From: Saururus chinensis
Lineage: Eukaryota > Streptophyta > Magnoliopsida > Piperales > Saururaceae
Assembly: GCA_035235625.1 (NCBI GenBank)
Contig: CP141143.1
Coordinates: 2,896,501 to 2,960,500 of the forward strand
Direction of reading: 5' to 3'
DNA length: 64,000 nt
Shown here: positions 1 to 64,000 of the stretch, piece after piece
Numbering within the stretch: position 1 is the first letter of the stretch
How the letters are laid out: every line of letters begins with the position of its first letter
Made by a program: the position numbers and the translations under genes
The notes under the pieces: model-generated
Databases searched by the model: none
What the model was told of the DNA's origin: nothing
Seen by the model: the letters and a program-made list of their open reading frames with translations, nothing else

Positions 1-77
1 AGCGTAATTGCTTAATAACAGTGGCAATTGGAACATTTTTTATGATTTCCTGATGATATCTGGTACATAATATGCAG

Positions 78-3000
78 GTGAAAAATGTTGGCTTCACTGG
101 CGTTTTCAGGTTGATATTTAAGCCTCTAGTGGACCAGTTTCCTTGTTTTGGAGCTGTTTGCTATTCTTTAAGAGAGAAGGTATTTGCTTCAATATATCCA
201 TTTCAACTATGAAAGATGACACATATTTTGTACTGCTTACAATTTGGCTTTCCTTTTATGGTTGCAGAAAAAACTTGATTTCACACTGAAGGTTGTAGGT
301 GGTGATATAAAAGCAATCCCTGGAATCTCCAGCGCTATTGAGGTTCAAGCAACGTCAACTTGTTGATTTTGATAGTTCTTACTCATGCATGATCAGATAT
401 ATAAACCTTTGATTTTTTTTTTCTTTCAAATTTTTTGTTATCTATGCCATCTTCCAAAGTTCAAGGCCTGTTATGGACCAGAACAGTTCAAGGGCCCCTT
501 GTTTCCTCTTTGTAATTTATCTTCTAGGACCTCCTTGGGCATGTTCGTTGGTTATGATCAAATGTTTCAGCTCCAGTTTCAAAAGATAAAACCCCCCAAT
601 AAGTGTTTGGGTACAATTGACATGCAGACATACTTGGTTTGGAGTCCAAAAGGCCCTAGAATTTTGGGACTTGGGTTCTCATATGTCTCATTTGCCTTCA
701 AATGCATTGGTTTTGGTGCATGTTTCCTTCATATTATTTACTATAACCTATTCTTTTAATAAACAAATCTACATAGAATGCCCATATTGAATATTATCTT
801 GATAATATATTCTGTCACTTAATGATGCCATCATGGACTCTCTCTTGTCCTATTTATGATACTTGTGATTTAGCTGAACTAGTTGGGTTTCTTTGTACTG
901 AAAGTACTCTTGTTTTCCCATTTTTTAACAGGAAACCATTCGAGATGCTGTTGAAGATTCCTTGATATGGCCTGTGAGGAAAATAGTTCCCATTTTACCT
1001 GGCGATTACAGGTTAATTATCATCAAAATATGCACCTTATTGTTCATTATACTCTTGAGTTGTTGTTATTATTATTATTATTATTATTATTTTGCAGTGA
1101 CCTGGAGCTTAAACCCGTGGGAACATTAGAAGTAAAGCTTGTGCAAGCAAAGGATTTAACAAATAAGGATATTATTGGTAAATCCGATCCTTTTGCTGTG
1201 CTGTATGTGCGACCACTACGTGACAGAATGAAGACTAGTAAAGTCATTGTAAGTTGAATACTTACAAATCAATCATTTATTTAATCTAAGGGAGTGAGAT
1301 TTATGCTGGTTACGTTTTATGCCCATGTAGTTTGGCCATAATGTTCTATTTTCTTCAGAACAATCAATTGAATCCAGTATGGAATGAACACTTTGAGTTC
1401 GTGGTTGAAGATGCAGAAACCCAACATTTAGTGGTGAGAGTGTATGATGATGAAGGGGTTCAGGCTTCTGAATTCATTGGCTGTGCCCAGGTGCGATTGA
1501 AAGAATTACAGCCAGGGAAAGTGAAAGATGTGTGGTTGAAACTCGTCAAAGATTTGGAGATTCAGAGAGACAACAAGTACCGTGGTCAGGTGAGGAAGCA
1601 AAAATAAGAATGTTACTATGCTTCTTTTGATTTGTAACTCTGTCATTTATGAACTTCAGTTGTGTGTTTGAAGAAGTAATTCCTTCATTCTGATCCAGTT
1701 GAACTGTGGTACAGTTTGTATGCTAGATCACACCAAATCTAGCTTGTCTGGCCTTTTACAAAAATGAGAGGTACCAATGCATTACTAACCTTAATAGATG
1801 ATGTGGCATTACATGCAATAATTTGAATGAAGTTGGTAGGTATCATAGAATATGGTAATCCTAGTATGGTGCATGGAATGTCGTATACCCAATATGTGGG
1901 CCATATATCTGTTTTGGTAGTGATACCGATATATGATATCATGGAATTCGGTTTTATCTGGATTCCAAGTATGGATGATATATTGCCAATATTGGAGATA
2001 CATCAACCTAATTCTTTTACTTTTTTTGTTCTTTGTGTCTCCCCTTCTCCCCCATTTCCAATTTGCGTCAAGGAGAAGAGGGAAGGAAGAAGAAGCCCCT
2101 GTCATGACTGGCAGGCATCGTCTGCAAAGCTCCCTCACCAATAGAGATGCCAGAAATTGTGGGAAAATGATGGTGAAAGGTGGAATCTATAGATGGAGGG
2201 GCTAAGATAATGGGGCGAGTGATTTAAGAATTAATTTAGATTGTGAAAATACATCTTAATATACATGTGGGTTGTGAAATTACTTGTCAAAACCTATATT
2301 AGGTCACAAATATCATAAATTTTGTTAGCATACGCGTATTCTTGTGATCCTATACTTATTTGAGTTGTATTTAGTTCTTCTAGACATTAGATTGTGTAAC
2401 AGCATGTTAAAAACTCTTTTTTAGGCCACCAATATCATTTTACAAGATATCTCTGATATATCCCTGTTAACTTATATCTCTCACCGACCAATATATCTCC
2501 CTGATATTTGATATGGCAATCCTTGGTATGGTGCTCATGGAATCTGATAATCCTAGTTGGGTATTAGATAGGGACCGTTGGTTTTGAGCTATTTTGTTTG
2601 AAGTAGGAAAAATTAAGTGGGATTTAAGTTATAAGAAGTATAAACTGGTAATTATGAGATCTGATAACCCAAGCTTCCTGTTAAGTGAAGTGGCCAACTA
2701 ACATGGTGTCAGAGCGGCTTTTGACTCAATTCCTGGGAGTAGTTTTCACCGTTGTTGTGTGCCTCCAGTGTGTATTCACATGCAGTGCTGGTTGGTGCTT
2801 TCACGTTCCAGAGAGTTGTTTAAGTGTGGTTAATATGAAGAGTTGGTTCCTTCTCTAATAGCTTAAGATTTTAGATGGAGTGGGTAACTAACTTGTCAAC
2901 TCAAAGCGACATTCTTTTCCCAGTTTCAAAGTTAAGTTTCCTGTTCTCTTTCTCCTCACCATTTCAAAGCAAAATAAATAAGTAAATAAAGAAAATGAAA

Positions 3001-4159
3001 ATTGCAGTGAATATGATTTTTTCTGTTGAATTTCAAATAAAATTCAAACTGCACCTTTCCATGGTGTAGTCATATTTTTTTCCCACTAAATTTGGTTTGG
3101 TTTAGTCAATTTTTTCCCACTAAATTTGGTTTGGTTTAGTCATTATATTTTTTCCCACTAAATTTGGCTGGCTCCTATGCTCATTCCATTTCTTGATTTT
3201 AGGTGCATTTGGAGCTTTTGTACGTTCCTTTTGGCATGGAGAACGGATTTGTTAATCCATTTTCAAACCCAAATTTATCCATGACTTCCTTGGAGAAGGT
3301 CATTAAAAGCACGGATGGAGCGGACACAGCTGATACCGATAGAACATCGACTCTTAGGAAAAGGGATGTCATTGTGAGAGGAGTGCTTTCTGTCACAGTT
3401 TTGTCTGCAGAAAACTTGCCTGCAATGGATCTAATGGGAAAAGCCGATCCATTTGTTGTGCTTCAAATGAAAAAAACAGAAACAAGAAATAAGACAAGGG
3501 TAATCTCTGTGAAATATTCAAAAACATAAATTTATATGAATTTCGTACTTGGAATTGAGCACTGCTTGGTTTGGTTTCTCCAGGTTGTGAATGACAGCCT
3601 CAATCCAGCTTGGAATCAGACTTTTGATTTTGTTGTGGAGGATGGTCTACATGACATGCTTACTTTGGAGGTTTATGATCATGACACTTTTGGAAAGGTA
3701 GTAACTCGGAGACATTATTATATTCAACTTCATAGTATCTGAAATTCGTGTCTAAGCTCATGAAAGATTTTGGGTCATAATGATAGAAATTATGACAATT
3801 AGAGGGCTACTAAGTAGCCAAGATTTGTTTGCCAAAAAAAATAGCAAGCTGCAGCCAGTCATCCGTAAGTGTGTATCACAATTTTATATTTTCTGACAGA
3901 CATGCATATATTCTGAAACAGAGTTTATGTAAACGTACTAGGTTTATAGTGTGCTTTTTATAAAACAGGAAGACTCTGAGTTCATTTAACTATTTTCTTT
4001 TTATTTTCCCAGGACTACATGGGAAGAGTCATCCTGACCCTCACTAGGGTAATACTTGAAGGGGAGTACAAGGATTCTTTCCCTCTGGACGGTGCCAAAT
4101 CTGGAATACTGAATCTGCATCTCAAGTGGACCCCACAACCAATTTACCGGGATCCATGA
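78..4159 (+). CDS. SYT5: Synaptotagmin-4/5-type protein (SMP-C2A-C2B), 5' end outside window
   Basis: Membrane-tethering protein of the plant SYT4/SYT5 (NTMC2 type 2) group. The SMP domain carries lipid and the C2 domains bind membranes, typically at ER or Golgi contact sites. The coding exons I can join in frame are 78-179, 268-342, 932-1011, 1098-1248, 1359-1589, 3203-3499, 3584-3697 and 4013-4159. The first two and most of the third encode the end of the SMP domain (VKNVGFTGVF, KKLDFTLKVVGGD). C2A follows, with GKSDPF and YDDEG. C2B has GKADPF and YDHDTFGKD, a full set of calcium-loop aspartates, while the third C2A loop has fewer acidic residues. The protein ends LKWTPQPIYRDP, as in Arabidopsis SYT5. 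The N-terminal membrane anchor and early SMP exons lie upstream of the window. The choice between SYT4 and SYT5 is tentative. Confidence 0.93.
1066..1091 (+). repeat. (TTA)n microsatellite abutting a splice acceptor
   Basis: About nine TTA units run directly into TTTGCAG, the acceptor of the exon starting at 1098. The repeat takes the place of the usual polypyrimidine tract of this short intron in the synaptotagmin gene. Confidence 0.9.
2537..2905 (+). mobile_element. TRIM/copia-like LTR fragment with primer-binding site
   Basis: TGGTGTCAGAGC at 2704-2715 differs by one base from the usual plant primer-binding site complementary to initiator tRNA-Met (TGGTATCAGAGC). It directly follows ...AACA, as expected at an LTR 3' end. 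The upstream part, with AATCCTAGTTGGGTATTAG and TTAAGTGGGATTTAAG, resembles short plant TRIM LTRs. No open gag or pol is present, so it is a non-autonomous or decayed copy. The outer limits are guesses. Confidence 0.5.
3074..3170 (+). repeat. Intronic minisatellite, about 2.7 copies
   Basis: Roughly 34-bp units containing TTTTCCCACTAAATTTGG, followed by GTTTGGTTTAGTCA, are repeated head to tail just upstream of the splice acceptor at 3201-3202. The last unit is partial. It is also T-rich and may contribute pyrimidines to that acceptor region. Confidence 0.85.
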
Positions 4160-4429
4160 AGAAGAGACAATGAATGACATGATTCCATGTGATGTGTTTT
4201 TGTTTTGTGCGAGTGCTATGTACAATAGTCCAGAAAGCAAATGCTGCGCCCTTGGTCCTAGTTTACTGGAGTGTTTTTTTTCTCTTTGGAAAGCTAAATC
4301 CCCATCATATACATCATGAGGCACATGTAAAAACATTTAGACGCAAGGGAGGAGATATGTAAGCAAATCTTGTATCATTTTTCATGTAAAATGTTGATAC
4401 GAGGGTAATTAGATAAGGTGTCTTTAATT

Positions 4430-5930
4430 CCACTTCTTTATCGCTCTTCAATCCCATTCGTTATCCGTATATTTTTTAAAACAAAGGTTACCATTGCACT
4501 ATGAAAGTTGAGATACTTTTATTTTTTGATTGTATAGTTGAGATAAATTTGGCATTAAATAATGTTTGGCAGTTGACATAAACAAATAGAGCTATTAATA
4601 TGAAATGAATTTTTTTTTTTAATGGAGTTATTAATTTGGGATCGATGGAGTATAAATTGTCTTTTCAAGAGAATCAAAAGTTGTAGTAGTTATTTTTGTA
4701 ACTTGTGCGCAAGTCCGATTAGGAAAATTTACTGGAGGTCGAAAACCCTAAGATCAAATTCAGTGTCATACATTCTATCCTTAATACAAATCTATGCCCT
4801 CCTAAGGGTACTTTGGATATTTGGACGTCTATTACTTATATAATTTGATCTATCATATGCAGGAGTACTTCCAAAATAGCACATACAGTGAACAATGACT
4901 GTAGTTTTTATCACAAAGGATGCAGGAAAATTTTAGTAAACGATTGTGCAAAAAATTATTTTTTAGTATTTTATAGAACGCTGACAAAATTCTATTGAAG
5001 AAACCCTGTCCCGTTCCAACAACACGTCCACCTATTAAGGGACATATTTGGGTTAAGTAAAAACCAAACCCATTTTGGGTTAATAGAAAACTAAAAGAAT
5101 TAGTCCAAAAAATATTTATCTTGTTGACCTAGCCTAACCCTGCCCTATCGGCCGGCGAACCTACATAGGTGCATAGGTTCAACATGTATGTCCCTTACAA
5201 TAATAAGGTGGCCCAACAACCTATCTCATAAGGCAAAACCTAGGCCTTATATGGGTCCTACTCAAGTTCCATCTTCCAAACGATGTAAGACTATTTATTT
5301 TCTTTTTAACCAATTCACATGTAGGATTCTCATTTACATAAAAGTGGGTTTAGGCTCTCAATACCTAGCGAGCTTGTTTACACGAGTTGCTTTTAAATTA
5401 GGCTTAGCCCAATCTCTTAGCCTTTCTCAACCTACTTTCTAAAAATCTATCTTCGACATGAATGAGAATTGACTAGATAATTATGTAAAATAATGAAAAT
5501 AAAAATATGATAGTAAAATATTAAACAGTTCCTACATAGGAAAAATATAGCTTTTGGCTTCGATGTGAAAAACTATCAGGTCTACTAGCTAATCAATGAA
5601 TGTAATGTCTTAAATTGTTCAATTATTTGTGTAAACTTGGAAAATAGAATTCATAGAGTCACTTCCCAAACGCAATATGGATTTCACAATTGTGTTCATT
5701 TTAGCCATGAGCAAACCTGAATTCATGAGTTCTCTAGAAGATTCAGCCTTAAAATATTTATAGAAGCAACCTCTTCATACTTATATATGTGATTTTTATT
5801 AGGAGTACCCTGCATACCCCATTTAAATTATTTCAAGTTATAAGAACCTCAAAAGAAATACCTACCCTAATTTACATTGCATGCATCACTGACTCATCAT
5901 AAAAATGAGGACACGATATTATCTCAATAA
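4430..5930. other. Intergenic, AT-rich; MITE-like tail and LTR remnant
   Basis: Nothing coding is convincing here. Around 4535-4650 the words GAGCTATTAATATG and GGAGTTATTAAT match the inner ends of the CTCCCTCCGTC-type elements found elsewhere in the window. Around 5030-5200 there are GGGTTAAGT and CCTAACCCTG tracts like the hAT-like repeats further on. Positions 5560-5930 probably include LTR sequence of the copia fragment that begins at the polypurine tract near 5934. Confidence 0.5.
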
Positions 5931-5933
5931 TGA

Positions 5934-7128
5934 TTCCCCCCCTCCACAATTCTGAATTATGTTGCCCCTTTTGAATATAAATCTTGAGATCTTCAGTCAA
6001 CTAGGTTAGGTTACCATTATGATGATTCTTAATGCATAGGCTTCAAGTTTATTCCCCTCGATGAATTGTTCACTTACTCCTTGGTCAAACCCTTAGTAAA
6101 CTGATACATAATATTGTCTGTTGACTTTATATACTCAATTAAAGTAACTTAACTAGATTCTAATTTTTTATAGTATTATGTCTCGACGTATATGTCCTTC
6201 CTCATGTTGATTCGTTATCACAATGGATACAAATAAGTAACATAAGTTTCCCCCACATTGGAATATCCTCTAAAAAATAATAAAGCTACTTAGCTTCTTT
6301 GCCTACTCTAACAAGTGTAATAAATTCATTCTGTTATGGATCTCGCTAGGCACGTTTGTTTAGAGGATTTCCAAAACATTATTGCATCACCAAGAGTAAA
6401 GATATACCCACTTATAGATTTTGAGTCTTTTGTATCAGATATCTAGTTTGTATCAAAGTAACCCTCAACTACTGTTGGATAACTTGTATAATACAATTCA
6501 TAGTTCAAGGTATATCTTAGATATCTAAAAACCTTAGCTGCAACCATCAATTGATTTTCCCTTAGGTTGTTATTATATTTACTTAGTTTAATTACTGAGT
6601 ATGCAATGCCTAGTTTTGTACATTTCATTATGTAATTATGACTACCAATAATTTGGAAATACTACAACTGTGAAATACTTTCACTAGTATTTTGCTTAAA
6701 TGCAATGCCACATCCACATGTGTTCTCATTGGACGATTATCATTCTTAATAAATTTCTCATGAATTTTTTCAATGTAATGAGATTGAGACAATGCATATT
6801 CATCATATGTTTTGCTAATTTTTATCCCTAGTATAACATCTACAACATCCATATCCTTTGTGTGAAACTAATTGTTTAACATCCTCTTTGTAGCTTTAAT
6901 AATTTCATCATCACTATAAAAAATGAGCATATTATCCACATATAAGCATATAATAACATAGTCATTAGTTTTTTAAAATAAACACATTTGTCTAATTCAT
7001 TGATTTTGAATCCATTTGACTTAATCATTTTGTCAAAAATTTTATGGAATTACTTTTTTGCTAGTTTCAACCCATAATGAAATTTTACAAGCATACATAC
7101 TTTGTTTTCTTGTTCTGGCATAACGAAC
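5934..7128 (-). mobile_element. Decayed Ty1-copia fragment (RT, RNase H, polypurine tract)
   Basis: Read on the minus strand from 7128 downward, broken frames show the copia order. First comes an RT start (VMPEQENKVC, LVKFHYGLK), then the RT catalytic region with YVDNML in place of YVDDML near 6940, then LGIKIS...ALSQSHY. RNase H words ([24 protein letters not shown]) reach about 6300, then weak remnants of the pol C-terminus (SRGINLKP near 6040). A G-rich polypurine tract (GTGGAGGGGGGG) lies at 5937-5948, so LTR sequence should follow below 5934. Several stops and frameshifts interrupt it. Integrase, protease and gag are missing, and the sequence stops abruptly at about 7128 against different DNA. 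It is inactive. Confidence 0.85.
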
Positions 7129-7129
7129 C

Positions 7130-7904
7130 TGTAAGGACTCTCATCATAAACTGGATTATATGTAATGTTATTTATTGGTTATGTTGTGATTTAAGTGTTT
7201 TCTGATTAAATTCGGTAGTTTTCAAAAATAAATGGGGTTTCTAAAAGCTTTAATCGAAACTAACTTTACATTTATAAGTTTTAAGTGATTTTGGGTCAAA
7301 TCTAAAATTTTTAGAATTTTTTACTGATTTTTTAAAAATTAGGGTTTCACGGGACCATGCATATGGGCCCCACCGACGAAATTAAGGTTTTTGGGTTAAA
7401 TTGTTAAATTTCCTAATTTTAGGTAAAAAACTCTATTTTTGCCCCATATTTTAATTAGGCATAGCCTAACCCCTCTTATAAAAGGAAAAGGTTGTGCCAT
7501 TCCCAAATTGAAAATAGGCTTAGCTAGGATATTAAAGTCTAATCCCCTATTAGGCCCAAAAGGGAAACAATTAGAAGTGAGTTTAGCTTAATGTTTTGAG
7601 TTTTTTTTAAAATGTTCTTAATCATATCTTTTTTATCTCAAAGTCGGAATCACGTATTTTTAGAACCGATGGACTCGTATCGATGAGCCATTCGAAACTA
7701 GACCCCACATGGCTAGGTTACCCCATACTTTCAAAGTGGGTATTACCCATATAACATATTTTCCGAAGTCATAACTTTTGTTCCTAACCTCCGTTTTACG
7801 TGTTCATGGGTTCGTTACGCTCATCTCACCGAGCTCTATTCAATACACCTAATTTTTACCACAAAAAATTATAAAAAGATTATTTAAAAATTACAGATGT
7901 TACA
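7130..7904. mobile_element. LTR-like block with TG...CA ends
   Basis: The block runs from TGTAAGGACTC at 7130 to GATGTTACA at 7904 and holds a TATA-like TATAAAAGG near 7479. It abuts the broken end of the copia fragment. I see no matching 5-bp target duplication (GAACC before, TTATT after), so it may be a truncated LTR, or one whose other flank is lost. Orientation is uncertain. Confidence 0.4.
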
Positions 7905-7959
7905 TTATTATATATATATTAATAATTGTCATGCTCTCACATGTCTTCTATAGCATTAT

Positions 7960-8025
7960 TACCCCCTCTGTCATAAATTAATAGCTACAATTGGTTTTAT
8001 AAAATAAACTAATAATAGAGGGAAT
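7960..8025. repeat. Short MITE-like remnant of the CTCCCTCCGTC family
   Basis: CCCCCTCTGTCATAAATTAA followed by TAGCTAC..., with AATAGAGGGAATA at the other end, resembles the ends of the MITE-like elements at 50.8, 59.7 and 60.8 kb. It is a small or partly deleted copy. Confidence 0.4.
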
Positions 8026-8230
8026 ATTTATTTATTTTTTAAATGAGACCATTCTACTATTATTATAACATTTTTAATTAATTTTTTATTACCCATCATT
8101 GGTTTGAGAATGAAGTGGTCTACATCAAATTTTCACCTTCATTTTATTGGACAAACACATTATCAACATATAAATATATAGCTACATATGTGTCTTGTTT
8201 GTGTCCATATATGTCCATTTACACCCCTAA

Positions 8231-8235
8231 ATAGT
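8231..8235 (+). repeat. Target-site duplication ATAGT, left copy (outer LTR)
   Basis: ATAGT sits directly before TGTAATGCCCG. The same five bases follow CCTTACA at 17917-17921. This pair delimits the whole 9.7-kb insertion. Confidence 0.85.
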
Positions 8236-8894
8236 TGTAATGCCCGCGATTTTTCATACTTATTCCTCAAAATTTACAGAAAATTTTTGTAATATAACTG
8301 CTATAAATCGGGAAATACGAAGCCTGTGAAAACAGTTTTATAAATTAAAACATAACACATCGATTTTCCCATACAAACTTTTACTCATTCAATCAAACAT
8401 CGTACGGCCAAACTAAACATCCATAGGCGCCACTCGAAAACAACCGTACAAATAAATTGCTATGATCATAGACTTTAAATACAAATCTCTCCTAGGCATC
8501 CCTAAGTGCAAGTCTCATAACAATCCACAGTCTAATCCAATCGAAAGTTCAGAAAGATAAACATCTTAATTCTTATCTCACCCAATACATCATATCGTTG
8601 CATAAATAAACTTGCAATGAGTCAAGCATATACCTGAGTCAACGAGAATCAATCCACCGCTGAAATGAGCATCCATCTCCAGGAGCTCTCCGACACAACT
8701 TGCAAAAGTCTCCCGTACAATGAGGCTAAAAAGTAGGGTAATAAGTATTTTTATACTCAGTAGGAAAATACCCAGTAGGGGAATCCAAAACAGTGAACTC
8801 ACTAAGTTCATAAATACATGCGTTTATGCAACTCAAACATGAAGTAGTCAACATAATATAATCATAATCACACACATATGCATTCAGTCATACC

Positions 8895-8962
8895 AAATGC
8901 ACCATCGTGCCAAAATCATACCAAATGCACCATCATGCCAAAATCATACCATCAAATTAAAC
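8895..8962 (+). repeat. 29-bp tandem repeat in outer LTR
   Basis: Units with CCAAATGCACCATC followed by TGCCAAAATCATA occur about twice. The inner LTR has about four units of the reverse complement at 17050-17160, so copy number differs between the two LTRs. Confidence 0.75.
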
Positions 8963-9174
8963 TTACACAAACACCCTTATTCAGGGTCTTACAAACTTAC
9001 TCATACCACTGTACGCTTACTCATACAATATAAGCATACTTGTACGACCTTACTTATACAATCATATGCTTACTTATACAGCTTACACATACTTGTACGA
9101 CTTTACTCATACAATCATACTTGTATGACCTTACTCGTATAGCTTACACAAAATCACACTTACTATCTTACTCA

Positions 9175-9310
9175 GAAACATACTCTCATAATCGTACTCA
9201 TACACATACTCTTATAATCGTGCTCATACACATACTCTTACAGTCGTGCTCATACACATACTCTTACAGTCGTACACATACTCATACTCTTATAGTCGTA
9301 CATATACTAT
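9175..9310 (+). repeat. Tandem repeat array of CTCATACACATACTCTTA units
   Basis: Units of about 28 bp made of CATACTCTTA and a CGTRCTCATACA-like part repeat four to five times. The inner LTR carries the reverse complement at about 16855-16955. Confidence 0.7.
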
Positions 9311-9539
9311 CGACCATTGAAGCTCATTACAACTAATAAGCTCCAACGTCGAATGGAAAAAAATGTCACTGGGGCAACACCTTAACCTCCGGGGAGTGAC
9401 TAGACCCCATGAACTTTTCCGAAGGTAAGGCACACCAATGTTCATGGGGCACTGGATCAAACAGGTAAGAGTAGATCCATGATACTACATACCTGAGCGC
9501 GCAAACATAAACACCCACACATAAGGGGTCATACAGTTG

Positions 9540-9680
9540 CCCACCATAATGGGTCTTATAGTGCCAATGCCACTCTTGGGCAGAAATCATACAGTGCCAC
9601 TTGGGCAGAAACATACAGTGCCACTCTTGGGCGGAATCATACAATGCCACTTTTGGGCAGAAATCATACAACGCTCCCAA
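9540..9680 (+). repeat. Tandem repeat of GCCACTCTTGGGCAGAAATC units
   Basis: Four to five short units containing CACTCTTGGGCAGAAATCAT and ACAGTGCC follow each other. A shorter version is present in reverse complement at about 16485-16560 in the inner LTR. Confidence 0.65.
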
Positions 9681-9685
9681 TAGAA

Positions 9686-9915
9686 CATCAAACGTTTGGG
9701 CTTAATACAACACACAGACCAAATCGAAAACATACGTCGCTCTCAACATAGCATCAGACGTCTGGGCTTCATACAACACACAGACAAAGTCGAAAATGTA
9801 CATCGCTCTCAACAGAGTATCAAATGTCTGGGCTTATACATCACGCAGACCAAATCGGAAACATATGTCGCTCTCAACAGAGCATCAGACGTCTCGTGCT
9901 CTATATAGTACACAG
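9686..9915 (+). repeat. About 66-bp tandem repeat, 3.5 copies
   Basis: Each unit contains CGCTCTCAACAGAGCATCAG, ACGTCTGGGCTT and CACACAGACCAAATCG in that order. The inner LTR keeps only about two units (16380-16480, reverse complement), which explains part of the length difference. Confidence 0.75.
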
Positions 9916-10624
9916 ACAACATCCCGCAGGATAAACACCATGGCAAGACATGAGAAATGCTCGACCGACTCATTATCAGCTAACTCAAACATGGAACTTA
10001 ATCCGTTGAACCCTCAAGTCTCAAACTCACAACGCTATCATTAGCTTTCTTATAATTCAAGTTTGAATTAAATAATTATGCCAAACAAACTCACAGTCCT
10101 CGACTGATCAAACCGAAGCAGGGCCCAATCGAAACCCAAGTTCGTCAGGGCAGTAGACTTCACTTAACCCGTCCACATCATGATCATAACACATCGTACA
10201 TCAAACCCTTACAGTCTTACATACCTCGCCATCCACCTTATGGCCAAATCATCTTACATTGACATCATCAAATAAAGCTCCTCAAAGCCAACCCAGTTGT
10301 TGCCCCCTTACTTATATCTCACTTATTATGCTTACTTTTTACTTCATAATCTGTACGTTATGCTTGTACAATTATGCACACTCTTACTGTTTGACAAACC
10401 TCACCTGTCATACCCATATCCACTGTTATCCGTTATACGCTTACACATCCATATCCAAATCCATACCAAACACTGACACTTCTTACCATCCATAGCTCAT
10501 ACCTTTACCCACATACACATACACATATCCATAGTATAGGCAAATAGCCATCATACATACATATGTCCATCACACATACGCATAACGTACACATACTGCC
10601 ATGCATACGTAGCTAACAAACTTG

Positions 10625-11060
10625 CTTACTAGCCATCACTGGCGCATACATATATATATTTATACAAACTTTAAACATGCACGCTAGCCATCACTAGCAC
10701 ATGCATACACATACATACATACTTCAAACATGCACGCTAGCCTTCACTAGCACATGCATACGTATCCATATACATAGCTTACCAACAAACACGCTAGCCA
10801 TCACTAGCACATGCATATATACATCAAGCATACACGCTAGCCATCAGTAGCACATGCATACATACGTCAAACATACACGCTAGCCATCACTAGCACATGC
10901 ATAATCCATACATACTTCAAATATACACGCTAGTCATCACTAGCACATACATACACATACGCTTACCAACAAACACACTAGCCATCACTAGCACCTACTC
11001 AATCAACATACGAAGCTTACCAACAAACACGCCAGCCATCACTAGCACATACGTACATCC
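10625..11060 (+). repeat. CTAGCCATCACTAG tandem array, about nine copies
   Basis: Units of about 40-55 bp share a core ACGCTAGCCATCACTAGCAC followed by ATGCATACATAC-like sequence. The core is an imperfect palindrome (CTAG-CCATCA-CTAG). The mirrored array in the inner LTR is at 15190-15605. Confidence 0.85.
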
Positions 11061-12635
11061 AACATACTTACATCCAACATGCATGTCATATGCATTTCAA
11101 CATACCATATAATCATGCTTACATGTACATCATGCAATCGGATTGTTACTTAACATCCAAAGCATAGAATCATCCAATCCTAACATGCTGCTACTCATTC
11201 AAAGCATGCTATCATGACATTACGAGTTCAAAGCTCCCCTACCTCATAATCATGACATTCGATGGCGAGCACATGATGGTGGGGGTGTCGGCGGCAGAGT
11301 TGGGGCCAAAAGCTTTGCCAAGTGGAGAGAGCTGTGTTCCCGAGGATTTTAGGAAGTGCCGGAAACAATCACGGCCAAACAGGGTGTCAGAAGTCAATGC
11401 GGCAAAATCTGCGATCCACGGCAGCACACTAGGGCGGCCAGGAGAATGTCGTGCCAATATAAGTGGCGGTGCCACCAGAAGTCGATGGTGTACTCATTGA
11501 AGATCGGCCGGTGGCTAAGACGTACTCGGCTGGCCACAAGATGTCGAAATCGGCCGTGGACAACACCCAATGGCAACGATTTTGCATCAACAAGGGCCCA
11601 CATATGAGCGGAGAGCATGGGGCAACGCTTAAGGACAAAGGAGATGTGTGGACAACTCTCATGTCAACTCTCCGATGATCGGGTGGTGCAAAAGCGGTGC
11701 CTAAGCCCAAAAGCATACGTGTGGCCACATGCACACGCGGCCAAAAAGGACCACTCTAGGGGAGATGCGTTGGATGGTAGCAGCCCAAGGCCCACTAAAG
11801 GGCAACTGAGCTATGGCCAATATATGGTGGCCGATCGAAGCGGCGTCATCGCCGATCGCCACCCACAACCAATACACGTGGTGCAGGTAGCTGTGCATCT
11901 CGCACAGCATAGGGCAAAGGCAAGCGGCCCATTCCGAGCTGAGGTATAATTGGGCTAAGTGAGGCTGACCCTTACTGTCGCCGAGCCGAGGTAGATCACG
12001 ATGGCCAAATGGCACACAGCTCGCTGATGGCAACAACCCGAGATGCACCCAAAGCGTCTAATCGGGCAAAGCAAGTCAATAGGGCAAAGCGGGGTTGGAA
12101 ACAATAACCCCCTATCGATACTAGGTCGAGGTAGGCTAGACGGAGTCCATCTGGTGGCCAAACGATGATCGGAAACACACCGGCGTCTCAAAAAAACCCA
12201 CGGACAGTGAGATAAAAAATATGACCAAAACCTGACCAAGGCACCAGTAGCTCACAACGGAGCGAAGAAAGCATGGCGGCGGTTCTAGTCAGCGCCTATG
12301 GGTTCTTAGCGGCCAACTAAACATAAGTCTAGTTGAGGGCGGCCGCACATGACATCAAAATCGTACCCCCTAGCTCAATAACGAGATTGAAGGAGAGAAA
12401 AACCCGAAGAAAAGTTCGGTACCTCGTGGAGGAACGAAGAGGCTGTGGCGGTGGTCATAGCTAGTACCTACAGACTCGTGGCAGTGAGGCAAAGAATATC
12501 CTGACAAGAACTGGTAAAATCCGATGATGGAGGAGGGTGAACAGAGCAACCGAAAATGGGCTCGGGTTTCTCTCCTTTCTCTCTGGACGTGAAATGTTAC
12601 TGAAAGTCGAAAACTTCCTGGAATCTGATCTTCGG

Positions 12636-12637
<2 letters not shown>

Positions 12638-12687
<50 letters not shown>
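12638..12687 (+). repeat. (TA)n microsatellite, about 25 units
   Basis: A pure TA tract lies inside the outer LTR. I see no counterpart in the inner LTR, so it expanded, or was present, in one lineage only. Confidence 0.95.
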
Positions 12688-12815
12688 AAAATTTTACATT
12701 TAAGTCCCTAATACGCGTTAACCTCCCATTTATGCATTGTAGCTCCAAAATTCGTGCTGTAAGCGCACAGTGAGGCCCATGGCCTGCGACTAAGCCCCAC
12801 ACCCGACTCTACGGG

Positions 12816-12823
12816 TATAAATA
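12816..12823 (+). promoter_or_regulatory. Predicted LTR TATA box (outer)
   Basis: TATAAATA lies in a stretch conserved between both LTRs (ACTCTACGGGTATAAATATG). In the uninterrupted outer LTR it would be about 120 bp from the 3' end, a sensible distance for a short R-U5. The inner LTR inserted only six bases downstream of it. Confidence 0.6.
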
Positions 12824-12828
12824 TGGGG

Positions 12829-12833
12829 TATGT
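12829..12833 (+). repeat. Target-site duplication TATGT, left copy (inner LTR)
   Basis: TATGT directly precedes TGTAAGGTCCC. The same five bases are at 17807-17811, directly after GGGCGTTACA. This pair marks the inner insertion. Confidence 0.88.
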
Positions 12834-12946
12834 TGTAAGGTCCCTGATTTTTCTATGATTTTCTGTCATTTTTCTGCTATTTTTTTGGTTATTTTCGGCG
12901 GGAAAATGTGATGCTTCAGTGTATTCATATTTGTATACATACCCTA

Positions 12947-12954
12947 TATTTATA
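12947..12954 (-). promoter_or_regulatory. Predicted LTR TATA box (inner)
   Basis: TATAAATA on the minus strand is the counterpart of the outer TATA box, about 115 bp from the inner LTR 3' end at 12834. Confidence 0.55.
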
Positions 12955-13130
12955 CCCGTAGAGTCGGGTGTGGGGCTTAGTCGTAGGCCACGGGCCTTGC
13001 TGTGCGCTTACGGCGCAATTTTTGGAGGTACGATGCGTAACTAATGAGTTAACGTGCGTTGGGGATATGATTGGAAAAAAAGGTGTACATACAGGATCAG
13101 GCTTGGGCTCGGTTGAGCCCAATCCCGAAT

Positions 13131-14050
13131 GTTATGTATAGTGCCTCCCGTCCCCCCCGGCTTCTCTCTGTCCTAGCCACCATCGGCCGCCGGTGGGCCT
13201 CAAGGCCGCCGCCACCGCTCCGCCCCGGTTGTGCCACGGCAGGGGGGCCACCGCCCCGACCGCCTACAGCCGCTCCGCCCTCCGCCCCATCTCCCCGGTT
13301 TGCTCTATCCCCACTGTTTCGTTTCATTTCGCCGCGGCCGTGGGCCGGCAAGGGCAGGCAGGCCACCCACGGTTCTGCCCTGGGCTGGCGACGACGGGAG
13401 GACACCCCTCCCAGCCCATGGGGCCTCTGCTTCGCCGCCCCAGTTCTTTTCTCCTTCTGCCCTGTTTTCGCCGGAGTTTTGTTTCGGACGAATTAGTGGC
13501 CGCCGGCGGTGAGTTACGGCCGACGGACCTCCTTCCGACCCCGCCTTGGTCTGGTGACGGTGATGGATGATCTTTCCCGACCCAATTTTGCCTCCACCCA
13601 GCCCGCACAGCTCCGGCCTCTCCTTCCTTCTTCACTGTTCCGGTCTCCATTTCGCTGGTTCCCTATTGCAGTCACCATCGTGGGCTGACAACGGCCGACC
13701 AGACCCCGGTTCGGCTCTGCCCTGACCTTGAGGAGGAGGTAGGCAGCCGCTCTTGGTCTGGCACTGCCTCCTCCACCCCGGCTGAGCTTCACCGTTCATC
13801 AGCCGTTCCGCCTCCGTTTTAAAAACAGTGTTTTTCCACCGTTATGGGTTTGGTCGGGTGAGCTTTAGATGGCCAATGGCTAGCAACCTCTAGTAAGCCT
13901 CCATACAGCTAGTCTCGGCCCGATGTAGCTGGTGTAGCCGCCTTGGCCCATCCCAGTTCCATTTTTTCCTAGTCAGCCCCTTTGTGTTTGGCTTTTGATG
14001 CCATCGGCATGTGCCGGCAGTGGCCGAATGGCCACCGGGGATTCCACCCC
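13131..14050 (-). other. GC-rich block specific to the inner LTR
   Basis: Strongly GC-rich, with many CCGCC and CGGCC words, in contrast to the AT-rich surroundings. Open frames of up to 141 codons occur on both strands, but they reflect base composition and none resembles a known protein. I found no clear counterpart in the outer LTR, where about 11.95-12.70 kb occupies this place. Confidence 0.5.
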
Positions 14051-15189
14051 GGCCTAGTAACGACTGGAGACAGTCCCACTTTGCCCGGCTTGATCGCCTA
14101 TGACCCGTGCTCCTCCCTTTGGCTCACAACCCTAACTATTCCGCTCACTAGCATGTTTGCCCATTGACCCTTCTTGCCCATTTTACGCCGTCGATACCGG
14201 ATGGCTTTTGGCAAGAATTTGTATGACTTACCTTCACAGAAGGTGGACGAGTTCACCTGCACAGGCCTTGGCTAGTGACGGCCTCGTGGCCTTTGCTTGA
14301 CCTTGAACCCTCCCCTTGCTCTCTGTCGTGCGAGATGCACAACTACCCGCACCATTAGTTTTGGTTGTGGGTAGTGATCGGCAACGTCGCCCTTTAGTTT
14401 GGCCACAGCTAGGGCCTTAGCCCTGTTGGCTTTTGTGGGCCTTGGGTCGCCTCCTTTCAGCCCTCTCCCCCGCCCCTTTGGGCCGCATGTGCATGTGGCC
14501 ACCCGTGTGCTTTTGGGTTTAGGTGCTGCATTCGCACCACCTGACCATCGGTTGGCTTTGCCACCAAGTGGAGTTGACACTTAGCCCTTCTCCACCTCTC
14601 CTCTATCCTCGAGCGTTGCCCCAAGCTCTCCGCCCTTATGTGGGCCTTTGTTGATGCGAAATTGTCGCCGTTGGGTGCTGTCCACGACCGATTTTGACGT
14701 CTTTGTGGCTGGCTGAGTACGTCTTAGCCACCGGCCGATCCTCAGTGAGTACACCCTCGACATCTAGTCACACCGCCATTCTTGTTGGCTTGACTTTTCT
14801 CCCGGCCGCCCTAGTGTGCCGCTGTGGATCGCGGGTTTTGCTGCATTGACTTCTGACACCCTGTTTGGCCGTGATTGTTTTCGGCACTTCCTAAAATCCT
14901 TGGGACAGTAGCTCTCTCAGCCAGGCAACGGTTTTGACCGCCAACTCTGCTGCCGCCACCGCCACCGTCGTGTGCTCGCCATCAAACGTCATAATTACGA
15001 GGTAGGGGAGCTTTGAACTCGTAATTTCATGAAGCATGCTTTGAATGAGTAGTAGCATGCTAGGATTGTATGATTCTATGCTTTGGATGTTAAGTAACGA
15101 TCCGATTGCATGATATGCATGTAAGCACGATTATATGGCATGTTGAAATGTATATGACATGTATGTTGGCTGTAAGTATGTTGGATGTA

Positions 15190-15605
15190 AGTATGTGCTA
15201 GTGATGACTAGCGTGTTTGTTGGTAAGTTTTGTATGTTGGATGTAAGTATGTGCTAGTGATGACTAGCGTGTTTGTTGGTAAGTTTTGTATGTTGATTGA
15301 GTATGTGCTAGTGATGGCTAGCATGTATGTTGACGTATGTATGCATGTGCTAGTGATGGCTAGTGTGCATGTTTGAAGTATATTTGGTTTATGCATGTGC
15401 TAGTGATGGCTAGCGTGCATGTTTGGAGTATGTATGGATTATGTATGTGCTAGTGATGGCTAGCGTGTATGTTTGACGTATGTATGCATGTGCTAGTGAT
15501 GGCTAGCGTGTATGTTTGACGTATGTATGCATGTGCTAGTGATGGCTAGCGTGTATGTTTGATGTATGTATGTATGCACTAGTGATGGCTAGTGAGCATG
15601 TTTGT
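15190..15605 (-). repeat. CTAGCCATCACTAG tandem array in the inner LTR, about nine copies
   Basis: Reverse complement of the array at 10625-11060, with the core GTGCTAGTGATGGCTAGCGT repeating every 40-55 bp. The unit spacing differs from the outer copy. Confidence 0.85.
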
Positions 15606-17049
15606 AAGCTACATATGTATGATCATATGTGTATGTTATACGTATGTGTGATACATACGTATGTATGATGGCTATGTGCCTATGCCATGGATATGTATAT
15701 GTGGATGTGGGCAGCGGTATGGGCGATGGACAGTAAGAGGTGATAGAGGTTTTGTCTGGATTTGGATATGGACGTGTAAGCGTATGATAGATGACAGAGG
15801 ATATGAGTATGACGGGCAGAGATTAGAATGGATCGGTTTGGGTTGGATTGTATATTGGGTGATTGTCAGACAGTAAGAGTGTGCATAATTGTACAAACAT
15901 AATGTACACATTATGAAGTGAAAAGTAAGCATAATAAATGAGATATAAGTAAGAGGGCGACAACTGGGTTGGCTCTGAGGAGCTTCATTTGATGAGGTCA
16001 GTATAAGATGATTTGGCCATAAGGTGGATGGCGAAGTATGTAAGACCGTAAGGATTTTGGTGTACGATGTGTTATGATCATGTTGTAAGATGGACAAGTT
16101 AAGTGAAGTCTGCTGCCCTAACGAACTAGGGTTTCGATCGGGCTCAGCTTCGGTTTGATCAGTCAAGGACTGTGAGTTTGTGTGGAATAATTATACCGCA
16201 TAATTTACTTAATTCAAACTTGAATTATAAGCACAACTAATTATAGTGTTATGAGTTTGAGACCTGAGGGTTCGATGGATTAAGTTCCGTGTTGGGCTAG
16301 CTGATAATGAGTCGGCTGAGAATTTTTCATGTCTTGCCATGGTGTTTATCCTGCGGGATGTTGTCTGTGTGCTGTATAGAGCACCGGACGTCTGATGCTC
16401 TGCTGAAAGCGAGGAATATTTCTGATTTGGTGTGCGTGCTGTATAAGCCCAGATGTTTGATGCTCTGTTGAGAGTGCTGTATGATTCCGCCCAAGAGTGG
16501 CACTGTATGTTTCTGCCCAAGTGGAACTGTATGATTTCTGCCCAAGAGTGACATTGGCACTATAAGACCCATTATAGTGGGCAATTCTCTGGCACTATAA
16601 GACCTATTATAGTGGGCAACTGTATGACCCCTTATGTGTGGGTGTTTATGTTTGCGCGCTCAAGTAAGTAGTATCATGGATCTACTCTTACCTATTTGAT
16701 CCAGTGCCCCATGAGCATTGGTGTGCCTTACCTTCGAAAAAGTCCATGGCGTCTAGTCACTCCCCGGAGGTTAAGGTGTTGCCCCAGTGGCATTCTTTTC
16801 CATTTCGACGTTGGAGCTTATTAGTTGTAATGAGCTTCAGTGGTCGTTGATATGTGTACGATTATGAGTACGACTGTAAGAGTATGAGTATGAGCACGAC
16901 TGTAAGAGTATGTGTATGAGTATGATTGTAAGAGTATGAGTATGAGTAAGACAGTAAGTGTGATTTTGTGTAAGCTGTACGAGTAAGGTCGTACGAGTAT
17001 GATTGTACGAGTAAGGTCGTACAAGTATGTGCAAGATGTATGAGTATGC

Positions 17050-17160
17050 GTACGATGGTGCTTTTGGTATAATTTTGGCACGATAGTACATTTGGTATGA
17101 TTTTGGCACAATGGTGCATTTGGTATGACTTTGGCATGATGGTGCATTTGGTATGATTGT
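17050..17160 (-). repeat. 29-bp tandem repeat in inner LTR, about four copies
   Basis: Units with ATGGTGCATTTGGTATGA followed by TTTTGGCA. The outer LTR has only two such units at 8895-8962. Confidence 0.75.
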
Positions 17161-17806
17161 ATGCATATGAGCATGATATTGATATGCTTCTGCTTCATGT
17201 TTGAGTTGCATGAACGCATGTATTTATGAACTTAGTGAGTTCACTGTTTTGGATTCCCCTACTGGGTATTTTTCTTTGGAGTATGAAAATACTCATCACC
17301 ATACTTTTTAGCCCCGTTGTACGGGAGGTTTTGCAGGTTGTGTGGAGAGCTCTTGGAGATGGATGCTCATTTTAGCGGTGGATTGATTCCCGTTGACTCA
17401 AGTATGCTTGACTCACTGTGAGTTTATTTGTACCACAATCCGATGTATTGAGTGAGATGAGAAGTTAGATGTTTATATTCTGGACTTTCATTTGGATTAG
17501 TCTGTGGACTGTTATGAGACTTGCACTCAGGGATGTCTAGGAGAGATTTATATTTAAAGTCTATGATCATAGCAATTTATTTGTATGTGTGTTTTCGAGT
17601 AGCGCATGATGATATTTGCTTTGGCCGTACGATGTTTGACCGTATGATGAAAATATTTAGATGGAAAATGGATGTTTAGTGTTTTAAATTATAAACTGTT
17701 TTATCATGTTTTGATTTCGTCATTTTTCCTCCGATTTACAGACATTATATTGTAAAAATTTTCAGTGAATTTTAAGGAAAATATGTGAAAAATCTCGGGC
17801 GTTACA

Positions 17807-17811
17807 TATGT
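17807..17811 (+). repeat. Target-site duplication TATGT, right copy (inner LTR)
   Basis: Matches 12829-12833 and directly follows the inner LTR end. Confidence 0.88.
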
Positions 17812-17916
17812 ATACATAAATACTAGTATACTATAGCGTCATATTTTCTTGTTAAAAATGACCAAAAAAATAACAGAAAAATCACAGAAAATCGTAGAAA
17901 AATCAGGGACCTTACA

Positions 17917-17921
17917 ATAGT
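17917..17921 (+). repeat. Target-site duplication ATAGT, right copy (outer LTR)
   Basis: Matches 8231-8235 and directly follows CCTTACA, the outer LTR end. Confidence 0.85.
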
Positions 17922-19430
17922 GGTGACTTATACATTAGAATGAGCCCACATTGTATGTCCCCTACTTCACTGGTCTACTTTCCATCCCCACTCTCCCGCA
18001 AAATTATTTATTCTTAAAGGCTCCTCCCATTTTATAAGGGCTATTGATCCTAAGGATTGATAGAGCACACACTAGAGCATATTAGTGCAAGTGGAAGTCT
18101 CACTTGAGCTAACGCGTGCACCATCAATCCCCAAAACCTACAACTCTGAGAGTAAATCCCAAGTCCTACTCTCAGTGTTCTTAATAATTTCTACCCCATC
18201 CCATCACATCCTCGTGGGACCTAGTGAATGTATGGCGGGCAAGTAGTTGATGCCATAGTAAAGAAAACTAAAGGCCTGTTTTGGAGGCCATTTAGAAGAG
18301 AAAGATATTTTTTATGAGTACAAAATGTCACATCATAGGAAAAATTATCTTTCTCCTCCAACTTTCCTCACAAGGAGTGTTGGAGTGAAAAAAACACTTT
18401 AGTGCATGTCATTTGCTTTTCAAATCGATAGTGATATTCCTACACTACTTTCTTTACACCCACAGACTTTACACCACTTATAAATAAATTTAAAAAAGTG
18501 ATATCATGTTGTTAGGTAAAACTATGGAAAGAGTATCGATATGGATGACAGTATCGATGATCATAGATATAGGTACTCGCCGATGATACGCTTGATATGC
18601 ACCGAAATAGGCATAAACCCTTTTATAAATATAAAAAATATTATAACTAATAATATATTATTATAATATTTATTTTAGAGCATAATAAGATCGTAGAATA
18701 CTATGTCTACCAATACAGGTATTCTAAAAAATAATAATTTTTTAAAATTTTAAAATAATTATTTAAATAAAAAATTAATTTTTAATAGCATATAAATATG
18801 TATTGACAATATCAATATCATACAGCTGATATGGCCAACACATTAACTTTTGGTGTGAAGGGCGTACCACTCCCCATACCTGTATTAACCTCCACCAATA
18901 CAGAGCCTTTGATTTGACCTTCCATGGATAAAACCCACATTCTTTATCCACTCAAAAAATAAAACCTATAATGTGGAGAAAATAGAGCCTTAATACCATT
19001 TTCGTTTATGGCCTTCCAAATAAGCCGCAAGTGTTCTTCTCAGGGCAGGCATCCTATCGTGGTTCATGTGCCAAGTTTAGCTGCATGACGTCATCTAACA
19101 TGGAAAAGCTGTTAAAGGGATTGGACCCATCAATTTGTTAGAAATGCAACTACGATACTGTCCCCCCCACAAGTATAGCTTTTTAATATTTTTTCCTTCT
19201 CTAGTGGACTACATAACTTTATCTTTCCGCAACGGCCAAATGAGGCCGGATCATGTACAGGAGAAAATCATAAACCAAAATTAAGTAACCAAGATCATAT
19301 TTATGTAGCTTGGTTTAATTCAACAACATTCATTATAAAGAAACAATCATCACTCTCTTTTCACCTTTTATTATAATTCGAAGGCAATAATCTCCGCATT
19401 TATCATACATCAAATATACCAGCCGAACAT
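17922..19430. other. Intergenic, AT-rich
   Basis: No gene seen. It holds a small hairpin at 18053-18132 and a block at 18530-18850 with repeated ATATCGAT and GATATGGC-like words, similar to sequence in the synaptotagmin intron. Positions 19390-19600 are probably 3' UTR and downstream sequence of the phosphatase gene. Confidence 0.5.
18053..18132. repeat. Small foldback (hairpin) element
   Basis: AAGGATTGATAGAGCACACA at the left is the imperfect reverse complement of GCGTGCACCATCAATCCCCA at the right, and the inner parts (TGCAAGTG / CACTTGAGC) also pair. It shares words with the larger hairpins at 45.3 and 45.9 kb (CACACACTAGAG, GTGCACCATCAAT). Confidence 0.55.
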
Positions 19431-19600
19431 TCAAACTTCACAGTCAATCTAGCTAGGCTCCAGTAACCGAATGCTTCGTGGCTGTTCTTCCGGTCCATAA
19501 CTATACAATGTTTCCGTGCAGTCTCACACGATTTGCTTGTGGCTTCCCTGAGCACAATAATCTCACATTTCCCACACTTTTAAGTGAACAAGGTGGCCCT

Positions 19601-22600
19601 CTAGGCTATGGCTATTCCACTAATCTCCGTCAATGGGTGGTTTTTCTTCAGTCTCCTCCTCTGAAGATTGCTTGCCCTGTATATGGTTCATTCCATCATC
19701 AAATATCTACAAATGCAAACTACTATATATGAAAAAATCAATGAAGAACCTCCCTCCTTTATTATGGCTTTTGTGAGAAAACATAGTTTAAGAGAATAAT
19801 GCAGAATACTGCTTCCAATCATTCCACCAGAAGTGATGATGCCCTTACAGTAGCATTATAAGAAAAGAAAAAAAATGCTCAGCCGAGAACTCATTCAGGT
19901 GTTGTATTTTGCTGTAAAATACAAAACCTTACAACAGATACAAGCTACTTGACATGAATCCAAGTTAAAACGAATTTGACATTTGAAAATGCTACATGCA
20001 CTTGCAATAGGAACGCTCACAGAGATGCTGGGTCCCACACATGGGCCCGGGCATTGCTGCAAGTGTGTTGCAAGCATGTGCAGGCTGTAAGTATATGTAG
20101 CTCTATTCATTGACTTTATTAAGACTTCCATTCTTACAGAGAGGATAATATATAGGGAGGATAAATACAAATTTTTAGATTTTTTAAAAGGTCAACTCGA
20201 CACTCATCTGAGTTTTAGATAATTAGCAAACAAACTTAAATTAGAGACAGGAACAAAAGGTGGTCTATCATTTTCTCTAGCCTCATATGATCAACTTCAG
20301 CATGGCAGACAACCATTTCATAACCGTAAAACTTGGTGATCTCACTTGACCTAATTTTAACAGTTAGTCCTCCATTTTCTGAAAGTGAATTGTAAACCAA
20401 AAATTTTCCCTTTCAATAACGTAAGATTCACTTTCTTCATCAAGAAAACTAATAAAAAGCACCCCAAAGTCAATTCTATTGAAGGCTAAGTTACCGGCTC
20501 ATTTTTGTGATGGTTTTGAGACATGCATGACAAGAGCCGTTATACTGCAAGAGTGTTCTAATGTAGATTCATCATAATCATCTCTTAGATATAAAATTCT
20601 AAAGCAAAAGCCATAAAAGAGAATTTCAATGACAAAGCTGGCAAAGTTGTCATTCTTGGCATGCAGTACTCACCAGTACTGATTATGGAACACTACGGAA
20701 TCAGTTGCAACTGGTTTTCCATCATCATTGCGTGTCCATCTATAGAATGCATGAGTTCTATTTTTTATCTCCAATGTTGAGTGACCATAACTGGCTTCCC
20801 GAAAAGCAGAATAATCTGGTTGTGGATAGATAAACCTTATACATGAAAAGTAACATAAAAAATGTTAGAAGCACAATGAAATAATAGCCAAATATAAAAA
20901 TACTCTAAATTTGTAGCCAAAAAAAAAGTTCTCTACCTGCCTGCCAGACCTTCCTGATTTCCACCATCACCAACAGTAATGTAGACAGGAGCTGATTTGT
21001 CAGGGATGGGAAAGCGGTCCCCATTTGTTATGTTATAGTTGATGTTGGCAATGCGATACTGCAAATCAAAATAATTGCTTCCACTGAATAGATAGGAAGT
21101 ATATATACGAGCAATATACTTTTAGAAAAGTAACATGTTAAGAAAACTTTATTGTGAATACAAAGGCTATGGTTAACATAAAAGCCCTTCACTGGTATTG
21201 ACTGATTGATCCCGTGTAACTTTGTGCTTCCTTCCACATCATACCAAAGGTTTGTGCTTCTTTCCAGATCATACCAAGGGTACTTTACAAGTAACATTAT
21301 AGAAATTGAGCCCCAAAATGTCAGGTGAATGGGACCAAAAGGATTAGTGGCAAATCAATGACTCATGGTTCTGTGAAGTTTGGGCCATTTTGATATGTGA
21401 GGCCCATTCATCACAGGGGGCCCACATATCAGAATTAGCCAAAATTTGGTGCCCCCTCCAGCCATTCTCTTCCAAACCCACCTGATCCCACACACATCTA
21501 AAGGCTACAAATTATGCACAATGCAACTGGTAATATTGACAAACCAAGGGGCAAAATATAAGTCTTTCTTATCAGATTAAGAAAAGGTAATCCATACCGA
21601 TCTTTCATATGCATGCACATGACCAGCAAAGACTAGATCAACTTTGTGCCGAACAAACCATCTTTCAAGAACAGAACGCATACTTTCTCCCTCCATGTAG
21701 TGAGCTTCATTACTGTTATATATTGGAGCATGCATGAGAACAATTAGCCAAGGTGTCCTCTCTCTATCAACTCTTGTGAGTTCATGCCTCAACCAATGCC
21801 ACTGTGGAGTGTACTTCACTGGAGCAAACATAGCAGCCAAATTTTTAGCTCAAAACACCGATGATGATAAGATTGGTTATACATTGCTACCAGAGAAACT
21901 TAAATGCCATCCTTTAGTTTCTCATAATCACACACTAAAACTAAAGAAAAAAAACAATTTAAAAAAAAAAGACAAAAGAAGATTACTAGATCACTTTGAG
22001 ATAAACATTAAGCCACTTTATATTTTCTGCCACAGGCTTTCAGAAATTGTTTTGGCAACTAGGGCGCTGATCCCAAATAGTTGACAAATTAACAGACAAA
22101 GCACTAATATTCAAATAAGTAGTCAATGAATATGCTGCTTTTGACCAACAGAAATGCTGCTGCATATTTAGACTATTCTGTGTGGATGTTTTTTTCTAGG
22201 AAGGAATTCCTTATAACAAAACATAAGAGGAAAAAAAGGAAACGCAGTTTACAGATAGAAAACCACATGCAGGTGACCTACTCATGCTCATAATACCAGA
22301 ATGAGCGAGCTGCATTACTTACCAAAAGGTGAGTAGCTGGATAGCACAATAATATGAGCTGATGCACGCCGTATAGCATACCAAAGAGGATTAGAGCTAT
22401 TAGAAGCAGTGTGTGGAGTCATGTATCTATGCAGATAGGATTTGAAAGGGACAACTTCCTCCTGAGAGCCCAATGGCAAGCAAAAGAAGAGCAAATGAGC
22501 ACATCATATTGTTGTCAAGCAATAACTACAATAAAGAAGCTGCAGCCAGAGCTATCCAGAACTCATACAATGAAGATTGAAGCAGAAGGCTATCAGATTC

Positions 22601-24755
22601 TAGAAACTCTGCAGTAGGATCTAAATAAGGATAAATTACCAGATGTGGCATGTACTCTATTTCATGATTGCCAACAGTCCAAATCCATGGCTGATACGCA
22701 GCACTCTGCTCAATGAAACGGCCCCAAGAATCCCAACGAATACCATTCTCGTCAGTATATCTGTCAGCATAAGACAGATCTCCCACAAAGAGGACAGTTT
22801 GTCCTCCACTTTGCTTGTAGTGCTCAAGGGTGGAGAGAGAATTAAAAGTCTGCCCTAAGTCACCTAAAAGAGGAACAAACCAGAAACATGAGATAAATAT
22901 GGTAACCTGGGAATTGAGTATGCAAGCATTTATAGCAGATAACAAAACAAATAAAAAATGACTCCATGCTGTTGTTCCTATGAAAGTACATTTGCTTGAT
23001 ATAATACGTAATTTGGGTGATTACAGGAGAAGAAAATACTGTATTACTGAATTGAGAAGTCTGCCTTACAAGAAATGAAGATAGAACTTTTTAAAGAGAT
23101 CAGATTGGCTAATACATAAAAGTGCTTAAAACAGGAAATTACTTAAGAAAAAAGAAATAACCCACTTGACTAAACTACCCCCTATAATGTTAAAGACAAA
23201 TACTAGGGATTTAACCAAATTTGAGCAAATATACTCTTAACAGTTTCAAGATTGCATTGATAAAGCATAGTTATTGAAACAAAATTGATATGTTGTACCA
23301 TTGTAAATATATCTATATTTAGCAGAACCTTCGATCCAGGTGATTGTAATATCATGTTGTTCTTTCTAGAGGCTGTTATGATCACTGAAGCAATTGTCAC
23401 AAGACAGTCTGCTACAGTTTTTAATCTTAAAGATGTAGCCTTTGTGCAATGTGTTTTTATTTAACATGACCATGGTGCTTAGATTAAACGTGAAACTGTT
23501 GAAAAATGTAGGTTGAACATACCAATGATACCAAAATTATACGGAACATCTGGGCCAATCTCTGGAGGTGTTTGGAACCAAAAATTTCGAGCTGATTCAT
23601 CTTTCCCTATTTGATAGTAGTACTTTGTATCATGCTACAGATAAGAAAATGCAACACCTGTCAGGTTTCTCTAAAAACCAAAACGCATATAATATTAGCA
23701 ACATATAAAACAATGTTCAGAACTAATTATGGGAACCCAACAGTCTAACATAACTTTTTCTATCTCGTCAAATATGATAGGTTAGTTTAAATCATAAAAA
23801 CTACTTTATGATAATTTATTCTTTATATCAGATGTTACTAAACCAAGAAAGTAAGTGAATGCCAAGAGAGCGAAAATACATAAAAAGGAAGAATGTAATT
23901 TACATATATTTTAGAACAAATGAGCTGTATTGGAAGATATCTTTTTCACCTAAATGCTTTCCTCTTAACAAGAGAGAAAATAAACAGTTAACTAGTGCAG
24001 AGAGACAAAATGTTATCCTTAATTTCTTACCTCAAGGCCATCAATTAAACAATGGTGAATGAAGCCGGATTTGTAGACATAAAATGTGTAGGTTGTAAAA
24101 TTTCCCTCAGCCTTATGATCATACTGATGCTCTGATGTGCCATATATCACTTCGCTGCTTCCAGGTTCAGATGTGGTAACCCATGAGACTATTACTGCTC
24201 TTCCATCATAGTCACCTTGAGTTATACTTACCTTAAAAAATGTTAGCTAGTCAGGAAACACATCGTAATAGTCAAGTAAGATGCACCAGCAGTTACTGTC
24301 TAATAAGACTTCTAGCTAAGAATGATAGGGAGGCGCGCCTCTTATAATCTTATTTTGTATTATGAGGGAGACCTTTCAGAAAAATAGCAAGTCGAAGAGG
24401 AACAGGCTACTGAGTTGCAACACTGTGCCAGAATGTAAATAGTATCACAACTACTCTTTTAGCAATTACAATGACTCTCCACTTCATCACCTATGGAGAG
24501 TTAAATAAATGATTTAGACGTAGCTAGAAGCAAGTAATATTCTAAGCTAGCTCGAAATTGAATTAGACATGCACAGAAAGTTACTTGTTGTGGAGCATTA
24601 TAACCCTTTGGAATAGTAAATACGCCATTGTCGAGGGGTATATCCACAGACGGCCATTGAGAACGGATAAAGGAACTGGTTATCCCTGAATTTCCACACT
24701 TTACCCAGCTCCAAAAGATGAAAGACGTGATAAGGAACGGAGGTAGAAAGGTCAT
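19601..24755 (-). CDS. PAP26: Purple acid phosphatase, PAP26 type
   Basis: Secreted or vacuolar Fe-metal acid phosphatase that releases phosphate from organic esters, important in phosphate recycling. Nine coding exons (5' to 3'): 24585-24755, 24031-24231, 23523-23634, 22640-22863, 22323-22461, 21598-21818, 20937-21058, 20674-20835, 19601-19676. They join in frame to 475 aa, the length of Arabidopsis PAP26. A hydrophobic signal peptide covers about residues 1-21. All seven expected metal ligands are visible: D163, D190 and Y193 in [10 protein letters not shown]227 in GNHE, H312 in MHAPIYNS, H349 and H351 in GHVHAYERS. The ATG at 24755 was chosen because the frame upstream has no ATG. A 5' UTR intron probably ends at TTTCAG near 24796, with a leader exon around 25.23-25.35 kb. 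The basic C-terminal tail (QRRRLKKNH) comes from the last exon. [16 protein letters not shown] favours PAP26 over PAP10/PAP12. Confidence 0.94.
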
Positions 24756-25379
24756 CACGCCGGAGTTCTCCAAAATCTTCAACCCTTGTACAGCCTGAAA
24801 TAGATAAAAAAAAACGATTAAAGAAATATATGTACTAGTAGGCGAGAAAGAAATTTCGCTGCTCCATGTCAGTTCTGACTAAATGACTACAAATTGCACC
24901 ACATTTACACAATATGATGTAAACAGCTACCTCATAACAGACCAATATCGGTAGCCGCGTGCTCTCCAGAAAGCCTTTTAGCAAAAGAGAAATAAAAGAT
25001 TCCCATAAAGCTCAAATTTTACAAAATAATTCAGGCTTGCAACTTAGCTGTTCCAGGATTATATATTTATTCTCATTACCATTTTTAAATCGTTTTTAAG
25101 CGAAGATCTCTTTGAATAGTGCAGCGAAAATCTGAATCGGGGATAAAAATGACCGCCCCATTGAAAGAGCAGCGAAAACATACTAGGAGGAAAAAAGAAA
25201 AACAAAAAACTAAAAGTGACGACCTTGGATCAGCGGAAATGAAGATGAGTGGGGATGGGATCGGAGCTTGGCGATGGGGCTTCCTTCCTTCCTTGGCGGA
25301 GGAGTGGCTCTACGACGGTTCTTCTACTCCAGCTACTAAAATCTGGTAGTCACAAGGGGAGGAGGTCGGGCTAATCCCT

Positions 25380-26570
25380 CATCGCATTCGCATGGCTGAT
25401 GGCTTACCAAAGTCTCCGTTCAAAGCCTATCCGAAGGCATAAATCAAGTGTTTTGTGTTTATTGCAGCAATAATTTTAGTGTCTAGACTCTAGACATAAC
25501 AGAGAGAATATGCTCTTGTACCCCCTGCCCTGTCACACTAATTTAACCTTGACACAACACCTAATGATTTTCTTACACTACATCTAACGTCACCTTTTTC
25601 GCTTTACTTAAATATTCTCTCTCTCTTAAATTATTAGTTTTATTTGAAAAAAATTATTATATATTAATAATTTTATCTTATTAATTTTAAATAATTAGGT
25701 ATTTAAAAAAAGTATCATGTCATTATTTTTTCTTATCTTAGTTGTAAATTTACTATTTAATAAAAATTATTTTTTTAAATATAACTATTAATATAGAATA
25801 AAGAAAGTAATAAAGTTTTGTTAGATAAAAAGAAATATTGGTTTATTTCGCCTTACCTTTTTTCTTTACGTGCACATAAGCCTCCATGGCTCCATGTGAC
25901 AATTATATCCCAATTTATACAACATTTAAGAAAAACAAGTTATTCAAAGTAAAATTAGCAAGGGTGTCAGCCCCCGTATTAGCCTCTCTATACACACCAA
26001 TTATTTAGACCTCCAACAAGTGAGATAGAACCTTTATGCCGGGTTGAATAATTGAAAAACTTCATCTAGGCACGTCAATAGCTGTATTCTTGATATATTT
26101 GTAAAAAAAAAAACTATACTCTTGATACACTAAAAAACAACTAAAGAATCATCTTACACAAGGACCTTTTTTTTAGGGTAAAAATTTGCACAAAGCTTTG
26201 AGTAAGAAGAGGCTCATTACTTTAGGTGAGATGATTCGTTCACTTATTTATTTTTTTAACTTACTTAAATTGTACCCAGAGAAATTTATTTATATTAATA
26301 ATTATATTTTTTTATGCTCCTCCTTTTAATAATCCCCTTTAAAAAATATTTATTTCATACTTATAATCTTATTTCATTATTCTTTTCTTAATAATAAATA
26401 AATAGAGAAAAAAAGTTAACAAATTATTAATTATAATTTTTAAAGTGTAAATAATTGAAATAAATTGAAGGGACGATACTTGCCGAACGAAAATACGCCC
26501 AACTTGGTAACAATTAAAAAAGAAAATTAAATTTTTGACCAATTTGTTATGACTAATGCTGTGACCAACT
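25380..26570. other. Intergenic, very AT-rich; MITE-like copy inside
   Basis: Upstream of the phosphatase gene. Around 25610-25815 two ends (ATTCTCTCTCTCTTAAATTA and ACTATTAATATAGAATAAAG) resemble the CTCCCTCCGTC-type elements. The rest has no recognisable content. Confidence 0.45.
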
Positions 26571-26866
26571 TACATGCGGCTATGGACAAAGTACCCCCCC
26601 ATGTACACCGATCACGCGGCAAAGGCTCCCATTCATGGAAACCAGCCTAGACGCTCTCTCACCATCAGAATGTACAAAACTACGATGAGTCCTTGCAAGA
26701 TGCACAAAGCCGGCAACGCAGAGCATAGAGCTCACATAGGCACAAACAAATAAATAAAATCCGAATAAAAAAAGATGCCGGGCAGTGAAACTTATTGGCA
26801 GGCCGGTGCCATGATCCCTAGGACGAGAGGGACGGGCTGCCGCGAACCAAGCTCTGGCCGGCCATC

Positions 26867-28195
26867 CTACCAGGGCGAGGCGCCCCACAGCACCTCGGCG
26901 GTGATAGTGGCAGCCTCGGCGTCGGAGGCCGCTGCCTCCCTCACTCTCTTCAGTATCTCCTGCTTAAAGGCCCTCCTCTCCCTCTCCCTCAGCCCCTCCC
27001 CTACTTCCAACTGTATCGCGAACCTCGCCACGCAGCTCGCATACGGGTGCCGCTCCAGAAACCTCATCTCTCTGTTCCCGCTCCTGCTGCTCTTCTTCCT
27101 CCTCGTCTTCGATTCGCTCTCGCTTTCCCCTCTTCCACCCGTTTCTTCTTCTTCTCCTTCCTCTTCATCGTCGTCGTCAAAATTCGCCGCATCGATAAGG
27201 TTGCCCCCTTCGTCCGACCTCTGCAGCTCCAACAAGCGGTCCACGATGCCCTCTTCGATCATCGCCTCGACAGCCTCCTTCCGCCCGAAATAGCCAATCT
27301 CCATCACCAGCTCCACCGCCATGACCCTCGTGATCGAGCTTTGGGCCGAGCTCACGAAACTGACGATTTTTGGTATATACCCACTGGACTCGATATCGTC
27401 CACCAGTGGGCTCTTGATGCATCGGATGAGCACGCAGAGAACCCGCATGGCCTCCCCCGAGAGCAGGGAGATCAGGGACTTGACCGTGGAGCCCATCAGC
27501 ACTAGGCCCACGAACACGTCCTTGTTGAAACGCACAAGGGTAGCGATGGCCGACCCGGCCGCCTCGCGGATGGGCCTCGGCTCGCTGGCATCGCAGAGAA
27601 CCGATTCCAGCGCCGGAAAGATTTTGGAGCTCAGCAGAACGCTCTGGAGGTCGCGGCTGAACCCTTGGGACACCCGGGCCTCAAACTGGGCGAGCAAGTT
27701 CTGCTTCTCCAGGATGGGAGGAGAGGGGGAATTCTTCCGGGCAAGGGTCTTGACCAGGTTGTCGACACTCTCCCTGTCGATCCAGGACTGGATCTCGGTC
27801 TCGATGGAGCCAGCGATGCAGGAGATCTCGTGGGAGGAGGAGCGCCGGGATAGGAAGGACCGGAAGGTGGGCTTCGATTGGCGGAGGTGGTGGACGAGGG
27901 ACTTGAGGCGGGAGAGGTGGGCGGAGAGGGCGGAGAGATTGGGATCCGACGAGAAGAGGCCCGACTCGTTCTCAAGCGCCAGCAGAGCTTTGAGGTAGGA
28001 GCCGCCGTTCACCGCCTGCTTTTGAATCTCATGAGAGGCCTCTTTCAGAGCTTCCAGTACTCTCAGAACTTGGTTCTGGTTCTCCCGATTGCGATGAACC
28101 ACTTGATCTCCTTCTTCCATCGCCAGTGAGCCGGTGCAGAAGCAACTAAGCTCCTGCTGCAGCTGCTGCTCTTGATCGTTTTGTTTATCGATCAA
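26867..28195 (-). CDS. ARM-repeat protein, single exon
   Basis: Plant protein of the armadillo-repeat superfamily, probably a protein-interaction scaffold; the exact role is unknown. The intronless frame gives 442 aa from the first ATG. A second ATG at 28120 (MEEGDQVV) would give 417 aa and may be the true start, since homologous proteins tend to begin close to such an acidic start (inference). Residues 30-170 are helical (LRVLEALKEASHEIQK, LSALSAHLSRLKSLVHHLR). About 170-320 look like degenerate ARM repeats (REAAGSAIATLVRFN, GEAMRVLCVLIRCI, VMAVELVMEIGYFG). An acidic linker (DDDDEEEGEEEE) and a basic Ser/Arg patch follow, then a conserved-looking C-terminal helix region. There is no U-box. 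It is notably GC-rich compared with its flanks. Confidence 0.85.
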   Translation of the reverse strand: MIDKQNDQEQQLQQELSCFCTGSLAMEEGDQVVHRNRENQNQVLRVLEALKEASHEIQKQAVNGGSYLKALLALENESGLFSSDPNLSALSAHLSRLKSLVHHLRQSKPTFRSFLSRRSSSHEISCIAGSIETEIQSWIDRESVDNLVKTLARKNSPSPPILEKQNLLAQFEARVSQGFSRDLQSVLLSSKIFPALESVLCDASEPRPIREAAGSAIATLVRFNKDVFVGLVLMGSTVKSLISLLSGEAMRVLCVLIRCIKSPLVDDIESSGYIPKIVSFVSSAQSSITRVMAVELVMEIGYFGRKEAVEAMIEEGIVDRLLELQRSDEGGNLIDAANFDDDDEEEGEEEETGGRGESESESKTRRKKSSRSGNREMRFLERHPYASCVARFAIQLEVGEGLRERERRAFKQEILKRVREAAASDAEAATITAEVLWGASPW

Positions 28196-28199
28196 ATTC

Positions 28200-29560
28200 G
28201 ATTATGGACCGTGGAGTGGATGAGAGCTGTGAAAAGCAGAGAAAATAAAAAATAAAGCTCAACAACCAGTCTCACCGCGTGCCAAGACATGCAACTGCTA
28301 CGGAATGAACACGCCAATCATGATGCTCCACGACCATGGCCGCTTATCATGCCAAGCTTCAATCAAACTCGCAGGTGCTGCTGGTCAAAATCGAGGGGTA
28401 GCACATCCGTGGAGCTCAATCCATGTTCACGTCTCAGCTTTGGTTAAAAAAGAGAAGAAAGGTTGATTCTGGCACTGCGTACTGCTAGCAGAGCCTGGAC
28501 TTGTCTTTTTTGGCTCTCTCTCTCCGCACTGTGGAACGAATGGCTGCTGGAGTACCTCTCTTCTTCGTCTTCACTTGAAATAATGAATCCGAAAGTCGCA
28601 CTGGCCTGATTCAAGGGCTGGGATTGAGTGCAACAGACAGTCTGGACCCACGCGCACCACTTACACCGCCATGCTTCCTTGTTGCGAACCTTAGAAATTA
28701 TTCTTCGCTTTCATTTTCAGCTTTTCTTCATATTTATGTCGTTTCGCTTCCGCTTACAATCACTTATTTATTTTCGTCAGTTCCACTTAGTCTCTAATTA
28801 AGTATTCACAAAAAGCCGTGAGCCTTTTGTCATTTGTCTAAATAAACACAATCTTTGTTGCTGACCTCTCAGCACGCAAGTTCCAACCACGTAACTAAAT
28901 CAAGCGATGTGGCCTGCCCATGGCATATTCGGATCTTCATTTTAGAACTTTCAGCTTATTTAATCAATGAGTACCAGCGGCAACTTGGCCAATTCTTTTA
29001 CATAAGAGAAAAACAAAAGAAACGTAGCCAATTACATGTTAATTGAGTTACAGAAATTTTCGGACCGTAAAGAAGAAAACAGAAAGATGTTATATCTCGC
29101 TAGGCTTCCACTAAATGAGCACAGACAAAAAGCCGCGAGTCTTTGTCATCTGTATAAATCAATGCTTTGTTGCAGTCTTTTTTTAGGGGGGCAAACTGTT
29201 GCTGACTTATTGTTTCGATGGCAGCATGCCAAGTAGAAACTTATCATTTTTTTTACACAAAAACGTGAACAAAAAAAACTTAGCCAATTAGATATACTCA
29301 CAAACGCTTGGTCTTTACTTCCAACTTCGTCCTTTTGGGCCTAAGATACCCAGAATATTATCGCTCAGGTACGTTGATCATACTTTACACATGCACGGAA
29401 TCATAATATATATACCCTCTCTCATATCAGCAATAGAAAAAGGAAACGTTGTTACAAAATATTCTCAACAAAAAGGTGCAGTGAATCATTGAAGGCCTTA
29501 AAGCAGAATGATGGCAATAGCTAGCTTTACATATTCATCAGCACTTGCAGAAAGTCCGTG
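28200..29560. other. Intergenic between ARM and REC-like genes
   Basis: Contains the leader and promoter area of the ARM gene and an old local duplication (28795-29040 and 29118-29295). Positions 29560-29982 are likely 3' UTR of the REC-like gene. No further gene seen. Confidence 0.5.
28795..29295. repeat. Diverged tandem duplication, about 320 bp apart
   Basis: AAAAAGCCGTGAGCC...TTTGTCATTTGTCTAAAT near 28808 matches AAAAAGCCGCGAGTCTTTGT near 29127. AACGTAGCCAATTACAT near 29020 matches AACTTAGCCAATTAGAT near 29277. GCTGACCTCTCAGCACGCAA and GCTGACTTATTGTTTCGATG lie between. It looks like an old direct duplication. Confidence 0.6.
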
Positions 29561-29982
29561 AATCTCGTGGGCAAGGCCTCGGCCAGCTGGATGTTCTTCC
29601 TGTTCATGTTTCTTGAAATATAAAATTCATCTTCGCAGGCAACCACATGCCCCATGATGCATTTCAGATAAACATGTTCTCACCTATTACCCTTACCTCC
29701 ATATTGAATTATTGACAGTCAGCAAATGTTTTATTACACAACAAAAGAAAAAACGAAGGGAGAAGGAGCTTCATCGTGTTCAGTTTTTTTTTTTTACAAA
29801 AATTTCTCAGGTCTGTCACATGGGTAATGCAGCAGTTAACTGATTAGTTTCCTGTGAACTGGCTCCATCCAAATCTGGCATGGGACTAGAACTTGGTAGC
29901 ACTAGACAGAGGACTAGATCGTTCGTACCAACTCCCTCTCTCGTAAATTGACTCAACTCACTACCGAGACAGTACTCGCTCT

Positions 29983-32900
29983 TCAGCTGACCGACGTGCA
30001 GACGGATGGCTGGGAGAACAAGCCATTCACAGCATTGGTGAAATGTTGCCTGCTTCTTCTTCTCTTAGCAACCACTATAAATCCTTCTCCATCTTCGTTC
30101 TTCTTCTTACTAACATCAACATCCTTGGGCAACGAACACTGTTCACTTCCATTGGTTTCTTTCGGAGCAGTTTCTCGGTTGGTTGGCTTGGCCAACTGCT
30201 CCGGAACTGGACCCTTCCTCCCCTGCTTCCCGCCGGTTTCACTCGATGAGTCCATGTTGCTCTGCACTGATTTCACGATGAAACTAAGTAATATCTGTCT
30301 CGCAAGCTCCGCCTTATCAGTTTTACTAACGCTATCTCTGCCCCCTGCATCTTTTCCTTCACTCAGTGTTCTTGCGTAAAGCTTTTTCTCTCCAGTCGGC
30401 TGATTACTGGTCACAGCGCCCGGCTCAGAATCGCGGCTTTGTGGAAGAGCTCTCTGCGGGACAAACTCTGCCGCGTTAGGATTCATGGCTTTGGGCGGAC
30501 TTGAGTTGTTTCTCTCCGTCGTAGGATGTTGATTGGTGAGGTGTCCCGGACCTCCCGGTCTCACTCTGAACGAGTGACCACTCCGATAGTACAAAGGCGA
30601 TCGGGGCCCGCATGGAACTCTACCAGCTACTGGCTGGGGTAGAGGAACTCCCAGCTGCTGAGGTTGAACTGTTTCATGGTCATAAGAACCTGCCGTTCCA
30701 ACGGAGCCAAAGGCATGTGCCAGCAATGGCACTGCTCTGGGATTGAATGGTTCAGCAGATGCCGACAGCTTGCTTCCATTCGCTTCCTTGCCCTTCTCTC
30801 CATCGGCTGAATTCGAAGTTTCTGTAGCTTTTGGTTCATTGTCATCTGTTTTCTCCTCATCATTTCGAGGTGACTCCAAGGTGGATGATTGATCTTCTTT
30901 ATCAGCAGAAAATTTATCCTCTTCTGCTCCTCCGGCCTCCTCCCCATTTGCTCGGTCATCAGCTATCTCGTTCTTAGTTTCTTCTGTGTTCACAATGACA
31001 GCTTTCAAGACTGTCCCCGGTGGGGCTGCGGCAACTTCCTTGTAAGACAAAGTCTTAGAGGCCATTGCATTAAGGGTTGCAGGTACTGAGGACATCTTAT
31101 TGATAGTTGTAGGCATCATGTTCCTTGCATTTTCTTTCGTCCCAGCAACTGCGTCAGGATTTACAGCACACACTTCGTTTGAATCCTCTCCAGCATTCAA
31201 GCCGGAATCCTTCAAATCCTTTCTAACAGCTGAATTTGCACTTCTAGGTGGCGAGACAGGCTTCTTTCTCTTGTAATTGACTTCACGATAAAATGCCAAC
31301 TCAGGGATGCTTGTGTTTGGCTTCTCTACGACTGGTCTTCGCTGGCTGATTCTCCGGGAACCAGCACTCCAAGGCCGCAGTTTTGTGTTGGCTTCTTGCC
31401 ATCCTTCATCGGATGATATTTCCTCCAGAGGCGTTCTGTCTGCTATTGTAGTTCCTCCGGCTTTAATATCTGAATTTTCTTTTGACCTTTCAGCGGGAAC
31501 TTCTTCACGAAGGTCTTCCATTTTTGTGTCTTCAACTTCCATATGACTGGGTGTAGAATCAACATGATCTGCTGGTTCTTTAGAGGTTTTGTCATTGATC
31601 TGCGACACCTACATAGTAACATGCATAAAAGGAGTACAAACTGAAGTTAGGACTTAGGAGATACTACTCTGAAAATAAATTGAGGTGTTCGACCATGACG
31701 GGAAGAAATTGAAAATGGTTGAGGCCTGAGGCTCACTTCAGCCAATTCCAAAGTCTAAGCTTATGTGAAGTAGCTCCACCCGTTTCTTAAACCAAAAATA
31801 ATTTTATCCATAGAGCGTCTCTACCTTTATACGCCGTTGTTTCTTTTGCAAGTCTCTTCCCTTTGCATACTCATCTGGGTTTATGTAGTCAAGAAGGTCT
31901 GACACACTGTTATAACAGTGAAAATCATTCAGCTATAACTAACGTATGATTTTTTTTTTTTTGAATTTCCTCTAACGAACACGCCAATCAGAAGCGGATT
32001 GTTTTTACCTAAGATGGCCTTTGCTTGCTATACTCGCATCAGGCCTTGGGGTCCCATTTCGAGCAGCCTCCTGTTGCTCCAAAGATTTTGATTCAAAATA
32101 CTCGAGCCAAGCAGCAGCATCCTGTGCACGGTTCATTATAATTCATTTTTATTCTTTTGAAAACAAAAGCTCATTGCATCACAAAGTTTTTTCTTTTCAA
32201 AATAATGTCTTGCTCTAGAGCTTTAGTCCATGAACATACCTGAGTACGAAGATCCTCCGAACCAAGCTTTGCTTGGAGTATCTGTAATGTGGTTTGCTCA
32301 TGTTGCACACTCAGGGAATAAGCATCCATGAGCGAAAGTGCTATAGCAATGGCATGATAGCTTGCAGCAGTCTGTGAAAAGAACAGACATTAGCAAATAC
32401 CGCAGATCTGAGGGGGTGCATGAACGTCATATGTGCCTCGAGTTACCAGAAACAGACCTGTATGTGATCGGCTCCTAACAACCGTTGATTGCACTTAAGG
32501 GCCTCATGCAAGTATCTAAGAGCAACATGAACATTACCCATGCCTTCTTCCATCATTGCCACATTTATGTATGTTGCAGCAGTGTTTGGATGTGAGAGTC
32601 CACATGTGAAGTACAGAAGGTACAGTGCACGGTTAACATACCTGTAATTTATGAAGGTGGCAAACGGTAAGTTTACCCTTAATAAGCAGTTAACAAAAGA
32701 TTCCAGGGCTAGTTTCGTCACTGATTGGACTAAAATTTTTTAGCCCTATTAGGATGTTGTTAATAACAGACTTCCCACTTTTTTATTCAATCAACAATTT
32801 AACTTTAAGAACAAAGCTCGTCTTATTAAAAAAGAAAGGAACTAAGAAGCATTTTTTACGACCCAAGTTGACCTGGAAGGAACTAGGTAGAAAAGACAAA

Positions 32901-35900
32901 GCAATGTAGTACTTAAAGAATAAGGAGTCTGCTACACCTAGTTTTAGCACCCCACCCCACCCCACCCCACATTTACAGTCATAGATATATACCGACAGAA
33001 TGGGGGTGGGATGGCTGAAAGAGAGGGTGGGAGACTTCTTATCCTTACTTAAATGTGAAAATAGTCTATGATAGGGCGGGCGAATGAGGGAGCAAAATTC
33101 CAGTGTCGCCGACCCCATACAAATGTGATAATGTGATGATGGGCAGCCAGGGGCACGAAGAAATTAAATGCTTCATTTTACTTACTTCAATGCTAATTCA
33201 GTATGTTGGAGACGATAATAGAACACAGAAAGGTCCCCGTAGCTTTTCATTGTATCTGGGTGATCCAGTCCAAGCTCTCTCTCATTAATATCAAGAGCCT
33301 TCTGTTGATAGATCGTTGCCTATACAAGGACAAAGAAAATGTATCTCGCTGAATATTTACCAATTGAGACATTATACTAGTATTTAGTTGCAGACAAATT
33401 TAACATGTATTGAGCATGTGGTTTGGATTAAGCGACTCTACAAAAGTAGACACGCATCCTGTCTTCGATATTATTAACATAAATAGAAGTGGATACTCAG
33501 AATTAACTGGGTGAAACTTAAGTCAAGAATAAGAAAAAAGACAAGTAAACCAATGAACTATATTTTCAGAGTGAGAAAGAACAGTTCTAGGCCGCCTAAA
33601 AAGAAAGATAAAGATGCGGATATTAACAAAAATAAATAAAAATTGTTCGCATTACCTGGTTAAAATCCCCTGTGTGATAAAGAACCACAGCTAAGAGACT
33701 GTATGCACTGGCAGTCAGTCGATGGCAAGGTCCACAAACCGCAATCATTTTTGACAGTGCCTATCAACAAGAAAACACTAAGTTAACAACTTAGTAGATA
33801 AAGATATACATGCGTTTTTGTATAGACCTTGGTTCCGTAGTTGACTGCATCCTCCAGCTTTCCTTTGTCTAAAGCAGTCTTTGATGATTCCAGTAAAGTT
33901 CGACCATCTGCAGACGAACAGGCGACATGCTGTAGAACCAACGAATAACAGGAACTCTCAGTACTTTGGAGAAATGGAAAACCTCATGCTAAAACTACGA
34001 AAAATGTTATACATGCCTTATACACAGGAACCATGCTGATGATATCAGATTTCTTAAATGGGCTGGTGCTGTCCATGTCATAATCTTTAGGAGCTAACTC
34101 CAGTCCAACCTGAAACAAATAAAAAAAATTTGATATACTAAAATTTCCTTCAACAACTATATGTTTGCAAATGTGACTGCCTCAATTAATTTAGAAGTAA
34201 CTTTTCTAACAATTGTAAGGTATATGTCGTTGTGTAACTGAAACAAGATGGTACCTTATGGCAAAGACCACGGAGAATAGAAAACTTTCTCAAGTGTTGA
34301 AACTCATCCTTAAACCTCCAGTCAAATCTTTTGGAAATAAATGTTTCCAGCCACCTCAGTTTCAGATTGTTTAAGTCTTGATCGCCATCATCATTTATAC
34401 AGGATCCCAGCAAAACATTCAAAGCTGAAGCAATTGCTGAAGGCATTTCATCTATGTTTTTAACAGCGGATACAATGGCTTTTAATAAATGCTTGAAAGC
34501 TCGAGTAACCATCTCATGAACACAAAGCGACTGTATATGTGGGAGCTTCTCTGCAAGTTCAACCTGTTCATTTGTTACGACAGATGGGCATTATGTAATA
34601 TACATTGTGGACACTTTTGTGAAGTAATATAGAACTCCCTTTTCTGGATTTACATGGATCAGTGAACTAGGGACTAACCCGAGTTCTAAACTGATTATTG
34701 AATATATGTGAGATAAAAGACAAAAAACACTTTTGCGACAAAACTGAAAATGAATCATTGCCCCCTTGATTAAGAAGAACTAAATGAATAATACCCTCAA
34801 TCTTATACTTCTGAGGGACATCTCTATGTTTCTTACAGAAGTAAAAACATGTTCTATGGATTCTAAAGGTTCACCTGAAGAGAACATTGCCAGCTATAGC
34901 CCAAACCCATAAAGAGATATAATCAGTGGCTTGTAAAGGCCCCTATAAGAAAGAGTGGAAGGGCTAAAGAAGACTAGGATGAAGTTACTAAGAATTGATT
35001 CATAGTTATATCAGTTGGAAATGGAAATAAGTTACCATAGAACCTAAAGGCAGAAGCTGAATTCTTCTCATCAGCCTTGTATAACTGGGATTTTGTGGTA
35101 ATAATGATGATAAACTAAAGAAATGTGGGAATACCATTTTAGATGTTCATTTTTTTTAAGAGTACTTACTAATCAAACTACACCAGTACACATGCTCTAA
35201 TTTCAGTAATTGCTGTGCATAACACTTGAAAAAAGAAAAGAAAAAAGAACAGTATAGATGAAAGTACTCACCACTCGTCCCAGTGAACGCATTTGGAGTC
35301 CCCTTGTGTGCATGAAATCTGTGAGTGTGCGCCCATCAACGGGAGACAGTTCTAGTGAACCAAAATCTGTAACCTAGTAGTTGCAGCTTCATATCAGAAA
35401 CCGAATAGATCTAATTGCAAAAACACGAGCAGTCACACTTGAGGAGCATAATTACCAGCTTTGGCAAAGCAACATCATCATAAAACTTATACGCCAATTC
35501 CATAAGCTCACTTAACGACTGCTCAACAAAGTTAAGGGGGAAAAAATCATACACTGTGGTACAAGTTAAATTAGTTTTAATAATTAACGTTAGTAGAAAT
35601 AGTATCAAGAAGCATTCTTCTTGAATAAGAAAATCAAAACCTTCTGATGAAGTCCTGTTCCAGATTCTTTTAAACGCAAGAAGGCATCTTCAGAGAGAAG
35701 TTGTTGTGTTTCCCGGGATAGATCCTCAATGGATACAGCATCAGAGTTCGAATCTTCTGTTAGTGTATCAGACTTAACGTATTTATTCTCTGTTTTCCTT
35801 TTAACCTTCTTCAAGAGCTCAAACTGCTTCCCCAAACCCTTGACAGCTGGCTCAACCGTGGACGCTTTCTCATTCCCTTTTGAGTCTTTCTCATCACTTG

Positions 35901-38900
35901 CAGAAGCTTCCTTGTTCTGTAAATGTTGCATCCAACAGGCACCAAGTTCCCATTTGATATATCTTTCAATACGTGGTGTGGCTTCTTGTATCTTGGCTAA
36001 GCTATCATCGAGTATTCTTCTCACGAGGCTCTTAGAAGCCTCAAGTTCATCAATTGTGGGAACGGAACTGACTGACCTATGGAGCAGAAACCTTAAGCTG
36101 CAATAGATTTCAAAATATATAGATACAGTTATTATGACCGAATGAGACTAAAAAATCTAAATACGAGTATGACATGTTGACAACATTGAGATTTCATTGT
36201 ATGGGAATAATTTGTTACACTTGAAATCAGCGAAGTAAATTGATAAACTGCATAATGACAACAAGAAACTAAACTATAACGACAACAAGAAACACAGGAA
36301 TGCATCATCTTTAAGATACTGGAATGATGATCTTATATCACAAAAACTAAGAGGTCATTTCAAGAAGCAGGTCTAAACAGAGTTAACTCTTACATGAGAT
36401 GCACCTTGACATGGTTGGAAAACTTATAGCCCTATACAAATTCAGTCTATACTAGAAGCCATTTAGGTGGAATAGCTTGTCCCTAATTCTACTCTATTTT
36501 GTTTTAGCTTTGGCATCATACCTGTTGACATTTAAGGCATTAGCACCTCCATCCGGTTGATCTTCAACCTCAATGTCCAGTTTGGTACTGTGTTCATTCT
36601 TCACATCACCCCTGACTCTCACAGTTGCCGTGTATCCACAGTGTCTGACAACAACGACACCAAAGGTGGAAGTATCCTGCATTGGTCCTATGTCTGTTCA
36701 GTCCCTTACTAAATGCGACTGAGGGATAAAATCAGGAAAATGATTTCTTACATGAACAATTACGCTCTCATCTGCCGTTATCCCCTTGAGGAGATTCCTT
36801 TTAGAGACCTCCTTATGTGACATACCAGGCACCAGTCCACTCTCAAATTTGTCATCTGGATGAGAGATGGCATCAGCCAAATCTTTTTTTATCATCGTAT
36901 GTAATTCACCCGTCTGTTCTTCATATAATACCGATTCTGAAGAACACTCCTGCAGACATCTTGTGGGCAGTTGGCCATCTACTAGACGCCTAATCAATGA
37001 AACAGCCTTGCAGACAGAGATATCCACAAATAGATTGTGTAGCAAAAAGGCCTTCCTGTCTCGGACTTGTCTCTCCTGCTCGGTTTTGGAGGGAAGGCTT
37101 GCCAGTATTGAGAACTCTCTAGCCCATGGCCTATGATCCTGACCACCTTGCGCCAGGCCTCCTCCACTGCCACCCCAGCTTTGGTCTTCCTTTGGCAGAG
37201 ACGGAAATTTGGCGGGAGAACCAGCAGCCACCGGAGGGACAAGCCATGTGTTTGCACGAAACCCATACGGAAGATTTCCAAACTGGAGAACAGAACCGCA
37301 TGCGAATTTTTATCTATGGCTGTGAAAATTTTTCTAAGTGATCTCATATAGGATAGGGAAAATTCAGTCTCACCTTATTGTGTTCCACAAATGCCGTCAT
37401 CAAGGAATCATAAGCCTGTAGATAACGATTAACTGTTTGTTAGCTGTGGTAGATGAAGAGCACTTACAACAACTACATCTATCATACTGAAGTGATTGGT
37501 TGGTGCAACAATATCTAAAGTGAACAGGCCGTCGCATGACACCCGTGCATATAAATCCATAAAAGAAGACTTTCATTCAGACCAGAGAAAATTATTCACA
37601 CAAAAGCAACGGAAGAACGAAGCCATGATGGACTACTATCAAAGATGGTATCCGATTGCAACCCAGCTCAAGATTTTCTCCGCTTTACTCAATCAAATAA
37701 AATATTTGATTCATCCATCTGGGTTCCCAGGAAGATGTTACGTTAAGTTAGAAAAAGCTTTTAAAAACACTCACATTAGCAAAACCCCGGCTCAGCTGCT
37801 GCAGAAGATCCACAAGAGTGTGGCTGAGAATTTGTGGCCTTCCCACTGGGTAAAACCCCTTGACTGAAGCGACCACTGTCACCAGCTTCCCATTGCATAT
37901 TTTCACCTGCGCGCCAAACAATGAACAACTACATTGATATAAAATATTGACATTGCTGATAATCATGGCTGAACAGCTACTGTATTGCAGTAGGCAAACT
38001 CCTTCAATTTCTTTATTTTTATTTTTTTGCATTCCCATGAGATTGGCCTACTGCAAAAGTTGGTGCATTTTTCTCCGATTTCTTTTCCTAATCTATTTTA
38101 AGGCAGAGTACATTCCATTCCATGCGAAATTGGCATTTACAGTGTTCGTTACTTAGGAGAGAAAAGTCAAAAATATATGTTAGATGCCATAACTTCTGAA
38201 GCTTTTCCCCCAATTTTCACTGAAAATCAAATAAGGCGAAACTCCTTTGAAAGAAACGTTGAACAACGTAGAGTCGTGTAGGCGTGGTATCTCTGCAACG
38301 GTCAAATGGTGGCGGGACCGCGGGAAAGTGGAAGTTTAGGCCCAGCCTCATTTTTTGCGACTTGGGCCCAACAGGATTATGACCCATTAAATCCTATCAC
38401 GTGATCTGACTACGGTCCACCGGATACCTCCTACTGACAAGGCCTACCCATGAAAGGTCAAGTGGGCCTTGCTTGTGATGGCTAAAAACCGAAGGGCAAA
38501 AGGGCCACCATTTGCCTAGCTTGCGAATAAAAATGGCAAAAAAACTTTTATGACAATTGAAAATTAATAATTCCTTCCCTTGATTAAGGTTTAGCGTTAG
38601 TACATCAAGGCCCAATATGGTTCGTAGTCAGTCATAAAGATGTCCACTATGCTCGGATCTATACGAAACCGGTCAGGCTAGACAGGTGATCTGGCGACGG
38701 TCCACTGGATACCTCTTACTTAGCAAAGGCCCACCCAGGAAATGTAGATGGGCCTTGCATTGTAATGGGCAAAAAAAACCAAAAGGGACCAGACATTAAA
38801 AACGTACCTCCAATTCGAAATAGTCGCCCTCTCGCCTTTCCTCCGCTACACGCTCGCATCTCTTTATATCTGAATGCATTCACATCAATTTCGCCTCCCA

Positions 38901-40524
38901 TAATCCAAAATCAATCTAATGTAATGATGCATTAATACGTGGCAGAGATGTTACTTACAGAGGACCGGCGGAGCGAGGTGAGAGAAAGAGAAGAAGTCGT
39001 AGAAATTGGAGAGCTTGGGAATGGGCTGAATGAGGGCCATGTCCAAGTCATTGGACCTCGGATGGGGATGAGGCTCCGCTTCTGAAGCCGGCCTGGCGTC
39101 ATCGGACCCGCACTTGGCTGGCGGTTGCTTCTTGGGTTTCGCCGCCGTCGCCGTCGCCGTCGCCGCCACGGACTGCTTGCCGAACCACGTGGTACACGCG
39201 ACGATGTCCTGGAGGCGCCGCACGTGAGCCACGGCCTCTTCCTCGTTTGGGTAGTCGTCTGCACGTGTTCCAGAAAATAATGAGACCCTCGTTAAAGCGA
39301 TGATTTCTCGAAAGGGCAAACAAAGCTAAACTGAAGCCCATATCAATCATCCTCCAACACTGCTCAGCTCTACGTCCGTCTCAAAATGTTACCGACCGAG
39401 ATTGGTGGGTGGTGGGGCCCAGTGCAATCGGACTCTTAATTACTCGCCTGCGGAGGAGAAATTGCAACTTTTTTTTTTTTGGCAAAATTGTTAAGAACCA
39501 ACCAGAAGACTAAAGAACACCATTTACAGGAGTATTATTTTTTTGATTTTGTTAGGGGGTGGTATACAAACAGTAGAAGCAGTGGTGCCATGGTCACTGT
39601 CAAATTTTCAACTTGATATTTTCTGAGGGGTTAGAGCGTTGCAACTAATTTAAGTGCTCGTTTTCGTCGCTCTTCTGAGCCCGTGGTCCACATTGGCCAA
39701 CTTTTGGCAGCTTAAAAAAAAAAACCGAACAAGAAACAAACAGCAGCAGAGCAGACGGGAGCAGAGAACCATAATAATTGCTACTATCAAATAGTTTATT
39801 CTTTTACCAAAAAAACAAAATAGTGTATGTTACTGACCTTCCACAATCTTCAAGGCGCATGACTTCAATGTAACGATCTCGACCGTATCGTTCAATTTCT
39901 GACCTTTCGTCTGGTACATAAAATATACTACGTAAATGCACAAACTGGACCTTCATTTGCCTTTCATATAGTCGTTTTAATCATCAGGAGAAGCCAAAGC
40001 AAAACTTTCTTCCCCGTTAATTGTCTAGGCAAAAAAATAAAAATAAAGGAAAGAAGAGAGAATGAGAACCTCTTGAGCTAAAGAGTAGTTGGTCAAGTGG
40101 CAAGTCTCGACGTGAACCGCTAGCAGCCTTCTAACATCGAGAATCTTGTCCGTGGAGATGCCCTGCAATAATCCCATCTCCACTCCTGAGACTCTCTTAA
40201 GTGTAATTAATCCATTGAAAGACAATTAGCAAAGCGGACGGAGGTGAAGACAGTCTTGACTAATTTACCTTGAGTATGACTTGGGTATCGTAAGGAGTGA
40301 AAAGAGTAACATCTACAACACTGGGTACAACTGCTCAGTGGAGAACACAGAAGAAGGTATCAATCATCGACGCAAGCTCAATTTTAGTTAAAACACGTTC
40401 ATTCATTGAATTTCTTTTTGAATGAGACGACCTGCAATTAAGCATGAAACAAACCTTTCTCTTCTTTTTTCTTCTTCTCAGACCTGGTTTTCGTCGCCTT
40501 ACTCCGCCCTGATTTTGGGGCCAT
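29983..40524 (-). CDS. REC/CLU-family protein (REDUCED CHLOROPLAST COVERAGE-like)
   Basis: Large TPR protein of the clustered-mitochondria superfamily, REC branch, which in Arabidopsis helps set the chloroplast share of cell volume. Twenty-three exons join without a frame break to 1,673 aa: 40455-40524, 40269-40330, 40070-40162, 39838-39910, 38959-39258, 38808-38869, 37775-37906, 37374-37415, 36752-37282, 36522-36676, 35641-36097, 35456-35518, 35272-35373, 34255-34563, 34017-34109, 33828-33929, 33656-33760, 33186-33319, 32458-32641, 32240-32371, 32009-32121, 31825-31906, 29983-31608. It starts [20 protein letters not shown], then a CLU N-terminal part ([17 protein letters not shown]), the CLU core ([20 protein letters not shown]), a middle region with [15 protein letters not shown]-like repeats at about 850-1070 and a 541-aa low-complexity tail ending in [28 protein letters not shown] itself lacks this MAPKSGRSK start and C-terminal signature. 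The paralogue (REC1, 2 or 3) cannot be assigned. Confidence 0.93.
33930..34016 (-). other. GC-AG intron in the REC-like gene
   Basis: The exon ending ...GTGTATAAG is followed by GCATGT, not GT, and the intron closes with CTACAG before CATGTCGCC. Only this junction keeps the frame and the expected sequence [24 protein letters not shown] is close to the known GC-AG donor consensus. Confidence 0.85.
38403..38805. repeat. Pair of diverged direct repeats in a REC-like intron
   Basis: About 115 bp near 38403-38515 (GATCTGACTACGGTCCACCG, GGATACCTCCTACT, GTGGGCCTTGC) recur near 38689-38805 (GATCTGGCGACGGTCCACTG, GGATACCTCTTACT, ATGGGCCTTGC). The second copy ends right beside the donor of exon 38808-38869. 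Confidence 0.75.
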
Positions 40525-40927
40525 CGGCAGACTCCGGCAGGAGAAGAGACTGATAAAACGAAGAACAACAAAAAAATGAATTGAAGGAAGTGTCTACGGA
40601 TTAGATAGGCCCCTTTAGAATGGCAGATAAATCAGTTGGATGGATTAATGAGAGCATTGATGAGACCGAAAAAGAACATAGAAGCTAGTTTGTCTTCAAG
40701 AGGTGTGGGGTAAGAGACCATCCTTGTTCATGGGGAGAGGCAAGAGATAGAGAAAGAAGGGAGAATGTTGGATGGAGAGATGGGTCTCAATTCAGCTGAG
40801 GAGGGCAGGGGAGGAGAGGAAGTCTGTAAAGGGAGTGAGCGAAGAAGATAGAGGATAGGGTTATGAGCTCATGGAGACCCCCTTCATGGATTTGCGCAAA
40901 ATCCTGGCCTCTCGTTTCCAGCTATAC

Positions 40928-40953
40928 CTCTCCCTCTCTCTCTCTCTCTCTCA
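40928..40953 (+). repeat. (CT)n tract upstream of the REC-like gene
   Basis: A CT/GA microsatellite about 400 bp upstream of the start codon. On the coding strand it is (GA)n, a common element of plant promoters and leaders. The 5' UTR limits cannot be fixed from sequence alone. Confidence 0.7.
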
Positions 40954-41289
40954 CAGACTCCTCGCAGAAAAAAACATGACTGATGACACCCCCACACCCC
41001 CTACACGCCTTAGCCTCTTCTCCCTCTCTCTCCCCCCTGCCCTCCCTCTGTATCACCAGGCAATGCTAATCGTTTTAATGGAGAGCCTAGCATGGGGACA
41101 AAAAATGCTGACCGTTGGAAGGGTGACACATGGAGGGTTGAAAAAGGTTTGGCTCGTGGCCGAGTGGTTTTGTTTTTTCACGTGTTGGGACACGAGTGTA
41201 TTTGAGAAGGCCAAGGCTGCGGCCACCCTCCCTCATGTTAGCGAGGAGACAGATTAAATATACACCGAACCTATTAAGACCCATAGAGG

Positions 41290-44200
41290 TTGGGTTGGGT
41301 GGTTGTGTTTCACAACAGTCTCTATTTCATCGAATCATTTGTCACATTTTTCTTTGGTTTTCTTGTATGGGGAATAAGCATTCGACTGACGATGATACAT
41401 TGATTTGTTTAGGTAGAAAATAGAGCATCCCTCTTGGTTTCTTCCATCCGTACGTTACGTTATACTATTTATACTCTCCCCTCTTTTTTATTAGCCAACT
41501 CCACATAATCCTAACCATTGGATGAACTACACCCACCTTGAGGTATAACGAAATAAAAGCAACCTCATTTGATGATTAGGAGTAGGGACATCACCGGGTT
41601 GGGTTGGGTTGGGTTGAAGTTAAAAAGCCCTTACTCAACTTATTAATGTTAAGTCTGATTTTATCAAGATACAAAAAAAGGGTTATATTTATAACGTTAA
41701 AGATCACCTGAGACCCAACCCCAGCAGGGTTGAATTTGAAAGCTCAAACTCAACCTCGTTAGGAGCGTAGGGACAGAAAGGGCCACAGTAGGACAGCACT
41801 TGAACGAACAAGTCCCCCCCCCCCATCTGGTTAAGACATGCGGTAGCCTCCAACAGATTACAGATGTTGCTCTTTCTTCTGGTCTCCTCTCTTTGCAACA
41901 TTTTTAATTCTTCCTTTTTTATCTTTTTTCTTTTTTAACCTTTTGCCGGACAGCCAGCTCTTGGTCGAATAGATCATTGGACGGGTCGGAGTCTTTTAGG
42001 CTTCTTATGATCTAGGGGGGGATTGCCAGGAAGCCGAGGAAAGCATTAAGCTTAATTTGCATCACTCATTTGTTTGCTCCGGTTGACAGTCCATACATAC
42101 TTACTGATATTGATGTCCATTTTTACTCTTTTAAGCTTGCACGGAACAGCAAAGAATGTGCTGACCTAGAGATCCGCCCCTTCCCCAAAACAGAATCTCA
42201 CTGTGATTCTCATGGTGATTATATACAGATCCTTTGTTCTCAACTTCTAATTTCGACATGGTGGGAAAATTCCTGTAGGCCAGGGGCTTAATGGAGTATG
42301 AACGAGTCAGACGAAGGTATTATACCTTAAACTAGTGTACATGAATATGTTGTGCACTATTTCTGAGCCAGCCTCACTAGTGGGACCAAGAGATCAGCTC
42401 GACCTTGATATGGTACGCATGCCTCTCGCAGAAGTGGTATTGACTATTGAGGCCATTGCATCATAGATATTAAGGCGAACACATGGTTAACGAGTCTCAG
42501 GAACTATACGTAGCATTCTTGAGTTTAATTCTGACAGACCAATCAACGGTGACCCAGATGAAAACATGCATGGAATGTATAACATTAAGTTGGCCAAAAT
42601 GCATTTCACGTGCTACAACCACCTTCTTTATGGTTACTAAAGGAGTAAGGAGTAAAGGAAGAGTTTTTTTTCTGTTCCTGACATAACAATGAGCGCAAGT
42701 TTTGCATGAGAGCCCGATGGACAGTATATAAGTTGGCATATATTAATCACTGACATTAACATACTCTTAGAGTGTGCGCCATCGATCTTAAACATTAAGA
42801 GCTCTTATTTAGAGCTTAGGCTTATTATGAAAAACGCTTCCAAACAAGGGAGGCTTAGGTATATAAACACCACACGATTGACTTAACGAGGCAAACCAAT
42901 GGGGTGGTGCAGTACTAAGAATAGATTATTGCCAACCCACGGGTAGATGGGCTACCAATTTCTAGCAAATCAATACCAGAGAAGGGAGCAATCACGAAGC
43001 CCTACCATTTTCCTGATTCGGATGCATCTGCCGACAGGGTGTGGTGATATGCACTTTGATTTAATGCGTTTGTGTGACGGTTACAACCCCACTCCCATCT
43101 GCCGCTCTAACCTTATTTAGATGCGCATCATTATTCCGCGGATTAATTCTTGATTCTTAATCCATGTCCTCGTGTACTTCGTGTATAATTGATTAATCTT
43201 GAAGACGAGAGTTTCTTTCATTTAAATCTAGATGACAACACCCATTTGTTTTACCTCTTTCGTCGGCTGTTGTAATTAATCGGTAACACGCCAAGACTAC
43301 AACGCAAAAGCAACCAGATGGGGGGAGTACATAGCATTCTCAGGCAAAACCAATGTCAATAGTAGAGGATGGCTTGGATCGCAGAAATGAAAGCCAAACA
43401 AGAATTTGGCCTACCCCGACAAATTTCAATTAACAATACTGATACCCGTGGAGAGTCAGAATCAGAGATTCTGGGCAAAAATGTAACGTCCATTACTTCC
43501 CACCAAAAAATACGATTCTTTTGTGCCTTTAGGACTTGGGTATTATTTTTTATATATATAATAATAGGTAAAAAGATAAAATGAGCCTAGGTTCACTGGC
43601 ACCATCATGAGCTAGAGAGTCATTGGGTTGAGATCTAACTTAAAGGGGCAGAAAACTTGTCTACTTTCTAAATTATATGCATCATCGGATTGAAATGTGA
43701 AGGCCTATATAGTTTAGTTTCACGCATACGCATGCAAGCTTATATAAACGAAACTCTAAATAGGTATTGCTTTAATTATTGTTTAAACTTGTAGAATTTA
43801 AGATGTCGTAAGCATGAGGCCATGAGCACGACCTATCATCCTAAAAAATAATTTTTAGGGCAACAACGACCAGCAGCAATCACAACTTAGCTATCCTAAT
43901 ATAGTGCTTTAAATGATAATTAATCTCAGTTAAGTTCTAAACCAAAAATACATTGTGAAGATTTGCAGAAGGTTAACAAAGGAAAAGCTAATTTTCAATA
44001 GTTTGACACAACCATGCACGTGCAATTATGAATAGTTGTATGTATAAAGTTATCACATCAAGTTCGAAGGGTATTTTTTTTCCAAAATAATATGTACATA
44101 CAAAGGTTATTTTAAATCTTTTAATTACCTACTTGGTCATTTTTTAAATAAAATATTTTTTCTCAAATTTAGTTTAATTGAGCCAAGTGGGAGATTTTAT

Positions 44201-45330
44201 TTTTATGACACAATTAACAAGTTATGCCAAGTGAGAAAATGTTGAGCTTGTTTCAAATTAAAACAGGAGGCGGCCCAACTGTCTCAATTGACATATGTTT
44301 TGGGCTTCAAAATTGTTTAGTTAATGGGCCTCAGTTATGATACTCACATTAAGTTGTGGTTTTAGTGGCAAATTTGGGTCAATATTGTTTGACCTTTAGA
44401 TAAATGGTCATGACTAGGGTTCTTAATAATAGTATTCTGGTTTAGTTATAAATACACTATTAGTTATCCTAATATGATACCCTAAGCAAGAATTAATTTC
44501 AGGCTAGTTCTAAACCAAAAATGCATTATAAGGATTTGCATAAGGTTAACACGGGAAAAACTTCACTCAAGGGGATAAAGCTTTTTTCAAGCTTTAATGG
44601 CTACAAGTAAACCTAATCCCTCTATATTCTACTCCATCACTTTAAGCCCATATTTCCAAATTTTAAGAAGTTGTTGAGCTCGTGGTAGGTCATAGGTCCA
44701 AGAAGATCACCGGAGTGAAGGGGCTAACAATGCATAGCTTTCACGCTTCTCATAGGAGTTTAGACACATGAGCTTCACAACAGCAAATTAACAAGCCACA
44801 TAAGCTCATACCTAGGGGCCAAATTTCCACACAGTTAGGGCTTGAAAAAATCAACCCACCTAACCTTAACCCGACCTAATTCAACTATAAATAAGGTCTC
44901 GGTTAAGGTATGAAAAATTTACATGTTTTAAAATAGGCTCAGGGGTATGATATTTACCCACATAACCCTATGCCAACCTATATTTTATTGTTAAAAAACT
45001 TAAAATGTTTAAGGTCTTCTCAACTTCTCCTAGTTGTTCAACATTCTCCCATACTCATATTTAGGAGGATGATAAGCATGGAGGGGCTGGGATCAATCTA
45101 AAAGCAAGGGATGAGTTTGCCAAATCCTTCCATTCTTGTGGTCAGGTTGAACTTGCATTTAGAAGCAATTGGTGTACATAGACTGATGGTCATAGTGGTT
45201 GTGCGAAAGGTTAGATAAAGTTTGTGTCCACATTCGCATGTTGATATGAGATGTATCCCTTAACATCGATCTATCACCAGCCCATCGCTGCCTCATATCA
45301 TTGTTCAGGAAGCATTTGCAAGCTCCCTAT
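41290..45330. other. Intergenic, no gene recognised
   Basis: It has a hAT-like repeat at 41579-41780, a C10 run near 41815 and short GGGTTGGGTT and ACCTAACCTTAACCCGACC words near 41600 and 44860-45000. Around 42765-42860 a segment (GCGCCATCGATCTTAAACAT) resembles one arm of the hairpin family at 45.9 kb. No coding frame of more than about 75 codons looks real. Confidence 0.5.
41579..41780. mobile_element. hAT-like non-autonomous remnant (GGGTTGGGTT family)
   Basis: It begins TAGGGACATCACCGGGTTGG and later contains inverted ACCCAACCCC and CTCAACC. A similar piece is at 49425-49770. Terminal TAGGGATG-like words are typical of plant hAT MITEs. No target duplication was identified. Confidence 0.35.
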
Positions 45331-45337
45331 TCAATGT

Positions 45338-45479
45338 GAGCAAGTGTAAGGAACGCATGTGGAACATTCATTTTAAGATCGGCGACACACACACTAGAGA
45401 GCAAATACCACTTGCACTAGCATATGTGCCGACGATTATGAAAATGAATACTCCACATGCATTCCTTATGCTTGGCTCA
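45338..45479. repeat. Foldback (hairpin) element, copy 1
   Basis: Two arms of about 70 bp are imperfect reverse complements: GAGCAAGTGTAAGGAACGCA pairs with TGCATTCCTTATGCTTGGCT, and ATCGGCGACACACAC pairs with ATATGTGCCGACGAT. The loop is only a few bases. No coding content. It shares arm sequence with 45860-46005. Confidence 0.75.
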
Positions 45480-45859
45480 TTGTGAGAATGGAGCATGAAA
45501 AATGCTTCCCATTGTTCAATATTTATTGAAAACCCAACCTATCTATTTAAAACTCCCAAGGTTGTTTCCTTTTTGCAAATTATTTTGAAATTAGATTTGC
45601 CTCTTCCTTTATGGTTGAAGCTACGGCTTGTTTAGAAGGTCTTTAAGTGCCACATTGGCTACGTACCACTCACCTTCTTATTAAAGGCAATTCTCTTAAC
45701 CTCATCTGTTTTATTTCTAGACGTAGTAAAAATGTTCCCACAGCCATGGCTCGTATTCTAGACAAGATCCTCGACTTAGTTGATCAATTCCAAGTTTGTG
45801 CAATAAAACATGTTTTCCTAGGAAGAGTTTTTTATATTCTACTTTGACAATGATCACAA

Positions 45860-46005
45860 TATAAGGAATGCATTAGAGCCCTTGATATTTGAGATCGATG
45901 ATGCACATATTAGCTCACATTAGCGCCAATACCAGTAGCGTTAATGTACACTAGCATGTGTGCCATCAATCTCATTAATGAAGGGCTATAATGTGTTCCT
46001 TACAC
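45860..46005. repeat. Foldback (hairpin) element, copy 2
   Basis: The arms at about 45861-45929 and 45936-46005 pair: ATAAGGAATGCATTAGAGCC with GGGCTATAATGTGTTCCTTA, and GATCGATGATGCACATATTA with CTAGCATGTGTGCCATCAAT. The family words (AAGGAA, GCACA, CTAG) match copy 1, 520 bp upstream. Confidence 0.78.
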
Positions 46006-46309
46006 TAAGCACCTCGTCAGAGGGGAGCATTAAAAATGCTTTTATTTTTTCAAGTGTCTTCTATCGTGTTCTGAACACTTAACTAAACTAGCCTTGGAAG
46101 GATCGTGTTGAAGTATTCTTCATCGCAAGTTGTGCAAGGTGTTTTTGTTTAGGATGCAATTGGAGTTGGTATGGGTCAGTTTATACATAACTCCCCTTCT
46201 TATTTATCTAGTTTGTACTTTGTGTTTAACTTGCCGTTAGGGGCCTAACATTAGCGATAAAAATAAAATTTACATTCCTTTGTCTTGTAGCTTCATTTAT
46301 TTTTTTTAA

Positions 46310-46440
46310 AATTAATTAATTATAGTTTATTTTTAAAAAATCAAATGGAGCTATTAATATTAGATGGAGAAAGTAGTTTTTTGGTTTAAAATTAGTTTAT
46401 TTTGAAAAATTAAACGGAGTTATTAGTGTTTTGATATGAT
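46310..46440. repeat. MITE-like element end(s), GGAGCTATTAAT family
   Basis: AAATGGAGCTATTAATATTA and AAACGGAGTTATTAGTGTT are two successive copies of the inner-end word found in the CTCCCTCCGTC elements elsewhere in the window. The outer terminus is lost or unclear. Confidence 0.45.
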
Positions 46441-46689
46441 AGAAATCCACTTGACAATAATTGAGAATTCTTGGCACCAACCTATTTAAAAGGTGTATTC
46501 ATTGTGGGTTTAGATCAGTTGTAAATCTGGTGTTAGTCGCCAATTAGTCGAAGTCAGTAGTAAAAATACATGAAATGTGATCTTTCTCTAGATGACATCA
46601 TCCAATTGCCAACTCACCAAATTGGGGGTGAGTGCCTCAAAGCTGATACAAAACAGATTCATTGTTGTAGGAGTAAGATCCGATGATTC

Positions 46690-49310
46690 TTATTTTTCAT
46701 TTATCTTATTTGTGGTTGACTAATATAGAAGTTTGACCCTTTAGCTTTACTAATTAAATAACTCTATGAATAGGTTGAACTTAGAGTTGAGACTAGTATG
46801 GTTAGAAACTATATACAAAGAGCTTTGAAACATTATCAAGAATGTACAAATTGAAGTTTAGATGAGTGAAATTGGCCGGTCAAAGTTGTAGCAAATATAT
46901 TATACATGATTACTTGATTTTAACCTAAAATTAAGCATTTTACTTAGCCTTTTGAGCCCATTTAAAGTGAGCTACGAGAATAATAATTTAAGGGCCAATT
47001 TGGGTGGCAGAAGGTTGGTTTAATAGCCCAAACCCTAAGGGGATTTGAAACTCTAATCCCTACCCTTTATAAATATGTCATAAGAGCCTTAATTAGAGAG
47101 TTTTGGAATTTTTTTTATATTTGACTAAGAATTTCTAATGCCCTAACCTCCGTTAAGGTGAGCAATTTGATTATTTTTTCCTTTATCCTTTGATCCTTAA
47201 TGAGGAATTCAAGGTTCTTCGTTCTTAATTATAATTCTCATGTCTTCTTCTATCAAAAACCTTATATTTTTTTTATTTTATGAACCCTAGAACATTTGTT
47301 TTGATGAAAAACCTTGTGTTTCATTGTCAAGAGTCATTAGACTCAATGAAGTACTTGAAAATACATGGTGATTATAGTTATAAACCTCTAGTTAATAAAA
47401 ATTATGTTTTATTCATAGACCTAATAAAAAACTCTAATTTTGTTAAATATGGGTTTTTGGATTTAGGAATATTTTAAGAATTTTTTTTCCCCAGAGGCAA
47501 GGGTTTTTTGTTTGATGAGTTTTCTTGTATTAACACTATGCTCCAGGGTGAAATCATGTTCTTAAATAATGCATATGACTTAGAATCATTTTTAGTTTTT
47601 GTTTTGGATTCACGATTATGTTTTAGATACTTTTACTTTTAGTTTGCTCTTAATTTTTATTTTCAAAAAGTAGAATATCATGTCTAGATCATATGTATTT
47701 ATCATATTCTTTGGAATATGTATTGTACAGTAAAATAGTTCTCTATTTTTGTGCTTAAAAGTGTGTTTAGGGATGAAAACGTATGATTTTTTGTTCCTCC
47801 TTTTTTTGATTGGTTTATATATGTGTCATGCTTATTCTATAAAAATGTCAAGTCATTTGGAGTATGATAACTCAGTGACATAGTTAAAAATTAGTAAGTC
47901 AACAATTCTAGCAAGAGTGCACTGTCCTATTAATTAAATAACAAAAAAAAAATTATAATTATTTTTTATAATATTTATTTATATTATAATTTAGAATATG
48001 ATGTAGGTTTCTGCTCGTTTTCATATTGATTGGAATTTATTTGCTATTTTTCCTAAAATATACGAGTTACATGTTGTGATTATGCTAAAATATCTATTTA
48101 AGCTAGTATGAAAATAAATAAGATATTATATTGTTGATTGTGCTACTTTGGTACTTTGAGTATGTTTAACTTTATTAGTATATGCATGCATATATCTAAG
48201 TCTAATTTAACAATTTCATGTTTTATGCATATCTTAGTACATATGATCTTATTTATTGAATTATGTCTTACATAAGATAATATGATTATTTAGGGTTGCA
48301 CATGTAACTATACTTATATTTCATGCATTATGGAAACGATTTGTAAACTATGAACTAATTATGGTTAATTGAGGTTCCAATAGTTGTTGGATTAATCGTA
48401 TTGAAGGTTTATCGAATCAGTTTTATGTTTGAAATATTAGAATTTTTTGTCCAATAGATGGGGTTTTGCATCTAAAAAGGAGTGGTTATTCCTCCCCAGT
48501 TGAGATGATTGAGATTATTTATTTATTTAGATTTCCAGAGTTTGCTTCAGGCTAGTCATGGTCATTGTGCATTGGTATGACCAGAGATTTTTAGTATTTG
48601 GGATGCTAGGTAATAGGTGACATGTAACATACAACAGGCCATAGACAATAGATTTTATTTGGTTATACTATTTTATCATCTTGTGATGACTTTTGATATT
48701 AATTTACACGGGGTTATTGCATAAGACTTTTGTGATAGAAATGCTAAAATTTATTTGCACATGTTTTTGTGTAAAGACTTTGCTATGAATGGACTAATGT
48801 GTTAGGGTGTTAATGTATATATTTTAAAAGTTTTACTTAGTTTATACTCACTTTTTCTTATTATGGGGAATTCTTTGGGATCCTCTATGTGATGGTGTAA
48901 TGTAAGTACTTATGATAGTTTGTTTTTGTGAGCACCATGATAATTGAGGAACAATTGAAGAGGGGATTACGATCTATTAGGGGATAATTAATAGGAAATA
49001 AATAAAAATATATTATAAAACTTCATATTATTTGATAGTATTTCATTTCTACTTAGTAGCATATTTTATTTAGTTTGAGGCATATGTTTATGTTATGGCA
49101 CTATAACTCTAGTAAAATGAATGCTTTATTATAGTTATAATAAAAGTAATTAATTTTTTTCACATAGTCCTCCGAGTTGTTTTTAAGCAAAACGATGACT
49201 TAATTATGCAATTCCGATCTAATATAGGGTTTGGCTAAGAATTGTTACGTCTTCTAAGTAGTTTTGGGTTAGGGGGCGTGTCAATAGGCTACACACTCAT
49301 ACCTTATATA
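46690..49310. mobile_element. Dispersed 2.6-kb repeat, copy A (probable LTR)
   Basis: It aligns by eye in direct orientation with 55690-59060, upstream and downstream of the CobW gene. Shared landmarks include TAATAATTTAAGGGCCAATT, ATCGTATTGAAGGTTTATCG, CAATAGATGGGGTTTTGCAT and ACTTAGTTTATACTCAC. The right end (GTTACGTCTTCTAAGTAGTT, TTGGGTTAGGGGGCGTG) resembles GTCACGCCC-type Gypsy LTR ends in copy B. No gag or pol frames, no exact boundaries and no target duplication were found. Confidence 0.6.
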
Positions 49311-49424
49311 ATACAATCTAAGGCGTCACATATATAATTGTAAATACTTAGTGTATATATAACTAGCATCCAAGAGTGATGGGTTCATGCATCTTTGGAC
49401 ACTCATCAAAATCATCAAATACAA

Positions 49425-49770
49425 ATAGGGATGTGATTGGGTTGGGTTTAGGTTAGGTTTTGTGAGACCAATACTTGATATTATTTAAGAAATAATAACC
49501 CAAACCCAACCCAAATAGTCTAAACCGGAATCGACATGAACCCTTCCCAATTTGATCAATTTAGAAGAAAAAATAAAATTTTAATTATTTTAAAAAAAGT
49601 ACATTTTTTAAAAAAATAAAATTTATTATCAAGATATACATAAAAATATAAAATTTAAATTTATAACTTTAATCAATCGAGTTGGGTTCGATCTCTTAAA
49701 ACTCAAACACAGCCTGAATAACCAATTGAATTAAATTTAAAAAACTAAACCCGACCCTCGGTTATTTTAC
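49425..49770. mobile_element. hAT-like non-autonomous remnant
   Basis: It starts TAGGGATGTGATTGGGTTGG, contains inverted AACCCAAACCCAACCC, and ends near AACCCGACCCTCGG. It belongs with the piece at 41579-41780. Confidence 0.4.
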
Positions 49771-50449
49771 TTTGTGTAATAAAGAACTAGTTATTCTGAA
49801 TTCCCGTGTATTCTATTTTGTGTGATGAAGAACTTGTTATTTTGAATTCATGCGTTAAGGAATTCGACTATAACTTAAGTGGCACAAAAAAAAACCTTTT
49901 CTATATTTTTATTAATAAATTTATATATTGGATTCCGTTTGCTCATCATTGAGAACTATTGATTGGTTAGTGGGTATTATCTTTTACGGTTCATATTCTA
50001 GATTCGGTTTATCCTGTAGTGTTATAGTGCAGTAATAATGTTTAGTAATAATAATCGGACACGAAAAAGTAAGAACTCATCGGGCCTTACTCGGGTTTAA
50101 TTATATCCCTTGAGACATACAGATAACGAATTAATTGTAAGGTGGGCTTCCGAGCAGAGGCCCACTATGTTTTTTGGCCCATTATTGAAGAGGATTCCAG
50201 ACGGGAGTAGCCTCACCATCCATCTCTGGCCCCCGGCCAGATGGGCCCAGATCTGCTGTGTGCGCGACCGTTCCGCCACAAATAAAAATATCTGTCCAAC
50301 GGAAGTAAATGATTAGCTTTTGCTGTCCAGAGGTCGCTCCATTTTTTGGGGGGGCCTTAAAGCCTCTCTTAAACCTCGAAACGCCTCCGAGTCTCCTTCG
50401 CACACTCCATCAGCCGCTGCTCTTCGCTTCCATCGTCTCTTCTTTACAC

Positions 50450-53400
50450 ATGGCTGCAGTCTCCTCCATGGATTTGGCTACCAGTCTCCTCGGCTTCGCT
50501 AGGCGACAGGCCAACACAATTCGGATTCCGGCTTCCGTCTTCTCTCTTCGCCGCCACTGCCATAAATTTTCCCTTTCGAGTTCTCGTCCTAACTCGATTG
50601 CCATTCAATTCGTCAAACCGACCCCTGCGAACCGGAGTTCCTTCCTGAAATTGCGGCGGCAAGTTCGTTCCTTTGCTGCTTCGGCTACGACCGAAAATGA
50701 TGCTCCCTCGGATTTGTCCACTAAGATTCCCCCCGATAATCGAATTCCCGCCACTATCATCACTGGATTCCTTGGCTCCGGCAAGGTTCTTACAACTTGA
50801 AGATTCTTTTATTCTCTTCCCGTTCCACTCCTGTTTACTAATTCCCTCCGTCTCGTATTAATAGCAACCTTTGGAAAAATAGTGATTTTTATTGATATTA
50901 ATAGCAACCTTTGGAAAAATAGTGATTTTTATTGATATTAATAGCAGCCTTTGGAAAAATAGTGATTTTTATTGATTGGTGAAACGCACTTATATGAGAA
51001 GGGAAAATAAGATTAGGGTACTCTTTTTTAAGTACTCAATCAAACAAATGGAACTATTAAGATGGATTTTTTTTTTTTTTTGCCGAATGGAGCTACAAAT
51101 TTCGGACGGAGGGAGTAATTTTGATGCCCCCGACACAAGAAATAACTGGTCAACCTCACTAATGGCTTCTGTATGTTATTTTATTTGTATATTTTGATAG
51201 ACAACTTTGCTGAACTACATTCTGACGGCAAATCATGGAAAGCGTATAGCAGTGATTGAAAATGAGGTATTCTGGCTCAAAACTTGGTCACGTAACGAAT
51301 AATTTTATTTCTCTCTCTTAACTTTTTTTTTAAAGATCTACTGATAAATTTCTATTCATGTTCACGATTATTTTGGCAAATTACATGCTGTTTATTAATT
51401 CTCATATATCGATGATCCATATGTCTTAGACAAAGCTAATTCACAGGCTGGTCATGTCTCATATGAGTTCGTTCGTAAAAATGAACTTTAGTGCAAAAAT
51501 GCTGCTTTCAGACACTGTTATCTTGTGCAAGGCATGTGCTGCATACTTGTTGATGGAAAATCTAGTGATCTTGTAGTTATCTATTCGTTTGATGTTATTG
51601 TGTGTTACGGACTTTTTTTTTTTAATTCTTTATTAAATATTCTTGTGAGGAGTTCCGCCAAAGACAAGGTCTATTGCATGTTAAATGACAATTCCATGTC
51701 TTATGTGCAAATTTTCAGCTTAGCAAGTATCATTGTTTCAATGTTTTACTATGACCCATTTCATGAAATATTCATTTCAGTTTGGTGAAGTTGATATTGA
51801 TGGTTCATTGGTGGCTGCTCAAAAAACTGGTGCTGAGGACATAGTGATGCTCAATAATGGCTGTCTCTGCTGCACTGTGAGGGGAGATCTAGTTCGTATG
51901 ATCGCAGAATTAGTTGATAAGAGGAAAGGGAAGTTTGATCATATTGTGATTGAGACTACAGGTAGTTTTGGTTTCCTTTTTTTAAAAATTTTGAAAAATG
52001 TTCCCATCTTCAGTATATCACTGGCAATCATGAATCAGTGCATTGTCTTGTCTACATGCATAAACTTGCAGAAGATATCATGCATACTCATGCTTTACTT
52101 GACTTGCTTTGAACATCTGTTTTTGGGTACTTTTTGGAGTTTTCAATTTCTTAAGCTCTGTTTATTCCTTTGCAGGCTTGGCCAACCCTGCACCTATTAT
52201 CCAGACGTTTTATGCTGAGGATAAAGTTTTTAATGATGTAAAGTTGGATGGCGTTGTTACCTTGGTTGATGCAAAGCATGCAGGGTTTCATCTCGATGAA
52301 ATTAAGCCCCAAGGAATTGTCAATGAAGCAGTGGAACAAATTGCATATGCTGACCGCATTATTGTGAACAAGGTATAATAATTAGTGGGTTGACGTATTA
52401 GGAAAACAGTTTCAAATGGCAAGCCATGGGCAACCAGCCTTGCACTCGCCAAGCATGCTGAATAATTGATTTTTTACTCACAAAGAAGTACTTGTCATTC
52501 TGCAGACTGACCTTGTTGATGAACCGCAAATCTCTTCTTTGATTCAGCGGATAAAGGTTGTAGATCATTACTTGTTTTACAGAATAAATTAGGTTTTGTT
52601 ATGCTATCTTTTTTCTTCTTCTGATGGGCACTTAGCTTGTCTCTATGCTCAATTATCAAGTGCAGAACATTAATCAAATGGCTTATCTGAAGCGGACAGC
52701 ATATGGTAAAGTTGAATTAGATTACGTTCTTGGGATTGGAGGCTTTGATTTGGAAAGGTCTTAGTTCTTTCTCCTTTTTTGATTGATTGGTTCTAGCAAT
52801 CTTCCTTTTGGAAGAGAACTAACTTTACGTTCCCATTGTGTGGTACACAGTAATTGATATTGTTCTTTCTACATTCTTTTATTGGATATTTGTTACTCTT
52901 GCTGTCTATGTTTTATACATTATATGTTTAAAAAATACAATGTAATTTCATAGCTGGAACTTACTTTATTGGAGTATAACTTCTTCCTTCAAAATACTCA
53001 AAGGAAGGTCAGGATTTGGAAATTTTCTATTTCTAGGGGGTAATTTGGTCTTTCCATTCTTTTCTGAACTATTCTTAAAAGTGGGGTGTTGGACGAAGCA
53101 GTCTTCACATTGAGCTTCATCAGGACCTTGCTATGACTGTTATTTTTATATCAGTGATACCTTGAGCTAAGTCTGGAATAGATAACTATCTGGTTTTGTA
53201 TTTTGCTGACTAAGTGATGTAGATCTAGCTGATATCACTTAAATGATGTATAGTGATGCTGGTAACAATTGGAAAATAATCATTTGTCCAGTGAAAAATT
53301 GGTGGCTGTCGGATGTTGATCTTGTTTCCTAGCTTCAAATGTGTTTTTTTCTGTCACTCTTATGTAGTTTGTTAATCTGGAAAGGAACTGATTCAATTAA

Positions 53401-55073
53401 CTGTTGCCTACCAATTTCGTATCTGCAATCTTTTGGTTCTTATGTGGTCCAATTTTGAAGATAATCAAGTAAATTTTGTGATCTATATGTAGATGGAAAA
53501 TGAGGCGACCTTAAGTTTCTTTGCTCTTTAGACAGAATAATTATTTCAGTGTCTAATAGTTGCCCTTGTATATTTTGCAGTTCCTTCTGGCTTTCACCAG
53601 TCTCATGGATTTTTTTATTGTCTGAAATCAATATTCATGTCGTGTGTTCGTTTCTTAGTCCTTTTTATTGCAATATTTATTTTTTGTTAGGATTGAGAGT
53701 GCTGTAGACGCTGAATCAGATAATGGCCATGCTGAGAATGACCACCATCACCACCACGATCATGAGCATGAGCATCACCACCATGAGCTCCATGGCCACA
53801 ATCATGGTTAGTCTTTCCCTTTTTGATTATGCAGTTTTGGTGGGAAAGCCTAATTACGTATCCTATACAAATAACTGAAATGAGATGATATTGATGATGC
53901 TTGTTGTAATCTAGTCCTTCGGCTAATGCATTTGAGCAGTAAAAAAACACTCTTTATTTTGTACTCGTGGAATGGTGATTAATTCTAATATTTATTTTTT
54001 TGTAGACCGTCATGCCCATGACCATAGTCATGATCCTGGTGTTTCTTCTGTCAGCATTGTTTGTGAAGGCAGCCTGGATCTTGAGAAGGTTTTGTTGATA
54101 TTTTTTATTTTATTAAAGTTTGACATCTTACATTTACTTATATTCATTTCTATTTCTACCTATTATTTACAATACTCAAACTTGGACCATGGACCTATCA
54201 GTTGGCTTTACTAGCTAATAAGCAGAAAATTAGACATTAAGAATTGATGCTAATGTCCAACCATTAGAGATAAATTCGGATTAGGCTATGGAAATAATTG
54301 CAGTGAGGCAAAATTTCTTTCTTATATTAGTCTGCATAGCGGCCTGCAAAATCACAACAGTTTCTATCATACGGTAGCTTCTCTTTGCAATCCACTCACT
54401 TGTAAGAGAAGAGAGTCTCTGCCACGCATTGACTCCCTCTATTTTATTCTCCTCTACAGGCAAATATATGGTTGGGCACATTACTTTTGGAACGAAGTGA
54501 GGACATATATCGCATGAAGGGCCTCCTCTCTGTTGAGGGAATGGACGAGAGATTTGTCTTTCAGGTCTGTGCTGTTAAATATATTAATTTATCTTGTTTT
54601 AGAACTTTTTATTGTCCATTCCAGACACAATTATCTGTTACAAAATATTTCTCCATCTAGTTGAAATTGACATTTTCAACTACCCCGTAGCTCTTTTACG
54701 CTGTGTACTACCTTCTTTTGTTTTGATGATGCTTTTCCTTCAAAAAAATCTCTCTCTTTTTTTGGTCCCTCACATCTTCTGTCTAGGAACATAAGTCTAA
54801 CTCCCCCTCATCCTTTTGGTATCAGGGAGTTGAACTTTATTTGCGATCCATGCAAAGTCATCTCTTTTTTTTGTCCACAAACCCGTGGATGCTTCGTAAC
54901 TTATGCTTTAGATTTTTATTTTGTCCACGGAACAGGGAGTTCACGATATCTTCCAGGGCTCTCCCGATCGATTGTGGGGACAAGATGAACCGAGAATAAA
55001 CAAGATTGTATTTATTGGGAAGAACTTGGACAAGGAGGAGTTAGAGAAGGGCTTCAAATCGTGTATACTTTAA
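50450..55073 (+). CDS. CobW-domain GTPase, plastid-targeted type
   Basis: G3E-family P-loop GTPase with a CobW C-terminal domain, a class implicated in metal delivery. The plastid forms resemble Arabidopsis At1g15730 and PTAC17. Ten exons join to 454 aa: 50450-50785, 51201-51266, 51781-51961, 52176-52372, 52506-52556, 52666-52757, 53691-53806, 54006-54088, 54460-54564, 54936-55073. Residues 1 to about 75 are Ser/Arg-rich and acid-poor, as in chloroplast transit peptides. Walker A is GFLGSGKTT (106-114), split by intron 1. The metal-binding CxCC is C162, C164 and C165 in NNGCLCC. Switch-like IETTGLANP and the base-recognition NKTD (259-262) follow. A His-rich segment lies at about 326-357 (HHHHHDHEHEHHHH, then HAHDHSHD). 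The C-terminal part has ERSEDIYRMKG. The ATG at 50450 starts the transit-like segment; an in-frame upstream ATG at 50309 would add 47 residues in the leader and is less likely. Confidence 0.94.
50841..51117. mobile_element. Stowaway-like MITE in intron 1 of the CobW gene
   Basis: The left end TTCCCTCCGTCTCGTATTAA and the right end TTTCGGACGGAGGGAGTA form terminal inverted repeats of the common plant CTCCCTCCGTC type, with TA next to the ends. It is non-coding. Its interior includes a 40-bp unit repeated three times. Confidence 0.75.
50857..50976 (+). repeat. 40-bp tandem triplication inside the MITE
   Basis: Three copies, 50857-50896, 50897-50936 and 50937-50976, of a unit starting ATTAATAGCAACCTTTGG. 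The first two are identical and the third has a single change (AGCAGCC). The near-identity shows recent expansion. Confidence 0.95.
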
Positions 55074-55329
55074 GTTGACTCTCTTCAGGTCTTGAGCATA
55101 TCTAACAGATTCTGGCGCTTCAGCTTGTCAGTCATCACATTTGCCTTTGTCATCGATGTGTGACACGTTACTGCATTAAATTTACATTTTTCTGGCAACT
55201 GAAAGATGAAAATCCGTTTTGCATTCATTTTTCATTCGGCCAAAGATAATCTGTAATCAGAGTTGGGAATTGGAAAAATACTTATTTCTTACCTTTCTGC
55301 GAAATGTAAAAAAATCACAAGATTGTCGT

Positions 55330-55689
55330 AAAATCTAAGGACACGCTGCGAATAAGTTCTCTGATTATGAGTAGGGAAGTTGTGTAGGAATAGCCTTACT
55401 CTTGGAAGGAAGCCGGCGTGTGCTGTTCTATTTACTTAGATGGTCTCACATTGGTTGGAAGATAAGGAGAAATGGAGGAGCTTGTGTATTTGATGAGGTT
55501 TTGGAGATTCTGACTTACAAGTCCTCAAAATGTTTCGAAGGAACCCACTAACAGGACTAACTAGTGGTGTAGCCTTAAGGAAGATGGGTTTGGATTGACG
55601 CTACTTGGCGTCTGCTAATTGTTGGAGGCTTTAGATATAGAACCTCAAGACATTTCTGTGCCTCGAGAATTGAGTTCATTCTACTTGGG

Positions 55690-55690
<1 letters not shown>
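55330..55690. other. Intergenic downstream of the CobW gene
   Basis: Follows the probable 3' UTR (55074 to about 55330). No feature recognised. Confidence 0.4.
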
Positions 55691-59060
<3,370 letters not shown>

Positions 59061-59212
59061 ACACATGCATTACACAATTGTCCCACTTGATTGATCATGT
59101 TACCCTAATAATCTCCAAATTAGGTATGAGCCTCATTGCTAACAACTTTAAAACTGGAAATACCCCATAAAGGTTAGGTTGTATAGTAGTCATTTTTATT
59201 TTAACAAAACCA

Positions 59213-59300
59213 ATGGCAATTGGTGTGATTGGCTAAGACCACAACTTAAAAAGATGAGGTCCCAAGTTCTAACCCGTACTTTGGTGGCCACTCGCAGAGG
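59213..59300 (+). repeat. SINE-like segment with Pol III box A and box B words
   Basis: GTGTGATTGGCTAAGACCAC resembles box A (TRGCNNAGY). GGTCCCAAGTTCTAACCC, about 40 bp later, resembles box B (GGTTCGANTCC) with changes. It could be the head of an old tRNA-derived SINE. No tail or duplication was identified. Confidence 0.3.
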
Positions 59301-59739
59301 ATTATATCTTGATTTGATGTGTTTTTACATATCATGTGTGGGCTTTGTATGTGACCAAATGGGATTAGTGGTGGAATATAATGCTCAAAGCGATGTATGG
59401 GTTTTGTATGTGCTAAAAGGATTGGTGGTGAGATACATTGCTTTAAGAGGCCGGTTATCATATCATTGTTTCAATCAATGAAAAGAAGTTGGTTTAAAAA
59501 TGCAATCTAGTCGCCCATCAAGAGTGACTTTTGGCCTACCTAGAGAAAAATTCTTTAGTAGAGTATTGAATGGGATGTAAGATGATGAGTACAGGGCCGG
59601 CTCAAAAGAATTGGAGGCTTAAGGCGAAAATTATATTTCTTGTAACAAAATTATTGAATTAGTTTATCTATTTTTTAAAAGTTTTTCATATTCTAACTCT
59701 TATTTTTAGTAGACATTTTTACATAAAAAGTAAATGTAT

Positions 59740-59835
59740 AACTTCTTTATCCTACATTAATAACTTCATTTAATTTTGTAAAATAAACTATTTTTTTTAA
59801 AACTAAATAGAGCTATCAATATGGAATGAAGGGTA
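59740..59835. repeat. MITE-like short element
   Basis: TATCCTACATTAATAACTTC at the left and AAATAGAGCTATCAATATGG followed by AATGAAGGGTA at the right form degenerate inverted ends of the same type as at 50.8 kb. Confidence 0.5.
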
Positions 59836-60764
59836 TGCTATTAAAGTTAAAAAAATAAAAATCTAAAGGTTATGCTAAATAAAATTCGTATATATATTAA
59901 ATTCTAAAAAGAATAATATGACCAACTTTTGATTTTTCGAATTCAAAGAGAGCCCAAGAGATGAGAAAGTGTTGTCTTTCGAAAATGAGATGAGGGAGTG
60001 TATCTATTTTGTAGAACTGAGGAAAGATAAAAACTCCTATGGGCTGTGGAATAAAATGGAAAAAACTTGGTTAAATCATGGCCAAACAAATAAAACGAGG
60101 AAGGAGGTTATCTTTAGTGGTTATTATAGGCTAGGGTATAACATATTTTTAAAGCTAATTTAAGCTTTATTTGGTAAGTACTACATGTTTTTTGGCCAAG
60201 GTAAATAATGGGAAAGAGTTTTTTCTACTCCCTACTAAAGCCCTTCATCCATGTGATCAATAGAACATTAACGTACTTTAGCTTATGCGCTGTCTATCTT
60301 AAATATCAAGGGCTCCTATGTGTAGTTTATGCTAGGCTCTTTGTCACTAAGGAGGAACATATAAAACTCTTCCAAATAATTGTTGTTTGTCCCATGAATT
60401 ATTTTAATATTTTTTAAAAAGTTACAACTTATAAATTATATATTATAAGTTTATAGACTTGGAAATTCATACATAATAAGAGTATAGTTAAGATGATGGC
60501 ACATGAGAGTGGGTGAAATTTATAGTATAGCATCTATATTTTTTAATGGATTATGTAACTTATTTTGTCTCTCATATATTATATATATCTTTTTGTTTAA
60601 TAAATCATGTATGATAGAGTAATAATATATATGAGGCCTTCCTATTTGGTGGGGCCTTAGGCAGTTACCTAAGCTGCCTAAGGCTCCAGCTGCCCCTGGA
60701 TGAGGATATGCAAAACGTGAGTAAATTTCATGTGTCACTCATAATTTATCTAAGTGGGTAGTGC

Positions 60765-60955
60765 TCCCTCTGTCCTACATAAAAAAATTTGTTCTATATT
60801 AATAGCTTCATTTTATTTAATATTGGTGGTTGAGTACTTAAAAAAATATCATAAATTTATTTTTCTTCTCTTATATATGGGTTTCACCATTTAATATAAA
60901 AATTACAATTTTTTTTTAAATATAACTATTAATATGAGACAAAAGGAGTATTAAA
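60765..60955. mobile_element. Stowaway-like MITE
   Basis: GCTCCCTCTGTCCTACATAA at the left and AACTATTAATATGAGACAAA followed by AGGAGTA at the right are terminal inverted repeats of the CTCCCTCCGTC family. It is about 190 bp and non-coding. Confidence 0.6.
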
Positions 60956-61728
60956 TTATTTTTCCTAATTAGGTTGTGTCGATGGGCCCAATTGTATGTT
61001 AGCTAATGCTTGCTTTAATTTGATTAATAGGTGCTAAACACGTTAGTCGGTTGGTCCACTCCATATCACTGTAGTCACCAAATTGGGTTTGTCTCAGTTG
61101 GATTTCAATTAATGAATATACATTAGGGATGCTTTTGACATTTCAAAATTATTTTCGAATTGCAATTCCTCCTATTAGTGCGGGTGTAGAGCATCACCTT
61201 ACAACGGATAGGATATTAACATGGCGGTGCTTATCACCAATCAAGAATTAACTTATTTATATTTTTTTAATTAATTTTTTAAAAATAACCTGCTTAGTAA
61301 GAAACATAGTAATATCTTATTTAATTCGTATTAGGCATGACACATTGGTACTTTATCAATACTTAATATTTTTTTATTAAAAAAATGTATAAATTACGAT
61401 AAATCAAACCCGGAGAGCAAAACAGCGCAAACATGTGCAGGCACGTGCGGCATCGTGAAGCTAACTTATTTGTTAAAATCAAAACTATAAGGGCATTTGA
61501 CAAATAATATAAAAAAGGACGGGCTGTATTTGTATAAAATTCCGCTAGCAAAAGAGTTCCTTTAAACAACTTTTCTCTCATAGCTGAAATCTCTTCCTCC
61601 ACTAGAGTACTAGGGTTCCTTTTCTTCTATTTCGCACCCCCGCTTTTTTTCTATTTTCTATTTTTTATTTTCTATTTTTCCTTTTTCCCTTTAATAGGGT
61701 TTTTGTGAGGGCTTCTCAACCGCCGGCA

Positions 61729-63844
61729 ATGGAGGTGGAGGGTTTCTGCCGAGACGCCCTCGCTTTAGAGAGGATGGTTTGCTCAGTGTTGGAGTCTCTC
61801 GTGTTGGAGACGGTTTTAGCCCTCTCCAAGTCATTTTTTTGGCTTCGCTTTGGGGTACTCACTCGGCATATTTTCTCACTCTACTCTTTACTGCATCAAT
61901 GTTTTTTGTCTGATAGTTTAGGCCGTGAATATTTGGAAGTTTGCATTTTTTTGGTTGGCTGTTTGTTAAGTTTTTTTTCTTCTTTAGTTTGGGCAATTGT
62001 TCAGCTTGTTTATCGAAGCAAAAATGAAGTTCGAAACTGGGTTTATGCTATTGTTCCAGATGTTTTTTCATATACATAGTGGAGGATTTATGCACAATTA
62101 TAGGAAATAGTTTACCTTTTTCCATACTTACTGCTTTTTGTTTGGTTTATAATTTATTTGGATTCAGTATTTCATTCTTTGCTGGCTTGGTATATTTGTA
62201 ATTTAGAGTAAAAAAGAGTTTGTATGTTAATATCGAAGCTGTAAAACCATTTTTTATTGTATATTCGTAGCTGCAAATTTGTACATAAAAGTTTACTTCG
62301 GATCTAGTGTTCTGTCTTTAATTTCTTGAAGATTGAGAGGATGTTTTAATTGTCTATAGTAAAACAGCTTGGTGTTGCTTATTTGTTCTGCGTTTATGTT
62401 ATATTTTTGTATTGTTTGTAACCGTAGTACGTTTCAAACCAATCTGCATGTTATGAAGAGTATGGATATACGGAAAAGTTTTAATGGTTGATTCTGTTTT
62501 TATTTGTTTTCCGTTTTTTTCTTGTCAGTACGGTAGTCGAAAGTACTGAAGTCTTGTGTAAAGTTGAGTGTCTCTACTTTATTTTGTGTCAGAAGATATT
62601 CTCCTCTTTTTCTTTGCTTTCTCCTTGACGTCTGACATGCTGGAGAACCTTGCTATTTTTATCCCATTTCTGGAATTGATTATATTTTCTTTACTTGTCT
62701 TTTTAAGGTCCATTTTTGTCCTTTCTTACAAAAAGGATTGTAGAAATGTAAACCTTTTTGTTCATTATGGTTGAGCTTCTACATTTGGGTGGCTACTAGA
62801 TTGTTCATTCTTGAGAAGGATTTTGGCGGCAGCCTGCATGTGCTCTATAAATTGCAGTCTCCTTTTTGTTTTGTTTGGCCCTCATAAACAGAGCAAAACC
62901 TCATAAAATATGTTCATCGCGGGGCCTTTGGGAAGGGAATGCGGTTGTTTGGATGGAGAGCCTCCTGAGATTTCTCTGCGTCTCGATTTTAGGTGCCCTT
63001 CACCTACTCACACGCGTTTCTCTGAGTGATCAACTTCCAGTCTTTGGAAACAGATTGTGATTGGCTATGTCGAGCTTGATTTTTGTTTGAGGTTTAAACA
63101 TTTAGCAAGTGAAAATTTTCTTTCATCATAAAGACTCACTACTTACTAAGGCGTGGGCGAAATTTTGACTTTTCATTGTTGCACTGTACTCCAGCAAATA
63201 GCTTTGTGTACATAGGGTGTTTTTTAGGCTACACTTATCTGTGTTTTTGTGCAAAGTTGGGAAACATTATCACTGGAAATTTATTTTGCATTAGTTTTGT
63301 CTACTATAATTAATCTCTGACTTTCCTTAATATGTTTTTTCCCTAGATGAGCTTGCAGTCCAATCCTACTGGTGTCCTGCCAAAAAATTCCAGTGTACTT
63401 GAAGGGTGGGATACTGGGATCTTTTGCCATTTTGGTTTGCTTTTCTGTATCCTGTTGATGAAAATTGTTGTGATGGTATTTCTAACTTGTCAATGGTTGT
63501 CCAGGAACTCCTTAACTATTTTAGGTGGAAGCACTAAAAAATCTGCCCCAGAGAACAAGGATGACGGTGAGACAGATGATGATGAAGATGATGATGATGA
63601 CGACGACGATGGAGATGATCAAGATGATGATGGGGGTGAGGATGATTTGTCAGGTGATGATGAAAAAAATGACGACGATGATGACGATGCAGAAGCTAAT
63701 GGGGAAGAAGGAAGTGAGGATGAAGATGATGACGACGATGAAGATGAGGATGATGATGAAGACGATGGTGACGATGATGATGATGACGAAGATGAAGAAG
63801 ATGATGAGGATGCTCCTCAGCCACCAGCTAAGAAGAGAAAGTGA
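61729..63844 (+). CDS. Acidic Asp/Glu-rich, probably nuclear protein
   Basis: I do not recognise a named family. The best model has three exons: 61729-61776 (MEVEGFCRDALALERM), 63347-63405 (MSLQSNPTGVLPKNSSVLE) and 63505-63844. The last join gives LEGNSLTILGGSTKKSAPEN, then about 80 residues that are almost all Asp and Glu, then PPAKKRK, a likely nuclear localisation signal, and TGA. The frame is fully kept and the protein would be about 148 aa. Such tails are typical of histone- or ribosomal-protein-binding acidic proteins, but no such domain is visible here. The first exon is the weakest part. The donor ATG|GTTTGC is acceptable, but an extra exon in the 1.57-kb intron, or a start at the ATG of 63347, cannot be excluded. 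Confidence 0.65.
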
Positions 63845-64000
63845 GTGAAGCTATGAGCAAACTTTTCTTTATTTTTTGGTGGCTGCTTCGGCAGGGGAGA
63901 GTTTGAGGTTGTGCCATGATAGAGAGTAGGAACATTTGCACCTGTGATCAAATTGTTTACCAGACGTGTTCTTGATATTTATTGCCTTTTAAGCTAAATA

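What the first reader, a model, noticed from the sequence alone, without database searches (positions are those of the whole stretch)
8231..17921. Two giant solo LTRs of one family, self-nested in opposite orientation, both with intact target duplications
Seen directly: the outer insertion starts TGTAATGCCCG, ends GGGACCTTACA and is flanked by ATAGT. An inverted copy (12834-17806), flanked by TATGT, splits it 105 bp from its 3' end. Neither has an internal region. LTRs of 4.7-5.0 kb are at the extreme upper end for plants, and two recombined copies stacked head-on are unusual. The reading as solo LTRs, not another class of large element, is inference from TG/CA ends plus 5-bp duplications.
Basis: partly seen in the sequence, partly recalled or inferred. 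Interest (0 to 1): 0.78.

Follow-up and report, generated by a model that had tools for sequence, protein, structure and literature searches.

The report
Nested solo LTRs, giant non-autonomous retrotransposon
Two leftover end-repeats of a very abundant plant jumping element sit one inside the other; the element itself is unusual because its two 5,000-base end-repeats enclose only about 1,700 bases with no recognisable gene, and most copies seem to have collapsed to a single repeat.

Summary
Outer copy: 8236-12833 plus 17812-17916 (4,703 bp, duplication ATAGT). Inner copy: 12834-17806 (4,973 bp, duplication TATGT), inverted inside the outer. Both are solo LTRs. The 516-Mb host genome holds 2,742 LTR 3' ends (at most 1 mismatch; control 0). 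Of 20 sampled units of 4.5-5.3 kb, 14 have exact 5-bp duplications. Copies with internal sequence show a primer-binding site after one LTR and a purine tract before the next; these put the inner copy on the sense strand.

In 33 paired elements the interior is 1.53-3.06 kb (28 of 33 at 1.53-1.67 kb). Three interiors read in full have no sense frame above 79 aa. This is a non-autonomous, Del/Tekay-like family with LTRs three times its interior. Only 2.5-9% of LTR ends, by different counts, still adjoin interior signals, so roughly 10-40 LTRs stand alone per such copy. One complete copy is recent (2 differences in 1,439 LTR bases compared). Head-on self-nesting is common (3 of 20 sampled): the window's arrangement is ordinary, the family is the interesting part.

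The parts
8231..8235 (.). target-site duplication ATAGT, left copy (outer insertion)
8236..12833 (-). outer solo LTR, larger piece (sense strand is minus; 8236 is its U5 end)
   Evidence: sense
11921..12691 (-). GC-rich variable stretch of outer LTR, not alignable with the inner copy's
12829..12833 (.). target-site duplication TATGT, left copy (inner insertion; also outer LTR sequence)
12834..17806 (+). inner solo LTR, 4973 bp, TGTAAGGTCCC...CGGGCGTTACA
12945..12952 (+). TATA-like site of the inner LTR (LTR position 112); the inner element hit the outer LTR just before its counterpart
   Evidence: the role is inferred
13079..14312 (+). GC-rich variable stretch of inner LTR
15176..15621 (+). 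array of 43-56 bp repeats in the inner LTR; counterpart 10629-11079 in the outer
17807..17811 (.). target-site duplication TATGT, right copy
17812..17916 (-). outer solo LTR, smaller piece (its U3 end, 105 bp)
17917..17921 (.). target-site duplication ATAGT, right copy

Best explanation
Two successive insertions of one non-autonomous, Del/Tekay-like LTR retrotransposon family, each since reduced to a solo LTR. A complete copy elsewhere in the genome is about 11.4 kb: LTR 4.9 kb, primer-binding site, 1.66 kb of non-coding interior, purine tract, LTR 4.9 kb. Inferred steps: it is transcribed from its LTR, then copied and integrated with proteins supplied by an autonomous Ty3/gypsy element. The two 4.9-kb LTRs, only 1.66 kb apart, then recombine within the element, deleting the interior and one LTR and leaving one LTR between intact 5-bp duplications. 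The outer copy arrived first, on the minus strand; a later element landed on the plus strand 105 bp inside the outer copy, near its TATA-like site, and collapsed in the same way. Shown: boundaries, duplications, order, sense, the complete anatomy, absence of recognisable coding capacity in the copies read, excess of lone LTRs. Inferred: helper proteins in trans, and recombination as the route.
For: Exact TG..CA ends and 5-bp duplications for both. 2742 LTR 3' ends and 2157 LTR 5' ends genome-wide, control 0 for both. Paired ends on C1: 40 of 49 pairs are 4.46-5.29 kb. Of 20 of these 40 read at both flanks, 14 have exact duplications and 3 match 4 of 5; control 0 of 380. A primer site follows 87 LTR ends, 69 of them with at most 1 mismatch in the LTR part. 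Pairing primer sites with purine tracts gives 33 elements, 28 with interiors of 1527-1670 bp, none in 3.1-25 kb. Three standard-length interiors are 93-94% alike with no sense frame above 79 aa; four of their open frames, including the longest antisense one (144 aa), have no Pfam match. One complete element has LTRs of 4890 and 4889 bp and duplication TAAGC, with 0 of 806 and 2 of 633 differences between LTR ends. Three Ty3 elements with the same 14-base primer site and gag-like frames are in the genome; two were confirmed by Pfam as gag plus protease.
Against: The autonomous helper was not identified: the three gag-bearing elements read share the primer site but no LTR or interior sequence detectable by blastn, and only their first 2 kb or so were read. 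Not every sampled unit is a clean solo: of 20, 2 have no matching duplication and 1 is a 5' LTR. The lone-LTR excess depends on the count: 190 of 2157 LTR 5' ends have a purine tract at up to 3 mismatches, which would put it near 9 to 1. No relative's empty site could be read. The outer copy's subfamily ends were read in only 7 non-window copies and none showed a primer site; a dedicated pattern count for it did not complete. Only 100 of 190 purine-tract junctions were listed, and recorded only the nearest listed tract.
Confidence: 0.93

Rival explanations
1. Solo LTRs of an autonomous Del/Tekay family whose LTRs flank gag-pol; the 1.66-kb interiors are one deletion derivative.
For: Ty3 elements with gag-like frames and the same primer site exist. 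The internal 3' end looks like that of Del elements (the resemblance is recalled). 54 of 87 primer sites and 67 of the 100 listed purine tracts remained unpaired, so some copies are unseen.
Against: 0 of 33 paired elements has an interior above 3.06 kb. 20 of 20 sampled junctions of unpaired copies (8 of 54 primer sites, 12 of 67 tracts) carry the same non-coding interior, though in some only 30-206 bp of it.
Confidence: 0.05
2. A large DNA transposon or other non-LTR class of about 4.9 kb with 5-bp duplications.
For: Thousands of discrete units with constant ends and mostly no interior.
Against: Primer sites, purine tracts and, in the element read at both ends, paired LTRs. None of the 17 open frames of at least 110 aa in the window LTRs has a Pfam match at E<=0.01.
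Confidence: 0.01
3. Assembly artefact (a false inverted join).
For: Long inverted repeats can mislead assemblers; no reads were available.
Against: Two independent exact duplications; copies only about 80% alike, so not a duplicated contig; the same arrangement recurs elsewhere in this assembly.
Confidence: 0.01

Closest known systems
Del/Tekay chromovirus lineage (Ty3/gypsy)
   Same: Long LTRs with a poorly conserved GC-rich 5' part; U5 end with GGG at -8 to -10, the published type A (PMC4029996 sections 14 and 15); same primer site as gag-bearing Ty3 elements of this genome.
   Different: No coding interior found. LTRs of 4.9-5.0 kb slightly exceed the 4831-bp maximum in PMC4029996.
LARD (large retrotransposon derivatives, e.g. 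Sukkula, Dasheng)
   Same: Conserved, structurally uniform, non-coding interior; presumed to depend on another element's proteins (definition in PMC7215508, passages).
   Different: Interior 1.66 kb, whereas one paper describes the LARD core as usually over 4 kb (PMC4668562, passages); another defines LARD only as longer than 4 kb (PMC6696364, passages), which this element meets. The original LARD paper was not held.
TRIM
   Same: Short interior, no coding capacity.
   Different: TRIMs have short LTRs and are at most about 4 kb in total; this is 11.4 kb.

Membership tests
LTR retrotransposon (solo LTR) | TG...CA ends with short target duplications | tested here: met
   both window copies; 14 of 20 sampled copies exact
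LTR retrotransposon (solo LTR) | complete copies with two near-identical LTRs, primer site and purine tract | tested here: met
   one element read at both ends of both LTRs; 33 primer site-tract pairs
LTR retrotransposon (solo LTR) | gag-pol in autonomous members | tested here: not met
   none in 33 paired elements or 20 further junctions: the family as seen is non-autonomous; not all junctions were read. Non-autonomous members of the class are known to lack it
Del/Tekay chromovirus | integrase with chromodomain | not testable with these tools
   interior is non-coding; the helper was not identified
Del/Tekay chromovirus | U5 attachment end of type A, GGG at -8 to -10 | tested here: met
   CTCGGGCGTTACA read against PMC4029996 section 14; that text gives no letters for positions -3 and -6, so these were not compared
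LARD | uniform non-coding interior between LTRs | tested here: met
LARD | large core, usually over 4 kb (one paper's wording) | tested here: not met
   1.53-1.67 kb in 28 of 33
TRIM | short LTRs, element of at most about 4 kb | tested here: not met
   LTR 4.9 kb, element 11.4 kb

The most novel reading that the evidence does not exclude
Most solo LTRs of this family may never have existed as complete chromosomal insertions: with 4.9-kb LTRs around a 1.66-kb interior, the cDNA could recombine before or during integration and a single-LTR form be inserted directly with its own 5-bp duplication. That would explain why solos dominate although the family was active very recently. The evidence here does not separate this from collapse soon after insertion.
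Probability: 0.06. Interest if true: 0.7.

Novelty: new variant of a known kind. Interest (0 to 1): 0.36.

Why it matters
Solo-LTR formation is expected to rise with LTR length and fall with the distance between LTRs; rice data in the same paper supported LTR size but not interior size (PMC1940013, passages). This family is an extreme natural test: very long LTRs and an interior too short for genes. Only about 2.5% of its LTR 3' ends still show a primer site and 3.5-9% of its 5' ends a purine tract. A pear survey reports solo-to-intact ratios of 6.93 for Tekay and 2.0 for LARDs (PMC4668562, passages); methods differ. It also warns annotators that thousands of 5-kb repeats without genes can be LTRs. 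The nested pair in the window is itself ordinary.

Tried and rejected
A 14-base pattern from the LTR end in viral contigs gave 93 stretches; I took these as chance matches and did not study them. Rfam (gathering scores) and tRNA scans of the window were empty. A global alignment of the two LTRs gave 80.3% over 4318 columns but includes a non-homologous stretch, so I quote local matches. Dating with elements on C8, C6 and C11 failed: no LTR match in the windows fetched for the 3' ends of the first two, and the C11 5' LTR is reduced to about 310 bp, leaving 57 bp to compare; only the C1 element was dated. Three elements with the same primer site proved to be a different, gag-bearing family, not the direct helper by sequence. 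The DNA transposon and short-LTR element readings were rejected. The host was not identified, so I cannot say whether the family is already annotated. Literature searches; in the titles listed I saw none that names such a family, and I opened only seven papers in part.
Full report
Observation. The outer unit (8236-12833 and 17812-17916, 4703 bp) is flanked by ATAGT. It is split by an inverted unit of the same family (12834-17806, 4973 bp) flanked by TATGT. At the split the inner copy's own homologous sequence runs on without a break, which serves as an internal empty site. Two random 5-mers of this window agree with probability 0.0015. The main colinear matches between the copies are 78-88% identical; a GC-rich stretch near the U3 end does not align.

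Host. The window lies in a 516,460,831-base genome of 11 contigs. Neighbouring frames match a calcineurin-like phosphoesterase, eIF3_p135 and CobW. I read it as a plant; the species was not identified.

What the unit is. LTR 3'-end pattern, at most 1 mismatch: 2742 sites, reversed-pattern control 0. LTR 5'-end pattern: 2157 sites, control 0. On contig C1 I paired 75 of the 100 listed starts (those within the range of the listed ends) with the 100 listed ends: 49 pairs, median 4949 bp, 35 of 49 within 4.7-5.2 kb and 40 of 49 within 4.46-5.29 kb. For the first 20 of these 40 in coordinate order I read both flanks: 14 have exact 5-bp duplications, 3 match 4 of 5, 1 is a 5' LTR followed by a primer site, and 2 show no match. 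Control: 0 of 380 mismatched ends.

Sense and complete copies. Among 36 non-window LTR 3' ends (29 like the inner copy, 7 like the outer), one is followed by GT-TGGTATCGGAGCC, a primer-binding site (that such a site pairs with initiator Met tRNA is recalled). That copy has a 4.93-kb LTR, an interior, then GGGGATGAAATTTTTTCGAGGGAAGAA directly before the next LTR. Hence the inner window copy is in sense on the plus strand and the outer on the minus strand. None of 29 non-window LTR 5' ends has such a tract directly before it, though one of them has interior sequence about 1.3 kb upstream. Genome-wide, 87 LTR ends are followed by the primer site (at most 2 mismatches), 69 of them with at most 1 mismatch in the LTR part, that is 69 of 2742 or 2.5%. 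The purine tract plus LTR start gives 190 sites at up to 3 mismatches. Of the 100 listed, 75 have at most 1 mismatch in each part, 3.5% of 2157; all 190 would be 8.8%, an upper figure because a short tract with 3 mismatches also arises by chance.

The interior. Pairing the 87 primer sites with the 100 listed purine-tract sites on the same strand within 25 kb, nearest tract taken, gives 33 elements. Interiors are 1527-1670 bp in 28, and 2032, 2037, 2112, 2644 and 3059 bp in the rest. The 3059-bp one is the same interior with an insertion. Three typical interiors are 92.8-94.4% identical, with no sense frame above 79 aa; antisense frames reach 144 aa. Four frames, including both of these, have no Pfam match. 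Of 20 junctions from unpaired copies (8 of 54 primer sites, 12 of 67 listed tracts), all 20 carry this interior, between 30 and 650 bp of it in the roughly 600 bp fetched. Room for gag-pol was found in none of these. Ty3 elements with the same primer site but different LTRs are present: three were read in part, and two give Pfam gag and RVP_2 matches.

Recent activity. A complete element on C1 (25118995-25130433, minus) has LTRs of 4890 and 4889 bp, a 1660-bp interior and duplication TAAGC. Its LTRs differ at 0 of 806 aligned bases at one end and 2 of 633 at the other; the middle of the LTRs was not compared. At a recalled rate of 1.3e-8 per site per year this is of the order of 50,000 years. 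The window copies have only more distant relatives: the best listed non-self match is 94% for the inner copy's last 400 bases and 90% for the outer's first 501 bases.

Lone-LTR excess. Counting two LTRs per copy that still shows interior signals, the other LTRs per such copy are about 38 (69 primer sites of 2742), 27 (75 tracts of 2157) or 9 (190 tracts of 2157). I therefore say roughly 10-40; some of these are truncated copies, not clean solos. Published comparisons seen: pear Tekay 6.93 and LARD 2.0 (PMC4668562, passages); 15 species with a regression intercept of 2.69 (PMC7251063, passages). Rice data link LTR size to solo formation (PMC1940013, passages). Methods differ, so the comparison is rough.

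Self-nesting. Of 64 non-window LTR flanks (200 bp each; the window's own and the primer-site copy left out), 10 lie in an LTR of the same family, 6 in the same and 4 in the opposite orientation. Of the 20 C1 units, 5 have LTR sequence of the family on both sides (one with a weak match on one side), 3 head-on and 2 in the same orientation, all 5 with exact duplications. The window's arrangement is therefore common in this genome.

Comparison with known kinds. The U5 end fits type A of Del elements, and the variable GC-rich 5' part fits the variable 5' CpG island of Del LTRs (PMC4029996 sections 14, 15 and 20 read). It works like a LARD, but its interior is shorter than the 'usually >4 kb' core given in PMC4668562, and its LTRs exclude TRIM. 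I class it as a new variant of a known kind: a giant-LTR, short-interior, non-autonomous Del/Tekay-like family. Membership in Del/Tekay by integrase could not be tested.

Noticed in passing
L163, genome C4:22991680-22993888: A 2.2-kb unit starting TGTAAAGACCCG and ending GGGTGTTACA sits in the 3' LTR of the C4 element with duplication GTCTA: by its ends a solo LTR of another family.
   Followed up: partly
L167, genome C11 near 191221-191530: A 5' LTR of this family reduced to about 310 bp: roughly the first 228 and last 54 bases remain, next to a normal interior.
   Followed up: partly
L189, genome C1:9641939-9642258: Primer site, about 200 bp of interior, then an LTR end again: a compact rearranged copy.
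   Followed up: no
window 37496-37867 +: An open stretch that reads like a gag fragment by eye but has no Pfam match.
   Followed up: partly
window 50856-50976: Three nearly identical 40-bp repeats (98% match) shortly after an open frame (50309-50800) that precedes a CobW-domain frame.
   Followed up: no
window 12638-12684 and 56510-56618: Perfect TA runs; the first lies in the outer LTR.
   Followed up: no
window 63347-63844 +: Open frame with a long run of Asp and Glu near its end, coded by GAT-rich repeats.
   Followed up: no
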